A DNA stretch of 64,000 nt from Paenibacillus ginsengihumi DSM 21568 (GTDB taxonomy: Bacteria > Bacillota > Bacilli > Paenibacillales > NBRC-103111), in NCBI RefSeq assembly GCF_000380965.1, contig NZ_KB905562.1, forward strand, positions 1-64,000, read 5' to 3'. Shown here one piece after another: positions 1-64,000 of the stretch. The notes under the pieces were generated by a model. The model ran no database searches, was not told where the DNA came from, and worked only from the letters and a program-made list of their open reading frames with translations. Position 1 is the stretch's first letter, and the number at the start of each line of letters is the position of its first letter. The position numbers and the translations under genes were made by a program.

Positions 1-100
1 TCATGATCTGCTTGATTCGGCGACGCTCCGCAAGAATTTCAATTCGGCGTTCGCGGCGTGATTTTCGTTCTGGCGCATGGTTCGTTGCTTGTGGTACCAT
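1..100 (-). CDS. N-terminal part of an unidentified gene, cut by the window edge
   Basis: Reading the minus strand from an ATG at 100 gives 33 open codons that run off the window. The peptide starts MVPQATNHAPERKSRRERR and is very basic, rich in Arg, Lys and Glu. A GAGGAAGTG ribosome binding site lies about 11 nt upstream of the ATG. I do not recognise the family. The arginine-rich start would fit a nucleic-acid-binding or transposase-like protein, but nothing here decides it. Confidence 0.4.
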   Translation of the reverse strand, partial: MVPQATNHAPERKSRRERRIEILAERRRIKQIM

Positions 101-249
101 GTTGCTAGGGACACTTCCTCTCGTTGGTTATTCGTGGTGGTTTAACCTTTGACAAGAGGCTTGCAGTGTCCTGTTTATTTTGCAAAAAATTGGCAACTTT
201 TTATGACGAAAATGCCTTGTCACAACGTGAATCTCTCAGATTTTGGCTA

Positions 250-905
250 GGCTACATTCCGAATTCATGTTCAAATCTCTAACGCTTGTGACAAACGCTA
301 TTTTGCTGAATCGTACCGTTTTTAAAATGTAACGAAACGTAGTAACGCTATTGGGCCAGAAACGCTGAATCGGGTAGCTCAAAATGCCGAAGTAAGGCTG
401 CTCACTTGCGTTAGAATGTCAAAACGATCGTTTCGAGGGAAATAAGCTCTCTGGCTAGCGTTAGCCCTGGCAAAACAGCACCCTGGGCTAGCGGGCATGA
501 AGAGTGCTCCACGTCAGCGTTCGAGCTCCGCGTTAGCGCGGCCCCTCCCCGGGCACACCCCAGGCGCATGAAGCGACAAATCCTGCACAAAATGCAACAT
601 TTTCCGCCCCTTTCGCACCAGAGGAAGGGGAATGTTGCATTTTGTGCAACAATTTGAGCGCGATGGGCTTCAAACCCGGAAACATCGCCCGAAATGTTGC
701 ACATTTTACAACATTTAGCCGCAAATAGGGCCTATCCCCCTGTTTTTGTTGTACAAAATACAACATTTGCTGGCACTCTTGAAAATAGCCCGGGGTTCCG
801 GTTCATGTTCATCTTCTGATGGTGCTGCGCTAGGCGGTATGGGCGTCTTTAACCACGCAAATGACGACCGATGACGAGGGAATCGCTCGTCATCGGCGTC
901 GAAAA
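250..905 (-). repeat. Composite intergenic repeat, modules D-C-B-A (inverted copy)
   Basis: This stretch is the reverse complement of the composite at 46989-47730. Module D (about 278-466) carries repeated AACGCTATT and GCGTTAG motifs. Module C (about 535-778) carries four TGTTGYA-N5-TRCAACA palindromes. Module B (about 779-848) has the GGTGCTGCGC / GATGGTGC hairpin segments. A partial module A (849-905) keeps the GATGACGA...TCGTCATC hairpin. I see no gene. Short ORFs here are best read as products of the palindromes. Confidence 0.85.
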
Positions 906-925
906 AGGCCGCAGGCGGGCAGCGG

Positions 926-1507
926 TTATTGCTGCGGCATCGAGCCGTACCCTTCCTGCGACGGCTGATACGTATGGAGGAAGGTTTTGGCGGTATGATC
1001 GTTCATTGTCGGTACCTGATACTGCCCTTGCTGGTTCATGACCATGAACACCTCATACGCCTGCTCGGCGCAAGCGATAGACCCGTTCATCAGCATGTGC
1101 CGCACATTCGGGTCGGCGCATTCCAGGGACGCCTGCATGTGCAGCTTGGCCGAGTTTTTGTGGCAGGACAGCATTGCGCACAAAATTTGATTGTCGTTCA
1201 GGGTGCCCTGCGCGCCGGGAGCGACGGGAGCCGGCTGGCGCAGGCCGTATTGAATTTGCTGCGGCTGCACCTGGCTCGTCATGCCGGCAGCGTCGGTTCT
1301 GCCCTGCTGCGGAGCAGCGCTGTAATTGTGCGTGTAGGCAACGAGCTGGTCATACGATTGCATGGCCGTTGCCAGGTGGCGCTCCAGCATGCCGCGAATT
1401 TGCTGGTTTTGCGTCATTTGGGCGTAAAGGTTGAAATGGTTGATCAGGTTCAGCTTCTCATTCAGCACTTCATGGACTTCCATCGTTTCGTGTGCGCCGT
1501 ATGGCAT
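926..1507 (-). CDS. CotF-family spore coat protein
   Basis: Protein of 193 residues resembling the CotF/ferritin-like coat proteins of Bacillus and Paenibacillus, deposited on the forming spore. The N-terminal half (EVLNEKLNLINHFNLYAQM, then IRGMLERHL) and the C-terminal half (ILCAMLSCHKNSAKLHMQA, then IRHML-like VRHMLMNGS) look like two helical halves, with a Gln/Pro/Gly-rich tail typical of coat proteins. I chose the ATG at 1507 over an upstream one at 1576 because AAAGGAGC lies about 10 nt before it. The gene is alone and divergent from the dehydrogenase at 1706. Its sporulation role is inferred from the family. Confidence 0.82.
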   Translation of the reverse strand: MPYGAHETMEVHEVLNEKLNLINHFNLYAQMTQNQQIRGMLERHLATAMQSYDQLVAYTHNYSAAPQQGRTDAAGMTSQVQPQQIQYGLRQPAPVAPGAQGTLNDNQILCAMLSCHKNSAKLHMQASLECADPNVRHMLMNGSIACAEQAYEVFMVMNQQGQYQVPTMNDHTAKTFLHTYQPSQEGYGSMPQQ

Positions 1508-1614
1508 AGGATTTCCAGCTCCTTTTTGTTCGTGTCGTTGTCGTTGGCCGGAGAAGCTTCCAGAGACTCCCTCCAAGCCCCGAAGGTTAATGTTTCCTCT
1601 TCACGCAAAAAGTA

Positions 1615-1633
1615 TTACAATTTCTTATTGTAA
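1615..1633. promoter_or_regulatory. Perfect 19-bp palindrome in a divergent promoter region
   Basis: TTACAAT-TTCTT-ATTGTAA is a perfect inverted repeat with 7-bp arms. It sits between the divergent cotF-like gene and the hydroxyacid dehydrogenase gene, where an operator would be expected. Which gene it controls, and by what factor, cannot be read from the sequence. Confidence 0.45.
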
Positions 1634-1705
1634 GTTGTCAGCGATGTGCGGAACTCATGAATCGTTGGCGGTCATGAACCAGGCGACAGAATAGGAGGAG
1701 AACCG

Positions 1706-2674
1706 ATGAACATTGTAGTATTGGACGGATTTGCGCTTAATCCGGGCGATCTGAGCTGGGAGCCGCTGGAGAAGCTGGGCAAGCTGACGGTCTATGACCG
1801 GACGCCGGAGGAAACGATTGCGGAGCGGGCGGGGGAGGCGGAGGTGCTGCTGACGAACAAGACGCCGCTGCGGGCAGGGACGATCGCCGCGCTGCCGAAG
1901 CTGAAATATATCGGAGTATTGGCGACGGGCTACGATATTATCGACACGAAGGCCGCCAAGGAGCAGAGCATCGTTGTCAGTAACGTGCCGGAGTACAGCA
2001 CCGATTCGGTGGCCCAGCACGTCTTCGCCCTGCTGCTGGAGCTGTGTCATCATACGGGGCTGCACAGCGCCAGCGCCAAGCGCGGAGATTGGGCGGCCAG
2101 CGCCGACTTCGCCTATTGGAAGACGCCGCTGATCGAGCTGAGCGGCAAGACGATGGGCATTATCGGCTTCGGCAAGATCGGTCGCCGCGTCGCTCAGCTT
2201 GCCAGAGCGTTCGGCATGAACGTGCTTGCCGCCGGCCGTTCCGCGCCGCCGGCGGGAGCGGCGGCCGCCGAAGCGGAGGGCGTCATCCGCACGACGGTCG
2301 ACGAGGTGCTGCGTCAGGCGGACGTCGTCAGCCTGCACTGCCCGCTTACGCCGCAGACGGAGGGCATGATCGACCGCAGCGCGATCGCCTTGATGAAGCC
2401 GGGTGCTCTGCTTATCAATACATCCCGCGGGAAGCTGATCGCCGAGAACGATCTGGCGGAGGCGCTCAATGCCGGGAAGTTGGGCGGCGCGGCGGTGGAC
2501 GTGCTGTCGAGCGAGCCGCCGGCGCCAGGCAACCCGCTGCTGTCTTGCGAGCGGTGTCTCGTCACCCCGCACCTAGCCTGGGCGACCAAGGAGGCGCGAA
2601 CGCGATTGATGGATACAGCGGCGAGCAATCTGCAGGCTTTTATGGCAGGCAAGCCTGTCAACGTTGTCGGTTAG
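1706..2674 (+). CDS. D-2-hydroxyacid dehydrogenase (glycerate dehydrogenase-like)
   Basis: Cytosolic NAD(P)-dependent oxidoreductase of 322 residues, the usual size for the D-isomer-specific 2-hydroxyacid dehydrogenase family. The Rossmann motif GFGKIG is at residues 154-159. The catalytic triad is visible as Arg241 (NTSRGKL), Glu270 (LSSEPP) and His289 (TPHLAW). The N-terminal region with ATGYDIID (residues 73-80) is typical of glycerate/hydroxypyruvate reductases, so reduction of hydroxypyruvate or glyoxylate is the best guess; the exact substrate is not determined. The ATG follows GGAGGAG with good spacing. The MFS gene starts 102 bp downstream in the same direction and may be co-transcribed. 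Confidence 0.9.
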   Translation: MNIVVLDGFALNPGDLSWEPLEKLGKLTVYDRTPEETIAERAGEAEVLLTNKTPLRAGTIAALPKLKYIGVLATGYDIIDTKAAKEQSIVVSNVPEYSTDSVAQHVFALLLELCHHTGLHSASAKRGDWAASADFAYWKTPLIELSGKTMGIIGFGKIGRRVAQLARAFGMNVLAAGRSAPPAGAAAAEAEGVIRTTVDEVLRQADVVSLHCPLTPQTEGMIDRSAIALMKPGALLINTSRGKLIAENDLAEALNAGKLGGAAVDVLSSEPPAPGNPLLSCERCLVTPHLAWATKEARTRLMDTAASNLQAFMAGKPVNVVG

Positions 2675-2776
2675 CGGACATGTCCGGGGCATTGGCAGTA
2701 TTCGAGGAGAGACGGGATGTCGCAAAACAATTCATAACAGCCGACAAGAACGGCGGCGGAACCGGAGGGAACGGAT

Positions 2777-4015
2777 ATGGAGCCGTGGAAGCGTACGATG
2801 TGGATTTTGTGGGCGGGGGTACTGTTATGCAGCGCGAGCTATACGATGTCGGTCCCTTTTCTCCCGCTTTTCCTGCTCGACCTTGGTGTCGATAAGGCCA
2901 GCGTCGATCTGTGGGCCGGCATTGTGTTCTCGGCGGCCTTTCTGGTCGGTGCGATCATGGCTCCGCTGTGGGGCTCGCTTGCCGACAAGTACGGCAAGAA
3001 GAAGATGGTCATTCGGGCGGGACTCAGCCTTGCCGTCATCTATGCCTTGTTCGCCGTCGTGCAAAGCCCGTGGCAGCTCGTCGGCGCACGCATGCTGCAT
3101 GGATTCGTCGGCGGGTTCGTGCCGGCCTCCATGGCGATCGTCGCCTCTACCGCGCCGGAGCGACAAATGGGGTGGAGCCTCGGCATGATGCAGGCAGGTA
3201 CGATGTCCGGAGGCATTCTCGGGCCGCTGTTCGGCGGACTGCTGGCCGAATGGTTCGGGCTCCGCATGTCTTTCGTCGTATCGAGCGTCATTATTTTCGC
3301 GGCCGGCATCGCTGTCATCTTCTGGGTTCAGGAAGGAAAGCATGAGGCACGGCCGCAAAACGCCGGCGTGCTGCAGACGTGGAAGGAAGCGGCCGGCAAC
3401 CGGACGCTGGTGCTGCTTCTGCTGCTGCTGGTCGTATTTCAATTGTCGCTCAACATGGTGCAGCCGCTGCTGACGCTGCATATTGCCGAGCTGCAGGGCA
3501 AGCTGGAGGGAGCCGTGCTGTCCTCCGGCATCATTTTCTCCATTATCGGGATTGCCGGCATCCTGGCTTCGCCTTTGTGGGGAAGAGCGGGTCAGACGTA
3601 CGGCTTTCCGGTCGTGCTCTTGATCTGTTTGCTGGCGTCGGGCCTTACCGTGTCGACGCAATATTTTATATACCAGCTATGGCTGTTTACCGCTGTTCAA
3701 TTCGTTTACGGCTTTTTTATGGCCGGTGTGTCGCCGGCTGTCAATACGCTGGTCGTGCGTGCGACGGACGCGGAGTTCCGGGGGCGGTCGTTCGGCCTGA
3801 TGACGAGCGCCAACCAGTTCGGCGCGATGGTCGGCCCGCTGATCGGCGGGGCGATCGGCCACCGTCTGAACACGCACTGGGTTTTCGCCGCCACAGGCTT
3901 CATCCTGGCGGCGGCCGGGGCGGCCGTGTGGGCCGGCAGGCGGTTCGGGCGGCGAAGCGCAGGCCCGGGCAAGGAAGCTCCGCTGCGGGCGCATGGACCT
4001 TCCCGAAACGCTTAA
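2777..4015 (+). CDS. MFS drug-efflux type transporter
   Basis: Integral membrane protein of 412 residues with about 12 transmembrane helices, of the DHA1 (drug:H+ antiporter) class of the major facilitator superfamily. The loop 2-3 motif A is present as GSLADKYGKKKM (residues 66-77), and a second copy-like GRAGQTYG follows in the C-terminal half. The LGMMQAGTMSGGILGP stretch resembles the motif C region of exporters such as MdtG/YfmO. The start follows GGAGGG. The substrate is unknown. No regulator of its own lies beside it. Confidence 0.85.
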   Translation: MEPWKRTMWILWAGVLLCSASYTMSVPFLPLFLLDLGVDKASVDLWAGIVFSAAFLVGAIMAPLWGSLADKYGKKKMVIRAGLSLAVIYALFAVVQSPWQLVGARMLHGFVGGFVPASMAIVASTAPERQMGWSLGMMQAGTMSGGILGPLFGGLLAEWFGLRMSFVVSSVIIFAAGIAVIFWVQEGKHEARPQNAGVLQTWKEAAGNRTLVLLLLLLVVFQLSLNMVQPLLTLHIAELQGKLEGAVLSSGIIFSIIGIAGILASPLWGRAGQTYGFPVVLLICLLASGLTVSTQYFIYQLWLFTAVQFVYGFFMAGVSPAVNTLVVRATDAEFRGRSFGLMTSANQFGAMVGPLIGGAIGHRLNTHWVFAATGFILAAAGAAVWAGRRFGRRSAGPGKEAPLRAHGPSRNA

Positions 4016-4094
4016 GTCCCGGCGCATCGAACCGCGGACAACAGCGGCTCCGGCGACAGCGGCAAAAAATAGCGCTTGGTGCGCCGCGGCCCAT

Positions 4095-4560
4095 TTGCAC
4101 GATCTGATGGTGCCGCGCCAGCGGCATGGGCGTCTATCTTGAAAATTTGAAGGGGATCTACCTGAAAATTTTCTGGCACCGCAGGTGACGACCGATGACG
4201 AAGGAATCGCTCGTTACAGGCGTCTATCTTATTTGGCGATATCCGCCGGCAGATCGCCGCCAAATTTTCAAGTGACTCAGCAAATGTTGTATTTTGTACA
4301 ACAAAAACGGGGGGATAACTCGCATTTGCGGCTCAATGTTGTAGAATGTGCAACATTTCGGGCGATGTTCCCGGGTTTGAAGCAAAATGCGCCCAAAATG
4401 TTGCATAAAATGCAACATTCCCCTTCCTCTGGTACGAAAGATGCGGAAAATGTTGCATTTTGTGCAGGATTTGTCGTCTCACATGCCTGGGTATGCCCAG
4501 CCCAGGTGTGCCCGGGGTGGGGCAGCGCCAAAGCGGCGTGCGCCCGCCAGCGCGAGTGAG
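4095..4560 (+). repeat. Composite repeat: inverted B and A units followed by module C
   Basis: The 661-bp gap between the MFS gene and the response regulator holds a B-unit remnant (about 4098-4130) and a degenerate A unit (about 4131-4270), both reversed. A forward module C follows, with palindromes starting at 4285, 4337, 4399 and 4451. Spacings of 52, 62 and 52 bp match the other C copies. The tail 4560-4676 has short direct repeats of GCGAGTGA and GCGGAGT. No gene is supported here. Confidence 0.82.
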
Positions 4561-4676
4561 CCCGGCAAAGCGGAGTGACCACCAGCGCGAGTGAGAGCGA
4601 GTGACCGCCAGCGCGAGTGCGCCCGGCAAAGCGGAGTTCGCGGGCTGCCGATTGGGCAGCCTTAGGCGTCCATTGC

Positions 4677-5414
4677 TTATTCCGCGACGCTTTTCCGGTA
4701 TTCCGACGGAGTGCGCCCGCAATGCTTTTTGAAGGAGGTGCTGAAGTAAGCGAGGTCGGAATAGCCGAGCTGCTCGGCAACCTCCGATACCCGCAGTGAA
4801 GTGGTGGCGAGCAGCCGCTTCGCTTCCTCCATCCGGCATTCCACCACAAAATCGAGGAATGTGCGCCCCGTCTTTTGCTTGAACAGCTGGCTCAAGTAAT
4901 TCGGGTTCAGATGCACGTGCTTTGCCGCTTCGCCTAGCGTGACTTCTCCGGGGAGCTTCCGGCGAACAAAGTGGACCACGCGCTCGATCGTCGATGCTTC
5001 GAGCGGAGGTTCGGCCAGCTCTGCCGCCCGTTCCTGGCTTTTGCCGGCCATCCAGCGCTCCAGGCTTTGCCGCAAATCGTCCGCCTCGACCGGCTTCAGC
5101 AAATAATCGACGACGCCGCTTCGCAAAGCCTGACGCGCATACTGAAAATCGTCGTAGCCGCTGACGATCATGAGCGGGGAGCGGCCGTACAGGCGCTGAA
5201 GCTCGTCGGCCAGCGTCAAACCGTCCATAACCGGCATGCGTACGTCGGCCAGGATCAGATCGACCGGCTTCGACTTGTAGCCGTTGAGTGCCTCCAGCCC
5301 GTTGGCATGCTCGGCCACGACCCGAAAAGGCAGTCCTGTTTTTTCCAGGGTATGCTTCAAAGCGGCGCGGCTCCATTTTTCATCATCGACCACCATGATC
5401 GTATGCATATCCAT
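4677..5414 (-). CDS. AraC-type response regulator (YesN-like)
   Basis: Response regulator of 245 residues. The receiver domain (1-120) has the acidic pocket VVDDE, phospho-acceptor Asp57 (ILADVRMP) and the conserved Lys in YLLKPVE. The C-terminal 100 residues form an AraC/XylS double helix-turn-helix (LGEAAKHVHLNPNYLSQLFK and VSEVAEQLGYSDLAYFS). The ATG at 5414 was chosen over an upstream one because GGAG lies just before it and the receiver domain starts there. It begins 16 bp after the kinase gene stop, so the pair is an operon. Position downstream of dctQMP suggests it controls the TRAP transporter. Confidence 0.9.
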   Translation of the reverse strand: MDMHTIMVVDDEKWSRAALKHTLEKTGLPFRVVAEHANGLEALNGYKSKPVDLILADVRMPVMDGLTLADELQRLYGRSPLMIVSGYDDFQYARQALRSGVVDYLLKPVEADDLRQSLERWMAGKSQERAAELAEPPLEASTIERVVHFVRRKLPGEVTLGEAAKHVHLNPNYLSQLFKQKTGRTFLDFVVECRMEEAKRLLATTSLRVSEVAEQLGYSDLAYFSTSFKKHCGRTPSEYRKSVAE

Positions 5415-5430
5415 AAGTTCTCCAGCTCTC

Positions 5431-7227
5431 CTAGTCGTGATATGGGATGCGAAGACAGACGGACGTGCCATGTCCGGGCTGGCTGTCAATGGACAGGCCG
5501 TAGGCGTCCCCGAATAAATAGCGGATGCGATGATGCACGTTCAGCAAGCCGATATGGCCGCTGCGGGATTCGTCCGATTCGTTTCCGCGAAGCCAATATT
5601 GAATCGCGGCCAGCTTGTCCGGCTCGATGCCGACGCCGTTGTCCTCGACGCAGATTGCTAACGTGCCGCGATTTTCCCGTCTGGCGCGGATATGAATATG
5701 AACCGGCTTGACGCCGGGCTCCATGCCGTGGATGACGCTGTTTTCGATCAGAGGCTGCAGGGAAAAGCGGACGATCGATATCTTCTCCGCCCATGCGGGA
5801 ACATCGACCTGATATTCCAGCTTCGCTTCGAAGCGGTACTTCTGAATTTGCAAATAAACCTCGCACACTTGCAGCTCCTCGCGGACTGTGGACAAGTTCG
5901 AGCCCTGCTTGAGATTGTAGCGGAGCAGCCGGGCAATCAGCGCGGCCATGTCCGCGATCTCCTCGGTATCCTTCTCGAGCGCCATGCCGCGGATCGTCTG
6001 CAGCGCATTGTACAGAAAGTGAGGGTTGATTTGCGACTGCAGCATTTGCAGCTCCGTCTCCTTATGGCGCAGCGTCGCTTCCGTTTCGCGCAGCTTGGAA
6101 TAATATACCTTCTCGATCAGGTCGTTGAGCCTCTCCGCCATCTTGTTGAAGCCGCGGGTAAGCTGGCCGATCTCGTCGGACGATTCCACCGGCACGCTGA
6201 CGTTCAGATTGCCCGTCTCGATCTGCTTCATCAGTCGATAAAGCCGGCGGATTGGCCTTACGATCCCCGAGGCGAAGCTCAGGCCCAGCAAATAAGCGGC
6301 CAGCAGCGTCAAGCCGACGGTCGCCGAGACGGACCACCCGATAGTGCGGATGCCCTGCGTAATTTCGCTATACGATACGACGGTTGCGATCGTAAAGCCG
6401 GTAATGGAAGGCACGAATGTATGCAGCTGCCGCTGCCTGCCCGTCCCGGTCGACACGGAGCCTTGCCGGTCGGGCTCTGCCGGCACGTCGGCGCGCTGTC
6501 CGATCAGCGACAGCTGCGGATGATAGACGTAATGGCCTTTTTCATCCAATATATACAAGTATCGGTCGTGCCGGACCGCGACGTTGTCGACAATTTCCTG
6601 CAAGCGTTTGAAATTGACATCGATGACAAGCAGCCCGACAGGCTGCAGCGTGAGCGGGCTGACCAGCCGCCTTACGAGCGACAGCACGGGCTCCGAGCCC
6701 AAGTTCCGGGCGATCCAGATCGGTCGGCCGTTAGCCGGCACGCTCTCGTACCAGTATTCTTCCCTGAACCGCTCCGCGGGATAGACGCCGCGGCTTCCGT
6801 ACGTGTCGATGACGCTCAAGTCCTCGAGCACGACGCTGACCCCGGAAAGATCGCCCCGGGAATAGATCGACGACTGCAGCCGGGAGAGCACCTCCGCTTC
6901 GATGCCGCTCGCCGCAATTTCTTCGCGGGTTGTCATCTGCAGCAGCCGCTTCATATCGGGATGGTTGACGATCTTCAGCCCCTCGATCTCGAAATCGTTC
7001 AAATAGTATTCGATATGCAGCTTGGCTTGCTGAAGAATTTCGAAGCTGGAGGAAGTGTTTTCTCGCAGCAGCTCGTCCGCGGCTAACCGGTATGAGGCAA
7101 TGCCGACGATCAGAATGGGAGTGACGACGAGCGCGGTAAAATAGACGAAGAGCTTCCTGGCGAGAGGAAGATTCGGCAGAGAAAGGGCGCGCAGCGTTTT
7201 GCGCACTATCGATAGCCGGCCGATCAT
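5431..7227 (-). CDS. YesM-family sensor histidine kinase
   Basis: Membrane sensor kinase of 598 residues. An N-terminal transmembrane helix (about 25-45) and a second near residue 305 bracket a large extracellular dCache-like sensing region. A HAMP segment follows (RRLYRLMKQIETGNLNVSV), then the His_kinase domain with phospho-acceptor His403 in INPHFLYNAL and the ATP-binding DNGVGIEP motif. The ATG at 7227 follows GGGAGG; the longer ORF upstream has no such site. It is partner to the regulator at 4677 and lies downstream of the TRAP genes, so a transported organic acid or related compound is a likely signal. This is inference. Confidence 0.9.
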   Translation of the reverse strand: MIGRLSIVRKTLRALSLPNLPLARKLFVYFTALVVTPILIVGIASYRLAADELLRENTSSSFEILQQAKLHIEYYLNDFEIEGLKIVNHPDMKRLLQMTTREEIAASGIEAEVLSRLQSSIYSRGDLSGVSVVLEDLSVIDTYGSRGVYPAERFREEYWYESVPANGRPIWIARNLGSEPVLSLVRRLVSPLTLQPVGLLVIDVNFKRLQEIVDNVAVRHDRYLYILDEKGHYVYHPQLSLIGQRADVPAEPDRQGSVSTGTGRQRQLHTFVPSITGFTIATVVSYSEITQGIRTIGWSVSATVGLTLLAAYLLGLSFASGIVRPIRRLYRLMKQIETGNLNVSVPVESSDEIGQLTRGFNKMAERLNDLIEKVYYSKLRETEATLRHKETELQMLQSQINPHFLYNALQTIRGMALEKDTEEIADMAALIARLLRYNLKQGSNLSTVREELQVCEVYLQIQKYRFEAKLEYQVDVPAWAEKISIVRFSLQPLIENSVIHGMEPGVKPVHIHIRARRENRGTLAICVEDNGVGIEPDKLAAIQYWLRGNESDESRSGHIGLLNVHHRIRYLFGDAYGLSIDSQPGHGTSVCLRIPYHD

Positions 7228-7309
7228 CGGTATCCCGTCCTCCCTTCTTCGTCCGAAATTGGTGCGGCATCGGCGGCTGCAGCCAGGGGCGTCCGCCAAA
7301 ATGTACAAG

Positions 7310-7337
7310 ATCAGGCGGAGACTGCTCTCCGCCTGAT
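7310..7337 (-). terminator. 11-bp hairpin between dctP and the kinase gene
   Basis: ATCAGGCGGAG and its exact complement enclose a 6-nt loop. No strong T-run follows on the minus strand, so this may be an attenuating or processing hairpin that lowers kinase expression relative to dctQMP, not a full terminator. Confidence 0.5.
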
Positions 7338-7375
7338 TGCTCCGGCCTAGTCGGCCTTATTGTTGGCTGGCTCCG

Positions 7376-7610
7376 CTTCTGGCCAGGTGCATTCTGGTCA
7401 GCCGCGTTCTGGCTGGCTCTGCTCTGACTGGCCGCGCCCTGGCTTGGCTCCAGCTTCTGGCCAGGTGCATTCTGGTCAGCCGCGTTCTGGCTGGCTCCGC
7501 TCTGACTGGCCGCGCCCTGGCTTGGCTCCGCTTCTGGCCAGGTGCGTTCTGGTCAGCCGCGTTCTGGCTGGCTCCGCTTCTGGCCAGCCGCGCTCTAGCC
7601 AGCCGTGTTC
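7376..7610. repeat. 77-78 bp tandem repeat overlapping the 3' end of dctP
   Basis: A unit beginning CTTCTGGCCAGGTGC starts at 7376, 7454 and 7531, then breaks down at 7577. The repeat runs through the dctP stop codon and encodes its last residues (GQNTAG). The rest lies in the gap to the kinase gene. The sequence is built from TCTGGCC and GGCTGG words. Confidence 0.85.
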
Positions 7611-8653
7611 TGGCCGGACTCCTTGCCCGCCTGCTCCAGCTTTGCCTTGCTCACCTGCTCCAGCACCTCCTTGAATTCGGCGCCGTGCTTGTCGATCACC
7701 GAGCGGGTGGCGTCCTGCCATGGCTTCAGATCCGTCACTTCCGTAATCGTAACGCCCGCTTCCTTCAGCTTGGCGATCGCTTCGTCCTCCATCTTCTTCC
7801 ACGCCTCGCGCTGGGTGGCGACCGATTCCATCGCCGCTTCTTTAATGATTTTGCGGTCGGATTCGGACAGCCGGTCCCAGGCCGACTTGCTCATCAGCAG
7901 CACTTCCGGCTGGCGCTGATGGGAATCGACAATCACGTGCTTGGCGACCTCGTAATGCCGGGTGGAATAGATGCTCGGCCAGTTGTTTTCCGCGCCGTCG
8001 ATAACGCCCGTCTGCAGCGAGCTGTACACTTCGCCGAACGCCATCGGCGTCGGGCTGGCGCCCAGCGCCGAAATCAGATCCATGTTGATTTTATTTTGCT
8101 GGACGCGGATTTTTTTGCCCTGCAGATCGTCCAGGCTGGCGAGCGGCTCCCGCGAATAGAAGGAGCGGGACCCCGAATCGTAGTACGCGAGCCCTTTCAT
8201 CCGGGACGATTCCATGCCGTCCAGCAGCTTCTGGCCGTCGCCGTTCAGGAAGCGCCACAGATGCTCATCGCTGTCGAAGATGTACGGCAGGCTGAATACC
8301 CCGAACTGGCTGTTGAATTCGGCCAAGGGCGCCGTATTGACGCGGGTGAACTCGATGGCGCCGAGCTGCACCTGCTCGATGACGGCCTTCTCGTCCCCAA
8401 GCTGCCCCGACGGGAAAACGTCGATCTTGATGCGGCCGTTCGTGCGCTGCTCGACCAGCTCGGCAAACTTCTTGTCCCCGATAACGGTCGGGTAGTCGGG
8501 GGCGTGATTGTCGGCCAGGCGGAATTTGTACGATTTTTCCGGCGTTCCGGCTCCGCCTTCCGCATCGCTCTGTTGGCCGCAAGCGACGAGCAGCATGGAG
8601 GAGGAGAGCGCGACAGCGAGCAGCCCTGCAGTTAGCTTGAATGTTCTCTTCAT
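7595..8653 (-). CDS. dctP: TRAP transporter solute-binding lipoprotein DctP
   Basis: Extracytoplasmic binding protein of 352 residues for a tripartite ATP-independent transporter. A lipoprotein signal ends at Cys25 (LLVAC). The family core is clear: RLADNHAPDYPTVIGDKKFA, GRIKIDVFPSGQLGDE, and the ligand-contact region KKIRVQQNKINMDL, followed by GVIDGAENNWPSI. The ligand is usually a carboxylate held by an Arg; here it could be a C4-dicarboxylate or a sugar acid. It is the last gene of dctQ-dctM-dctP. The C-terminus has been extended or reshaped by a tandem repeat. Confidence 0.92.
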   Translation of the reverse strand: MKRTFKLTAGLLAVALSSSMLLVACGQQSDAEGGAGTPEKSYKFRLADNHAPDYPTVIGDKKFAELVEQRTNGRIKIDVFPSGQLGDEKAVIEQVQLGAIEFTRVNTAPLAEFNSQFGVFSLPYIFDSDEHLWRFLNGDGQKLLDGMESSRMKGLAYYDSGSRSFYSREPLASLDDLQGKKIRVQQNKINMDLISALGASPTPMAFGEVYSSLQTGVIDGAENNWPSIYSTRHYEVAKHVIVDSHQRQPEVLLMSKSAWDRLSESDRKIIKEAAMESVATQREAWKKMEDEAIAKLKEAGVTITEVTDLKPWQDATRSVIDKHGAEFKEVLEQVSKAKLEQAGKESGQNTAG

Positions 8654-8689
8654 CGTCGATGATTACCCCTTTGCGTTTAGTTTAAGCGT

Positions 8690-9982
8690 TTACTGGACGA
8701 ATAGTCCAGGCAGCCACAAGGAAATAGAGGGAACATAAGTCAGGATGAGCAGATCCAAAATCATGACCAGGAAAAACGGTAACAGCGCTTTCGTCACCTT
8801 CTCGATAGAAACTTTGCCGATCGCGCAGCCGACGAACAGCACGCTGCCTACCGGCGGGGTCAGCAGGCCGATGCCGCAGTTCAAAATCATGATGATGCCA
8901 AAATGAACCGGGTCTACGCCGAGGCTCGTGACGACGGGCAGCAGGATCGGCGTCAGGATCAGGATCATCGGAGCCATATCCATCGGCGCGCCGAGCAGCA
9001 GCAGCAGCACGTTGATGATCAGCAGGACGACGAATTTGTTTTCCGATGCCGTCAGCAGCAAATCGGTCAGCATCGACGGAATTTGCAGGTAAGCCAGAAT
9101 CCATCCGAACGCGTCGGAGGCGGCGATCAGGAACATCACCATCGCCACGGTGCGGAATGTGCGCTTCAGGATGGTAACTATGCGCGACAGCGGAATATCC
9201 CGATAGACGAAGAAGGTTAAAATAAAGGCGTACAGACAAGCCAATGCCCCGGACTCGGTCGCGGTGAACAGGCCGGAGAAGATGCCGCCAAGGATAATGA
9301 CAGCCGTCAGCATCGACATGAAGCCGTCCAGCAAAATTTTCGGCACCATCTTCCGGTCGATCGGATCGCCCTTCTGGTAACCGCGCTTGCGGGCAATGAT
9401 GTAGCTGGTGATCATCAGCGACACAAGCAGCAGCAGGCACGGGACGATGCCGGCCAGGAACATGCTGGAGATCGACACGCCTCCGGCCGCAATCGCATAC
9501 AAAATCATGTTGTGGCTTGGCGGCATGACGACGCCCTGAATCGACGAGGAAGCCGTCACGGCTACGGAATAGTCGGCATCATAGCCTTTCTTTTTCATCG
9601 CCGGAATCATGACGGAACCGACCGAGGAGACGTCCGCGACGGCCGACCCGGACAAATTGCCGAACAGCATGCAGGCGACGTTGTTCACGAGAGCGAGCCC
9701 GCCGCGGATGCGTCCGACGAACAATTGCGCCAGGTTGATGATGCGCAGCGCCATCCCGCCCTCGCTCATGATTTGTCCGGCAAGAATGAAGAACGGAATC
9801 GCCAGCAGCGTGAACGAATTGATCCCCTGAATCATCCGCTGGCCGACGACGATCAGCGGCAGGTCCAAATACCAGATGGTCAGCAGCGTCGAGCCGGCGA
9901 TCGTCAGCGAGATCGGGAACCTGAGCAGCAGCATGACGACGAACGAGACGACCAGGATCAGAATGGCGACCGTCGTGCTCAT
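8690..9982 (-). CDS. dctM: TRAP transporter large permease DctM
   Basis: Membrane protein of 430 residues with about 12 helices, forming the Na+-coupled transport channel. Family landmarks are visible: LAIPFFILAGQIMSEGGMA near residue 70, NLSGSAVADVSSVGSVMIP, SSSIQGVVMPPSHNMILYA, and GLLTPPVGSVLFVG near the C-terminus. Its start overlaps the dctQ stop by 4 bp, and dctP starts 36 bp downstream of its stop. Confidence 0.93.
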   Translation of the reverse strand: MSTTVAILILVVSFVVMLLLRFPISLTIAGSTLLTIWYLDLPLIVVGQRMIQGINSFTLLAIPFFILAGQIMSEGGMALRIINLAQLFVGRIRGGLALVNNVACMLFGNLSGSAVADVSSVGSVMIPAMKKKGYDADYSVAVTASSSIQGVVMPPSHNMILYAIAAGGVSISSMFLAGIVPCLLLLVSLMITSYIIARKRGYQKGDPIDRKMVPKILLDGFMSMLTAVIILGGIFSGLFTATESGALACLYAFILTFFVYRDIPLSRIVTILKRTFRTVAMVMFLIAASDAFGWILAYLQIPSMLTDLLLTASENKFVVLLIINVLLLLLGAPMDMAPMILILTPILLPVVTSLGVDPVHFGIIMILNCGIGLLTPPVGSVLFVGCAIGKVSIEKVTKALLPFFLVMILDLLILTYVPSISLWLPGLFVQ

Positions 9983-10482
9983 GAGATGTTTTCCTCCTCA
10001 AGACCTTGATGGCGTCTGGTGTCGATCCCGAAAAACTGGAGCGCCGAATAGACGCAGATCATCACGCCTGTGATCGGCATGACGCCGTATACGACGCTGT
10101 TGGAGAACTTCGTCGCCGGCAGCGTGGAATCTTTCATCATCGCCGCGAAATCCCAGCCGTACACGATCAGATACATGCCGAAAGCAAAGGTGCAGACCCG
10201 GATCACTTTATCCCAAATCCGGTTGAACCGTTCGCCGAACAAGTTGGTGAAGGCGTCCATCGCCAGATGGATATGCTCCCGGAAGCCGATGGCGAATCCC
10301 ATGAAAGCGAACCATACGAGCAGCAGCAGCGTAATTTCTTCAGACCACGGCGCGACATAGTTAAACAGCTTGCGGGTAAACACCTGGGCCGTCACGATGA
10401 GGACCATGGCGGTCAGCGCGATGAGGATGAATGCTTCGAGAGCGCTATCAATTTTCAAAGCCGCCTTCTTAAGCGTTTTCAT
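9979..10482 (-). CDS. dctQ: TRAP transporter small permease DctQ
   Basis: Four-helix membrane protein of 167 residues that pairs with DctM. The family pattern W-x-E-E (APWSEEITLLLLVWFAFMG) is at about residues 45-63, followed by REHIHLAMDAF. The ATG follows AAGGAGGG. It is the first gene of the minus-strand dctQMP-kinase-regulator cluster and is divergent from the kinase gene at 10739. The 256-bp gap between them must hold both promoters; I could not assign -35/-10 boxes with confidence. Confidence 0.9.
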   Translation of the reverse strand: MKTLKKAALKIDSALEAFILIALTAMVLIVTAQVFTRKLFNYVAPWSEEITLLLLVWFAFMGFAIGFREHIHLAMDAFTNLFGERFNRIWDKVIRVCTFAFGMYLIVYGWDFAAMMKDSTLPATKFSNSVVYGVMPITGVMICVYSALQFFGIDTRRHQGLEEENIS

Positions 10483-10738
10483 AATGGCTTTCCCTCCTTA
10501 GGCTTCTCTCGGTTGTACTTAAGCACAAGGTTCATTGTAGCGGCTTGCAAGCGGAGCGATAACGGGAGTCATTTTAGAATTTTTTTTGCTTTTTTCAGGT
10601 TTTGATGAAGGAGATAGGGCAGCGTTGGCCGTCTGTTTGTCTGTACAGGAAGGGAATATGCGATCAAAAATAGAAGAATTATGCAAATGCTTGGGGCATA
10701 CACATGATGACTTCCATGAAATGAGGTGACAAGACAGC

Positions 10739-12556
10739 GTGTTCCCAGCCCGCCCTCTTCCGATCTTCGTACAGCTGCTTGCTGGTATGTTCCTCATCGC
10801 CGTGCTGGCGATCGCCTTGACCAATCTGTTCAATTTTCGGGTAACGTCGGAGCTTGTTTTGAATCGTACGGCGGATTCCACCCAGGAATCGGTCGAACAG
10901 CTGTCGGCCAAAATCGACGTGCTGCTCAAGCAGTATGACCAGGCCTCGCAAATGATCGTGTTTGACGAGCGGGTGCAGCAGGCGCTGCGCCGCTCCGCCG
11001 GGGAAGGGCCGGCCGATCCGCTCGAGCTGCGCCGCTTCATGGCCACGAAGATAAGGCATATTTCTCCGGACATTCTCATTCATCTGTTCGATCGGGCCGG
11101 CAACGCCTACAGCTCGAACGAATCGCTGCAGTTTTTTTGGCGCAGCTACGACGAGATGAGCTCGGTCACCTGGTACGGCAAAATGGAGCGGATGGACGGC
11201 CACATGCTGTGGGTGTACGGGCCGGCCTGGCGCGACGGGGAGATTCCGGCCATTATCGGCGGAAGGAAGCTGAAGGACCCGACCCGGCTCGATACGCTCG
11301 GGGAGCAGTACGTGGTCGTGCCGGTGGAGAAGATCAACCGCATCATCGGGGAGATTGGCCATCGGGTGGAGCGCAAGGTGCAGGTGATGGACTCGTCGGG
11401 AAATATCGTCTATTCGACAGAGCCGCGGGAGATCGGCACGGCGGCGGACCAGGGATTGTTCGCGAAGTTCGGCGGCAGCGCCCAGCCGTTCTTCGAATGG
11501 ACGACCCGCGAGGAGCAGCAGCGCATGTTCGTCGCCCATGCCATCTCGGAATACAGCGGCTGGACGACGATCGCTTACTTCAAGCCGGAGGCGGTATACA
11601 GCGACGCCAGCCGGTTGTGGCTGCACGTGCTGCTGACGATGGCGGCGGGCATCGCCATCGCTTTGGTGCTGGTGGCGTACTTTACCTGGACGCTGACCCA
11701 GCCGATTCGCGAACTGGCGGACGGACTAGACCGGATCGGGCGGGGAGGCATCCGAAAAATTCACAAGCCGTTCGCCAGCCGCGAAATTTCCCGTCTCTAT
11801 GCGACCTATAATTCCATGGTTCAGCAGCTGGAGGAGGTGGTCGAACGGCTGTCGGAGCAGCAGATCAGCGCGCAGCGGGCCGAGCTCGTGGCGCTGAAAG
11901 CCCAGTTCAGGCCGCATTTTCTGTACAATTCGCTCAACTTGATCTACTGGACGATCGAGGACGGCCGGCCGGAGGAAGCCCAGGAGATGACGCTGGCTCT
12001 GAGTGAGCTGCTGCGCTACAGTGTGCGTCCGTCCGGCGAGCTGGTCGCCTTGGGCGAGGATTTGGCGCAGCTGGACAGATATTTGCTGCTGCAGCGCTGG
12101 CGCTACGGCAATCGGTTCACCATTAGCATCGAGGTGGAGGAAGGGCTTGAGCGCTGGCGGGTCATCCGCCTTATGCTGCAGCCGCTCGTCGAGAACGCGT
12201 TCCGCCACGGCCTGGAGCAGACGTCGGTGCCGGACTGGCACATTCGTCTGCGCATCCGCGCGGAGAACGGGACGATGCTCTGCACGGTCGAGGACAACGG
12301 CGTCGGTCTGACGCCGGAGGCGCTGCAGCAGCTCGAGGAGCGCATCCGCAGCGGCGCAGGGACGCTCGAGAACGGCGGCGGCATCGGTCTGTCCAATCTG
12401 CACAGGCAGATTCAGGCGTATTTCGGGCCATCCTACGGGCTGCGGCTGGCGCCCAGCCCGCTCGGCGGCCTGGCCGTGATCCTGACTATGCCGCTGTACG
12501 ATGCGGAGCTGCCCTGGGCCCCGACAACGCAGCAAGGAGGGGATGATATTGCTTAA
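10739..12556 (+). CDS. YesM-family sensor histidine kinase
   Basis: Membrane kinase of 605 residues starting at a GTG behind GAGGTGAC. Helix 1 is at about residues 10-30 and helix 2 at about 300-322, enclosing an extracellular sensor domain. A HAMP region (PIRELADGLDRIGRGGI) follows. Phospho-acceptor His393 is in FRPHFLYNSL, and the ATPase motif is VEDNGVGLTPE. The last 14 bp overlap the next gene, a solute-binding lipoprotein, showing tight co-translation. With the regulator at 13825 it forms a YesM/YesN-type pair expected to control the sugar ABC genes at 15137-18359. Confidence 0.9.
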   Translation: MFPARPLPIFVQLLAGMFLIAVLAIALTNLFNFRVTSELVLNRTADSTQESVEQLSAKIDVLLKQYDQASQMIVFDERVQQALRRSAGEGPADPLELRRFMATKIRHISPDILIHLFDRAGNAYSSNESLQFFWRSYDEMSSVTWYGKMERMDGHMLWVYGPAWRDGEIPAIIGGRKLKDPTRLDTLGEQYVVVPVEKINRIIGEIGHRVERKVQVMDSSGNIVYSTEPREIGTAADQGLFAKFGGSAQPFFEWTTREEQQRMFVAHAISEYSGWTTIAYFKPEAVYSDASRLWLHVLLTMAAGIAIALVLVAYFTWTLTQPIRELADGLDRIGRGGIRKIHKPFASREISRLYATYNSMVQQLEEVVERLSEQQISAQRAELVALKAQFRPHFLYNSLNLIYWTIEDGRPEEAQEMTLALSELLRYSVRPSGELVALGEDLAQLDRYLLLQRWRYGNRFTISIEVEEGLERWRVIRLMLQPLVENAFRHGLEQTSVPDWHIRLRIRAENGTMLCTVEDNGVGLTPEALQQLEERIRSGAGTLENGGGIGLSNLHRQIQAYFGPSYGLRLAPSPLGGLAVILTMPLYDAELPWAPTTQQGGDDIA

Positions 12557-13820
12557 ACATTTGGGCTGGCGGGTGGCGCTTGCATTATCTGTCCTGTCGC
12601 TCGCCTTGTATTCCTGTTCGCCGGACATTTCGCTCATCCGCGTCGCGCCGCCGAAGCAGCGTGCTGTTCTGAGCGTATGGCTGTGGCCCGGCAGCGGGCT
12701 GGAGACGATGATCAAGCAGTATGCGGAGGAGCAGAGCGGCGTCGATGTGGACATCGTGATTTCCCAATATGACGATGTGCTGCCTGGGCTGATGAGCTCG
12801 CTGGCCACAAGATCGAAAGCGCCGGATCTCGTGCTGCTGGACGCTTCACAGCTTGGCGAAATGAAGCGGTACCGCGAGCAATTTTACAATCTGTACGATT
12901 TCGGCGACGAGCGGACCCGTTTTCTGGAGTGGAAGTGGCGCCTTGCGGAAAATCGGGACGGCGCGTTTCTGTTCGCCATGCCTGCGGACATCGGACCGGT
13001 TGCCCTAGCGTACAGGCGGGATCTGTTCGAGGCGGCCGGCCTGCCTGCGGAGAGGGACGCGGTGTCGGAGGCGTTCCCGGATTGGGACGCGCTGGAATCG
13101 GCGGGGCTGCAGCTGAAGGAGAAGACGGGCGCAGCGCTTTTCGACAATATGAATAATGTATTCCAGAGCTACTTCAACCAATTCGACGGACAATACCTGG
13201 GTTCCCGGACCGGCCGCCTTTCCCCGCGGGTGAAGGAGGCATGGGACCGCGCCGTGCGCTTCCAGCAGCTCGGCCTGATCGCCGGACTGCCGTCCCAGAC
13301 GACGGAATGGGCCGACGGGGCGGTGAACGGCCGCTTTGCCGCTGTGCTCGCTCCTTCGTGGCTGCACGGGATGCTCAAGAAGAACGCTCCCGCTACGAGG
13401 GGATTGTGGGATTTGGCCAAAGCGCCGGGACTGCCGTCCGGCTGGAAAGGGTCGTTCCTCGCGATTCCGAAGACGAGCGGGCAACCCCGCGAGGCCTATG
13501 CGCTGGCGAGTTGGCTGACGACGCCGCAGCGGCAGCTGGCTACGTTTCGCAGCAACGGCAATTTTCCTTCCACGCCGACAGTGTACTCGACCCGTGATTT
13601 TTTGGACGTGCGCGATCCGTTCTTCAACGATGCGCCGACAGGCCAGATTTACGCTTATGCGGCGCTGCGCCTTAACTACGCTTACGGCCATTCCGCCGAC
13701 AGCTCCGTCGAGAGTCTGCTGCGCGAAGGGCTGAGGCGGGTCGAGAAGGGGGAAGCCCGCCCGGAACAAGCCTGGCGCGATGTGGAGAAGCGCATTCAAC
13801 AGATCGACAAGGGAGAGTGA
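12543..13820 (+). CDS. Solute-binding lipoprotein encoded between kinase and regulator
   Basis: Family 1 extracellular solute-binding protein of 425 residues with a lipoprotein signal ending at Cys25. The body has VWLWPGSGLETMIKQYAEE, PDLVLLDASQLGEM and FAMPADIGPVALAYRRDL, close in pattern to the second binding protein at 15137 (GLPTDIGPMVLYYRQDL). The ATG at 12543 lies inside the kinase gene behind AAGGAGGGG. Because it sits inside the kinase-regulator operon and not with the permeases, it may present ligand to the kinase as a co-sensor as well as, or instead of, to the transporter. That role is inference. Confidence 0.85.
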   Translation: MILLKHLGWRVALALSVLSLALYSCSPDISLIRVAPPKQRAVLSVWLWPGSGLETMIKQYAEEQSGVDVDIVISQYDDVLPGLMSSLATRSKAPDLVLLDASQLGEMKRYREQFYNLYDFGDERTRFLEWKWRLAENRDGAFLFAMPADIGPVALAYRRDLFEAAGLPAERDAVSEAFPDWDALESAGLQLKEKTGAALFDNMNNVFQSYFNQFDGQYLGSRTGRLSPRVKEAWDRAVRFQQLGLIAGLPSQTTEWADGAVNGRFAAVLAPSWLHGMLKKNAPATRGLWDLAKAPGLPSGWKGSFLAIPKTSGQPREAYALASWLTTPQRQLATFRSNGNFPSTPTVYSTRDFLDVRDPFFNDAPTGQIYAYAALRLNYAYGHSADSSVESLLREGLRRVEKGEARPEQAWRDVEKRIQQIDKGE

Positions 13821-13824
13821 GTTC

Positions 13825-15006
13825 ATGTTTACCGTGATGGTGGTCGACGATGAAGCGAATGTGCGCACCCCGATGAGCAGGGCGCTGGCGCAGTGTCAAG
13901 GAGTCGATTGCGTGCTGGAAGCCTCTGACGGACAAGAGGCGATCGCGCTGCTGGAGCAGAGGCAGGTCCATCTTGTCATTACCGATATCCGGATGCCGGC
14001 CGTAGGCGGCCTCCAGCTGGCGGAATACGTTCGCCGCCGCTCGCCGGAGACCGACGTGTACGTCCTGTCCGGCCATGCGGAGTTCGAGTATGCGACTGAG
14101 GCGATGCGGCACCAGGTCGCCGAATATTTGCTCAAGCCGATTTCCAAGCAAAAGCTGTATGAGCTGGTGCAAAAATCGCATGAGGCTTACCGCCGCAGAA
14201 TAGGGCTGCAGCGGGTGAGCGACATCCGCAATCAGGCGCTGCTGGAGAAGCGCATTCACGACATGCTTCACGGAGTCCCTGTGCCGACATTCGACGAAGG
14301 GCTGATTCCGGAGCATAAGCGCATCTGGCTCGTTTCCTTTTCCACGAAGGATTTGCAATCGCTCGGGGACCCCTCCGTCCGTTATTTCATTCGGGAGAGC
14401 GCCCGCGAGTCGTTCCGGACGCTCGGCACGCCGGCGGTCATCGTGGAGGACCGCTTGATCTGCATCGTTCTGTTCGCGAAGGAGCTGGCGGACGAAGCGT
14501 GGGAGCGGCATATTCGCGAAACGTCCGAGTGGATGGCGGAGAAGCTGCGCATCGAGGTCAAGATCGGCCGCGGCGGCTGCACGGCGGAGATCGGCGACCT
14601 GAGCTTCATGTATATGCGCAGCATGCGGTCGCTGGGCTTCACCGAACTGTCGAAGCGCCAGGCCGAAGAGCGCCTGGCGCCGATCGTGCGCCAACTGCTT
14701 GCCTATATTCGCAAGGAGTACGCCGGAAGCGCGTCGCTGACGGAGTTTGCCCGCAAGTTCCAGGTGAACGCCAACTACTTGAGCAATCTGTTTCACCAGG
14801 AGACGGGGATGACGTATACCAACTATCTGGTCCAGTACCGCCTGACCGAGGCCAAACGGCTGCTGCGCGAAACGGGGCTGAAAATATACGAGGTCAGCGA
14901 GCGGGTAGGGTATAAGGAACCGGCCTATTTCAGCCGCATCTTCAAAACGTTCGAAGGGATGTCCCCGGGCGATTACCGGTCTTCCGCAAACAACGAACTA
15001 ACATAA
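13825..15006 (+). CDS. AraC-type response regulator with extended middle domain (YesN-like)
   Basis: Response regulator of 393 residues. The receiver domain has VVDDE at 6-10 and phospho-acceptor Asp54 (VITDIRMP). A middle segment of about 150 residues has no motif I can name. The C-terminal AraC domain shows LTEFARKFQVNANYLSNLF and IYEVSERVGYKEPAYFSRIF. It starts 4 bp after the binding-protein stop behind GGGAGAG. It should activate the ABC operon beginning 130 bp downstream. Confidence 0.9.
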   Translation: MFTVMVVDDEANVRTPMSRALAQCQGVDCVLEASDGQEAIALLEQRQVHLVITDIRMPAVGGLQLAEYVRRRSPETDVYVLSGHAEFEYATEAMRHQVAEYLLKPISKQKLYELVQKSHEAYRRRIGLQRVSDIRNQALLEKRIHDMLHGVPVPTFDEGLIPEHKRIWLVSFSTKDLQSLGDPSVRYFIRESARESFRTLGTPAVIVEDRLICIVLFAKELADEAWERHIRETSEWMAEKLRIEVKIGRGGCTAEIGDLSFMYMRSMRSLGFTELSKRQAEERLAPIVRQLLAYIRKEYAGSASLTEFARKFQVNANYLSNLFHQETGMTYTNYLVQYRLTEAKRLLRETGLKIYEVSERVGYKEPAYFSRIFKTFEGMSPGDYRSSANNELT

Positions 15007-15136
15007 GTGCAAGAAATCGAAGATCGGTTATCTATACGCCGGCGCTGCATCACACCTATACTAAGTTTGAAAGGGCTTCCGGCGCCGGCGGGGACGCTTC
15101 GCGCCGGGAGCGAAATACGATAAAGGAGCGATACCG

Positions 15137-16447
15137 ATGTCAAGGGTGCTTAAGCGTAACGGTTGGATTTCGCTTGCCGTTTCCTCCGTGCTGCTGCTTA
15201 GCGCATGCAGCGGCGGCGGCGGGGCGAGCGAAGTTTCGGGCAGCGGACAAGGGGGCAGCGGAGAGAAAAAGGTACAGCTGCAGATGTGGTTTTGGCAAGG
15301 CGCAACGTTCGAGAAAATCATCCCCGAATTTAACAAGTCGCATCCGAATATCGAGATTGTGCCGCAAATCTACAAATGGGAGGACGCGCACAAGAAGCTG
15401 CTGACGGCTATGTCCGCGGGCTCCGGCGCTCCTGATATCGCGATGGTCGACATTTCCCAGCTGGACCAATTCCTGAAATATCCCGACAAATTCTACGATC
15501 TGAACGAATTCGGCGCGAAGGAGCTGGCCGGCGATTACCTGGAATGGAAATGGAATCAATCCGTAGTTGACGGCAAGCAGCTCGGTCTGCCGACCGATAT
15601 CGGCCCGATGGTGCTGTATTACCGCCAGGACCTGTTCCAGCAGGCCGGGCTGCCTTACGAGCCGGACGACGTCAGCGCGAAGATCAAGACGTGGGACGAT
15701 TTCCTTGAGGCGGGCAAGGTGCTGAAGGAGAAGACGGGCGCCGATATTTTGTCCAACCCGTACGAGCTGTACGGCGCTATCCGCGATCAGGGCGACCAGC
15801 TCTACTTCGACAATGAAGACAATCTGATTATCGATTCGAATCCGCAAATCAAGCGCGCGCTCGAATATTACAAGAAGGCGCGGGAAATGGGCATCGCCGG
15901 CGCTTACGACCAGAAGAACGCGCTGCAGGAATACTCGGCGGCGCTCAACTCGGGCAAGATCGCCACTTACATTTCGGCGGCCTGGGGACGCGGCCATGTC
16001 GAGACGCGGGCACCGGACACGAAGGGCAAATGGCGGGCGGCCAAAGTGCCGGAGGGCACCGGCAATATGGGCGGCTCCTTCCTGCTGATCCCCAAACAAA
16101 GCAAACACGCAAAGGAAGCCTACGAGGCGATCAGCTGGCTGCTGGCTCCCGAGCAGCAGCTGGAAGTATTCAAGCTGTCCGGGAACTTCCCGTCCACGCC
16201 TTCGGTATACGGGGATAAGGCGTTCACGGAGCAGGGATACGAGTTCTGGGGCAATCAGAAGCTGGGCGTGCTGTTCTCCGAGGTCGCCAAGGACGTGAAG
16301 GTGCAGCGCAAGGGTCCCGATTACCAGACGGTGGAGACGATCATCAGCGACGGCATGCAGGCGGTGGCCGTGGACAAGAACAAGGACCCGGAGAAAGAGT
16401 TCTGGGATCTCGTGGAGAAAGCGAAGGCCAAGCTGAAGAACAAGTAG
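15137..16447 (+). CDS. Sugar ABC transporter solute-binding lipoprotein
   Basis: Binding protein of 436 residues with a lipoprotein signal ending at Cys24 (LLLSAC). Family 1 features include QMWFWQGATFEKIIPEFNKS, APDIAMVDISQLDQF, and GNMGGSFLLIPKQSKHAKEA. It starts behind AAAGGAGCG and is followed by two permease genes, so it delivers substrate, probably an oligosaccharide, to that transporter. No ATPase gene is present; in Gram-positives a shared MsmX-type ATPase usually serves such systems. Confidence 0.92.
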   Translation: MSRVLKRNGWISLAVSSVLLLSACSGGGGASEVSGSGQGGSGEKKVQLQMWFWQGATFEKIIPEFNKSHPNIEIVPQIYKWEDAHKKLLTAMSAGSGAPDIAMVDISQLDQFLKYPDKFYDLNEFGAKELAGDYLEWKWNQSVVDGKQLGLPTDIGPMVLYYRQDLFQQAGLPYEPDDVSAKIKTWDDFLEAGKVLKEKTGADILSNPYELYGAIRDQGDQLYFDNEDNLIIDSNPQIKRALEYYKKAREMGIAGAYDQKNALQEYSAALNSGKIATYISAAWGRGHVETRAPDTKGKWRAAKVPEGTGNMGGSFLLIPKQSKHAKEAYEAISWLLAPEQQLEVFKLSGNFPSTPSVYGDKAFTEQGYEFWGNQKLGVLFSEVAKDVKVQRKGPDYQTVETIISDGMQAVAVDKNKDPEKEFWDLVEKAKAKLKNK

Positions 16448-16460
16448 CTCTTAAGGGAGG

Positions 16461-16490
16461 GAGAAGCGGCCGGTATCCGTACCGCTTCTC
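16461..16490 (+). terminator. 9-bp hairpin after the binding-protein gene
   Basis: GAGAAGCGG pairs exactly with CCGCTTCTC, followed by TTTATCCC. Placed between the binding-protein and permease genes, it may act as a leaky terminator or a 3'-end stabiliser giving more binding protein than permease. Confidence 0.55.
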
Positions 16491-16590
16491 TTTATCCCGT
16501 TAGCTCGCACCGCATACGCCGCACTGCGGGCGCGTTGGGTAAGCGCGAAGCGGCCAAGCCGTTATTTTTGCTCGAAGGGCGTGAGAGACG

Positions 16591-17472
16591 TTGAAGGGGT
16601 TTAAGGCATACGCAGCGCCATATTTGATGATATCGCCGTTTTATATTTTATTTCTCATCTTCGGACTGTTCCCGATCCTGTTCTCGCTGTACCTGGCGTT
16701 TCACGCATGGGACGGTCTCGGCGACATGGAATTTGTCGGACTGCGAAATTTCCGCAATTTGCTGACGGACGACCCGGATTTCTGGATATCGGTCGGCAAT
16801 ACGTTTGCCATATGGTTTTTGTCGACGCTGCCGCAGCTGTTTTTGGCGCTCGTCGTCGCGTTTTTGCTGAATGCCGCTTTTATGAAATTCAAAAATGTGT
16901 ACAGGGCGATATACTTTCTGCCGAACATTACGTCCATCGTCGCGGTGGCCATTATTTTCGGTTCGTTCTTCGGCAGCCAGTTCGGCCTGATCAACGGCGT
17001 GCTGGGCGCGCTCGGCCTGCCGCGGATCGAGTGGCTGACCGACGGCTTCTGGGTCAAGGCCGCTGTATCGCTGATGGTCATCTGGCGCTGGACCGGGTAT
17101 AACGCGATCATTTATTTGGCGGGGCTGCAGGGCATTCCGAACGACCTGTACGAGGCGGCGACGATCGACGGGGCGAGCCGGATGCAGCAGTTTTTCAGCA
17201 TTACGCTGCCGCTCTTGCGGCCGATTATTTTGTTCACGGTCATTTTGTCGACGATCGGTGGCATGCAGCTGTTCACGGAGCCGATGATTTTGCTCGGCAA
17301 CGGCGGCGGAGCGACCAAGGGAGGGCTGACGCTCGTGCTTTATTTGTATAATCAGGCATTCATCAACCAATTGTTCGGCTATGCGTCCGCCATCGCCTGG
17401 GTGCTGTTCCTGCTCATCGGGCTGTTCTCCTTCCTGAACTGGAAGTTCGTATCGCGAGGGGAGGGAGTATGA
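16591..17472 (+). CDS. Sugar ABC transporter permease 1
   Basis: Membrane protein of 293 residues with six helices, MalF-type. The EAA loop that contacts the ATPase is visible as YEAATIDGASRMQQFFSITLP (about residues 187-207). Translation appears to start at a TTG (16591), with GAAGGG about 11 nt upstream; no ATG or GTG in frame fits better. The next permease overlaps its stop by 4 bp. Confidence 0.92.
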   Translation: MKGFKAYAAPYLMISPFYILFLIFGLFPILFSLYLAFHAWDGLGDMEFVGLRNFRNLLTDDPDFWISVGNTFAIWFLSTLPQLFLALVVAFLLNAAFMKFKNVYRAIYFLPNITSIVAVAIIFGSFFGSQFGLINGVLGALGLPRIEWLTDGFWVKAAVSLMVIWRWTGYNAIIYLAGLQGIPNDLYEAATIDGASRMQQFFSITLPLLRPIILFTVILSTIGGMQLFTEPMILLGNGGGATKGGLTLVLYLYNQAFINQLFGYASAIAWVLFLLIGLFSFLNWKFVSRGEGV

Positions 17473-18359
17473 TGCGCCCGGAATCCGGCAAGCTATCGGC
17501 CCGTCCGGCAGCGGCCTGGACGGCGACCGGCCGCTCCGGCAGCAGGATCGGTTCCGCGCTGGCTCACATCGGCATGACGGTCGGCGCTGTTTTGTCGCTG
17601 TTTCCTTTCTATTGGCTGTTCGTGATGTCGACGGCGACGACGGCGGACATGTTCCGCTTTCCGCCGCGGCTCGTGCCCGGCGACCAGCTCTGGGTGAACA
17701 TCGGGAAGGTGCTGGACAACGTCGGCTTCTTCCAGTCGTTCGCCAACAGCCTGATTGTGGCGGGGCTGCATACGGCGATCGTGCTGTTCTTCTGCTCGCT
17801 GGCGGGCTTCGCCTTCGCGAAGTTCAGCTTTCCCGCCAAACATTTTCTGTTCTTCTTCCTGCTGGCGACGATGATGGTTCCGCAGCAGCTCGGCCTCATC
17901 CCGCAGTTTATTCTGATGCAGAAGCTGGGCTGGATCAACGAGCTGAAGGCGCTGATCATTCCCGGCGCAGCCAATGCGTTTGGGATTTTTTGGATGAGAC
18001 AATACTCCCAGACGGTCATCCACGACGAATTGATCAACGCCGGCCGGATCGACGGCTGCAATTCGTTTGATCTGTACTGGCGCGTATCGCTGCCGATTTT
18101 GCGCCCGGCGCTGGCGACGCTCGGCATCATCACGTTCCTGCAGTCGTGGAACGATTATTTGTGGCCGCTCGTCGTCATTTCGGTGCAGCAGAAGTTCACG
18201 CTGCAGATGCTGATCGCCTCCATGAACGGCGTGTACAGCACCGACTATTCGATGGTTATGGCCGCTACGCTGATGGCCACGGTGCCGCTGATCGTCGTGT
18301 TCGCGATGTTCAGCCGCCAGTTCATCGCCGGCCTGATGCAGGGTTCGGTGAAGGATTGA
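17469..18359 (+). CDS. Sugar ABC transporter permease 2
   Basis: Membrane protein of 296 residues with six helices, MalG-type. The EAA loop is INAGRIDGCNSFDLYWRVSLP (about residues 189-209), and the conserved FLQSWNDYLWPLVV follows. The first 25 residues are Ser/Arg/Ala-rich and less conserved in appearance. It ends the operon begun at 15137. A terminator lies 143 bp downstream. Confidence 0.92.
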   Translation: MMRPESGKLSARPAAAWTATGRSGSRIGSALAHIGMTVGAVLSLFPFYWLFVMSTATTADMFRFPPRLVPGDQLWVNIGKVLDNVGFFQSFANSLIVAGLHTAIVLFFCSLAGFAFAKFSFPAKHFLFFFLLATMMVPQQLGLIPQFILMQKLGWINELKALIIPGAANAFGIFWMRQYSQTVIHDELINAGRIDGCNSFDLYWRVSLPILRPALATLGIITFLQSWNDYLWPLVVISVQQKFTLQMLIASMNGVYSTDYSMVMAATLMATVPLIVVFAMFSRQFIAGLMQGSVKD

Positions 18360-18502
18360 CGGGCAGCGGCGAGGCCACGCCATCATGCGGCGAAATGTCC
18401 CGCCGCCCGCCGCGCCTGCTCCCCGCTTTCGACGGCACAGCGGCAGCAGGCCGCGCTCCTGGTGGACACGCCGCAGCGGGCGTGATAATATGGCTTTGAC
18501 CG

Positions 18503-18531
18503 GCATCTTCTGTTGCAGAAGATGCTTTTCT
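18503..18531 (+). terminator. Intrinsic terminator
   Basis: GCATCTTCTG and its exact complement enclose a TTG loop, followed by TTTTCT. It ends the sugar ABC operon and separates it from cobB. Confidence 0.8.
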
Positions 18532-18534
18532 ATG

Positions 18535-18579
18535 GAATCCGGGCCGGGTGGACTTCCTTCGGGGGACTTCCCCGGATTC
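18535..18579 (+). promoter_or_regulatory. Stable hairpin in the cobB leader
   Basis: GAATCCGGG at 18535-18543 pairs with CCCGGATTC at 18571-18579, enclosing a GC-rich 27-nt loop. It lies between the upstream terminator and the cobB ribosome binding site (AGGGAGG). No T-run follows, so it is not a standard terminator. The cobalamin riboswitch core is absent. Confidence 0.45.
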
Positions 18580-18600
18580 GGACCAGGGAGGCGCTTATCC

Positions 18601-19992
18601 ATGAACAACGCCGATCGAACCAGGCGTTCGGTCCGCAAGCTTGTCGTCGCGGGAACCGGAAGCGGGGCCGGCAAGACGACCGTGACGCTCGGGCTGATGG
18701 CCGCGCTGCGCTCGCGCGGCCTTCGCGTCCAAGGCTTCAAATGCGGGCCGGATTATATCGATCCGTCTTATCATACGGCGGTTACAGGCCGCCCTTCGCG
18801 CAATCTCGACAGCTGGATGCTGCCCCGCGACGCCGTGAAGGAAATTTTCGCCCGCGCTGCAGGCGATGCCGACATCTCCGTCATCGAAGGCGTGATGGGC
18901 TTCTATGACGGCAAGGACTCGGCCGCAAACGAAGGCAGCACCGCGGATATCGGCATGCTGCTGGACTCGCCGGTGCTGCTCGTCGTCGATTGCCGCAGCG
19001 TCGCCCGCAGCGCTGCCGCCATCGTCAAAGGGTTCCAGCTGCTGGAGCCGCGGGCGAACATCGCCGCCGTCTTCGCCAACCGGGTCGGCAGCGAAGGCCA
19101 TTACCGCATGGTGCGGGAGGCGATTGAGCAGGAATGCGGCATCCCTGTCGTCGGCTGGCTGAAGCGGGAGGACGGCATCCGGGTGCCGGAGCGGCATCTC
19201 GGACTCGTTCCGTCGATCGAGCGGGGCGACCTGAACGGCTTCTTCGCGGAGCTGGCGCGGCTTATTGCGCAGACGACGGACCTGGACCGGCTGCTTGCGC
19301 TGTCCGAGTCCGCGCCGGTGCGGCCCGCTGCTTCGCTGTTTGCGCCGAAAGCGCCGCGGCGGAGCGCGACGATTGCGGTTGCCCGGGACGCCGCGTTCAA
19401 CTTTTATTACCCGGAAAATCTGGAGCTGCTCGAGGCGTACGGAGCGCGGCTGGTGTTCTTCTCGCCGCTCGGAGGGGAGCCGCTGCCGCAGCAGGCGGAC
19501 GGCGTGTACATCGGCGGCGGCTTCCCCGAGGAATTCGCCGGCCGGCTGAGCGAAGCCGAAGCCTTCATGGCCTCGATGCGCTCAGCCGCCATGAGTGGCA
19601 TGCCGGTGCTGGCCGAATGCGGCGGCTTCATGGCATTAACCGAGGCGATCGTCGACAGGGAGGGCCGCCGCTTCCCGATGGCCGGGCTCATTCCCGGGCA
19701 TGTCGTCATGCAGCCGCGGCTGGCGGCGCTCGGCTACCGCGAAATCGCCGGGGCCGCCGGCAATTATTTGCTGCCTCCCGGCTGCCGCGCCCGCGGTCAC
19801 GAGTTCCATTATTCGAAGTATGTTCCGGGCGAGCGAGCCTTGCCTTACGCGTACGAGACGACGGGACGCGGCGGCGTTCAGCCGGAGGGCTGCCTGCTTC
19901 ATAATGTGGTGGCAGGCTACACGCATCTTCATTTTGGCTCCTGCCCGGAGCTGGTCGAGCGCTGGCTCGACCGTTGCCTGGCGTTTCGCTAG
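18601..19992 (+). CDS. cobB: Cobyrinate a,c-diamide synthase (CobB/CbiA)
   Basis: ATP- and glutamine-dependent enzyme of 463 residues that amidates the a and c acetate side chains of cobyrinate in cobalamin synthesis. The N-terminal dethiobiotin-synthetase-like domain has the P-loop GTGSGAGKT (18-26) and CGPDYIDPSYH. The C-terminal class I glutaminase domain has nucleophile Cys340 (LAECGGFM) and a late His in THLHFGS. The ATG at 18601 follows AGGGAGG; an upstream in-frame ATG would add 72 low-quality residues. It stands alone here, with no other corrin gene, so it may serve salvage or a pathway encoded elsewhere. Confidence 0.9.
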   Translation: MNNADRTRRSVRKLVVAGTGSGAGKTTVTLGLMAALRSRGLRVQGFKCGPDYIDPSYHTAVTGRPSRNLDSWMLPRDAVKEIFARAAGDADISVIEGVMGFYDGKDSAANEGSTADIGMLLDSPVLLVVDCRSVARSAAAIVKGFQLLEPRANIAAVFANRVGSEGHYRMVREAIEQECGIPVVGWLKREDGIRVPERHLGLVPSIERGDLNGFFAELARLIAQTTDLDRLLALSESAPVRPAASLFAPKAPRRSATIAVARDAAFNFYYPENLELLEAYGARLVFFSPLGGEPLPQQADGVYIGGGFPEEFAGRLSEAEAFMASMRSAAMSGMPVLAECGGFMALTEAIVDREGRRFPMAGLIPGHVVMQPRLAALGYREIAGAAGNYLLPPGCRARGHEFHYSKYVPGERALPYAYETTGRGGVQPEGCLLHNVVAGYTHLHFGSCPELVERWLDRCLAFR

Positions 19993-20355
19993 CGGCAGGC
20001 GTGGACGCTGGCGGATGCACGCAGGCGGCGTGCCGGGGAAGCCGGCAGCAGCAAGCGGCGGCCGCGGTTCGCGCAGCGCAAGCCGGGCGGCCTATCGCTC
20101 TCGCGTTGGCGTCTATGGTCGTTATCCCGTCGGATCAGAAGGGTGCACGGACGGGGGGAAGACGGCTGGCGCGAAAGAGGCCTGCATCTGGACGCGAGCG
20201 AGCACGCTGCCCGACGAAGCGGGCCAGGAGGGCCGGTTCGCTGGCATCTGCCGCCAGAACTTTGCCGCTTTGCCAAAACATTTCTGGAATCGGCATCCGG
20301 TGTCAAGGCACGCTCCTTCGCTCCTTATTTGGCCTAAGCGGACAGGGGCAGGGCG
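19993..20355. other. Convergent gap without recognised content
   Basis: The 363-bp GC-rich gap between cobB and the convergent ger operon holds no ORF with plausible codon use or ribosome binding site, no repeat-family member, and no clear terminator. Confidence 0.5.
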
Positions 20356-21417
20356 TTATCTCGCTATCCTGTTTTTTCTTAGCACCGCAGCCGCCGTAAG
20401 GATGAGAACCGGCAGCACGTAGGCGAAAGCCTTCCATAATGGTTCGATGACCGTAATGGCGCTGACCCATCGGGCTTGACCCAGAGAGATTTGGATCAAA
20501 GAAAATAAAAAGCCGATGAGTGCGAGCGGAAAAATCAGAATACGATTGTCCGGCAATCTGAACAGATGGGTGATCGTGATATTCAGAATGTATAAGGAGA
20601 TCACATCTTTCATGTAGGAAGTGATGATCAGCGAGTAGCCCATGAGCGACTCGATTCCTTGAATCGACCCGATTGTGCGGGCCACCTCAAACATCGGGTA
20701 AGTCCGATCGCCGGCAATCGGCCCGAACGTCAGGAGTGTGCTGAGCGTGACCGCAATGATGGTCACATGCTCGGCGACCAGAGAAAGGAACATCCCCTTC
20801 GTCAAAAGGCGAGTTTCGTCCCGGCGCACGTAAGGCAGCAGCAACGCAAAAAGAATCAGCTCGGTAATCGGAACCCCGAAGAAAAAATAGGAGCCCATCA
20901 GAACCGGTTTGAACCCGTCCGGCAGTACGGGACGCAGACCGTCAAACTCGTAATTCGCGCTCCCGATAACGACAATGACCATAATAAAGAAGACGACGCT
21001 CATGATGATGACGCCAAACATCCGGGCGAACTTTTCGATACCGGAACGAGCCGTCAGCGCAACAACGAAAAACATCAGCAGATTAAAAATATACAGCGGC
21101 GTTTGCCGCATCATCGAAGTGGTCATAAACAAGCCGACATCCAATACGATGCCGGATGTACTGTACAGCTGTACGAATATAAAGGGAATGGCCAAAATCA
21201 GTGTGACCCATTTCCCGAGCAATTGCCGGCTGTATTCGATCAGGTTCAAATGCGGAAATTTCCGGTATAAAAACAGCACGCAGGCCAAAAGCACCGCTCC
21301 GCCTGCGAGGGAAATCAAAAGGGACAGCCACGCTCCGTTCCGGGCAAATCCGATTAACGGCCCCGGCGAGGTAAGGGCAGCAGACCCTGTCGTAAAAGTA
21401 AAAAACAAAGCGATCAT
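20356..21417 (-). CDS. gerKB: GerAB-family germinant receptor permease, possible 5' nonsense mutation
   Basis: Inner-membrane spore protein of the amino acid permease-like GerAB family, a subunit of a germinant receptor with the neighbouring A and C proteins. About ten helices are visible over 353 residues. The best start is a GTG at 21450 behind GAGGTG, which would give the usual start V-K-N-Q-x-PISAGQ, but codon 5 is TAA (21438-21436). The longest open frame begins at an ATG at 21417, inside the first helix and without a good ribosome binding site. The gene is therefore either a one-substitution pseudogene or is poorly expressed from the internal ATG. The K-type symbol is by resemblance only. 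Confidence 0.8.
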   Translation of the reverse strand: MIALFFTFTTGSAALTSPGPLIGFARNGAWLSLLISLAGGAVLLACVLFLYRKFPHLNLIEYSRQLLGKWVTLILAIPFIFVQLYSTSGIVLDVGLFMTTSMMRQTPLYIFNLLMFFVVALTARSGIEKFARMFGVIIMSVVFFIMVIVVIGSANYEFDGLRPVLPDGFKPVLMGSYFFFGVPITELILFALLLPYVRRDETRLLTKGMFLSLVAEHVTIIAVTLSTLLTFGPIAGDRTYPMFEVARTIGSIQGIESLMGYSLIITSYMKDVISLYILNITITHLFRLPDNRILIFPLALIGFLFSLIQISLGQARWVSAITVIEPLWKAFAYVLPVLILTAAAVLRKNRIAR

Positions 21418-21482
21418 TTGGCCCGCACTGATGGGTTATTGATTTTTCACGAAATGCACCTCATATACCCTGTACTTATCCA

Positions 21483-21722
21483 TCAAGAGGAGACTTTCAG
21501 AAATTCCTTGATCTGGCCGGCCGGCCTTCCGAACACGGTTTCGAAGAGTGTATGTACGAACGGCCATTCCAGATCGAATACAAGCATCGCGCTCTGATAC
21601 AACGAAACCATCATCAAAAGGGTGTAAACGAGCACGGTTCTGCCTTTCCGTTCCTTCAATTTCGGAATATCATGAGCCAGAATGGCAGCATATATGATCA
21701 GCAGGGTCACAACGAACGCCAT
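21483..21722 (-). CDS. Small membrane protein of the ger operon (GerKD-like)
   Basis: Protein of 79 residues with two likely helices (FVVTLLIIYAAILAH and LVYTLLMMVSLYQSAMLVF) separated by a basic loop (KLKERKGR). It lies between the C and B subunit genes and has GGAGGGG before its ATG. Small two-helix D subunits are known beside several Bacillus ger operons, where they modulate receptor function. Assignment rests on size, topology and position. Confidence 0.65.
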   Translation of the reverse strand: MAFVVTLLIIYAAILAHDIPKLKERKGRTVLVYTLLMMVSLYQSAMLVFDLEWPFVHTLFETVFGRPAGQIKEFLKVSS

Positions 21723-21785
21723 CCTCTGCTTAACCCCTCCTCTTCCTCGTTCATCATGCCGCGGCCTGCGAATCGATATTTATCG

Positions 21786-22949
21786 TTATTTGCTGAGCAT
21801 CGGTTTTCCTCTTGTCGTTCCGCTGCTGATCATGCGGATTTTCACATGGAAATCAAACTCGCTGTCGACAAAACGCCGCTCCCAGCTGTTCTTCCACCGT
21901 TTCCATAAAGCCGGATCTTTTGCATACAGTTTGTTCCCCAGGTCGAGCCCGTCAAACTTTTCCTTTTTGAGCTGGGCGACCGTTTTTTGCAACTCCTTTT
22001 CCAGGAACTGCTCGAAATGCTTTGCGAATTTTTTCTCCTTCTCCGGATCGTCTGTCCTGGAGCAGCTGAGCTCCTGCAGAGCGATGTCCATTTTGGTTAA
22101 TACGCTGACCTTCAACGCATCGCCTTTGATCACAGGCGTTAATGTCGATGTGGAGGAGATGACTTCAACCACCTCCATTTTGTCGGGCTGCGTTGGGCAG
22201 GGAACCTGGATCATCCCGTTGTCGAATTCATCCCGGATCATTTTCAATCGATCAACATGCTCGCTGCTTAAGCTGCCGACCAGTTTGCCGGCCTTCAACA
22301 GGGCTAACCCGGCTACGCTCGCGGAGGTTTCCGCATCCTTCCGGGCGATGAAAGCATAAGGGAGCATCGTGTTGCCTAATTCGCTTCTTGCCTGCTTGGC
22401 CAGCTTCAGCAGGTTGATTTCCAGTGTTCGTTGCGAGTACCTATTCGCCGCCCGTTCATTTTGCAGCAGCTGCTGTCCTGTCGTTAATTCCATCAGCGGT
22501 TGTTGATCCAGGCAGTCGGCGGCTTTCCCTTTGGCGATCATCACAGACGATGTAATTCGGGGTTCATGATCCCGATAAAAAAATTCGAGGATTTCTCCCA
22601 CCCCTTTTTCTCTCGCCAGCTTCTCGCCGATCAGAATGGTGCGCAGATGGCCCCAATGGGCTTTGCGGCCGAGATGAATAGGAATTTTCCGCACGGCTTC
22701 GGACACGGTGTTTTCAACAATAGGGATATTGACGTAGCTTTTTTGCCCGCATTGGTTGCTTTGGGCACCGCCTGGGGCCGGTTTGTATATCTGCGCTGTT
22801 AACTGCAGCTTGTCGTCTTCCGTTTCATCCAGGGCGATCCCCATCACAAACGACCTCTCGTGCAATTCCAAACTATCCCAACAGCCGGTCAACAGGAATA
22901 GGGGCAAGGAACAGAAGGCTATCCAGATCTGTTTTTTCAATGTCATCAT
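21786..22949 (-). CDS. gerKC: GerAC-family germinant receptor lipoprotein
   Basis: Lipoprotein of 387 residues with a signal ending at Cys23 (LLTGCWD). The Ger(x)C family start is plain: CWDSLELHERSFVMGIALD, followed by RKIPIHLGRKAHWGHLRTILIGEKLAREKG. The ATG at 22949 overlaps the gerKA stop as ATGA. A longer ORF running further upstream lies inside gerKA and was discarded. It would sit on the outer face of the spore inner membrane with the A and B subunits. Confidence 0.9.
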   Translation of the reverse strand: MMTLKKQIWIAFCSLPLFLLTGCWDSLELHERSFVMGIALDETEDDKLQLTAQIYKPAPGGAQSNQCGQKSYVNIPIVENTVSEAVRKIPIHLGRKAHWGHLRTILIGEKLAREKGVGEILEFFYRDHEPRITSSVMIAKGKAADCLDQQPLMELTTGQQLLQNERAANRYSQRTLEINLLKLAKQARSELGNTMLPYAFIARKDAETSASVAGLALLKAGKLVGSLSSEHVDRLKMIRDEFDNGMIQVPCPTQPDKMEVVEVISSTSTLTPVIKGDALKVSVLTKMDIALQELSCSRTDDPEKEKKFAKHFEQFLEKELQKTVAQLKKEKFDGLDLGNKLYAKDPALWKRWKNSWERRFVDSEFDFHVKIRMISSGTTRGKPMLSK

Positions 22950-24535
22950 TCTTTCCCGGCGAGCCGCCTTAACTGATTTGTCCGCTTGCGCACAGAAGGA
23001 TATCGGAGAGATTGAAACAACGTTTTCAGCGGAGCTCGAACGATCACGTCCCGCCACTGCTTCGGTCTGAACGGACCGACAGGGGATAAATAAGGTTGTC
23101 CCAATACCCGCAAATTGATCAAATGCAGCCAGATCAAGATCAAGGCGATCATTAAACCGTATCCCCCCAATAGTGCCGCCGACAGCATCAGCGGAAATCG
23201 CAAAACGCGCAGCGCAATGGCAAAATTGTACTGCGGCAAAGAAAAGGAGGCGATGCCGGTCAAGGCCACGATAATAATCATCATCGGCGAAGCGATGCCT
23301 GCGCGCATGGCCGATTCCCCTATGACCAACGCTCCGACGATGCTGACGGCACCGCCGACGGGGCGCGGCAGCCGAATCCCGGCTTCCCGCAGCAGCTCGA
23401 AGAAAAATTCCATGACGACTGCTTCGATGATCGCCGGGAAAGGAATTCCTTCCCGGGTGTCGATAATGGTCAGCAGCAAGATGGTTGGAATCAACTCCGG
23501 GTGAAAGGTGGATAAAGCAATGTAAATACTGGGCAGCAATAAGGCTATCAGACAAGCGATGATTCTCAGAAAACGGATAAGGCTCGAATAGACGGTTCGC
23601 TGGTAGTAATCTTCGCTCGATTGCAAAAACTCAACGAATAAACCGGGACAGATCATGATCGATCCGCTCCCGTCTGCCAGCACGATAATTTTGCCGTCCA
23701 ACAGGGCGGCGACAGCCGTATCGGGGCGTTCGGTGTACCGGAACTGAGGGAAAGGAGAGTAGGTGGAGTCCTCAATCAACTCCTCAATATAGGACGTCTC
23801 CAGGATTTCCCCTTCCTCCAGCTTGCCGATGCGCCTTTGAAATTCCGCGAGCATATCGGTGTTGACGATTCCGTCCAAATAACCGTATGCAACCTTGGTG
23901 TTCGTCTCTCCCTTAATCGAGAACGTTACAATTTTAAACCGGGGCGATTTCAAGCGTGACCGAAGCATCCCGATGTTTTTGTCCAAATGTTCAACGGTTC
24001 CTTCGCGCGGTCCTTTGACAACCGGTTCCGAAACCGCTTCCGTCACCTGTCTTGTTTCAAGGCGAGCCGCTTTATAGCTGAGCGCTTTGTCCCAGTGGTT
24101 GAAAAAAATAAGGAGATGACCGTCCGCTACGTTGTCAACGACTTGTTCAAAATTGTCGACAAGCTGGTGGGATTGCGCAGAGACGCCGTTGTGCTCGAAA
24201 AAGGCCATCACGGACTCTGGCGAAATCGTCGTCCCCGGTCCCACTTCGTGCGTGACCAGGTCTTGCAGCGATTTTTTCATGTAATTGAATTCTTTTTGCT
24301 GTACGAGCGTCTCGAAATAGACGGAGAATGCGGTATGCTCCAGATCCGGGCCGTATCGCCAAGGAAGGATGGTCAAGTCATCGCAGGCGGAATAAATCGA
24401 CTCGATCCGGCGCAGGTTTTCCGTTAAGCTTGAAGAGATCGGATCAGGCTGTTTGGAACTGCGAGCAAGCTCGTTGCCTGGCGGTTTGATGGATGTCAAG
24501 GCAATTCCTTCCCTTTCCTTGTTGCTTCTATCCAT
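22946..24535 (-). CDS. gerKA: GerAA-family germinant receptor subunit
   Basis: Spore germination protein of 529 residues, the usual length for GerA-family A subunits. A soluble N-terminal region of about 290 residues precedes membrane helices beginning at FLRIIACLIALLLPSIYIAL. Family motifs include LTIIDTREGIPFPAIIEAVVM, RLPRPVGGAVSIVGALVIGE and GIASPMMIIIVALTGIASF. It is the first gene of the operon A-C-D-B. The ribosome binding site is weak (CTGGAAAT). The upstream 130 bp carry ACTGTAGCGA twice in direct repeat. Confidence 0.9.
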   Translation of the reverse strand: MDRSNKEREGIALTSIKPPGNELARSSKQPDPISSSLTENLRRIESIYSACDDLTILPWRYGPDLEHTAFSVYFETLVQQKEFNYMKKSLQDLVTHEVGPGTTISPESVMAFFEHNGVSAQSHQLVDNFEQVVDNVADGHLLIFFNHWDKALSYKAARLETRQVTEAVSEPVVKGPREGTVEHLDKNIGMLRSRLKSPRFKIVTFSIKGETNTKVAYGYLDGIVNTDMLAEFQRRIGKLEEGEILETSYIEELIEDSTYSPFPQFRYTERPDTAVAALLDGKIIVLADGSGSIMICPGLFVEFLQSSEDYYQRTVYSSLIRFLRIIACLIALLLPSIYIALSTFHPELIPTILLLTIIDTREGIPFPAIIEAVVMEFFFELLREAGIRLPRPVGGAVSIVGALVIGESAMRAGIASPMMIIIVALTGIASFSLPQYNFAIALRVLRFPLMLSAALLGGYGLMIALILIWLHLINLRVLGQPYLSPVGPFRPKQWRDVIVRAPLKTLFQSLRYPSVRKRTNQLRRLAGKE

Positions 24536-24665
24536 TATTTCCAGGGAGGATTAAAATATAACTGTAGCGAACTGTAGCGATGTATATGGAGCTGGGTTGC
24601 GAAGAAAGGCATGAACGCCTTCCTTCACGCGCTTTGCCATCCGCTTCTTCGGCTCCGGGCTGTCA

Positions 24666-25021
24666 TCATCGGTCTTCAAGCATCACTTTCCCGTCGGAAA
24701 TCGTAAACGTGCGGTCACATAACAGCTGAATATCTTCCTTGTTGTGCGATGTCATTACGATTAATTTATGCTCTGCTTTCACAACGAGTAGTAGAGCGAT
24801 GGCAATATTGACCATCACATTGAGCAGCGTCATGGCAGGACTACTGAACTGAGGCAGGATATAAAAAAACGAAGAGCTCTGGTAGTGGCTGATCATCGCT
24901 AAAAAGATGGAAATGCCCCCCATGATCATATAAACGCTTGATTTCGTCAGCTTCAGCAATAGACAGATTTGAACGAGAACGATGATGATAAAAATACGTT
25001 CCTTTTCATTCGTTTATTCAT
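24666..25021 (-). pseudogene. Chimeric remnant: ABC permease fragment fused to an ABC ATPase C-terminus
   Basis: An ATG at 25021 overlaps the preceding gene stop (ATGAATAA), but its frame closes after 22 codons. Shifting one base at a T5 run restores a hydrophobic reading (FIIIVLVQICLLL) that continues through helices to residue 60. It then passes abruptly into MTSHNKEDIQLLCDRTFTISDGKV, which has the end of an ABC ATPase (H-loop SH, then DR...DGK). The ATPase core (Walker A and B) is absent. Best read as a permease gene joined to an ATPase gene by deletion, plus a frameshift. Confidence 0.65.
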
Positions 25022-25938
25022 AACAATCTCTCGATCTAAAAAAGATGACACCTATGAGTACCAGGTTCACGAATATCCATCCTCCAATGACGACAAATAC
25101 ATCTTCCCAAGTGATGATCGTCGTTAACGCACTGACCGCCCTAGGCTGAAGAATCATTCGGATGTTATAGGCAAAAAGGGCTGGAAATGAATCGAAAATA
25201 AAGTGAATGCCGTATAGCACAATGACCGGAATTAATAGCGCAGCATATTTGTTGGAAAAATGAAACAACATATTGATGCAAAGTGAAAACACAACAAATA
25301 ATGACATGGCGAGAGCGTTCAAAAACGTATAGATTTGAACCATGTACATAGGATGTGATGAAAACGCTTGATATACAAAGCTTCCTTCATGCGGAACTAA
25401 TCTATAGTAATACTCTGTCATAACCGTTGTATCAGGAAATAACATATAGGTCATCAAAATATTCATTTCTAAAATGACCAGCACGAAGCCAAACGATAGC
25501 AAGCCCGTTGATAAAAACTTCGAGAGCAAATACGTTTTTTTATCTTTTCGGATGATTTGATACATATACATTGAGGTCTGTTTATCCTGATAATAGACGC
25601 CTATGACGAGCGATTCCTGTCGTCATCGGTCGTCACCTGCGGTATTGAAATTTTGTCGGCGTATACCGCCAAATTTTCAAGATAGACTAAACCCGTAAGC
25701 AATGCGGCAAGAATCCAGAACATCATATTGTATAAGTTATTTCCCAGCTTACGGAATTCATTAACATCCAAAACTGAAACGGATTTTGCCCGATTGTCTT
25801 TGCCGAATCGATATCTTTGGAAAAGTGCAACGATACTGTAATCGGATCGATGATTGCAATCGCAAGCAGCAGTATAACTACGGCTATAACTTGTCTGCTT
25901 GTTAGTAGTCTCATCAGGTCAATTTTAAAATAATTCAC
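25014..25938 (-). pseudogene. ABC-2 type permease gene broken by frameshift and repeat insertion
   Basis: The N-terminal part (from 25938, GTG start behind GGAGG) reads MNYFKIDLMRLLTSRQVIA and has one helix, then closes at an early stop after WEITYTI. Shifting one base restores GNNLYNMMFWILAALL up to the edge of an 89-bp hairpin element (25593-25687). Beyond the element the frame resumes as YYQDKQTSMYMYQIIRKDKK and continues for about 185 residues with four or five more helices to 25014. Two separate lesions therefore inactivate it. Base composition is clearly more AT-rich than the flanks, suggesting acquisition by transfer. Confidence 0.75.
25593..25687 (+). mobile_element. Single 89-bp module A element inserted in a permease gene
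   Basis: ATAGAC occurs at 25593-25598 and again at 25682-25687, exactly 89 bp apart. The sequence between them is a module A unit with both hairpins (ATGACGA...TCGTCAT and TTGAAATTTTG...CAAATTTTCAA). The permease reading frame is recognisable on both sides, so this copy marks an insertion event. No coding capacity. Confidence 0.75.
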
Positions 25939-26015
25939 AAACGATCCTCCCTATGTTTTCGCTTCGCCGTTCTATAAAATGCGCTCCTTCGAGTTTGATC
26001 CATTATTTAACTTAA

Positions 26016-26042
26016 AATGTAGTTTTCGGAGCGAACTACATT
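26016..26042 (-). promoter_or_regulatory. Inverted repeat upstream of the broken ABC genes
   Basis: AATGTAGTT and AACTACATT form a perfect 9-bp inverted repeat with a 9-nt spacer, about 80 bp before the permease start. This is the usual place for a repressor site. No regulator gene survives beside it. Confidence 0.45.
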
Positions 26043-26170
26043 CTGAAAATATATGAATTTTCTTCCTGTGTCAATATAAGGCTCCTTGAATCCGCACGAA
26101 CGAAGCTTTGGCTCACCGCGGCAATTACGCGGCCCGCGCGATTGTCAAGCTTGCTTTGGCAGAAGCGAAA

Positions 26171-26215
26171 CGAGGCTGCCCCTTGCGCAGTTGGACCTGC
26201 ATGGGGACAGCCTCG
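26171..26215 (-). terminator. Probable terminator of the glucan synthase gene
   Basis: CGAGGCTG pairs with CAGCCTCG and CCCC with GGGG inside it. It lies just beyond the stop codon at 26227 on the minus strand, followed by TTTCGCTTCT, a weak T-run. Confidence 0.6.
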
Positions 26216-26226
26216 TCATTTGCCTG

Positions 26227-29200
26227 TTATAACGCAATCGCGATGCGATGCTCGCCGCCGTCGTCGCGCAGCTCGATGAACGTGTCCGGACCGGCTTGCA
26301 GCAGCTTGGCTCCGTCTGTCGCTTCGGGAATTCTGCTGAAGGTAAGCCGGTAAGTCGTATTGCCGTACCGGTAAACCGCCTCGAAGCCGGGCCAATCGGA
26401 AGGGACGCACGGAGCGAGATATAGCCGGTTACCGCGCTTTTGCAGCCCGAGCAGCCACTCGATGCCGCTTTGGTACATCCAGCCGGCAGCTCCGGTATAC
26501 CATGTCCACCCGGCATGGCCGCGGTGAGGCTCCGAGGAATACACATCCGCAGCCATCACATAAGGCTCTCCGACATATTGCCGCACTTCCTGGTCCGTTC
26601 GCGTATGGGTAATCGGGTTCAGCCGGTGGAACAGCTCGAACGCTTTGTCGCCTTGTCCGAGCTTGCACCAGGCCACGATGCTCCAGATGACCCCGTGCGT
26701 ATACTGCGCGCCGTTCTCCCGGATGCCCGGCGGATATCCTTGAATATATCCGGGGCTCGGGTCGCTGCGGTCGAACGCCGGCGTCAGCAGCTTGGCGATC
26801 GACAGCTCGCGGTCCACCAGCTCGCGGTCGAACGACTGCATCGCCCGCAGGGCGCGCTCCTTCGGCGCGGCCCCGGAGATGACCGACCACGACTGGGCGA
26901 TCGCGTCGATGCGGCATTCTTCGTTGTGGATGGAGCCGAGCCATGTGCCGGCATCCGTATAGGCCCGGCGGTACCATTCGCCATCCCAGGCATGCTCCTG
27001 GACGGCCTCGGCCAGCCGCTCCCGCATCTGCCGGTATCGCGCTGCCCTCGCGGCGTCGCCCCGCTCGCTGCAGATCGGCTCGAAGCGCCGCATCACCTCG
27101 CACAGGAACCAGGCCAGCCAGACGCTCTCGCCGTGCCCTTCGGCGCCGACCAGGTTCATGCCGTCGTTCCAGTCGCCGACGCCGATCAGCGGCAGGCCGT
27201 GCTCGCCGATCCGCTCAAGCGCCTTGTCGATGGCGCGCACGCAGTGCTCGTAGACGCTGCCGCTGCGGCCGGAGCGCACCGTCGCTTCGTAGCGCTCGTG
27301 CTCGCCTTCCTTCAGCGGCTCGCTGGTCAAATAAGGAGCTTCCTCCGCGAACAAGGCGTCGTCTCCCGTATGCTCCGCATAGCGGGCGGCGGCGTAGGGC
27401 AGCCACAGCAGATCGTCGGAGAAAAGCGTCCTGATGCCGCGATCCGTCTCCTCGTGCCACCAATGCTGCACGTCGCCTTCTTCGTATTGATGCGCGGCGT
27501 GAATGAGAATCTGCTTCCTGGCCAGCTCCGGCGCCGCGTGCAGCATGGCCAGCGCATCCTGCAGCTGATCGCGGAAGCCGTAGGCGCCTCCCGCCTGATA
27601 GAAGGCGGAGCGGGCCCACATCCGGCAAGCCAGCGTCTGGTACAGCAGCCAGCCGTTCAGCAGCAGGTTCGTCTCGACAGACGGCGTATCGACGGCGATC
27701 TGGCCCAGCGTCCGCTCCCAGAAGCGGGTCATTTCCAGCCACGCTTCGTCGCACCGGGCCGCGTCCCGGTAACGCCGCGCAAGGTCCGCCGCTGCGGAGC
27801 GGGATGAAGCGCAGCCGAGCAGGACGATGACCTCCGTCTCTTCGCCGGGCCGTAGGCTCAGCCTGCGCTGGACCGCGCCGCAGCTCGCGTAGTGCGCGCC
27901 CGTCCGCCCGGACAGGCGGCTGCGCTTCAGCGCCGCGGGGCGCTCCGGGCTGCCGTTGCGGCCGATAAATTCGGCCTGGTCCGACGTCCACGACACGCTG
28001 CCGGATGCGCCGTCCTGCTGCGGGAAGACGCCGAGGAACGCGGTCGCTTCCCGGAACGTCTCCTGATAGCGGTTCTGCGCGGTCAGCAGCGCTGCGGACT
28101 CGTCCCATTCGCTGACGATAAACGGCGCGTTCGCCTGCCGCTGCACGCCGATGACCCATTCGGCGTAATAAGTGACCGAAAGCGTCCGGCTCTCGGACGA
28201 GTTGTTTTGCAGGCGCAGCCGCATGATTTTCACCGGGTCCTCCAGCGGGACGAATACGGTCATCGTATGCCGGATGCCTCCGCGCTCGTGCTTGAACGAG
28301 GTAAAGCCGCGGCCGTGCGTGACCAGATAAGGCTCCGCATGCTTGCCGGCGCCGGGCGCGGCCGTCCATACCTCGCCCGACTCCTCGTCCCGCAAATAGG
28401 CCAGCTCGCCCGGGGGATCGAGCACCGGATCGTTCGACCACGGCGTCAGCTTGCACTCCCGGCTGTTTCTCCAGAACGTGTACCCTGTGCCGAGCTCGGT
28501 GACGAGCGTGCCGAAGCCGGGGTTGGCCAGAACGTTGCTCCAGGGGGCCGGCAAATGCTTGCCGTCCCGGACGGCGATGCGATAGCTTGCGCCGTCCGGC
28601 GAGAACCCGCCCCAGCCGTTATAGAACAGCGTGTCCTTGGCAGCGAGCGCCGGCTCCCGGGTCGGCCGCGGAACTGCCGCGGGTCGCGCGGCTTTAGCGT
28701 TCGCCGCAGCTTCCGGGGCGCCGGCCGCAGCCGCTTCGGGCGCTCTTAGCAGCGGCCCGGGCAGCGGCGGTCCGGCCATGCGCCGCGGCAGCCGCAGCTG
28801 GCCGGCAAGGCTGGGGCCGCCGGCGCGCAGCGTCACCCGCGCCGCGGCGACCAGCAGCGTCCGGTCGTCCGCGCTCAGCCGGTCGTCCGGGATGACATGA
28901 ATATCGGCAGGCCCGGCGCCGAACCGGTCGACGCCATGCTCGACCGCTTGCCGGAGCGCATCCTGCAGCTCCTGCTGGTATCCGCCGTCCGATCGGCTGA
29001 GCACGACGAGATCGAATCGAAGGCCGAGCCTGCGCAAATATTCATGCCCGGTCAGCAGCTTGATCATGAACGGCATATGGCTGCGGTTGTCGATGTGCGC
29101 GAGGACGATCGGCCTGTCGCCCGATACGCCGAATGACCAGAGGCCGGACTGCCCCTTCGCGTTGCCGGCGATGTGCAGCCTGCGCTCATTGCGGAGCGGC

Positions 29201-32200
29201 GGCGTATACAGCACCTGGCCGGCGAGCCGCTGGAAAGCGGCCGCTTCCGCCGGAGCGAGCTGCAGATTGCGCAGCTCGATCTGGCTGCGGGTCCAGGCCA
29301 TCTGGAAGCTCCGCTCCGCGGCTTGCGCGCCGGCCAGCCTGGCGGCGATGTTCACCGCGTCTTCCCGCGATTCGGCCGCCGACGTCACCGCATAGAGCGA
29401 TACCTGCTCGCCGGGCTCCAGCTGAATTCGCCGCCGCATGACGAAGGCAGGGTCGGCGACGGAGCCGGTTTTGCCCTGCAGTCGCGCGCGGATTGCTTGC
29501 GGCTCGGCAAGCGTATGCCCGCGCCCGACGAAGGCGGCCCGGTCGGTCTCGAACTCCGCGGGGCCGAGGGCGTGATCTTCCGCGACCAGCAGGTGGGCGG
29601 CCCACAACTCCCGGTCCTTCGCTTCCCGTTTCCGCCGGCCGGCGACAAGGCAACCGCTCCCTTCGTCGTATGCGGTGCGGATGAACAGCTTGCTGAACGC
29701 CGGATGCGCCTCGTCGGCGATGGGGCTGGCGAGCGCCAGCTCGACGAAGGTCGTCACCTCGAGCACCTTCGGCTCGCCGCCCGTATTTTTCAGCGTGATC
29801 CGGCGCACCTCCGCGTCGGCTTCCGGGGAGACGCATATTTCCATGCGCGTTGCCACGGCGCCGTCCTTCCGTTCGAAAACCGCTTTGCCCTGCTCGAAGG
29901 CGATCCGCTGCTCCAGCGGCTCCGCCCGGCACGGATGGTATGCGGCGGACCAGAGCCGGTCGGCCAGCACGTCGCGAATATAGACGGCGCTTCCCCAGTT
30001 GTCCTTCACCGGCTCCTCCCGCCATCTGGAGACGAGCAGCCCTTCCCAGCCGGCATAGCCGCCGCCGCTGGCCGTGACCATCGTCAGGAAGCGCCCGTTG
30101 GACAGCAGGCACACCTCCGGCGTCGCGGTATGGGGGGAGGCGAACTCCCGCACCGCGACGGTGCCGCGCACGGCGGCGCCGTTGTCCGGGGCGGCGCGGT
30201 ACATCGCCGGATGCTTGATCCATCGCGGCCGGCGGGGGATGCGCTCCTGCAGCAGAAGCTCGGCTGCCTGCACCTCCTTGTTGCGATGGAACCGGTCGTA
30301 CATCGGGCGCGGCAGCAGCAGATTGGCGAGCGTCAGCAGGCTCATCCCCTGATGATGGGCCATGAAGCTGCGGACGACCATATGCCTGCGGCCTTTCGGC
30401 ATGCGGCGCGGCGTGAAATCGATCGCCTCGTAATAGCCGTACCGGCCCCGCCCGCCCAGCCGTTCCATCTCCCTCAGCGCCATCAGGCCTTCCCGGAAGG
30501 CGTATGGCAGGGCCATGATCGTGGCGTAGGGCGCAAGCACGAGATCCTGCTCGAGCCCCCGCTTAAACCCGAGACCGGGCACGCCGAATGCCCGGTATTG
30601 GTAATTCATCTGGTAGTCGAATGCGAAATAGCCGGACTCGGAAATGCCGAACGGCACATCCCGTTGCCGCGCATATTCGATCTGCCGCTCGACGACGGCC
30701 CGATATGTGCTGTCCCACAGCGTGCGGCGGTACGTCTTCATAAGCAGCCACGGCATCAAATATTCGAACATCGTGCCGGACCAGGAGAGCAGCACCGGCC
30801 TTCTGCCGTTCTTGGTCAGCGTCCTTCCGAGCGCGTTCCAGTGCGATACCGACACTTGCCCCAGGGCGATGGCGACAAAGCTGGCCTGCCGCGCCTCGGA
30901 GGCGAGCAGATCGTAGAGCACCGCATCCTTCGCTCCCTGCCTCACATGGTAGCCGAGCGAGAGCAGGTTCGCCTTCGGATCGTACAGCGGCCGGAAGTCG
31001 GTCGCCCGGGCCAGCGCGTCGATGCGGGCGGCCAGCCTCGTGCCGCGGGCGATGAGATCGCGGGACAGGCCCGAACCGGACGCCGAGCCGAAACCGGATC
31101 TGGAGTCGGAACCCGTGCTGGAGTCGGAACCCGTGCTGGAGTCGGAACTCGTGCCCGTGCCGAAGCCGGAACCGAAACCGGACGCCGAGCCGAAGCCGGA
31201 ACCCGAGCCGAAGCTGGAGCCGGACCCCAAGCCCGAGCCAGAACCCGAATCCGAGCCGGAGCCAGGACCGGACCCCGAGCCGAAGCCGGAACCCGTGCCG
31301 AGCTCATCGGCGAAAGCGACATCGAACGCCCGCTCAGTCTGTCGTGCGGGGGCGTGCGAACGGGGCCGCTCTCCGCTTCCGTCCCGGGCAGCCCGCACCC
31401 ATTCGAGCAAGCCTTCCTTCACGGTCAGCAGGCAGGCGACCAGGTTGCCCGAGTCCACCGTAGACACGTAAACGGGCGGCAGCGGCTCCAGCGTTTCCGT
31501 ATCGTACCAGTTGTAGAGATGGCCCTCCCATTTTTCCATCCGTTCGATCGTGTCCACCGTCCGCTCCAGCCGCTCGACCAGTTCGGCCGTATCGATGAAG
31601 CCGAAGTCTCTGGCAGCCAGGACGCACGTCAAGTACATCCCGATATTGGTCGGCGAGGTGCGGTGCGCGATACCCCTGTCAGGCTCGATCTGGACGTTGT
31701 CCGGCGGCAGCCAGTGGTCGCGGGGAGTCACGAAATCCTCGTAGAACGACCAGATGTCGCGCGCCAGCCGGAAAAGCTCCTCGCTTTCTTCCGGCGTCCA
31801 TGTCTTCGGCTCGCGGACCGGCGCGCGATCGAGCCAGCGAACGAGAAGCGGCGCCGCGCTCCAGAGCGCGGCCATGAGGAGGCCGGTCGCGGCCACCGCG
31901 GCCCGGCCGCTCGTCACAGCGCCCAGCGCCATCAGGAAGGTAAAGGCGCTGCCGCCGTACAGGCCGGCGAGGGGAGGGGCGCCTTTGCGGGCGCTTAATC
32001 GCTCGACCTCGGCCTGATTCACCCATTCGAGCAGCTTGCGCTTCGATACGCTCAGACGGTACAGCGTGCGGCCGATGGCGTCCAGCAGCATCGCGCTTTG
32101 AAACGGGAGCGTGACGAACGCGACGATCGCTTGTCCGCCTGCGGCAAGCAGGCTTTCCGGCCGGCGGACGACGCCGCGGACGTTGGCAAGCTGGCGCAGG

Positions 32201-34728
32201 AGCGGCAGCAGCAGCGTCAGCAGCGCAACCCCGTACCAGCGCAGCGGGGAGCCGGGTAGCGCCGGCGCGGCCAGCAGCAAAATAGCGAGCAGCGCGGGCT
32301 GCAGCAGGCTGCGCCGCAGATTGTCCACGATCTGCCAGCGGGTGAGCAGGGTCAGATCGGTCGGCACGAGCTCATTGCGGCCGTCGCGGCAGCGGCGGGC
32401 GAGCCACGGCAGCAGCTGCCAGTCGCCGCGGGTCCAGCGGTGCAGCCGCTTCTGATGCGACAGGAACGTGGACGGGTGCTCGTCGATCAGCTCGATGTCC
32501 GACAAAAATCCGGCCCGCAAATAGCCGCCCTCCAGCAAATCGTGGCTGAGCACCCGATTTTCCGGGAACCGGTTGCCGAGCACGCGGCCGAACGTCTCCA
32601 CGTCGAAGATGCCTTTTCCGGTAAAAATGCCTTGGCCCATCGCATCCTGATACGGGTCCGATACCGCGAAGGCGTAAGGGTCGAGGCCCGGCTCGGAGGC
32701 CCACAAGGCGGACAGCCTCGACCGCTGCGCGCTTTCGTACGTCATCCCGATGCGCGGCTGCAGCACGCCGTAGCCTTCGACGACCCGGGTGCCGCTGGCG
32801 TTCAGCCGCGGCCGGTTGTACGGGAGATGAATAGCGCCGATCATCCGATGGGCGCTTTCCAATGGCAGCTGCGTATCCGCATCCAGCGTAATGACATAGC
32901 GGATGCGTTCCAGAACCGAGGAATCGCCGACGACGGTGCTGTAGCTGGTGTCCCGACTGCCTTGCAGCAGCCGGACGAACTCGACCAGCTTGCCCCTTTT
33001 GCGCTCCCAGCCCATCCAGACGTTCTCGGACGGATTCCATCGCCTGCTGCGGTGAAACAGATGGAACGTGCTGAGCGGGCAATCCCGGTTCAGCCGTTCG
33101 ATCTCGGCCTTGGCGGCGGCGAGCAGCGCCTCGTCCTCCGGCATCCGCTCCGCATCGGCATCGCGGTAATCGCTCAGGATGGCGAAATGGATATTGGGGT
33201 CGCGGTTCGCCAAATGGTGCAGCTCCAGCCGCTCGGCGGCGCTTTTCACCTCTTCGACGCGCGACCAGATGACCGGAATGACGACCATCGTGGCCGCTTC
33301 TTCGGGAACGCCCTTGGAAAAATCGTACCTCAGCAGCCGCGTGGGCCGCTTGGCCCGCTCCACCAGCCAATGCAGCGCGGTCACGCCCCATTCGCTGGCC
33401 GGTACCGCCAGTAGCAGCAGCGCGAGCGCCCAGCCTAGCGGAGTAACGGGGCCGTTCCCGACGCCCCACGCGGACAGGCCGGCGAGCGCCAACGCCGAGG
33501 CCAGCGTCAGCAGCTGAAAGTAAATGCCGGTCGCCCGCCGCTTGATTCCGGCTTCGGGCAGCATCCCGGCTTTGCCGCACTCTTTCAGCGCCCGATGAAG
33601 CGCCTTGAGCCCCTTTCCTTCGAGCAAATAATAGGCTGCGTACGCGTCCCGCGGCGGCACGGCGGAATCGCCCCCGCTCCGGCCGTCCTCGCCGCCCTGG
33701 CCGTCCCGGCCGCCAGCCTCGGCGAAGCGCGCATCGGCCAGCCGCACCGCTTGCGAGGCGACCAGCTTCTCGGGCACCTTCATCCGCCGGGCCAGCTTCT
33801 CCACCCGGCTGCGCAGCGTATGACGGCTGGCGGCATCGAGCCGCGGATAATCGCCCGCCTGCTCCTCGCGGAGCGCTTGCTCCACCGCGTTGATCCGCTC
33901 GAACAACTCGCTCCAGGAGAGGCGGGCCAGCTTGCGCAGGCTGCCGATCGCATTGCCTGCGCTGACCTGGTATTCGGCCTGCAGCTGGTAATCGTAGGAA
34001 AGAATCGAGTCCAGGCTTTCCGGCCCGTTGTCCAGCTTGCAGACGAGCCATTCGCCGAGATGGGCCGAATCCTCGGCGTGCTCCCGCAGATGCTTGACGA
34101 GGTGGACGATCATCGCTCCGGATAACGGCAACTCCACATGGGCGTCTTCCAGTGCCAGCTTCAGCCGCTCCGGGGTCAGCTCGGCTGTCGGAATGCCTGA
34201 GAGCACCCGCTCCACAAGGTCGCATACCGCGCGGCGTTCCTTCACCGGCTCCATGATTGCCGTCAGCCGGCGGATCAGCTCGATTTTCATAAACAAGGGA
34301 ATATGCCACGATTCCGCAATGGTCAGCACCGCCACCTCCTGGTAGGCGGCGAGATAGATGGCGAACGTCTCCTCGTCCAGCACGCCGTCGGTTTGCTCCA
34401 AATACGACTTGCAGATCGACGAGATGCGAAGCTGCCCGTCCCTGCCGGTCGCGGGAAGTGCTTTCAGCCGCAGGTGGGCGATTTCCTCGCGGATGTCGAG
34501 CGCCTCGGTCTCGATAAATTCGGAATGATCGAGAAGCCATTCCTCAGCAGGCTGGGCGCAGATGCCGCGATGCTCGTTCAATTCTCTCACGAAGGAACGC
34601 AGCTGTGCGATCTCCGGCTCCACCCTGCTCCATAAAGCTGCCGGCGAAATTCGTTTTTCGCGCGGCTGATGCTCCAGCGCAAGCTTGTGCGCGGCTTCCC
34701 TCAGCTTGTCCTCGTTCCATCCCATCAT
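26227..34728 (-). CDS. Giant cyclic beta-1,2-glucan synthase-like protein (GT84/GH94)
   Basis: Multidomain membrane enzyme of 2833 residues, matching the length of rhizobial NdvB/ChvB and Brucella Cgs. An N-terminal region of about 400 residues precedes two helices (about 400-455). A GT84 glycosyltransferase domain (about 480-830) follows with TLDADTQLP and [13 protein letters not shown]. More helices lie at about 815-960, then a glycoamylase-like domain (about 990-1490), and two carbohydrate-binding/GH94 phosphorylase-like regions with [10 protein letters not shown] near the end. By family it would polymerise and cyclise glucan. The ATG at 34728 follows GGAGGAATT. A Gly/Ser linker at about 1143-1219 splits the glycoamylase domain. 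Product linkage is inferred. Confidence 0.88.
31066..31305. repeat. Low-complexity tandem repeats encoding a Gly/Ser/Phe linker
   Basis: On the plus strand this stretch is made of GAGCCGAAGCCGGAACC-like words. On the coding minus strand they give [16 protein letters not shown] and SSTGSDS repeats. The copies are close enough to allow slippage. All length changes so far have kept the frame of the 2833-residue protein. Confidence 0.85.
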
Positions 34729-35001
34729 AATTCCTCCAACGTTAAGAATGGCATGATGTCGCATTATTACCATTCCACGTTTTGGCGGATTTTATGACCG
34801 ATCGCCAAAAGATCCGGTTTTTGCCCCCATTGGCTTGCGGGAAATCGGGGGGCCGATTTCGCTCAGCGGGGACTCATTTCCTGAATTTGCCGCGAACTGT
34901 ATAGGAGGGCAGCAGGCATGCCCCGAGATTGCGAACAGGCCGGCGAAAGCGCTATGGCGAGATCGCTTGAATGCCGGGGCAGGACGCTTGCAAGCCAAGC
35001 C

Positions 35002-35310
35002 GCGTTCCGCTCGGGTCATCCGGAGCCCGAAGCGGTCGGCGGCAATCGGCTGGGGTCATGCGGGGCTCTCGACCGGCGGCGTTCCGCTTGGGCCATCCGG
35101 AGCCCGAAGCGGTCGGCGGCAATCGGCTGGGGTCATGCGGGGCTCTCGACCGGCGGCGTTCCGCTCGGGTCATCCGGAGCCCGAAGCGGTTGGCGGCAAT
35201 CGGCTGGGGTCATGCGGGGCTCTCGATCGGCGGCGTTCCGCTCGGGTCATCCGGAGCCCGAAGCGGTCGGCGGCGTTCGGCTCGGATCATGCGGAGCACG
35301 CCACCGGCGG
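35002..35310. repeat. 77-bp tandem repeat, four copies
   Basis: Units starting GCGTTCCGCT begin at 35002, 35079, 35156 and 35233, exactly 77 bp apart, with only a few differences between copies; the last is truncated and diverged. The unit contains CATCCGGAGCCCGAAGCGG and GGTCATGCGGGGCTCTCG. It lies upstream of the secreted-protein gene at 35414. The period is not a multiple of three and no gene is supported across it. The rest of 34729-35413 shows nothing else recognisable. Confidence 0.9.
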
Positions 35311-35413
35311 TCTGCACTCCCCCAGCGATTGCGGGGAGCGCGACGCCCGTCTGGGAGCGGCCAGGCCTGCCTTTCGCCAAGCTTCAACATTTTTACCGCA
35401 AAGGAGAGAAATC

Positions 35414-36340
35414 GTGAACAGCAACAAGCGCAATTTTTTCCGGCCCGGCCGCTGGGCCAAAGCCGTCATTCTCGGATGTTTTCTTGCCGGCCAGGCGCTT
35501 GCGCCTTCCGGGCCATACGGAACGGCCGAAGCCGCAGAGCGGCCTGTCGTCGGCACGTGGATGTGGAACCCGTACGTGATTGGCGAAGATCCGGAGGGGA
35601 CGCTGCAGGCTCTGTCCGAACGAGGCGTCAATCTCGTGTATTTGTGCATCGACCGCGATTATCCGCAAGCCTATTACAGCCGTTTTATTCGCGAGGCCGG
35701 GGCGCTCGGCATCGAGGTGCAGGCGCTCGGAGGCGCGCCGAATTGGGTGCTGCCGGAGCATAACGGCAAGCTGTACGATTTTATTTATTGGGTGACGGGC
35801 TACAATAGCCAGGTCGCGCCGGAAGAACGGTTTGCCGGAATCCATCTGGACGTCGAGCCTTATGTTCTTCCCGAATGGTCTTCCGACTCCGATCGGATTA
35901 TCGGACTGTGGATGGATACGGTCAGCGGCTTCGCCCAAGAGGTCAGGTCGACCGGCGCACTCAAAGTCGGCATCGATATGCCGGTATGGCTGGAGCATTT
36001 TAGCGTCCGGGACGGGTACGGCGGCCGGACGACGTTGTCGGACTGGCTGATCCGCCGGGTGGACGAGGTGACGTTGATGGCCTACCGCACCAGCGCGAAG
36101 GACGTGGCGGATTCCGTCCGGACCGAGTTGGACGAAGCCGACCGGGCAGGGGTGCCGGTCATCATTGGTGTCGATACGGCGGACACCGGCCAGCTGCAGG
36201 AAAGCTATTATTATCACGGCACAACACGAATGAACGGCGATCTTGCCCGCGTCGCCGAAACGTACGGCTCGCGCCCGTCCTACCGCGGCTACAGCGTGCA
36301 TGAGTGGGACAGCTGGATCAGGCTCGGCCCGGGAAGCTGA
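35414..36340 (+). CDS. Secreted TIM-barrel-like protein with a DxE motif
   Basis: Protein of 308 residues starting at a GTG directly behind AAAGGAGAG. A signal peptide (basic start, then AVILGCFLAGQALAP) ends near AEAAE. The mature part alternates strands and helices in a TIM-barrel pattern (GTWMWNPY, VNLVYLCIDRDY, IEVQALGGAPNW). FAGIHLDVEPY (Asp146, Glu148) recalls glycoside-hydrolase catalytic DxE motifs, and VTLMAYR recalls the later strand of GH18-like folds. I cannot name the family or substrate. An ORF extending the frame upstream through the 77-bp repeats is not credible. Confidence 0.7.
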   Translation: MNSNKRNFFRPGRWAKAVILGCFLAGQALAPSGPYGTAEAAERPVVGTWMWNPYVIGEDPEGTLQALSERGVNLVYLCIDRDYPQAYYSRFIREAGALGIEVQALGGAPNWVLPEHNGKLYDFIYWVTGYNSQVAPEERFAGIHLDVEPYVLPEWSSDSDRIIGLWMDTVSGFAQEVRSTGALKVGIDMPVWLEHFSVRDGYGGRTTLSDWLIRRVDEVTLMAYRTSAKDVADSVRTELDEADRAGVPVIIGVDTADTGQLQESYYYHGTTRMNGDLARVAETYGSRPSYRGYSVHEWDSWIRLGPGS

Positions 36341-36558
36341 CCTTCTCCGCGGCTGCGCTGCCGGGAGCATCGCCAGTCTCTAGAGGCGCAACCGGCCGGG
36401 GCCTTAAACCATGGCGCATATTGCCGGGATCGGCGCTTGTGTGCCTTGTTTGCAGAAAATCAACTTCGCATAAAATGATAAAAGCGGAGCGCGGCTTTCT
36501 GTAACCGGAAAATGGCCCCCGAGAGCGCAGCCGCTCGTCTTAGGTTACAAAGGGGATA

Positions 36559-36600
36559 TTGACAGCAAACCTGGTTTCAGTTAAATGTAACTAGTTACAT
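36559..36600 (+). promoter_or_regulatory. Promoter with a 16-bp perfect palindromic operator
   Basis: TTGACA at 36559-36564 and TTAAAT at 36581-36586 are 16 bp apart, a good sigma-A arrangement. Directly over and after the -10 box lies ATGTAACTAGTTACAT (36585-36600), a perfect palindrome. A repressor bound there would block transcription. Half-sites TGTAACC and GGTTACA also occur upstream near 36500 and 36543. The form fits a GntR/FadR-type site; the regulator is not in this window. Confidence 0.65.
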
Positions 36601-36633
36601 CAAGAATCTCGACAAAGGAGATCTCCGGTCAGT

Positions 36634-37558
36634 TTGCCCGGCGAAGCAATCAGGACAAAAATCAATCCCGGTCAGAGAGTAGCTGTGGCTGTAGGCAGCA
36701 GAGGCATTGCCAATATTAAAGAAATTGTCGCTTGCGTAGTGTCCGAGGTAAAGAAGCTGGGCGGCGAGCCTTTTATCGTTCCAGCCATGGGCAGTCATGG
36801 CGGCGCTACCGATGAGGGCCAGGCTGAGGTTTTAGCCCATTATGGCATTACAGAGAGCGCAGTAGGGGCGCCGATCGTTTCTTCTATGGAAACTGTGCAA
36901 GTGGGGCGAACCCCCGGCGGCATTCCGCTATTTTTTGATAAAAATGCATTTATGGCCGATGCGGTAGTATTAGTCGCCAGAGTGAAGCCGCATACGGATT
37001 TCAAAGGGCCTGTTGAAAGCGGATTGCTCAAAATGATGGCGATTGGTCTGGGCAAGCATAAAGGGGCAGAGACGCTTCATTCGCAGGGCTTTGAAGTATT
37101 CGATATCTTGATTCCTGAAGCGGGACAAATGATTGCTCGCAACACACCGGTAAAATTAGGGGTAGCGATCATTGAAAATGCATACGAGGAAACCGCGCAA
37201 ATTCATGTTGTTCCGGTAGAGCAATTCTACGAGAAAGAATGCGAATTCCTTGTTGAAGCTAAGCAAAATATGCCCAGGCTCAATGTGGATCGGATCGATG
37301 TTTTAATCATCGATGAAGTCGGTAAAGACATCAGCGGGGCTGGAATGGACCCGAACATTACGGGGAGATTCAGTATTCCTGTCAAGTCTCTCAATGCACC
37401 GCCGCCGATTCAACGGATGGCATTTACATCAAATTTATATATCCGAAACTTATACAGATGGATCAGCTCTGAATAATCTTCATATTTGCGGAGAGCCTTT
37501 CGAGATCCTATTTAATGAGCAGGGCGAGATCATTAATGAAAATTTATTTTCAGAGTAA
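36634..37558 (+). pseudogene. Lactate racemase-domain (LarA-like, DUF2088) gene with internal deletion
   Basis: The frame from a TTG at 36634 (AAAGGAG 13 nt upstream) gives 280 residues with family features: VAVAVGSRGIANI, FIVPAMGSHGGATDEGQ, RVKPHTDFKGPVESGLLKMMAIGLGKH and SGAGMDPNITG. Near 37425 it runs into unrelated sequence and stops at 37476. The +1 frame then reads HQIYISETYTDGSALNN and GEPFEILFNEQGEI up to 37558, which I recognise as the usual extreme C-terminus of this family. About 100 codons between the two parts appear deleted, out of frame. The N-terminus also looks about 40 residues short. Codon use is more AT-rich than the flanks. Confidence 0.7.
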
Positions 37559-37624
37559 CAGGCTTGCATCCGCGGCGGCAATTGCATATAATACTTGTCA
37601 AAACCGCAAAGCGCACAAATGCAT

Positions 37625-37965
37625 TGACGGAGACAAGTAAGCAGTGCTTCTTCACAGGGAGGAGACGCCGGAGATTGAGAGCGTGTCCGAAGAATCAGGC
37701 TGCCGAAATTCACTCCCGAGCAGTCCTTTGAACGCGCGGCTGAACCGGCCGGCCAGTAGAGGGAACCGGCGGAACATCGTTTCCGGTCCGTTACAGCAAC
37801 GAAGCGAGAAGTTTGCGTCACCGCAAGTGTTTGTTTCGGCAGCATGCCCGTCCCGTAATCATGGCAGGCAGTGCGGCCGGCGGCTTCCGAGGCAGCTTCT
37901 AACAAGGGTGGTACCACGGCTTTTCCGTCCCTTTTCGGGGATGGAGAAGCCTTTTTGCTTTTGCG
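37625..37965 (+). promoter_or_regulatory. T-box leader of pheST
   Basis: The leader starts with a stem I-like segment (GACGGAGACAAGTAAGC). The T-box bulge sequence AAGGGTGGTACCACG is at 37904-37918. Immediately after it a terminator forms from GGCTTTTCCGTCCC and GGGGATGGAGAAGCC, followed by TTTTT. Uncharged tRNA-Phe would pair with the T-box and block the terminator. A UUC specifier at about 37709-37711, followed by A, is plausible but not proven. Confidence 0.9.
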
Positions 37966-38100
37966 GAGAAGGGAACGGTTGTCGGTGTGCGGTAGCTTGT
38001 CGGCAGCGAAGCGAAAGGGCCTGTCCGGGCGGGAGGGCCCGGTGCGGGCGGCGCCCATTGGCGCAACATGCAAAAACGAGAAGCGAAGGAGGCCGGAATC

Positions 38101-39135
38101 ATGAGAGAACGATTGCTGGCGTTGAAGGAAGAAGCGCTGGGGGAGCTCTCGCGCGTTGAGAATCAGCAGCAGCTGAACGATCTGAGAGTGAAGTATTTGG
38201 GCAAAAAAGGCCGCCTGACGGAAATATTGCGGGGCATGGGGGCTTTAAGCGCAGAGGAGCGACCGATCATCGGCCAGGCGGCCAACGAGGTGCGCGGCGC
38301 GATCGAGGCTGTGATCGAGGAGAAGCAGACCGGCTTCCAAAAGGCGGAGACCGAAGCGCGGCTGGCGGCCGAGACGATCGACGTGACGCTGCCGGGCCGT
38401 CCGGCGGCCCGCGGGGCGGTGCATCCGATCAGCAAGGTCATCGAAGAGATCGAGGACATCTTCATCGGCATGGGCTATACGGTCGCCGAAGGGCCGGAGG
38501 TCGAGCAGGATTATTACAACTTCGAGGCGCTCAACCTGCCGAAGAACCATCCGGCAAGGGATATGCAGGACTCCTTCTACATCACGGACGAGCTCCTCAT
38601 GCGCACGCACACGTCCCCCGTCCAGGTGCGCACGATGGAGAAAATGAAAGGCCAGGTGCCGGTCAAAATCATTTGCCCCGGCAAGGTGTACCGGCGCGAT
38701 GACGACGACGCGACGCACTCCCATCTGTTCACCCAGATCGAGGGGCTCGTGATCGACCGCAATATCCGCATGAGCGATCTGAAGGGAACGCTGCTTCAGT
38801 TCGTGCAGGAGCTGTTCGGCAAGCAGACGCAAATCCGGATGCGGCCGAGCTTCTTCCCGTTCACCGAGCCGAGCGCGGAGGTCGACGTGACGTGCGCGAT
38901 GTGCGGCGGCAGCGGCTGCCGGGTGTGCAAGCAGACCGGCTGGCTGGAGATTCTCGGGTCCGGCATGGTGCATCCGCGCGTGCTCGAGATGGCAGGTTAC
39001 GATCCGCAGGAATACAGCGGCTTCGCCTTCGGTCTCGGTGTCGAGCGGGTGGCGATGCTCAAGTACGATATCGAGGATATTCGTCATTTCTATACGAACG
39101 ATCTGCGCTTCCTGAAGCAGTTCGTGCATCTATAA
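38101..39135 (+). CDS. pheS: Phenylalanyl-tRNA synthetase alpha subunit
   Basis: Catalytic subunit of 344 residues, the standard bacterial length. A coiled-coil N-terminal arm (about 1-85) precedes the class II core. Motif 2 lies around [20 protein letters not shown], the Phe pocket region is [13 protein letters not shown], and motif 3 is [12 protein letters not shown] four-cysteine cluster ([12 protein letters not shown]) is seen as in many Gram-positive PheS. The ATG at 38101 follows AAGGAGG. It pairs with pheT 21 bp downstream. Confidence 0.97.
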
Positions 39136-39156
39136 GAAGAGGGGAGCGAGCGTGCG

Positions 39157-41607
39157 ATGAAAGTATCGTATCAATGGCTGAAAAGCTATGTGAACGCATT
39201 GGAGGAATCGCCGCAGGAGCTGGCGGAGAAGCTGACGCGCAGCGGCATCGAGGTGGATATCGTCGAAAACCGCAACCAGGGCGTCTCCGGCGTCGTGGTC
39301 GGCTATGTCAAGGCCCGCGAGAAGCATCCGGACGCCGACAAGCTGAGCGTCTGCATCGTGGATGCGGGGCAGGGCGAGGATTTGCAAATCGTCTGCGGGG
39401 CGAAGAACGTAGCGGCCGGGCAAAAGGTGCCCGTAGCGCTCGTCGGCGCGAAGCTGCCCGGAGGGCTGGCGATCAAGCGGGCGAAGCTGCGCGGCGTGGA
39501 ATCGCAGGGCATGATCTGCTCGGCGAAGGAGCTTGGCTTGAACGACAAGCTGCTGCCGAAGGAGCAGCAGGAGGGCATTATGGTGCTGGAGCCGAGCCTG
39601 GCGGTCGGCACGAGCATTCTCGAGGTGCTGGCGATCGACGACGCCGTGCTGGAGCTGGACCTGACGCCGAACCGCTCCGACTGCCTGAGCATGCTAGGGG
39701 TCGCTTATGAAGTCAGCGCCATTCTCGGGCATGAGGTCACGCTGCCGGACGTGAAGGCGGAGACTCTCGGCAGCGGGGCGCCGGTCAAGGCGGCCGACCG
39801 CATCTCCGTGGAAATTACGGCGAAGGAGCACTGTTCTCGCTTTGCCGCGCGGCTGATCGAAGGGGTGCGGATCGGCCCGTCCCCGCAGTGGATGCAGAAC
39901 CGGCTGATGGCGGCGGGCATTCGCCCGATCAACAACATCGTCGACATTACCAACTATGTGATGCTGGAATACGGGCAGCCGCTGCACGCTTACGACGCCG
40001 ACAAGGTGGCGAACGGCCATATCGACGTGCGCCTGGCGAAGCCGGGCGAAACGCTTGTCACGCTGGACGATATCGAGCGTAAGCTGGAGCCGCATATGCT
40101 GCTCGTCACCGACGGCACGAAGCCGCTCGGCCTCGCCGGCGTCATGGGCGGAGCGGAGTCCGAAGTGACGGCGGAGACGACCCGCATTCTGCTGGAATCG
40201 GCCAAGTTCGATGGCGGCACGGTGCGCCGGACGTCGCGCCAGCTCGGCCTGCGCTCGGAAGCTTCGCTGCGGTTCGAGAAGGAAGTGAACCCGGAGGCGG
40301 TCATTCCGGCGCTGAACCGGGCGGCGGCGCTGATGGCAGAGCTGGCCGGCGGTCAGGTTGCCGAAGGCGTCGTGGAAGCGGCAGCGGGGCAGCATGAGCC
40401 GGTGCGCATCGAGCTGACGGTCGGCCGCATCAACGATTATCTCGGCACGAAGCTGTCGGTGCAGGAAGTGACGGACATCTTCGCGCGGCTCGGGTTCCAG
40501 GTCGAGACGCTGGAGCAGGACGGGCTGCTCGTGCATGTGCCGGGCCGCCGCGGGGATATTACGCGCCAGGTCGATCTGATCGAGGAAGTAGCGCGCCTCT
40601 ATGGCTATGACAACATCCCGACGACGCTGATGCATGGCGTGACGACGCCCGGCGCGTTGACGAAGGGGCAGCGGGTCCGCCGCTTGACGCGCGCGCTGCT
40701 GACAGGCAGCGGGCTGCATGAAGCGATCACGTATTCGTTCACGCATCCGGAGCAGATCGCCGCATTCACTGGCGCATACGGCGATGCGAAGCCGGTCGCC
40801 CTCTCGATGCCGATGAGCGAAGAGCGCAGCGTGCTGCGCACGAGCCTGATCCCGCATCTGATCGATGCGGCCGTGTACAACCGCAATCGGAATAACGACG
40901 ATATAGCGCTGTTCGAGATCGGCCGCGTGTTCCTGACGCAGGAGGAGACGCTCACCAGGCAGCCGGAGGAGAAGCTGCTCTTGGCTGCGATGCTCGCCGG
41001 CAAGCGGAGCGAGACGCATTGGAGCGGGAAGGCGGACGAGGTTGATTTCTACGATTTGAAGGGCATCTTCGAAGCGCTTGCCGCCTATCTCGGCATTCGC
41101 GGGCTGAGCTACGAGCCTGCGCAGCCGGAAGGCTACCATCCGGGGCGGACGGCGCGGATCGTGGCAACCAGCGGCGGCGAACGCCGCCTCGTCGGCACCA
41201 TCGGCCAGCTGCATCCGGCGCTGCAGCAGCAGAAGGATTTGGCCGACACGTACGTGTTCGAGGTCGAGCTGGACGTCCTGACCGAGCTGGCCGACGAGCG
41301 CATTGCCTACAAGCCTTTGCCGCGCTACCCGGCGATCGGCCGCGATATGGCGCTTGTCGTCGACACGGCGGTGCCGGTCGGGCGGATGGAGGAGAAGGCA
41401 CGCGAGGTAGCGGGCGAGCTGCTCGAATCGATCCAGGTGTTCGACATTTATACGGGCGAACGGCTGGGCGGCGGGAAGAAGAGCGTCGCTTTCTCGCTCG
41501 TATACCGCACGCCGGAGCGCACGCTGACGGACGAGGAAGTGAGCGAGCTGCACGGCCGCGTCGTCGCCGCGCTGGAGACGGAATTCGGCGCCGAGCTTAG
41601 AAAATAA
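39157..41607 (+). CDS. pheT: Phenylalanyl-tRNA synthetase beta subunit
   Basis: Protein of 816 residues forming the heterotetramer with PheS. An N-terminal EMAP-like tRNA-binding domain (about 40-150, with HPDADKLSVC) is followed by B1/B5 and the B3/B4 editing region. The catalytic-like core and the C-terminal ferredoxin-fold anticodon-binding domain (about 725-816, PRYPAIGRDMALVVD) complete it. The start follows GAGGGGAG. A strong terminator lies just after the stop. Confidence 0.97.
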   Translation: MKVSYQWLKSYVNALEESPQELAEKLTRSGIEVDIVENRNQGVSGVVVGYVKAREKHPDADKLSVCIVDAGQGEDLQIVCGAKNVAAGQKVPVALVGAKLPGGLAIKRAKLRGVESQGMICSAKELGLNDKLLPKEQQEGIMVLEPSLAVGTSILEVLAIDDAVLELDLTPNRSDCLSMLGVAYEVSAILGHEVTLPDVKAETLGSGAPVKAADRISVEITAKEHCSRFAARLIEGVRIGPSPQWMQNRLMAAGIRPINNIVDITNYVMLEYGQPLHAYDADKVANGHIDVRLAKPGETLVTLDDIERKLEPHMLLVTDGTKPLGLAGVMGGAESEVTAETTRILLESAKFDGGTVRRTSRQLGLRSEASLRFEKEVNPEAVIPALNRAAALMAELAGGQVAEGVVEAAAGQHEPVRIELTVGRINDYLGTKLSVQEVTDIFARLGFQVETLEQDGLLVHVPGRRGDITRQVDLIEEVARLYGYDNIPTTLMHGVTTPGALTKGQRVRRLTRALLTGSGLHEAITYSFTHPEQIAAFTGAYGDAKPVALSMPMSEERSVLRTSLIPHLIDAAVYNRNRNNDDIALFEIGRVFLTQEETLTRQPEEKLLLAAMLAGKRSETHWSGKADEVDFYDLKGIFEALAAYLGIRGLSYEPAQPEGYHPGRTARIVATSGGERRLVGTIGQLHPALQQQKDLADTYVFEVELDVLTELADERIAYKPLPRYPAIGRDMALVVDTAVPVGRMEEKAREVAGELLESIQVFDIYTGERLGGGKKSVAFSLVYRTPERTLTDEEVSELHGRVVAALETEFGAELRK

Positions 41608-41625
41608 CGCTTTAAGTTGAATACG

Positions 41626-41670
41626 GGCCGTCCCGAACGTCGTCGCAGATGTGATCGGGACGGCCTTTTT
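41626..41670 (+). terminator. Intrinsic terminator of pheST
   Basis: GGCCGTCCCGA pairs exactly with TCGGGACGGCC, followed by TTTTT. Confidence 0.92.
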
Positions 41671-41702
41671 ATACCTTTTTGCCGGGCAGACCTAGTGCAA
41701 AC

Positions 41703-41905
41703 GTGGGCTAACGCAAGCCACAGAGCTTATTTCACTCGAAACGCACGATTTGAAATTGTAACGCAAGTGAGCAGCCTTATTGGGCTTTTTGGGCTGCCGG
41801 AATGAGTGTTTTCGACAAAATAGCGCTTCCCACCTGCGTTACATTTTAAAAAGGGGACGTTTTAGCAAAATAGCGTTTGTCACTGGCGTTAGAGATGATA
41901 AGAAA
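41703..41905 (+). repeat. Module D repeat
   Basis: This stretch matches the D part of 47540-47730 and, inverted, of 278-466. Shared words are GCTAACGC, CTAACGCAAGTGAGCAGCC, CGTTACATTTTAAAAA and CAAAATAGCGTTTGTCAC. Its ends carry opposed CTAACGC and GCGTTAG motifs. No gene is present. From here to 42150 I see only a weak inverted repeat (AACCGCT...AGCGGTT near 42017-42055). Confidence 0.8.
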
Positions 41906-42157
41906 TGATATTGTGATCCCGAAGGATCCCGCTTGGCCCGCTATTATCCTGCGGTTTATGCTGTTTAAGGCCGTGTCTGGCGGTTTGAGCTCTGATAACG
42001 GTTCCCCAACGCGAAACCGCTGGTGACTTTTCCTAGGTCATGGAGCGGTTTTCCTAACATCATTGTCTGCAGCAGGGAAACGACCGCGAAACCGCAGCCG
42101 CTCATCCTCGAAAGGGCCCCGATAACAAAACTAAAGCGAGGGGCACATTTTTTAATA

Positions 42158-42691
42158 GACGCCTATGCCGAGCGCTTCCTTTCGTCATCGGCCGTCACCT
42201 GCGGTGTTGAAATTTTGTCGGCGTATATCGCCAAATTTTCAAGAGAGACGCCTATGTCGAGCGCTTCCTTTCGTCATCGGCCGTCACCTGCGGTGTTGAA
42301 AATTCGCCGGCGGACCTCGTCAAATTTTCAAGAGAGACGCCTATGCCGAGCGCTTCCTTTCGTCATCGGCCGTCACCTGCGGTGTTGAAAATTCGCCGGC
42401 GGACCTCGTCAAATTTTCAAGAGAGACGCCTATGCCGAGCGTTTCCTTTCGTCATCGGCCGTCACCTGCGGTGTTGAAAATTCGCCGGCGGCCCTCGTCA
42501 AATTTTCAAGAGAGACGCCTATGCCGAGCGCTTCCTTTTGTCATCGGCCGTCACCTGTGGTGTTGAAAATTCGCCGGCGGACCTCGTTAAATTTTCAAGA
42601 GAGACGCCTATGCCGAGCGCTTCCTTTTGTCATCGGCCGTCACCTGTGGTGTTGAAAATTCGCCGGCGGACCTCGTTAAATTTTCAAGAGA
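42158..42691 (+). repeat. Six-copy tandem array of the 89-bp module A
   Basis: Units beginning GACGCCTATG start at 42158, 42247, 42336, 42425, 42514 and 42603, all exactly 89 bp apart. Each unit has an imperfect hairpin around CGAGCG...TCGTCATCGG and a second one closed by TTGAAAATT / AATTTTCAA. Units 5 and 6 share private substitutions (CCTTTTGTCATC, CCTGTGGTG), so they arose by recent duplication. There are no unique spacers, so this is not a CRISPR array. Module C follows directly. Confidence 0.95.
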
Positions 42692-42960
42692 GCGAGCAAA
42701 TGTTGTATTTTGTACAAAAAAACGGGGCAATAAACCGTATTTGCGGTTCAATGTTGCACAACGTGCAACATTTTGGGCGATGTTCCCGGGTTTAGAGCCA
42801 ATCGCCCCCAAATTGTTGCATGAAATACAATATTCTCCTTCCTTTTGGGCGAAGAATACAGAAAATGTTGCATTTTTTTGCAGGATTTTCCGTCTTGTGT
42901 GTTCGGGAAGGAGCCGCGCTAACGTGGAGTCCGAGCGCTAACATGGAGTTCTGCACGCTA
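42692..42960 (+). repeat. Module C repeat
   Basis: Joined to the last A unit at TTTTCAAGAGA. Palindromes of the form TGTTGYA-N5-TRCAACA begin at 42701, 42752, 42814 and 42866. The intervening GGGCGATGTTCCCGGGTTT segment is shared with the other C copies. The rest of the gap to the ZapA-like gene at 43231 shows no recognised feature. Confidence 0.85.
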
Positions 42961-43230
42961 ACGCCGATTTCGGGGGTCGCCGGCCAGGTATGTCCGTCGC
43001 AGTAAAGGGTAGATTGGCACAATAAAGGGCCGTACCGGAGGCAAGGTTTTCTCGCTTTTTGCAGGGAAAGGCAGCCATACGATTTAAGCGGAAATGCCCG
43101 GCCCTTTGGCACGTTCTCCGACACGAAATTTCCCTGGTAAAAGTAAGTGTCTATGGAGGAAAAGCGCTTGTTCGTATCGAATGTTGTAGAATGCGGAGGC
43201 AAGGCGCTCCGGGAAAGGAGAACGTGTGTT

Positions 43231-45948
43231 GTGAGCGGTGAACAAAAAGTCCGACTGACGGTGGACATATACGGCACTCAATACAAGCTGGTATCGACAT
43301 CCAGCCCTTCTTATATAAAACAGGTCGTTGCGAGAGTCAACGATCAAATGCAGCGAATTGCGGATACGAACCCGCGGCTCGATTTGCCGAAGATCGCTGT
43401 GCTGGCCGCGGTCAACATGGCCGACGAGTGGAATCAGCTTCGGACGGAGCTGGACGAGACGCTTGACAAATGCAGCCAGCTGGAGCGCGACAAGCAGGAG
43501 CTGGAGGAGCTTCGCGAACTCCAGCAGTTGACGCAGCAGGAGCTGGAGGTGCTGGAGCAGGCGAAGCGGGAGCTCGAGCGGCGCATCGCCGAGCACCTGA
43601 AGGAGCGCGACGAGCTGCAAGCGCGGCTCGGTTCGGCGGACGCGCAAATTCGGCAGCAGCAGGCAACCGAGCAGCAGTTGCGCGGCGAGCTGGCGGAGGC
43701 GGAGCAGCGCTCGGCAGAGCTGGCGAGCAAGCTGGCCGAGGCAGAAGCGGGCCGGAGCGAGCTCGCGGAGAAGCTGGCGTCCAGCGAACGCTTGCAGGAG
43801 GAGCTGGGCGGGCAGGTCGAGGAGCTGCAGGAGAAGCTGCAGGCAACGGAGCAACAGCTGCGCGGCGAGCTGGCGGAGGCGGAGCAGCGCTCGGCAGAGC
43901 TGGCGAGCAAGCTGGCCGAGGCAGAAGCGGGCCGGAGCGAGCTCGCGGAGAAGCTGGCGTCCAGCGAACGCTTGCAGGAGGAGCTGGGCGGGCAGGTCGA
44001 GGAGCTGCAGGAGAAGCTGCAGGCAACCGAGCAGCAGTTGCGCGGCGAGCTGGCGGAGGCGGAGCAGCGCTCGGCGGAGCTGGCGAGCAAGCTGGCCGAG
44101 GCAGAAGCGGGCCGGAGCGAGCTCACGGAGAAGCTGGCGTCCAGCGAACGCTTGCAGGAGGAGCTGGGCGGGCAGGTCGAGGAGCTGCAGGAGCTGCTGC
44201 AGAGCTTGCGTCTGGAGACGGAGCAACAGGCGGCGCTGATGGACGAGCTGCAGGAGACGGCTGTCGCCCGCGAAGCGGAGCTTCAGGCCATGCTGGCGAA
44301 GCAGCAAAGCGAAGGGGAGGCCTTGCTGCGGGAGCGGGAGGCCGCTTTCGCCAAGGAGCGGGGCGATATGGAGCAGCGACATGACGCGGAGCTCAAGGCG
44401 CTGGAGTCCGCGCACCGCGACAAGCTGGCGGCCCGCGAGCAAGAGCTGCTCGTCCAGCTCGAGAAGGAGCGGGCCGCGAGCAAGCAGGCACTGCAGGCGG
44501 CGGAAACGCGGCTCGCCGATCAGGAGCGCGAGCTCTTGGCCAAGCTGTCCGAGCAGGAGCATCATTGGCAGAGCCAGCTGGCCGGCCTCGAGGTCGAATG
44601 GCAGGAGCGGCTGTCTGCCCGCGAAGCGGAGTGGCAGAGCCGCCTCGGCGAACACCAGGATGCCCGGTCCAAGCTGGCCGCCCAACTGGCCGAGCTGGAG
44701 GAGCGCTGCCAGGAGTGGGAAGATGAGTGCGCGAACTGGCAGCAGCAGGCCGAGACGGGGCTGGCGGAGCTGGATGCGCTGCGGGAGCGCGAAGCGGCGC
44801 TGCGCCAGGAGCTGGAGCTGCATCAGGAGCTGCTGCGCGAGCAGGAACGGGAGCAGGCCGAGCGGGAGCAGCTCGGCAAGCAGGCGCTCGCGCAAGCCGA
44901 AGCCCGGCTTGCCGAAGCGGAGCGGGAGCTTGCCGAAAGCCAAAGCGCGCTTGCCGCTCGAGACGCCGACTACCGGGCGCAGCTTGAAGCGCTCAGGGAG
45001 AAGCATTCGCGCGAGGCGGAGGCGCGGGAAGCGGAGCTCGCAGCCGAGCGGGAGCGCGCAAGCCTGGCGGCTGCAGCCGCGGCGGAGCGCTATGCCGGCC
45101 TGGAGCGCCGGAGCGCCGAGCGGGAGGAGGAGCTTGCCGGCGAGCTGGCTGCCCGCGAGGAGCGGATTCGCGAGGCGGAGCGGAGGCTCGCGGAGCTGCA
45201 GGAGCGCAGCGCGCAGCTTCAGGAGCAGTGCAGCGAATGGCAGCGACGCAGCGAAAGCCAGGCTGCGGAGGGCGACGAGCTGCAGCGGAAGCTGGCCGAA
45301 CAGCAGCGGAAGCTGGCTGAGCAGCAGGAGGAGCTGGAGCTGCATCAGGAGCTGTACGATGAGCTGCAGGGCCAGCATGACGCGCTTGCGGAGCGGCTGA
45401 AGGCGCAGGAAGGGGAGGCGCGGGAGACGGCGGCTCGTCTGGAGGCGGACCTCCGCGAGCTGGAGCGGAAGCTGGCCGAGCGCGACAAGGAGCTTGCCGC
45501 GCTGAGGCTTGAGCGCGACGCTTCCCGGGACTTCGAGCAGTCGCTGCAGGAGCAGTGCGCCGGCCTGGAAAGGCTGCTCGCGGCTTCCCAGGAGGAGCGT
45601 CGCGCGCTGCTGGAGCGTCTTGCGGCTCATGAAGCGCGCGCCGGCGAACTGGAGGCGGCGGCCAGCGAATGGAAAAGCCGGGAAACGGAATGGAGCGACC
45701 GGATCGAGGCGCTTGTCAAGCAGTGCGAGGAACAGCGCGAGGAGATCGAGCTGCAGACGTTGCTGTACAACGAGCTGCAGGAGCAGGCAGGCGAGCAGGC
45801 CCGCCGGTACAAGGAGCTGCAGGCGGAATATCAGGCTTACCAGGACAAGGCCGAGCAGGTATATCAGGAGCTGGAGGGCCTGAAGTCCGAATACGAGAAG
45901 CTGCAGATCGAGTACAACGAATGGATCGAGCTGGTCGAGAAGGAATGA
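43231..45948 (+). CDS. zapA: ZapA-like cell-division protein with a giant coiled-coil extension
   Basis: The first 85 residues (VRLTVDIYGTQYKLVSTSSPSYIKQ... INDQM-like VNDQMQRIADTNPRLD...VLAAVNMADEW) match ZapA, which stabilises FtsZ bundles and is normally 85-100 residues long. Here about 810 residues of almost unbroken Glu/Leu/Ala/Arg/Gln heptads follow, giving 905 in all. Residues about 145-324 are three near-identical 60-residue repeats. The GTG at 43231 follows AAAGGAG at the right distance. Position between pheT and mutS2 matches the usual zapA locus of Bacillus. Tethering or spacing at the division site is possible, but this is inference. Confidence 0.85.
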   Translation: MSGEQKVRLTVDIYGTQYKLVSTSSPSYIKQVVARVNDQMQRIADTNPRLDLPKIAVLAAVNMADEWNQLRTELDETLDKCSQLERDKQELEELRELQQLTQQELEVLEQAKRELERRIAEHLKERDELQARLGSADAQIRQQQATEQQLRGELAEAEQRSAELASKLAEAEAGRSELAEKLASSERLQEELGGQVEELQEKLQATEQQLRGELAEAEQRSAELASKLAEAEAGRSELAEKLASSERLQEELGGQVEELQEKLQATEQQLRGELAEAEQRSAELASKLAEAEAGRSELTEKLASSERLQEELGGQVEELQELLQSLRLETEQQAALMDELQETAVAREAELQAMLAKQQSEGEALLREREAAFAKERGDMEQRHDAELKALESAHRDKLAAREQELLVQLEKERAASKQALQAAETRLADQERELLAKLSEQEHHWQSQLAGLEVEWQERLSAREAEWQSRLGEHQDARSKLAAQLAELEERCQEWEDECANWQQQAETGLAELDALREREAALRQELELHQELLREQEREQAEREQLGKQALAQAEARLAEAERELAESQSALAARDADYRAQLEALREKHSREAEAREAELAAERERASLAAAAAAERYAGLERRSAEREEELAGELAAREERIREAERRLAELQERSAQLQEQCSEWQRRSESQAAEGDELQRKLAEQQRKLAEQQEELELHQELYDELQGQHDALAERLKAQEGEARETAARLEADLRELERKLAERDKELAALRLERDASRDFEQSLQEQCAGLERLLAASQEERRALLERLAAHEARAGELEAAASEWKSRETEWSDRIEALVKQCEEQREEIELQTLLYNELQEQAGEQARRYKELQAEYQAYQDKAEQVYQELEGLKSEYEKLQIEYNEWIELVEKE
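43663..44202 (+). repeat. In-frame 180-bp tandem repeat in the ZapA-like gene
   Basis: Three copies of a 180-bp unit (starting GCAACSGAGCARCAG) start at about 43663, 43843 and 44023 and differ at only a few bases. The third diverges near its end, where the sequence changes from GAGAAGCTGCAG to GAGCTGCTGCAG. Each encodes 60 residues of coiled coil. Confidence 0.95.
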
Positions 45949-45963
45949 CGGGAGACAGCACAA

Positions 45964-46003
45964 AGGCGCCGCAGCCGGGAATTGGAGGCGGCGCCTGTCT
46001 TTC
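45964..46003 (+). terminator. Probable intrinsic terminator after the ZapA-like gene
   Basis: AGGCGCCGC pairs exactly with GCGGCGCCT, followed by GTCTTTC. The T-run is weak. No gene is supported between here and 46360. Confidence 0.65.
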
Positions 46004-46360
46004 ATGGAGAGCGTCCCCTGCGCCCCCTCCTGGGTACGTTGAACGAGAGGCTGTTTTTTTCGCCAGGCCGCGGGCGGGATCGGCGCGGGCAGCGCTTGTG
46101 GAGCAGCGGCGGCAAATGTGGCTATCCATGTGTTTCCCTGGATCAAGACGAAAGCGGATGCTGCATCACGTACATCATTTGCCCCGATTTTGTTAAACAA
46201 AATGCAGCTTAGCTCGAATAGGTGTAGTTTGAGCGGAGCCGGGGCACGTCTAGCGACGTCTATTCAGGATGGGCGACCGCGGTTTCAGCGGTAGTTTTTT
46301 GGGACAGAAAAATCGCACTTCGCTTTATCGCTTTCGCGAAGTTAAGCTTTCTGTAACGTT

Positions 46361-46390
46361 AAAAAAACAGCCCGTCATGAACGGACTGTT
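46361..46390 (-). terminator. Intrinsic terminator of the cupredoxin gene
   Basis: On the minus strand ACAGTCCGT and ACGGGCTGT form a stem with one G-T pair, followed by TTTTTTT. Confidence 0.88.
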
Positions 46391-46417
46391 TTGTAGACAT
46401 CGGCCTTGTGCAGGGCG

Positions 46418-46807
46418 TTACTCGACGACCAGCTTGGATTTCATGTCGAGGTGCCCCGGGCCGCAAGGAAGCGAGCAAATGATATCGTAGGACCCCGGTT
46501 TTTCCGGAGTAAAGGTAGCGGTTTTGCTATTGTTGTCGAGCTTCACTTTCACTCCGCTGATTTGTACGGCGTGCAAGCCTTCTTTGTTTTCCAGCGAAAT
46601 GGTGACAGGCTGACCTGCCTTCACTTTGTATTCGGCTTGATCGAACTTGAAGTTCGTGGCGACGATCTTCACCTCCTGGGCGGCGCCGCCTTCGCCGGCT
46701 CCGCTGTTGGCAGCGGGAGCGTCCGGCTTCTTCTCTCCACTCGCTCCGCACGCCGACAAGGCAAGCGCCAAGCCGATGATTGCCGTTAACGCGGCGATTT
46801 TTTTCAT
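46418..46807 (-). CDS. Cupredoxin-domain lipoprotein with a CuA-type motif
   Basis: Lipoprotein of 129 residues, signal ending at Cys20 (LALSAC). A Gly/Ala linker precedes a single cupredoxin domain (about 45-129) like the periplasmic domain of cytochrome oxidase subunit II. The motif C-x3-C-x3-H-x2-M (CSLPCGPGHLDM) is the binuclear CuA ligand set, and an upstream His (GLHAVQI) supplies the other ligand. There is no membrane anchor or oxidase gene nearby. A role as an electron carrier or copper chaperone at the outer membrane face is likely. The ATG follows GAGGGG. Confidence 0.85.
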   Translation of the reverse strand: MKKIAALTAIIGLALALSACGASGEKKPDAPAANSGAGEGGAAQEVKIVATNFKFDQAEYKVKAGQPVTISLENKEGLHAVQISGVKVKLDNNSKTATFTPEKPGSYDIICSLPCGPGHLDMKSKLVVE

Positions 46808-46988
46808 GACTATCCCCTCCGGAAAATATTGTCTCTTGTCTTTCTGCTCCTATCATATCGAACTCGGCCTTGAAATGCAGTGACAGACAGGTGGCAGGGT
46901 CGTGAAAAAATCGTGAACTTTATGGCGCCGGATAGGGAGGGTACAGGAAAAGCGCGCGTCGCATCGAAATGTATTTGGGAACAAGGTG

Positions 46989-47730
46989 GGCGTCTATGAC
47001 GAAGGGAGCTTCGCCATCGGATGTCACCTGCGGTGTTGAAAATTCGCCGAAGGACTTCGTCGAATTTTCAAGAGAGACGCCTATGACGAGCGATTCCTTA
47101 CGTCATCGGTCGCAGCTTCGGTGTTGAAATTTTGTCGGCGTATACCGCCAAATTTTCAAGATAGACCCCCATGCCGCTGGCGCAGCACCATCAGATGATG
47201 AAAATGGGCCGCGGACCGTGGGCTATTTTCAAGATAGTGAGCAAATGTTGTATTTTGTACAACAAAAACGGGGCAATCCACCCTATTTGCGGCTCAATGT
47301 TGTAAAAAGTGCAACAATTTGGGCGATATTCCCGGATTTGAAGTCAATCGCCCCTAAATTGTTGCACAAAATACAACATTCTCCTTCCTCTAGGGCGAAG
47401 AGACCGGAAAAAGTTGCAATTTTTGCAGGATTTGTCGCTTCATGCGCCTGGGGTGTGCCCGGGGAGGGGCCGCGCTTATGCGGAGCTCGAATGCTGACGT
47501 GGAGCGTCTCTTCATGCTCGCTAGTCTAGGTTGCTGTCTTGCCGGGCTAACGCTAGCCAGAGAGCTTATTTCGCTCGAAACGATCGATTTGACATTCTAA
47601 CGCAAGTGAGCAGCCTTATTTGGCATTTTGAGCTATCCGATTCAGCGTTTCTGGCCAAATAGCGTTACTACGTTTCGTTACATTTTAAAAACGGTACGAT
47701 TCAGCAAAATAGCGTTTGTCACGAGCGTTA
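46989..47730 (+). repeat. Composite repeat A-A-B-C-D
   Basis: Two A units (46989-47075 and 47076-47163) are followed by a B unit (47164-47236). Module C comes next, with palindromes at 47246, 47298, 47360 and 47412, and then module D (about 47540-47730). Junctions between A, B and C share TTTTCAAGA. This is the most complete copy of the composite and matches 250-848 in inverted order. Confidence 0.88.
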
Positions 47731-47790
47731 GAAATTCCGAAGCTTCGGCAGGGGCGCAGGAAGGGGCAGCGAGCCCCGGGCTATTTTCAA

Positions 47791-48012
47791 GATAGACGCC
47801 CATGCCGCTGGCGCAGCACCATCAGAAGGATGAAGATGGGCCGCGTCCCAAGCGCTATTTTCAAGATAGACGCCCATGCCGCTGGCGCAGCACCATCAGA
47901 TGGTGAAAATGGGCCGCGAGCCCCGGGCTATTTTCAAGATAGACGCCCATGCCGCTGGCGCAGCACCATCAGAAGATGAAAATGGGCTGCCCGCCCTGGG
48001 GGCTATTTTCAA
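47791..48012 (+). repeat. Three tandem module B units
   Basis: Units beginning GATAGACGCCCATGCC start at 47791, 47865 and 47938; the last ends at 48012. Lengths are 74, 73 and 75 bp. Each has an outer pairing GCCCAT/ATGGGC, an inner GCTG-GCG-CAGC hairpin and a second hairpin near CACCATCAGATGGTG. They lie directly upstream of the hprK-like gene and may overlap its promoter. Confidence 0.88.
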
Positions 48013-48073
48013 GATTCCGTCCAATTTTTCAAGCTAGAATAGATATGAGAAATCGAAGGAGAGCATAACCTAT

Positions 48074-48997
48074 ATGAAATCAGTTACCGTGCAGGATTTG
48101 GTCAACCGGTTCTCGCTGGATGTGCTGGCTGGACAGTCGGGGCTGAACCGCAAGATCACGAAGCCGAAGCCTTACCGTCCGGGACTCGAGTTTGTCGGGT
48201 ATTTCGACTTTTTCTCGCAGGAGCACGTTCAGGTGCTGGGACGCAAGGAAATCAACTATTTGCATACGCTGAGCGAGGAAGAACGCAACTCGCGGATAGG
48301 CAATATCGTGAAATATCATCCTCCCTGCTTTGTCGTCACGCGGAATCAGGAAGGCTTGAAATATTTGCAAAAATATTGCGAGCAGGAAGGAATCCCGCTG
48401 CTCCGCACGCCCCAGAAGACGTCGGTGCTGCTGGATTTGATGGACGCCTTTTTGGCCAAGGCGATGGCGGAGGAAATCGCGATCCACGGGGTATGCGTGA
48501 ACGTATCCGGCATCGGCATTTTGCTTCGCGGCAAATCCGGCGTCGGCAAGAGCGAGACCGCGCATACGCTGATCCGCCGCGGACACAGGCTGGTGGCCGA
48601 CGATATCGTCGTGCTCAAAAAAATAAGCCCGGAGACGATCATCGGCACCCATAACGGGACGAGCCGCGAGTTTTTGGCGCTGCGCAGCATCGGGCTGGTG
48701 AATGTGTCCAGGCTGTACGGGCGAAAGGCGTTTCAGGACGAAACGCGCATCGTGCTCGATATCCAGCTGACGAAATGGCAGGACAACGCTTTGAACAACG
48801 ACCTCGAGCTGGAGCCCAAATTCGTCGAATATATGGGGATTCGCATCCCCCATATCGAAATTCAGCTGCAGCCCGGCCGGGATGTGGCGGGTCTCGTGGA
48901 AGCGGCCGCCAACAACTGGTATCTTCGCCAGCAGGGCTACAATGCCGTGGAAGACTTTATGAGCCGGATTCAAAACGAAGGGCAGCCTGGCTCGTAA
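48074..48997 (+). CDS. Divergent HPr kinase/phosphorylase paralogue
   Basis: Protein of 307 residues, the length of HprK, which phosphorylates Ser46 of HPr in carbon catabolite control. An N-terminal domain (1-130) precedes the kinase core. His138 (IHGV), P-loop GKSGVGKS (153-160) and the Asp pair in VADD (176-177) are kept. However, the P-loop has Lys where HprK has Asp (GDSG-GKS), and the signature E-[IL]-R-G is ALRS (202-205), losing the Glu. The locus lacks lgt, the usual neighbour of hprK. I read it as a paralogue, perhaps with changed phosphorylase activity or another target. RBS AAGGAG. Confidence 0.75.
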   Translation: MKSVTVQDLVNRFSLDVLAGQSGLNRKITKPKPYRPGLEFVGYFDFFSQEHVQVLGRKEINYLHTLSEEERNSRIGNIVKYHPPCFVVTRNQEGLKYLQKYCEQEGIPLLRTPQKTSVLLDLMDAFLAKAMAEEIAIHGVCVNVSGIGILLRGKSGVGKSETAHTLIRRGHRLVADDIVVLKKISPETIIGTHNGTSREFLALRSIGLVNVSRLYGRKAFQDETRIVLDIQLTKWQDNALNNDLELEPKFVEYMGIRIPHIEIQLQPGRDVAGLVEAAANNWYLRQQGYNAVEDFMSRIQNEGQPGS

Positions 48998-49137
48998 CGG
49001 CAAGGAGGAGACTCTCTCCCAGACGGGGAACCACTGCCCCGCTCCGTACCTCCATGCCGGATGTCGGCGGCAATTCTGGTTCCCGGCCGCCGTGCGGGCC
49101 CGTTGCCGAGGCGTGCAGAAGCGGCAACAAACAGAAG

Positions 49138-49163
49138 AAACCTGGCTGTACAGCCAGGTTTCT
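49138..49163 (+). terminator. Hairpin terminator after the hprK-like gene
   Basis: GAAACCTGGCTG pairs exactly with CAGCCAGGTTTC across a 2-nt centre, followed by TTAAG. Confidence 0.75.
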
Positions 49164-49170
49164 TAAGACA

Positions 49171-49197
49171 AAAGCCGCGGATTAGCGGCTTTTTTCT
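49171..49197. terminator. Bidirectional terminator between convergent genes
   Basis: AAAAGCCGC and GCGGCTTTT form a stem with a 6-nt loop, with T-runs on either strand. It overlaps the 3' end of the holin-like gene. Confidence 0.8.
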
Positions 49198-49544
49198 TTC
49201 CTTCCGGCCTCGAACGGCGTCTTGACGGGAATGAACAGGTCGATAATCCCGATCACGAGCGCCGCGAGGATCGCTCCGATGAAGCTGGTCGTTACGCCGG
49301 CAACGATGAATTGAGCGATCCAGATGATGACGGCGCTTGTCAAAAAGCCGACAATCCCCCGGCCGAAAGGCGTAATCCGTTTGCCGAAAATGCCTTCAAT
49401 GATCCATGCGGCAACCGCGATGACAAGCGCCAGGAACAAGGCGCTCCAGAACCCTCCTACCTTAAAGCCCGGAACGATCCAACTGACGACAAGCAGTATC
49501 AAGGCGGCAACGATAAAACGGACGATATGTCCAATCAAATGCAT
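49182..49544 (-). CDS. Four-helix membrane protein of the phage-holin-like/YvlD family
   Basis: Protein of 120 residues with four helices: IVRFIVAALILLVVSWIVPGF, ALFLALVIAVAAWIIEGIFG, GIVGFLTSAVIIWIAQFIV and IGAILAALVIGIIDLFI. The pattern matches the mycobacterial-type 4-TM holin family that includes B. subtilis YvlD, a chromosomal envelope-stress protein and not a phage gene. I chose the ATG at 49544 (behind AGGAGG) over one at 49658. Its function is unknown; a pspA gene lies about 2.7 kb away. Confidence 0.8.
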   Translation of the reverse strand: MHLIGHIVRFIVAALILLVVSWIVPGFKVGGFWSALFLALVIAVAAWIIEGIFGKRITPFGRGIVGFLTSAVIIWIAQFIVAGVTTSFIGAILAALVIGIIDLFIPVKTPFEAGRKEKSR

Positions 49545-49756
49545 AAGCGATACCTCCTGAAATGATTTGTTTGGCGCTCTATGGAAAAGCTCCAAGAGCG
49601 GATGGCAGTTCTTATGTTGCCCGGCATGCGGAACAATTATGAATCCTTCTTTGTCCATGCCGCTGCTTGAGGCTTAAGGCTCGAAACAACGATTAGCATC
49701 TGGCCATGGTGTGGGATATAATAAGCTTGTAAGACGCGAAGAAAGGCAGGTTGACC

Positions 49757-52135
49757 GTGAACCGTTCATTTAATGAGAAAATTTTAAAAACGATGGATTT
49801 CGACGCCATCTTGCATATATGCTCGGAGCATGCGGCCACTTCCCTTGGCAAAGAGCTCGCCGCAAGCTTGCGGCCAAGCGGCCAGTTCGAGGAGGTCAAG
49901 CGTCGGCTGAAGGAGACGGACGAGGCGTTTCTGGTGGATCGGCTCAAGGGCGGCGCTCCGTTCGGCGGCATCCGCGATATCAGGCAAGCGCTGCATCGTG
50001 CCCGGATCGGGGGAATGCTGAATCCGGGCGAGCTCCTGGACGTTGCCTTGACGAGCCAGGGAGCCAGGCGTCTGGCCAAGTTTTTGGCGGACATGCACGA
50101 AGATCATCCGATTCCGACCTTGATCGCGGTGTGCGAACGCATCTCCGATCATAAGCCGGTCGAGGACCGCATCAAGCAGTGCATCGACGAGAATGCGCAG
50201 GTGCTCGATTCGGCAAGCCCGGAGCTGGCCAAAATTCGTCACGAGCTGCGCATGAGCGAGTCGCGCGCGCGGGAGAAGCTGGAGCAGATGGTGCGCACTC
50301 CTTCGATTCAAAAAATGCTGCAGGACAATCTCGTCACGATTCGCGGCGACCGCTACGTCATTCCTGTCAAGCAGGAGTACCGCAGCCATTTCGGCGGCAT
50401 GATCCACGATCAATCGGCTTCGGGCGCGACGCTGTTTATCGAGCCGGAGGCGGTCGTGCAGCTGAATAACAAGGTCCGCGAGCTGAAGCTGAAGGAAGAA
50501 GCGGAGATTGAGAAAATATTGCTCGCCCTGTCCGCTCTCGTCGGGGAAGCTGCCGATCCGCTGCTGGCCACCACGGAAGCGGTCGGGGAGCTCGATTTTA
50601 TGTTCGCCAAGGCGGGGCTGGCGCGGGCGATGAAGGCGTCGCTGCCGATCATGAACGACCGCGGCTTCATCAAGCTGAAGAAGGGCCGCCATCCGCTGAT
50701 TCCCGCGGAATCGGTCGTGCCGATCGACGTGGAGCTCGGCAACCGGTATACGACGATTATCGTAACGGGTCCGAATACCGGCGGCAAGACCGTGTCGCTC
50801 AAAACGATCGGCCTGTTGTCCCTCATGGCGATGGCCGGCTTGTTCGTGCCCGCCGAGGAAGGCAGCCAGCTATGCGTCTTCGACGCGATCTATGCCGATA
50901 TCGGAGACGAGCAGAGCATCGAGCAAAACTTGAGTACCTTTTCCAGCCATATGACCAATATTATTCGCATTTTGCGCGAGATGACTCCCAAAAGCCTCGT
51001 GCTGCTCGACGAGCTGGGAGCGGGAACCGATCCTGCGGAGGGCTCCGCCCTGGCGATTTCCATTCTGGAGTACATTCACCGGATGGGCTGCCGCATCGTG
51101 GCCACGACGCATTACAGCGAGCTGAAGGCGTACGCCTATGACCGACAGGGCGTGATGAACGCGAGCATGGAGTTCGACGTGCAGACGCTGCGTCCGACGT
51201 ACCGGCTCCTGGTCGGCGTTCCCGGCCGCAGCAACGCTTTTGCCATCGCGGAGCGTCTCGGGCTGGCCAAATCGATCATCGAGCATGCCCGCGGCCAGAT
51301 CGGCGAAGAGGATCAGCGCGTGGAATCGATGATTGCGACGCTGGAGGAGAACCGCCTGCAGGCGGAGGCGGAGCGCCAGACGGCCGAGCAGCTGCGGCGC
51401 GAGGTCGAACGCTTGCGGGAGGAGCTGAGACGCGAGCGGGAGCGCTTCGAGGAGCAGCGCGACAAGCTGATGGAGCGAGCCGAGCGCGAGGCTCGCGAAG
51501 CGGTGGCGAAGGCGCGCCGCGAGGCGGAAGAGGTGATTGCCGAGCTGAAGCGCATGCAGCGCGAGGAAGCCGGCGCCGTGAAGAGCCACGAGCTCGGCAA
51601 TTTGAAGCGCCGTCTGAACGACGCCGAGCCGGAGCTGCGCAGGCCGAAGCCTAAAGCCCAGAGCCGGAGCAAGGCGGACAAGATCGAGCCGGGCGACGAG
51701 GTGATGGTGCTGAATCTCGGCCAGAAGGGGCATGTGGTCGAATTTTCCGGAGATAAGGAAGCGATTGTGCAGCTCGGCATTATGAAGATGAAGGTGCCGC
51801 GGGACAGTCTGGAGCTGGTCAAACCCGCCGCAGCGGCCGTCAAAAAGCCGCAGCAGCAGGCGGCCAGCCTGAAGCGGACGCGCGACGACAATGCGCGCAT
51901 GGAGCTCGATTTGCGCGGCGCCAATGTGGAGGAAGCGATTATCGAGGTAGACCGCTTCCTGGACGAATCGTACCTTAACAATTTCGGCCAGGTCTATATC
52001 ATTCACGGCAAAGGCACTGGCGTTCTGCGCAGCGGCATTCAGGAATTTTTGCGCCGTCACAAGCACGTGAAGTCGTATCGAATCGGCAACTTCAACGAGG
52101 GCGGGACAGGCGTCACGGTCGCGGAGCTGAAGTAG
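49757..52135 (+). CDS. mutS2: Endonuclease MutS2
   Basis: DNA- and ribosome-associated ATPase/nuclease of 792 residues, the usual length. The core and lever regions (1-320) precede the ABC-type ATPase domain with Walker A GPNTGGKT (338-345), then STFSSHMTN and LLDELGAGTDP. A long coiled coil (about 515-640) and a KOW-like segment follow. The C-terminal Smr nuclease domain has the LDLRG motif and HGKGTG. By family it acts in suppressing recombination and rescuing collided ribosomes. The GTG at 49757 gives better spacing to AAAGGCAGG than the TTG at 49751. Confidence 0.96.
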   Translation: MNRSFNEKILKTMDFDAILHICSEHAATSLGKELAASLRPSGQFEEVKRRLKETDEAFLVDRLKGGAPFGGIRDIRQALHRARIGGMLNPGELLDVALTSQGARRLAKFLADMHEDHPIPTLIAVCERISDHKPVEDRIKQCIDENAQVLDSASPELAKIRHELRMSESRAREKLEQMVRTPSIQKMLQDNLVTIRGDRYVIPVKQEYRSHFGGMIHDQSASGATLFIEPEAVVQLNNKVRELKLKEEAEIEKILLALSALVGEAADPLLATTEAVGELDFMFAKAGLARAMKASLPIMNDRGFIKLKKGRHPLIPAESVVPIDVELGNRYTTIIVTGPNTGGKTVSLKTIGLLSLMAMAGLFVPAEEGSQLCVFDAIYADIGDEQSIEQNLSTFSSHMTNIIRILREMTPKSLVLLDELGAGTDPAEGSALAISILEYIHRMGCRIVATTHYSELKAYAYDRQGVMNASMEFDVQTLRPTYRLLVGVPGRSNAFAIAERLGLAKSIIEHARGQIGEEDQRVESMIATLEENRLQAEAERQTAEQLRREVERLREELRRERERFEEQRDKLMERAEREAREAVAKARREAEEVIAELKRMQREEAGAVKSHELGNLKRRLNDAEPELRRPKPKAQSRSKADKIEPGDEVMVLNLGQKGHVVEFSGDKEAIVQLGIMKMKVPRDSLELVKPAAAAVKKPQQQAASLKRTRDDNARMELDLRGANVEEAIIEVDRFLDESYLNNFGQVYIIHGKGTGVLRSGIQEFLRRHKHVKSYRIGNFNEGGTGVTVAELK

Positions 52136-52155
52136 CGCCCTCTGACGAAAAAAAT

Positions 52156-52186
52156 CGTCCGGCGGATGAAACTCGCCGGACGTTTT
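52156..52186 (+). terminator. Intrinsic terminator of mutS2
   Basis: CGTCCGGCG pairs exactly with CGCCGGACG around a 9-nt loop, followed by TTTT. Confidence 0.9.
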
Positions 52187-52285
52187 CCCGTATAAACCTA
52201 ATGTAAGCGTCAAAGGAGAACGGGAACGCGCCGCACCCGGCTTCGTCCCAATATAACCTGTTCAATAATAGGGGAGGAATTCCGC

Positions 52286-52963
52286 ATGGGAATTTTCAAG
52301 AGACTTCGCGATCTGACGATGGCGTCCATCAACGATTTGCTCGACAAGGCCGAAGATCCGGTCAAAATGCTGAACCAGTTCCTTCGCGATATGGAGGAAG
52401 ATATCCGCGAAGCGGAAGTGGCCGTCGCCAAGCAAATCGCCATTGAGAAGAAGTTCAAGCAGCAGTACGAAGAGGCTTTGGAGATGGTGGAGAAGCGCGA
52501 GGAGCAGGCGCTCAAGGCGCTGGAAGCCGGCAACGAAGATTTGGCCCGCCGCGCGCTTCAGGACAAGAAGGAGCATCAGCAGCGTCATGACGAGATGAAG
52601 CAGCAGTACGAAGTGGCGAAGCAGAACGCCGACCGGCTGCGCGCCCAGCTTGCCGAAATGAAGGACGAATTCGGCCAGATGAAGAACAAGCGGGATGTGC
52701 TTGTCGCCCGCGCCGAAGCGGCCAAGGCTCAGAAGCAAATCAATCAGGCCATGTCCGGCTTCGGCAAGAACAGCGCGGCCAAAGGCTTCGACCGCATGAG
52801 CGAGAAAGTGCTGCAGCTCGAGGCGGAAGCCGAGGCGAGCGGAGAGCTCCGCTCCAAGGACCGCAGCCTGGACGACGAGCTGGCGGCGCTGGACAAAAAT
52901 GACGGTATTGACGACGAGCTGGCCGCGCTCAAAGCCAAGCTTGCCGCCAGGAAGTCGCAATAA
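52286..52963 (+). CDS. pspA: PspA/IM30-family membrane-stress protein
   Basis: Helical peripheral membrane protein of 225 residues, the usual PspA/LiaH length. The start MGIFKRLRDLTMASINDLLDKAEDP is the conserved amphipathic helix that binds anionic membrane. Long charged helices follow (about 25-150), then an Ala/Glu-rich tail. It forms ESCRT-III-like assemblies that protect damaged membrane. RBS GGGGAGG. It has its own terminator, so the DUF350 gene 130 bp downstream is probably a separate unit with a related envelope role. Confidence 0.93.
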   Translation: MGIFKRLRDLTMASINDLLDKAEDPVKMLNQFLRDMEEDIREAEVAVAKQIAIEKKFKQQYEEALEMVEKREEQALKALEAGNEDLARRALQDKKEHQQRHDEMKQQYEVAKQNADRLRAQLAEMKDEFGQMKNKRDVLVARAEAAKAQKQINQAMSGFGKNSAAKGFDRMSEKVLQLEAEAEASGELRSKDRSLDDELAALDKNDGIDDELAALKAKLAARKSQ

Positions 52964-52982
52964 CGAAGATGCGAAGACAACA

Positions 52983-53030
52983 GGGAGACCAGGGGAGGAA
53001 CGCCTCGACGGTCTCCCCCGTTTTTGTTTT
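52983..53030 (+). terminator. Intrinsic terminator of pspA
   Basis: GGGAGACC pairs exactly with GGTCTCCC, followed by CCGTTTTTGTTTTTTT. Confidence 0.88.
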
Positions 53031-53093
53031 TTTGCTGATGCAAAAGGGTCCTGACATGAAGGGCACATAAAGCGAAAGGACGTAGAAACGGAT

Positions 53094-53516
53094 ATGATGA
53101 ACGAAGAGGTGGATCAACTGATGGGCAATCCCTATGTAGAGACGCTTGCCTTCTTCTCCGTGGCCATTTTGGCGCTGATCGTTTTTCTGGCGATTTTCGA
53201 GCTGGTGACGAAATACAAGGACTGGGAAGAAATCAAGAACGGCAACCTGTCGGTCGCCATGGCGACAGGCGGCAAAATATTCGGCATCTGCAACCTGTTC
53301 CGTTTTTCGATCCTCAATAACGATTCGCTGCTGCATTCCTTGATCTGGGCGGGATTCGGATTCGTACTGCTGCTTGTTGCCTATTTTATATTCGAATTTT
53401 TAACCCCGTATTTTAAAATTGACACCGAAATTCAGAGGGACAACCGGGCTGTCGGCTTTTTGTCCATGATCATTTCGATATCGCTGTCCTATGTCATCGG
53501 AGCCAGCGTCACCTGA
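53094..53516 (+). CDS. DUF350-family membrane protein
   Basis: Protein of 140 residues with four likely helices: TLAFFSVAILALIVFLAIFELV, a middle segment around ATGGKIFGICNLFRFSI, IWAGFGFVLLLVAYFIFEFL, and a C-terminal AVGFLSMIISISLSYVIGASV. The pattern of two helix pairs with GNLSVAMATGGKIFGI matches DUF350 (YjfL-like), often found near PspA-type genes. The RBS is GAAAGGA. Function unknown. The short peptide gene at 53574 follows closely. Confidence 0.8.
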   Translation: MMNEEVDQLMGNPYVETLAFFSVAILALIVFLAIFELVTKYKDWEEIKNGNLSVAMATGGKIFGICNLFRFSILNNDSLLHSLIWAGFGFVLLLVAYFIFEFLTPYFKIDTEIQRDNRAVGFLSMIISISLSYVIGASVT

Positions 53517-53573
53517 CTACGAACCGGTAAGGCTTTCGTACGGAAGCTGTCGCCGGAAGGAGCGAATTGAGCG

Positions 53574-53657
53574 TTGAAATATTTGTGGGGAATATTGCTT
53601 GCTTTGGCGCTTGTGTTTATCGGCGCGGGCGTATACTATTTTAATAAAATTGCCTAG
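53574..53657 (+). CDS. 27-residue single-helix membrane peptide
   Basis: A TTG-started frame behind AAGGAG (11 nt) encodes MKYLWGILLALALVFIGAGV and YYFNKIA. It has one positive residue, one transmembrane helix and a short tail. It lies between the DUF350 gene and the zinc-ribbon gene, 15 bp before the latter, in the same direction. I know no family for it. Size and topology resemble small membrane regulators of transporters or stress complexes. Confidence 0.5.
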   Translation: MKYLWGILLALALVFIGAGVYYFNKIA

Positions 53658-53672
53658 CCGGAGGGATAGCTC

Positions 53673-54176
53673 TTGCCACAGTCCGACCAAATATGCCCGT
53701 GGTGCCAGACGGAGATCGTCTGGGACCCGGAGATCGGCCCGGAGGAAACGTGTCCGCATTGCCTGAACGAGCTCGGAGATTACCGCGAAATCAAGCTGAA
53801 GGTGAAGCAGGAAGGCCAGCGCATCGTCTTCGACGACGAAGATGAAGAGGAAGAATGGGACGATGCGGCATTGCTGGACGATGAGCCGGCATGGATGGGC
53901 GAATACGAGGAAGGCGTTCAGCGCCTGCTGGATCGGCAGGAGGAGGCGCCGGAATGCTCCGTCTGCCGCAGCCTGATGCTGGCGGCCGGGACGGTTGCCG
54001 CTCCCGAGTCGTTCGTTCCGCACGTCCGCGAGGAACTGGGGGAACCGCTTCTTCGCCAAGACTTCGCAGCTCAGTTATACGTCTGCCCTTCCTGCTTCAA
54101 AACGGAGCGCATCTTATCGGAGCCCGACCGTCTCGCCATGATCGAGCTGCTGAAGCGCCTTGGCAAAGCGGAATGA
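53673..54176 (+). CDS. Double zinc-ribbon protein of unknown function
   Basis: Protein of 167 residues starting at TTG behind GGAGGG. Zinc ribbon 1 uses CPWC and CPHC (residues 8-30), and zinc ribbon 2 uses CSVC and CPSC (about 97-140). A very acidic stretch (FDDEDEEEEWDDAALLDDE) lies between them. The composition suggests protein or nucleic-acid binding. I cannot name the family. The peptide gene at 53574 is directly upstream and a terminator follows. Confidence 0.65.
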   Translation: MPQSDQICPWCQTEIVWDPEIGPEETCPHCLNELGDYREIKLKVKQEGQRIVFDDEDEEEEWDDAALLDDEPAWMGEYEEGVQRLLDRQEEAPECSVCRSLMLAAGTVAAPESFVPHVREELGEPLLRQDFAAQLYVCPSCFKTERILSEPDRLAMIELLKRLGKAE

Positions 54177-54181
54177 ATGAC

Positions 54182-54213
54182 AAGCACTGACCCGGGATGG
54201 GCGGTGCTTTTTT
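54182..54213 (+). terminator. Intrinsic terminator
   Basis: AAGCAC...CCC and GGG...GTGCTT form the stem, followed by a T-run. Confidence 0.8.
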
Positions 54214-54388
54214 CGTTGTTTGGCTGAGGCAGGCAGTTTAAAGCTTAAGTCCAGCGCTGAAATCTTGCGACCATACCAGTTTCATCCAGGCGGATATGTT
54301 TTTCGGCGATTGGGGAAGTTTAATGTAGACCGTGCAAGTGAACGTCTTGATTCGCGGGATACATTCTACAACGAGCAAAGGTGAGCGC

Positions 54389-55747
54389 ATGCATTCCGGT
54401 TCTACTCATTTTCCGAACAAATGGGGCCGCAGCCGCGGGCATATCGAAGCCCCCGCATGGAGGGAACGCGAAGGCGGCCGGTTCCCGGGCACACCCAAAG
54501 TTAGACGGAGAAAAAGCGGTCCCCTGGACGGCCAGGCTCGTCTCCTGCTGACCGTCAACGGCTTGTTTGCAGCAGCCAATGCGCTGTCCGGCGCCTTCGT
54601 CAATGTGTATTTATGGAGGGCCAAGCACGATTTTGCTGTGATCGGCTGGTTCACACTTGTGCATCATTTGACGATGGCAATCACTTTTTGGACGGCGGGA
54701 AAATGGGTGAAGGAGCACAACAAGATGAACTGCCTGCGGGCGGGCGTCGCCTTCGCGGCGCTGTTCTATTTGGCGGTGCTCTCGTTCGGGGAGCGGTCGG
54801 CCGATTATTTTGCGCTGCTCGGCCTCATCCAGGGCATATCGTCGGGCTTGTTTTGGCTCGCCTTCAACGTCGTTTACTTCGAGGTGACGGATCCGGACAA
54901 CCGCGACAAATTCAACGGCTGGGCAGGCCTGCTCGGCGCGGGCGCCGGGATGATCGCGCCCTGGATATCCGGCTTCCTGATCGTGCGCATGACGGCAGCA
55001 ACCGGCTACCGGCTGATCTTTACGATCTCGCTCGTCGTGTTTTTGATCGGCGTCGTATTCAGCTTTTTCCTCAAAAAAAGAAAAACGGCGGGGCATTACG
55101 ACTGGCTGTTGACGTGGCGATGCCTGAGGCGGAAGGACACCGCGTGGCGTCCGGTCAGCCTCGCCCTGGTGGCGCAGGGCATCCGCGAAGGGGTGTTCGG
55201 GTTCATTATCGCTCTGCTCGTATACGTCCATACGGGCAACGAGATGCAGCTCGGCAATTTCTCGCTGATCACTTCGGCCGTCTCGCTCATCGCCTTCATG
55301 ATCACCGGGAGGCTGCTGAGGCCGGCATTTCGCCGCATGGCGATGCTGATCGGGGCTGCGGTAATGGTGGCTGTGATCGCGCCTTTTTTCTGGAAGGTTA
55401 ATTTTTATACGCTGCTGCTGTTCGGGGTCGGGGTTTCCATGTTTTTCCCGCTGTACAGCATTCCGATGACGTCCACGGTATTCGATCTGATCGGCAGCGA
55501 AGCCGAAAGCGTCCGGCGGCGCGAGGAATACATCGTCATGCGGGAGCTTGCCCTGAACGTCGGCAGGCTGCTCGGCACAGCCGTGTTCATCCTGGTCGTC
55601 ACCTTCAACCAGACCCCGGCGGCCATGAACTGGCTGCTGCTTGGCATCGGCAGCTCGCCGCTCGTTACCTGGTATTTCATGCGCAAGGTCCAGGTCCATT
55701 TCCCGGGCGAGAAGCCGGGTCCGAAGGCTGCGGGAGCGAGAGCTTAA
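54389..55747 (+). CDS. MFS-type membrane transporter (YqgE-like)
   Basis: Membrane protein of 452 residues with about 12 helices. The first 50 residues are soluble and basic (WREREGGRFPG, VRRRKSG). The N-terminal bundle includes GLFWLAFNVVYFEVTDPDNRDKFNG, a motif also seen in B. subtilis YqgE-type MFS proteins. LRRKDTAWRPVSLALVAQGIREGVFGF lies between the two bundles. I chose the ATG at 54389 behind AAAGGTGAG. The substrate is unknown. A module B repeat starts about 14 bp after the stop. Confidence 0.75.
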   Translation: MHSGSTHFPNKWGRSRGHIEAPAWREREGGRFPGTPKVRRRKSGPLDGQARLLLTVNGLFAAANALSGAFVNVYLWRAKHDFAVIGWFTLVHHLTMAITFWTAGKWVKEHNKMNCLRAGVAFAALFYLAVLSFGERSADYFALLGLIQGISSGLFWLAFNVVYFEVTDPDNRDKFNGWAGLLGAGAGMIAPWISGFLIVRMTAATGYRLIFTISLVVFLIGVVFSFFLKKRKTAGHYDWLLTWRCLRRKDTAWRPVSLALVAQGIREGVFGFIIALLVYVHTGNEMQLGNFSLITSAVSLIAFMITGRLLRPAFRRMAMLIGAAVMVAVIAPFFWKVNFYTLLLFGVGVSMFFPLYSIPMTSTVFDLIGSEAESVRRREEYIVMRELALNVGRLLGTAVFILVVTFNQTPAAMNWLLLGIGSSPLVTWYFMRKVQVHFPGEKPGPKAAGARA

Positions 55748-55760
55748 GCGGCGGGGCGCG

Positions 55761-55853
55761 GGGCTATTTTCAAGATAGACGCCCATGCCGCTGGCGCAGC
55801 ACCATCAGCAAGGATGAAAACGGGCCGCGCACCAAGCGCTATTTTCAAGATAG
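55761..55853 (+). repeat. Single module B unit in the 3' region of the MFS gene
   Basis: One 75-bp B unit (GATAGACGCCCATGCC at 55774 to the next GATAG at 55849) is bounded by GCTATTTTCAAGATAG on both sides. From 55854 to 56118 I see no gene and no clear repeat. Confidence 0.85.
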
Positions 55854-56118
55854 CCAGCCCCCCATGCTGCTTGATACTCAGCCGGCGGCCTCAGAACACC
55901 GCGATCGCGTTCGAACTCCCGGTTAAGGCTCGAGTTCCACGTTAGCGATGCCACTCCCGGGCCAATGAGGCGGACAAATCCTGCAAAAAATGTTACGGTT
56001 TTCGCCGGGAAGCGTTAGTCCGCAGCTTGCCTCTTCGCGATATTCCCGATAAAATGGGGTGGAAATCTACATATTGGACATCGTGCCGAAACAGGGGTGC
56101 GAAGGGAGCGGAGCCACC

Positions 56119-57042
56119 ATGAATCATCGAAGGATGGTCGGGAGCATCACGGATTTGATCGGCCATACGCCCGCCGTCCGCGTGCGGCGGCTTGTCGGGG
56201 CGGACGATGCGGAGCTATATGTGAAGCTCGAATACTTCAATCCAAGCCGCAGCGTCAAGGACCGGGCTGCGTTCAATCTGATCGCCCAGGCGGAGCGGGA
56301 CGGGGTAATCCGCCCAGGGGCGACGATCATCGAGCCGACCAGCGGCAATACCGGGATCGGACTGGCGATGAACGCCGCCGCCAAAGGCTATAAGGCGATT
56401 CTGGTCATGCCGGACAACATGACCAGGGAGCGGATCAACCTGCTGAAGGCGTACGGCGCGGAGGTCGTGCTGACGCCGGCGGCCGAGCGGATGCCGGGAG
56501 CGATCCGCAAGGCGCTGGAGCTGAAGGAGCAAATTCCGAACAGCTTCATCCCGCAGCAATTCGAAAATCGCGCCAATCCGGACATTCACCGGAAGACGAC
56601 GGCGCTGGAAATTATCGAGCAGATGGGAGGGCGGCTGGACGCGTTCGTCGCCACCTCGGGCACCGGCGGGACGATTACCGGAACGGGCGAGGTGCTCAAG
56701 GAGCGGCTGCCAGGCATTCGCATCTACGTCGTCGAGCCCAAAGGCTCGCCGGTGCTGTCCGGCGGCCAGCCCGGCCCCCACAAGCTGGTCGGCACAAGTC
56801 CCGGCTTCGTCCCGCCAATCCTGAATACATCGGTATATGACAAAATCGTCCAGGTATCCGACGACGACGCGCTGCAGACGGTTCGCGATTTGGCCCGGCT
56901 GGAGGGCATCCTCGTCGGCCCGTCCTCGGGCGCGTCGGTGTGGACGGGGCTGCAGGTGGCCCTCGAGCTGGGCAAAGGCCACCGCGTGCTCTGCATCGCG
57001 CCGGACACCGGGGAACGATACCTCAGCATGGATATTTTTTGA
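56119..57042 (+). CDS. cysK: Cysteine synthase A (O-acetylserine sulfhydrylase)
   Basis: PLP enzyme of 307 residues, typical CysK length, forming cysteine from O-acetylserine and sulfide. The PLP lysine is Lys47 (SRSVKDRAA). The acetylserine loop is TSGNTGIG and the phosphate-binding loop is SGTGGTITG. The ATG at 56119 follows AAGGGAGCGGAG. The C-terminal GLQVALELGKGHRVLCIAPDTGERYLS is as expected. It is monocistronic by its own terminator. Confidence 0.92.
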   Translation: MNHRRMVGSITDLIGHTPAVRVRRLVGADDAELYVKLEYFNPSRSVKDRAAFNLIAQAERDGVIRPGATIIEPTSGNTGIGLAMNAAAKGYKAILVMPDNMTRERINLLKAYGAEVVLTPAAERMPGAIRKALELKEQIPNSFIPQQFENRANPDIHRKTTALEIIEQMGGRLDAFVATSGTGGTITGTGEVLKERLPGIRIYVVEPKGSPVLSGGQPGPHKLVGTSPGFVPPILNTSVYDKIVQVSDDDALQTVRDLARLEGILVGPSSGASVWTGLQVALELGKGHRVLCIAPDTGERYLSMDIF

Positions 57043-57046
57043 GCGA

Positions 57047-57135
57047 GACGCCGATGACGAGCGATTCCTGTCGTCGCGGTCGTTACCTGCGGTGTTGAAA
57101 ATTCGCCGAAGGGCTTCGTCGAATATTCAAGTATG
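57047..57135 (+). repeat. Single module A unit in the cysK 3' region
   Basis: An 89-bp A unit starts 4 bp after the cysK stop and runs straight into the cysK terminator at 57136. Hairpin 1 is CCGATGACGA...TCGTCGCGG. Hairpin 2 is TTGAAAATTCG-C-CGAAG-GG-CTTCG-T-CGAATATTCAA. Confidence 0.88.
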
Positions 57136-57166
57136 AAGCTTCGGAATTCGTTTCCGAGGCTTTTTT
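57136..57166 (+). terminator. Intrinsic terminator of cysK
   Basis: AAGCTTCGGAA and TTTCCGAGGCTT form a long stem around TTCG, followed by TTTT. From 57167 to 57577 I see no credible gene or repeat. Confidence 0.85.
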
Positions 57167-57577
57167 GTCATGTTTCAGGCCACAGGATTTCTTGGGCTCG
57201 GTGAAGCGAATCTGTCCTGGAGCATCAGGGACATGGGGCGCAGCTTGTGGAAAATCGGCGGACCCGAGCTGTCGGGAATCTGGGTTGCTCGCTTTGCTAG
57301 CGCTTCGAATAGCGCTTTGCTGGCCGTGGGCTCGCGTTTTGCCGGGCTTTGCCGGGCAGACATTCAGCAAAATTGCCTCCAAGGCAAGGGACGTTTTTCT
57401 TGCGTAATTGCACGGCGGGCTGGCGCCGCGGGGCGGCGTGCAGTTTCGGCCAATGCAGTGCGTCGTCCATGTCCGCAGCTGGCGCGCCGCCTGCCCCTCT
57501 GCGCGTTCGAGCCAGCGAATCGGATGCTGCGCAGCAGGCAGCGGCGGCATGATCGGCCATGCCCGGTCAATTTTATT

Positions 57578-57606
57578 TTGCCATTCCGCCGCGATGGGTG
57601 TAATAT
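57578..57606 (+). promoter_or_regulatory. Sigma-A type promoter of the lrp-aminotransferase operon
   Basis: TTGCCA at 57578-57583 and TAATAT at 57601-57606 are separated by exactly 17 bp, 59 bp before the lrp start. Confidence 0.7.
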
Positions 57607-57664
57607 GTAAGAATCAGCTTCTAGCTGATGCCGAGCGCTTGACCAATGTTGGAGGAGGCATACT

Positions 57665-58162
57665 ATGACTATTGATGACTTTAAGCAGAAAATTATCGAG
57701 CTTCTCAAAGAAGACGCGCGCCGCTCGCCGGCCCTGATCGCGACGATGCTTGGCGCGTCGGAGGCGGAAGTGGCGGCGGCGATTCGCGAGCTGGAGGAAG
57801 CGAATGTCATCGTCAAATATGCCACCGTCGTGAATTGGGCCAAGGTCGACAGCGAGAAGGTGACCGCGCTGATCGAGGTCCAGATTACGCCTGAGCGCGG
57901 CCGCGGGTTCGACGCTATTGCGGAGCGCATCTACCTGTATCCGGAAGTGAAATCGGTCTATCTGATGTCCGGAGCTTACGATCTGCTTGTGGAAATCGAA
58001 GGGAAAACGCTCAAGGAAGTCGCTTCCTTCGTATCCAACAAGCTGTCTCCGATCGACCGCGTGCTTTCTACCAAAACGCATTTTATTCTCAAAAAATATA
58101 AACAGGACGGCATTACGTTCGAGGACCACCAGGACGACCGCCGTCTTCTGATCTCGCCGTGA
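57665..58162 (+). CDS. Lrp/AsnC-family regulator (AlaR-like)
   Basis: DNA-binding regulator of 165 residues. An N-terminal winged helix-turn-helix (about 5-60, RRSPALIATMLGASEAEVAAAIRELE) precedes the RAM ligand-binding domain (about 70-150, VYLMSGAYDLLVEIEG). RBS GGAGGAGG. It is followed after 17 bp by an aminotransferase gene, the arrangement of B. subtilis alaR-alaT (yugG-yugH), where the regulator activates the transaminase in response to alanine. That role is inferred from the arrangement. Confidence 0.9.
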   Translation: MTIDDFKQKIIELLKEDARRSPALIATMLGASEAEVAAAIRELEEANVIVKYATVVNWAKVDSEKVTALIEVQITPERGRGFDAIAERIYLYPEVKSVYLMSGAYDLLVEIEGKTLKEVASFVSNKLSPIDRVLSTKTHFILKKYKQDGITFEDHQDDRRLLISP

Positions 58163-58179
58163 AGGGACGGTAAGGTACG

Positions 58180-59379
58180 ATGTTAGAACAAAAGCAGGAT
58201 CAACCTACGACAAGCAAGTCGATGCGCGGATATTTGGCTCCTCTCGTTCGCGAGATTCCGCCGTCGGGCATCCGCAAATTTTTCGATCTGGTCAGCGGCA
58301 GCAAAGATATCATCTCGCTCGGCGTGGGCGAGCCGGACTTCTGCACCCCATGGCATGTGCGCGAAGCCTGCGTCTATTCGCTCGAGCGCGGCAATACGAA
58401 ATACACGCCGAACTCCGGGCTGCCGGAGCTGCGCGAAGCGATCGCCGAATATTTGTACGAATCGTTCCGGGTGCCGTACGAGCCGAGCGACGAGGTGCTC
58501 GTCACCGTCGGCGGCAGCGAGGCGATCGACCTGGCGCTGCGCGCGCTGATCGCACCGGGAGACGAAGTGCTGATTCCCGAGCCGAGCTATATTTCCTACA
58601 ATCCGATCGTCAGGATTGGTGGCGGCGTGCCGATCAGCATCGAGACGCTGGCCAAGGATCAGTTCAAGCTGAAGCCGGAGGCGCTGAAGGCGGCGCTGAC
58701 TCCGCGCTCCAAGGTGCTTATCCTGAACTATCCGAGCAATCCGACCGGGGGCATCATGACTTACGAGGATTGGCTGCCGATCGCTAAAATCGTCGAGGAG
58801 CACGATCTCATCGTCATTTCCGACGAAATCTACGCCGAGCTTACGTACGAGAGCAAGCACGTCAGCTTCCCCTCGCTGCCGGGCATGCGCGACCGGACGA
58901 TTCTGGTCAGCGGCTTCTCCAAGGCGTTCGCCATGACCGGTTGGCGGATGGGGTACGCCTGCGGCCACCGCGAGCTGATCGCCGCTATGAACAAGATTCA
59001 TCAGTATACCGTGATGTGCGCTCCTTCCATGGGCCAGGTGGCCGCGCTGGAGGCTTTGAAGTACGGCATGGAAGAGAAGGACCATATGGTCGAGTCGTAC
59101 AACCAGCGGCGCAGACTGGTCGTCCACGGCTTCCGCGAGATCGGTCTGCCATGCCATGAGCCGCAAGGGGCGTTCTATGCGTTCCCGTCCATTCAGTCTA
59201 CAGGACTAAGTTCCGAGGAATTTGCGCAGCGGCTGCTTTTTGAGGCGAAAGTCGCAGCCGTTCCGGGACATGTATTCGGGGCCGGCGGCGAAGGGTTCAT
59301 CCGCTGCTCTTATGCCACCTCGGTTAATCAGCTGTTGGAAGCGATCGAGCGGATCGGCAAATTGATTAAAAATATTTGA
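58180..59379 (+). CDS. Class I aminotransferase (AlaT-like)
   Basis: Fold type I PLP aminotransferase of 399 residues. PLP lysine Lys248 lies in SGFSKAFAMTGWRMGY. Other landmarks are LGVGEPDFCTPWHV, KYTPNSGLPELREA, NYPSNPTGG and the carboxylate-binding Arg in FIRCSYATS. Alanine-pyruvate or a related broad transamination is likely from the AlaR-type neighbour; aromatic or aspartate use cannot be excluded. The RBS is AAGGGACGG. Confidence 0.9.
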   Translation: MLEQKQDQPTTSKSMRGYLAPLVREIPPSGIRKFFDLVSGSKDIISLGVGEPDFCTPWHVREACVYSLERGNTKYTPNSGLPELREAIAEYLYESFRVPYEPSDEVLVTVGGSEAIDLALRALIAPGDEVLIPEPSYISYNPIVRIGGGVPISIETLAKDQFKLKPEALKAALTPRSKVLILNYPSNPTGGIMTYEDWLPIAKIVEEHDLIVISDEIYAELTYESKHVSFPSLPGMRDRTILVSGFSKAFAMTGWRMGYACGHRELIAAMNKIHQYTVMCAPSMGQVAALEALKYGMEEKDHMVESYNQRRRLVVHGFREIGLPCHEPQGAFYAFPSIQSTGLSSEEFAQRLLFEAKVAAVPGHVFGAGGEGFIRCSYATSVNQLLEAIERIGKLIKNI

Positions 59380-59439
59380 TTTCGACAAAATAAGCCATTT
59401 TCATTTTCTCCTAAAACTGGTATCTTGGTATTAGGAAAG

Positions 59440-59469
59440 TCTCAAATCTTAACAAATTTTGAGATTTTT
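59440..59469 (+). terminator. Intrinsic terminator
   Basis: TCTCAAA and TTTGAGA form the stem around an 11-nt loop, followed by TTTTT. It ends the lrp-aminotransferase operon. Confidence 0.75.
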
Positions 59470-59506
59470 CATCATTGGTGCTAAAGATATGTAGGGAGGG
59501 ATGAAG

Positions 59507-59770
59507 ATGGCTTTTCCGGAATATCAGCTTCGGCAGTTCCTGCAGGTTGAATGGATTCGAGAACGAGAAGATGGTGCGAAGTGGATTTTTGGGAAACGCA
59601 AGAAGGTCTCATCTGCCTTATCTTTAGAAGACGAAATTTACCGTTTGCGCCGCGAGCTCGAACGTCTGGTGGAGGAAGGACACGATTTGACATCGCCAGT
59701 CGTGGTCGAGATCAGTACGCTGCTCGACAAGAAAATCAATCAGTATATGCAAGAACACAAGAACCGGTGA
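59507..59770 (+). CDS. Spo0E-like aspartyl-phosphate phosphatase
   Basis: Small protein of 87 residues. The C-terminal half (LEDEIYRLRRELERLVEEGHDLTS, then VVEISTLLDKKINQYM) matches the two-helix Spo0E family with its S-x-x-L-D signature. By family it dephosphorylates Spo0A-P and delays sporulation. The first 40 residues are an added N-terminus of unknown role. GGGAGGG is placed 6 nt before the ATG at 59507, better than the ATG at 59501. Confidence 0.8.
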   Translation: MAFPEYQLRQFLQVEWIREREDGAKWIFGKRKKVSSALSLEDEIYRLRRELERLVEEGHDLTSPVVVEISTLLDKKINQYMQEHKNR

Positions 59771-59787
59771 TTGCCGGTTCTTTTTAT
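59759..59787 (+). terminator. Terminator overlapping the Spo0E-like stop codon
   Basis: AAGAACCGG pairs exactly with CCGGTTCTT around TGATTG, which includes the stop codon, followed by TTT. Confidence 0.88.
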
Positions 59788-59789
59788 AT

Positions 59790-60110
59790 AGACGCCGATG
59801 ACGAGCGATTCCTTCCATACATTGGTCGCCGCCATGCTCGCCAGCCTCGATGGTTGCTTTACCCGGCTAACGCTTGCCACAGAGCTTGTTTCATTCGGCT
59901 TTGAAATTGCTGCGAGGAATGATTCGCCCAGAGACCTATGCAGGTCTATTCGACAAAATTCCGGCTTCGCGCCGGCGAAACGATTTGCTTTGAGCCTTTG
60001 GGCTAGTATATGATAAGATGAGGCGAGCGAATCCTGTCGTCATCGGCTGTCGCCTGCGGTGTTGAAAATTCAGCGTTTGGTTGCTTCGCCTGCTGAAAAT
60101 TTGCTGACGA
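59790..60110 (+). repeat. Degenerate repeat region (A and D fragments)
   Basis: ATAGACGCCGATGACGAGCGATTCC at 59788-59812 is an A-unit start that degrades after the first hairpin. GCTAACGC-like D words follow (GGCTAACGCTTGCCACAGAGCTTG). A second decayed A unit lies at about 60022-60100 (TGTCGTCATCGG, then GTGTTGAAAATTC). No gene is present. Confidence 0.7.
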
Positions 60111-60156
60111 TTTCTGTTACATGTTACGATACAGTTTTGGGAGGAGAAGGGGGACC

Positions 60157-60693
60157 ATGAAGGGGAAGTTGCTGCTTATGGCGCTGCTCTTGGCATTCTC
60201 TGTGCTTACCGGCTGCAGCAAAGGTCCGAAGGCGGATGTCACGCTCTTTTTGATGGCCTCAAATGGTGTGCCTAACGAGGTAGGGGAAAAATTGCAGCAG
60301 TCGCTGCAGGCCAAAGTCGGCGAGGGGATGACGGTGGAAGTGGTCACGACGCCGATCTTTTCCCTGGAAAAGCTGATCGTCGAGATCGCCGCTGGCGGAC
60401 ACGGCGTGCTTATCGTTCCCGGCGAGCAGTTCAAGGCGCTCGGACAACAGGGAGGCTACGTCAGCCTGGACGATGTGGCGAACCCGGAGGATTATCCGGA
60501 GGGCGTGCTGGAGATGACGGAGGACGGCAAGACGGAGAAACATCTGTACGGCATCCCGCTCGAGCATTCCAGGTGGTTTGCCGATCTGCAGCTGAACGGC
60601 AAAGATTTGTTCGCATTCATCCCGCTGAATGCGCCGGACCACGAAAAGGCGAAGCAGGTCATGAAGATCATTGCCGAGAAGAAGCAAGATTGA
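60157..60693 (+). CDS. Lipoprotein of unknown function
   Basis: Protein of 178 residues with a lipoprotein signal ending at Cys20 (SVLTGC). The mature part has alternating strands and helices (ADVTLFLMASNGVPNEVGEKL, TVEVVTTPIFSLEKLIVEIAAGGHGVLIVPGEQF). This recalls half of a periplasmic binding fold, but I do not recognise the family. The start follows GGAGGAG. It precedes the cobalamin riboswitch by about 25 bp and is not under its control. Confidence 0.65.
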   Translation: MKGKLLLMALLLAFSVLTGCSKGPKADVTLFLMASNGVPNEVGEKLQQSLQAKVGEGMTVEVVTTPIFSLEKLIVEIAAGGHGVLIVPGEQFKALGQQGGYVSLDDVANPEDYPEGVLEMTEDGKTEKHLYGIPLEHSRWFADLQLNGKDLFAFIPLNAPDHEKAKQVMKIIAEKKQD

Positions 60694-60719
60694 CCGTAAG
60701 CTATGCTCATATATCATCC

Positions 60720-60960
60720 TTTCAGGTGCTTGCCGCATCCTCGCCGATGCGTCAGGGTAAAAGGGAAGCCGGTGCGAATCCGGCACGGTCCCGCCACTGT
60801 GAATGGATATAAGCTTCCGCATCAGCCACTGCCTGCAAGAGACGCGGGCGGGAAGGAGCGGAAAGCCGCGAAGCTGCCGCTTCGCATCCATGATTCAGGA
60901 AACCTGCCTGCAAAAGGGTTATGGTCGCATCCTTTCGAGGAAGAGGAGGCACCGCGGACT
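60720..60960 (+). promoter_or_regulatory. Cobalamin (AdoCbl) riboswitch
   Basis: The aptamer core is clear: AAGCCGGTGCGAATCCGGC at 60766-60784 and GCCACTGT at 60793-60800. The B12-box region includes GCCACTGCCTGCAAG and GACGCGGGCGGGAAGG. It leads to a terminator at 61026 and then btuF. Ligand binding is expected to favour the terminator and switch off the B12 uptake genes. Confidence 0.93.
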
Positions 60961-61025
60961 CATGCGCGCAACAAACAAGCCGCCCGTCGGCTCCCGATAT
61001 TCGCGTACGGCAGGGCCCCGGGTGC

Positions 61026-61066
61026 GCTCCGCTCATCTTCACGAAGGATGAGGCGGAGCATTTTTT
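61026..61066 (+). terminator. Riboswitch-controlled terminator
   Basis: GCTCCGC-TCATC and GATGA-G-GCGGAGC pair around a 9-nt loop, followed by ATTTTTT, 33 bp before btuF. Confidence 0.88.
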
Positions 61067-61099
61067 GTTTAACCACACGTTTGAAGGGGAGAACGGATA

Positions 61100-62122
61100 A
61101 TGGCAAATCATCGCAAGCAGAAGACAAAATGGTTAGCCGCGCTGCTCGGGTTAGCGCTGGCCTTTACCGCAGCAGGCTGCGGCGCGGGAGGCGGCGCGCC
61201 GGACGGGGGAGCGGCAGCCCAGCCGCAGACGTCGCCGGGCAGCGCGCCGCCCGGGCAAAACGCCGGAGATGCCGAGAAGCGGACGGTCTATCCGTTCACG
61301 GTGAAGGATGCGACCGGGCGGGAATTCGTGTTCGGGAAAGCGCCGGAGCGCATCGCTTCGACGTCGCCCAGCGAGACGGAGATGCTGTTCGCGCTGGGGC
61401 TCGGAGACAAGGTCGTCGGCGTATCGGACTTTTGCGACTATCCGGAAGAAGCGAAAGCGAAGCCGAAGCTCGGCAGCATTACGAAGCCGAACGAAGAGGC
61501 GCTGATCGGAACGGGGGCAGATCTTGTGCTTGCCGGGGTGTCGATGAAGCTGCCGACGGTGGAGAAGCTTAGGGAGTTGCAGGTTCCGCTGTTCAAGGTC
61601 GAGCCGAAGACGGTGGACGACATCATGAACAACCTGCTGTTGATGGGGCAAATCTTCGACAGGCAGGCGCGCGCCGAGGAGCTGGTGGCCGAGATGAAGG
61701 CCGAACGGCAGAAGGTCGTGGACGCGGTCAAGGACTTGAAGCCCGAAGAACGAAAAAAGGTGTTCTTTGAGTTTTCGCCGGGCTGGACGGTCGGTAAAGG
61801 CGAGTTTCTGGATGAGCTGATCCGGCTGGCGGGCGGCGTCAATGTTGCCGGCGAGGAGCAAGGGTACGTGCAGATCAGCGAGGAGAAGGTGATCGCCGAC
61901 AATCCTCAGGTTATTCTGTACCCCGAAGGCATTATCGACGATCAGTCGAAGAAGCCGATGGACCAGCTTATCCGCGAGCGAAGCGGCTGGGACAAGATCG
62001 ACGCCGTGAAGAACGACCGGCTGGCAGGCGTGGACAAAGATGTCGTCAGCCGTCCGGGCCCGCGGATTATGCAGGGGCTGACGGAAATCGCCAAGGGCAT
62101 TTATCCCGAATTGGTGAAATAA
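61100..62122 (+). CDS. btuF: Cobalamin ABC transporter binding lipoprotein BtuF
   Basis: Lipoprotein of 340 residues, signal ending at Cys27 (TAAGC). A Gly/Pro/Gln-rich linker precedes the two-lobed fold of class III binding proteins: VKDATGREFVFGKAPERIASTSPSETEMLFALGL, then VGVSDFCDYPEEAKAKPKLG. Glu residues for permease contact are present in both lobes (SETEML, GEFLDEL). Cobalamin rather than siderophore specificity is assigned because a cobalamin riboswitch controls the operon. RBS GAAGGGGAG. Confidence 0.92.
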   Translation: MANHRKQKTKWLAALLGLALAFTAAGCGAGGGAPDGGAAAQPQTSPGSAPPGQNAGDAEKRTVYPFTVKDATGREFVFGKAPERIASTSPSETEMLFALGLGDKVVGVSDFCDYPEEAKAKPKLGSITKPNEEALIGTGADLVLAGVSMKLPTVEKLRELQVPLFKVEPKTVDDIMNNLLLMGQIFDRQARAEELVAEMKAERQKVVDAVKDLKPEERKKVFFEFSPGWTVGKGEFLDELIRLAGGVNVAGEEQGYVQISEEKVIADNPQVILYPEGIIDDQSKKPMDQLIRERSGWDKIDAVKNDRLAGVDKDVVSRPGPRIMQGLTEIAKGIYPELVK

Positions 62123-62123
62123 C

Positions 62124-63161
62124 ATGAAGCGCAGATTGCTGCTGTGGGGAGGGGCGGGCATCGCCCTGCTCCTCTTGTCCGCGACGGCGGCTTTGTCGAT
62201 CGGCACCGTGCGCATTCCTTTTACGCACGTATGGGGAATCGTGGCGCACCATGTGCCTGGCGTGGGCAGCGGCTTGGAGCCTTACTGGACCGAAGCCGAG
62301 GAGCAAATTATTTGGAAGGTGCGCCTTCCCCGCGTCGCGCTCGGCCTGTTGGTCGGAGCGGCGCTCGGCGTATCCGGAGCGGCCTTTCAAGGGGTGCTGC
62401 GCAATCCGCTCGCCGATCCGTATACGCTGGGCGTGTCCTCGGGCGCTTCCGTCGGAGCGGCTTTTTTAATCTTATTCGGTTATCAATACTTGTTCGGTCC
62501 CTGGACAGTCCCTGCGGTGGCGTTTGCGACAGGGACGCTTTCGCTTGTCACGGTGCTGGCGCTTGCCCGCACTCACGGCAAAATGCCGCTGGAGACGGTG
62601 ATTTTGTCGGGCGTCGTGATGCAGGCTTTTCTCGGTTCGTTCGTCTCGTTCATGGTTTCCTTATCCGATCAGGCCATTAATGAAATCATTTTTTGGGTCA
62701 TGGGCAGTCTGGCGCTGCGCGGCTGGTCGTACACGGCCGTGCTGCTGCCTTATTTGGCGATCGGCGGCGCGATCCTGCTGAGCTATGGGCGGGCGATGAA
62801 TCTGCTTGCCCTCGGCGAGCGGCAGGCCGCCCATCTCGGCGTGCGCGTGGAGCGGACGAAGCTGATCGTGCTGGCCGCCTCCACGCTCGTGACGGCGGCC
62901 GCCGTCTCCGTATCCGGCGTCATCGCCTTCGTCGGGCTCATTATTCCTCATCTGCTGAGGCTGGCGATGGGGCCGGATTACCGGCTGCTGCTGCCGATGT
63001 CCTTGCTCGGCGGAGCCGTCTATGTCGTCCTGGCGGATACGCTTGCCCGGACGCTGCTGGCGCCGACGGAAATACCGCTCGGCGTCGTAACCGCCTTGCT
63101 CGGCGCGCCGTTCTTCGCCTGGCTGCTGCACCGGTCGAAGCGGGCGGGGAAGCTGAGCTGA
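62124..63161 (+). CDS. btuC: Cobalamin ABC transporter permease BtuC
   Basis: FecCD-family permease of 345 residues with about ten helices. Family motifs are RLPRVALGLLVGAALGVSGAAFQGVLRNPLADPYTLGVSSGAS and VSGVIAFVGLIIPHLLRLAMGPDYRLLLPMSLLGGA. It starts 1 bp after the btuF stop and so depends on coupled translation. Confidence 0.93.
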   Translation: MKRRLLLWGGAGIALLLLSATAALSIGTVRIPFTHVWGIVAHHVPGVGSGLEPYWTEAEEQIIWKVRLPRVALGLLVGAALGVSGAAFQGVLRNPLADPYTLGVSSGASVGAAFLILFGYQYLFGPWTVPAVAFATGTLSLVTVLALARTHGKMPLETVILSGVVMQAFLGSFVSFMVSLSDQAINEIIFWVMGSLALRGWSYTAVLLPYLAIGGAILLSYGRAMNLLALGERQAAHLGVRVERTKLIVLAASTLVTAAAVSVSGVIAFVGLIIPHLLRLAMGPDYRLLLPMSLLGGAVYVVLADTLARTLLAPTEIPLGVVTALLGAPFFAWLLHRSKRAGKLS

Positions 63162-63211
63162 TGCCGGCGGCATTCATTTTGGTCATTCGCTTAAAAAGGA
63201 GGGACAATCCG

Positions 63212-64000
63212 ATGGCGGCACAATCGGAAAGCGCGGCGGGCCGGGCGCGGAAAGGCGCCGAGACGGGGCATGCTTCCGCTGGACATGGAAGCGAGATCGT
63301 CCTGGAGGCGAAGGACATCGGCAAAACGTTCGGCGAGCGGCAGGTGCTGGAGCGGATCGCTTTTCAGGTGAAACGGGGCGAGTGGCTCGGCATTCTCGGG
63401 CCAAACGGGAGCGGCAAGTCGACGTTGCTGCATATTTTGTCGGGCGTGGAGATGCCAACGGCAGGCCAGGCGCTGCTCGCGGGCAAGCCGCTTGCCGCTT
63501 ATTCGCGCAAGGAGCTGGCCCGCTTCGTGGCCGTGCTGTCGCAGGACGCGCTGCCGCCGCTCGGGTTCACCGTGCGCGAGATTATCGAGATGGGCCGCTA
63601 TCCTTATCAGAACTGGTTCGGGGATGAAACGGGCGAATCCGGCGGGCTGGTGGAGCGGATTATCGAGCGCCTCAAGCTCGGGCCGCTGAGCGACAGAACG
63701 GTGAATAAGCTCAGCGGAGGCGAGCGGCAGCGGGTCGCGCTCGGCAAAGTGATGGCTCAGGAGCCGAGGCTGCTGTTGCTGGACGAACCGACAACCTTTC
63801 TCGATATCGGCTATCAGCTGGAAATGATGGAGCTCATCCGGACGTGGCAGCAGGAAGGCGGGCTGACGGTCGTTTCCGTGCTGCACGATCTGAACTTGGC
63901 GGCGCAGTTCTGCGACCGCCTCATGCTGGTAAGCAGGGGGCGGATCGCCGGGATGGGCGCGCCCCACGATGTGATCGAAGCCCGGCTGTTGTCCGAGGTG
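63212..64000 (+). CDS. btuD: Cobalamin ABC transporter ATPase, 3' end beyond the window
   Basis: ABC ATPase with 263 codons in the window and no stop before the edge. Walker A is GPNGSGKST (63-71), the signature is LSGGERQRVALG, and Walker B is LLLLDEPTTFLDIG with the H-loop in SVLHDLNLA. The first 28 residues are an unstructured extension. The ATG at 63212 follows AAAGGAGGG. It completes btuF-btuC-btuD under the riboswitch. Confidence 0.9.
   Translation, partial: MAAQSESAAGRARKGAETGHASAGHGSEIVLEAKDIGKTFGERQVLERIAFQVKRGEWLGILGPNGSGKSTLLHILSGVEMPTAGQALLAGKPLAAYSRKELARFVAVLSQDALPPLGFTVREIIEMGRYPYQNWFGDETGESGGLVERIIERLKLGPLSDRTVNKLSGGERQRVALGKVMAQEPRLLLLDEPTTFLDIGYQLEMMELIRTWQQEGGLTVVSVLHDLNLAAQFCDRLMLVSRGRIAGMGAPHDVIEARLLSEV

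What the first reader, a model, noticed from the sequence alone, without database searches (positions are those of the whole stretch)
25593..25687. An 89-bp element inside a transporter gene, flanked by ATAGAC direct repeats
ATAGAC occurs at both ends of one module A unit, 89 bp apart, and the permease reading frame is recognisable on either side. This is the pattern of insertion with a 6-bp target duplication. Because the element's own end carries the same hexamer (GTCTAT on the other strand), repeated insertion at that site would build head-to-tail arrays with an 89-bp period, just as seen at 42158.
Basis: partly seen in the sequence, partly recalled or inferred. Interest (0 to 1): 0.75.

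Follow-up and report, generated by a model that had tools for sequence, protein, structure and literature searches.

The report
Miniature bridge-RNA transposon derivatives in arrays
The 89-bp insert is one of several hundred tiny, gene-less pieces of DNA that carry both ends of an RNA-guided IS110-type jumping element, so they look like hitch-hikers moved by that system, and they line up head to tail, probably because the target and the element's own right end share the same short sequence.

Summary
In detail: ATAGAC at 25593 and 25682 bounds an 89-bp insert in a broken membrane-protein-like gene. Orthologues in two relatives (G002, G039) align up to a single hexamer position there, so it is an insertion. 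A 6-bp target duplication is not supported. The insert is one member ("A", ~89 bp) of a mosaic repeat family with a second type ("B", ~73 bp). The junction TTTTCAAGANAGACGCC (up to 1 mismatch) occurs 247 times in this genome and at most 3 times in any of 103 other family genomes. In a relative (G023) the outer sequences of B are the two ends of an IS110-family element with a DEDD transposase. In such elements the left end carries guides that match the left target (35 copies, mean 4.7 of 5 positions) and the element's right end (10 distinct pairs), as in the published bridge RNA. The core is AG. I conclude that the modules are non-autonomous miniature IS110 derivatives, probably mobilised in trans. 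(G)ATAG is target plus core; the right end repeats it, which allows head-to-tail arrays; local duplication also contributes. For A only the ends match the IS, and no mobilising IS was found in this draft genome. The papers searched gave no IS110-derived miniature elements.

The parts
25597..25685 (+). Type A miniature element, net 89-bp insert (AC GCC ... CAAG ATAG) in the membrane-protein-like gene
   Evidence: Empty site in orthologues; nhmmer A hit 98 bits
25593..25596 (+). Target-side ATAG (left target plus core AG)
   Evidence: Left-flank consensus of 50 outer ends; corresponds to IS110 left target/core
25682..25685 (+). ATAG at the element's right end (donor-side core); the following AC (25686-25687) belongs to the host gene
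   Evidence: Right-end comparison; IS right ends CAAGATAG / CAGGATAG
25603..25626 (+). Left-end hairpin ATGACGA...TCGTCAT
   Evidence: Sequence; RNAalifold of 22 A left ends: 12 pairs, 2 with both-sided changes, but the covariation term is slightly unfavourable (+0.34)
25645..25680 (+). Right-end hairpin TTGAAATTT...AAATTTTCAA
   Evidence: Sequence; 51 distinct A versions have mean z -2.55 against mononucleotide shuffles, 31 below -2; inner parts alone only -1.16
25014..25571 (-). 3' piece of the interrupted gene (185 aa)
   Evidence: Orthologues in G002 and G039; no Pfam match
25723..25938 (-). 5' piece of the same gene (71-aa ORF; frame broken again before the insert)
42155..42692 (+). Head-to-tail array of six A units, period 89
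   Evidence: gap 1740 bp here, 231-236 bp in four of six relatives, 437 and 1447 in the other two
46989..47237 (+). Mixed array A-A-B
47761..48015 (+). Array of B units (first one partial)
55775..55853 (+). Single B unit; gap 371 bp here against 33-85 bp in five relatives (the sixth gave no pair)
57046..57131 (+). Single A unit directly after a gene (no excess length against relatives here: 622 bp vs 609-828)
4066..4227 (-). A-B pair
775..900 (-). A-B pair, followed by repeat C
60022..60080 (+). Partial A unit

Best explanation
The insert is a miniature, non-autonomous IS110-family element. It has the donor ends of an IS110 insertion sequence (left AG|ACGCC.ATG, right ATTTTCAAGAT-AG) and no transposase. 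Proposed steps: a DEDD recombinase with its bridge RNA, supplied in trans by a full IS110, cuts the mini-element at the AG core, joins its ends into a circle (right end - core - left end), and recombines that circle with a site read by the target loop, here (G)ATAG. The product keeps AG, and mostly ATAG, on both sides, so there is no true target duplication. Because the element's right end itself reads GATAG, a resident copy is also a possible target, so A and B types can be strung head to tail; local duplication of units adds to the arrays. Shown: insertion, identity of the ends with real IS110 ends (whole left end for B, terminal bases for A), the matching guides in the IS left ends, tandem full-length IS copies. 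Inferred: mobilisation in trans, the circle, and that the same IS lineage moved A as well as B.
For: Empty site in two orthologues. In G023 a PF01548 transposase (E 5.8e-38) is bounded by TTAGACGCCCATGCCGCTAACGCGGCACCATCAGATGATGAAAAT (41 of 45 identical to my B left-end consensus) and ...ATATTTTCAAGATAG. Intact 406-aa transposases in G003 and G012 with the same kind of ends. Target guide in the IS left end matches the left flank: mean 4.71 of 5 positions over 35 copies; one copy per distinct guide, 8 guides, 4.75 own vs 2.13 cross, 2 of 100000 permutations as good. Donor guide matches the right end: 5.6 of 6 vs 4.09 cross, 10 distinct pairs, 0 of 50000; guide CAAGATAG, the modules' own right end, occurs in G010 (L178) and G001 (L191). 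15 left ends fold into a stem with two internal loops, 41 pairs, 8 with both-sided changes. Two tandem IS pairs in G012 with junction TTTTCAGGATAG|ACAACC. Miniature B-like elements also in G014 and, as a 129-bp tandem, G002. Recent mobility: units at four other loci differ from this one by about one position in 90. [quoted passage not shown]
Against: No IS with these ends was found in this genome: 3 PF01548 hits, none with A- or B-like ends (two run off contig ends, so their right ends are not seen); the best own hit to the G023 transposase is 38% identical. Three bridge-RNA motifs: 0 hits in 238,973 own bases fetched, not the whole genome. The interior of A has no IS counterpart; a model of the A left end found only weak hits outside this genome (35 bits or less, 5 of 102 other genomes). 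Exact ATAG stands at only 19 of 50 outer left ends, and the consensus is about 5 bases against about 7 in the full IS. In G023 itself the donor guide differs from the right end at one position. Arrays are partly local duplication. A trend of the finding's subtype to be last in its array was not significant (15 of 30 vs 11.2 expected). No circle, RNA or transposition data.
Confidence: 0.8

Rival explanations
1. REP-like target sites: the modules are independent palindromic repeats and the IS110 of relatives merely inserts into them, as IS621 does into REP.
For: IS110 elements do insert in REP (PMC11208160 passages); IS1111 inserts in QMITE2 of Coxiella (PMC5896051 passages); modules are mostly intergenic, palindromic and numerous.
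Against: The B-like sequence lies inside the IS: seven copies at five places in G012 and four copies in G013 share it up to AG|AC or AG|CC while the DNA further left differs beyond a short target. Both guides match the outer boundary, not the B/IS junction.
Confidence: 0.08
2. REP/RAYT or IS200/IS605-type element moved by a Y1 transposase after a tetranucleotide, as single-stranded DNA.
For: Asymmetric ends, hairpins, short shared tetranucleotide, no inverted repeats.
Against: No PF01797 match in this draft genome, while the control rings in 5 of 14 genomes. The ends are those of a DEDD IS.
Confidence: 0.03
3. Ordinary transposition with a 6-bp target duplication.
For: ATAGAC on both sides; one hexamer position at the orthologous site.
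Against: The repeat is drawn to one sequence at all loci and is shorter (ATAG); it fits element plus target specificity. Orthologous hexamers read GTAGAT and ATAAAT on the + strand.
Confidence: 0.04
4. Passive tandem-repeat or gene-conversion spread (slippage and recombination between intergenic copies), no transposase at work.
For: Same-array units are more alike; mosaic A/B order in 47 of 90 arrays.
Against: Clean single insertion inside a gene with an exact empty site; near-identical copies at unrelated loci.
Confidence: 0.05

Closest known systems
IS110 family insertion sequences with bridge RNA / seekRNA (IS621, ISEc21)
   Same: Ends identical or near identical to a real IS110; AG core; guides in the left end of that IS that match target and right end; tandem right end-left end junction.
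   Different: No transposase and no guide loops; about 60 to 129 bp instead of about 1.6 kb; hundreds of copies in this genome.
Bacterial MITEs (for example MITEPye1 of IS1182 type, SMN1)
   Same: Short, gene-less, keep the ends of a parent IS, presumed moved in trans (PMC11578231 and PMC3718332 passages).
   Different: No terminal inverted repeats and no variable target duplication; parent is an RNA-guided recombinase; head-to-tail arrays.
REP / BIME and RAYT systems
   Same: Over a hundred short palindromic repeats in composite arrays (PMC2817692, start of abstract in a listing).
   Different: Direct, not alternating, orientation; no Y1 transposase found; ends of an IS110.
TIGR arrays (TIGR-Tas)
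   Same: Tandem units with a link to IS110-type guide RNA (PMC12045711 passages).
   Different: Units dispersed at many loci and without the guide loops; no tas gene was searched for; likeness probably superficial.

Membership tests
IS110 family (as non-autonomous derivative) | DEDD transposase (PF01548) | tested here: not met
   No room for a gene in the 89-bp unit; present in the parent-like IS of G023 and G012
IS110 family (as non-autonomous derivative) | Ends of an IS110 element at the recombination boundary | tested here: met
   B left end 41/45 and shared right end with the G023 IS; for A only the terminal ~13 and ~14 bp match, by eye
IS110 family (as non-autonomous derivative) | Short core shared by target and both ends, no variable target duplication | tested here: met
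IS110 family (as non-autonomous derivative) | Guide RNA in a non-coding end that matches target and donor | tested here: met
   Met in the full IS of relatives; the mini-elements themselves lack the guide loops
IS110 family (as non-autonomous derivative) | Circular intermediate | not testable with these tools
   Needs PCR or reads
Classical MITE | Short, gene-less, ends of a parent IS | tested here: met
Classical MITE | Terminal inverted repeats | tested here: not met
   Left ATAGACGCC against right complement CTATCTTGAAA, by eye; so 'MITE-like' only
REP/RAYT | Y1 (REP-associated) transposase in the genome | tested here: not met
   0 matches to PF01797 in the draft
Known structured RNA (Rfam 15) | Match to a curated family | tested here: not met
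   Window at gathering score: only a cobalamin riboswitch elsewhere; L132-L134: none at E 1

The most novel reading that the evidence does not exclude
Any DNA framed by about a dozen bases of right end and a dozen of left end around AG is mobilised in nature by a bridge-RNA recombinase acting in trans. A units are such parasites: only their ends come from the IS. Their right end imitates the target, so the family assembles its own head-to-tail arrays and fills intergenic DNA with several hundred copies.
Probability: 0.45. Interest if true: 0.85.

Novelty: new variant of a known kind. Interest (0 to 1): 0.72.

Why it matters
Bridge-RNA recombination was described in 2024 (PMC11208160) and is discussed as a tool. 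A natural family of gene-less donors would show what the minimal donor is, that mobilisation in trans happens at genome scale, and how specificity can relax to about five bases. It would also explain a large class of mosaic intergenic repeats in this genome and gives a natural example of tandem growth at a right end-left end junction.

Tried and rejected
Six-base target duplication: disfavoured. Y1 transposase: none. Own IS110 copies as mobiliser: three hits, ends unlike the modules, best B score 4.3 bits and no A hit. Promoter or 5'-UTR role: several arrays sit just before a start or seem to supply a stop codon of a neighbour, but co-directional gene pairs gave 27 same against 16 opposite orientation, a weak bias. 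Growth at the right end of arrays: the finding's A subtype is last in 15 of 30, expected 11.2, reached by 10.5% of random draws. Source IS for A: a covariance model gave only weak A-like hits in 5 of 102 other genomes, two of them (G010, G012) at what looks like the same place; I found no IS with an A-type left end. Named relatives through genome contigs: exact 21-mer 0 hits; 33 stretches matched a permease pattern but none was confirmed (the own genome may be left out there), so no call names the organism. Syntenic comparison: no A or B unit above 7.7 bits in the six syntenic stretches L113-L118; arrays at 46989 and 47761 had no right anchor in any of six relatives; at 57046 the gap shows no excess, and at 60022 it is mixed (777 bp here; 523, 525, 614 and 1470 in four). 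Selection: the 90 arrays come from 60 regions chosen around hits plus the window, not the whole genome; hits under 15 bits, lesser hits overlapping a better one, and arrays without a unit of 35 bits were dropped; eight loci gave no row by the pattern; one of them (L178) matches by eye, one (L171, the G016 copy) only in part. Of the 35 rows one matches at 1 of 5 (second tandem copy in L177, whose flank is a right end), one at 3, four at 4, the rest at 5; 12 of 41 rows had no single right-end match and were left out, 4 more had no donor-guide motif, and two of the six scored positions are fixed on the right-end side by my pattern.

Full report
What was checked. The two hexamers and the 89-bp spacing are as described. 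The gene on the - strand is interrupted: G002 and G039 hold open orthologues, and the two flanks, aligned separately, meet at one hexamer position. On the + strand that hexamer reads GTAGAT in G002, ATAAAT in G039 and ATAGAC here. So 89 bp were gained. The gene is not a clean test case: its 5' piece has another frame break, and about 1.1 kb of the G002 operon has no match in the 3.5 kb of window compared. No Pfam family names the protein.

The family. The junction motif TTTTCAAGANAGACGCC with up to 2 mismatches occurs 328 times in this 5.68-Mb draft, against 1 for the reversed pattern. With up to 1 mismatch it is 247 here and at most 3 in any of the 103 other genomes of the family searched. 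A DNA search with the 161-bp region matched 1 of 60 genomes, this one. The B left-end motif (up to 3 mismatches) is found 122 times here, 7 times in G002, 1-2 times in six others and not in 17 of 25; it misses the diverged copies of G014 and G016. In 60 fetched regions plus the window I find 230 units, 132 A and 98 B; 90 arrays were kept: 17 single, 26 of one type, 47 mixed. None lies inside a gene predicted by my simple gene finder, which however misses the AT-rich gene of this finding.

The anatomy. A: ATAG ACGCCTATGACGA...TCGTCAT CGGTCGTCACCTGCGGTGTTGAAAATT (variable) AATTTTCAAG ATAG. B: ATAG ACGCCCATGCCGC...GCAGCACCATCAGATGATGAAAAT (variable) TATTTTCAAG ATAG. Both begin and end alike, have a left hairpin and can close with a right hairpin made by left and right parts. 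The right hairpin is better than shuffles on average for A (z -2.55) and less so for B (z -1.26).

What it is. Searching relatives for the neighbourhood of the window turned up the B left end elsewhere. In G023 it opens a full-size element: left end 41 of 45 identical to B, then about 250 bp of non-coding DNA, a PF01548 DEDD transposase (frame-broken in this copy), and the right end ATATTTTCAAGATAG, 1589 bp in all. G003 and G012 have intact 406-aa versions with the same kind of ends. 52 of 103 genomes, this one included at 38% identity, hold a relative of the transposase at E 1e-30 or better.

Where the ends are. In G012 and G013 several copies share the left end up to AG and the right end up to AG, while the DNA beyond differs except for a short target. 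In G010 the left target ends GATAAG and the right end CAGGGCAG, so the common core is AG. The left non-coding region contains a loop whose sequence equals or nearly equals the left target of the same copy: 35 copies average 4.71 of 5 positions outside the core; taking one copy for each of 8 guides, 4.75 against 2.13 for mismatched pairs, and 2 of 100000 permutations did as well. A second loop matches the right end: 10 distinct pairs, 5.6 of 6 against 4.09, 0 of 50000; two of the six positions are fixed on one side by my pattern. In the G012 lineage the 3' part of that loop holds GGTTGT, the complement of the left end ACAACC; in other lineages this match is partial. The consensus fold of 15 left ends has an outer stem GGCUGG/CCAGCC and two internal loops. 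This is the layout described for the IS110 bridge RNA (PMC11208160, passages only).

How the insert arises. The modules have the donor sequence of such an IS: CAAGATAG on the right, ACGCC on the left. IS lineages with the donor guide CAAGATAG exist in G010 and G001. A published experiment moved a 22-bp donor when the bridge RNA was given from another site. The simplest reading is that A and B are donors moved in trans. The left flanks of 50 outer ends agree only on a consensus (G)ATAG, and the right end reads GATAG too; an existing copy therefore offers a target. Full IS copies do the same in G012, with two tandem pairs of period 1579.

How arrays grow. Units of one array are closer than units of different arrays for A (0.146 vs 0.219, 0 of 2000) and slightly for B (0.161 vs 0.182, 16 of 2000); 18 of 57 A units have their nearest neighbour in the same array, 1.0 expected. 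So some arrays, among them 42155, grew by duplication. Mixed arrays need insertion or exchange. The nearest copies of the finding's unit are at other loci, four of them about one difference away, which suggests recent movement.

What is weak. No mobilising IS was found in this draft: three IS110 transposase hits have other ends, two of them cut by contig ends. The inner part of A has no known source; weak A-like singles occur in G010 and G012 at what looks like one shared locus. Mobilisation in trans is inferred.

Literature. Searches: IS110 with bridge RNA (19 papers); IS110, MITE, miniature (16); at least two of IS110, IS1111, seekRNA (30, 25 listed); IS110 with nonautonomous (2); IS110, non-autonomous, tandem (4); bridge RNA with MITE (1); IS110, Paenibacillus, repeat (5; the genus name was a guess of mine); IS1111 with MITE (30, ten listed); a five-term search (203, ten listed). 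Passages were seen in PMC11208160, PMC11187229, PMC3718332, PMC9769881, PMC3189936, PMC12859917, PMC11578231, PMC5896051, PMC12045711 and PMC10969869. None of the passages shown describes miniature elements derived from IS110; PMC5896051 describes MITEs that IS1111 inserts into. The library lacks most subscription journals and ISfinder, so this is no proof of novelty.

Noticed in passing
right of arrays, e.g. window 42694-42900 and 47237-47300; L010, L022, L048: Another repeat (C), GCAAATGTTGTATTTTGTACAACA..., abuts the right end of 25 of 86 arrays with enough flank; never after the finding's A subtype (0 of 19), often after B (17 of 34), sometimes after other A (8 of 33).
   Followed up: partly
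L132:1035-1287, L174, L177, L185, L180, L189 and others (IS left ends): A bridge-RNA-like region of this IS110 subgroup with covarying target and donor guides; no Rfam 15 match in L132-L134.
   Followed up: yes
L137:5046-5469 (G002): Four tandem units of about 129 bp with a B-like left end and right end TATTTCAGGAGAG: a miniature array in another species.
   Followed up: partly
L135, L139 (G014): Three copies of a B-like element of about 60 bp with right end TATTTCAGGATAG; two of them lie in a duplicated segment of about 0.9 kb.
   Followed up: partly
L194 (G010) and L198 (G012): A-like hairpin element (35 and 23 bits) at what looks like one shared intergenic place, between genes that look like rseP and proS (names recalled from the translation, not tested).
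   Followed up: partly
L027, L060, L061 (right ends); L010, L022, L033 (left ends): Arrays that seem to supply the stop codon of the adjoining predicted gene, so insertions may have trimmed gene ends.
   Followed up: no
contigs C14, C28, C33, C42, C65, C66, C69, C97 of G000: Copies lie at or within 0.3 kb of contig ends, so the draft is probably broken by the repeat and copy numbers are lower bounds.
   Followed up: no
window 41800-41890 and 47640-47740: A further repeat...AAAATAGCGTTTGTCAC..GCGTTAGA, left of two arrays.
   Followed up: no
window 60707-60925: Cobalamin riboswitch, 95 bits.
   Followed up: no
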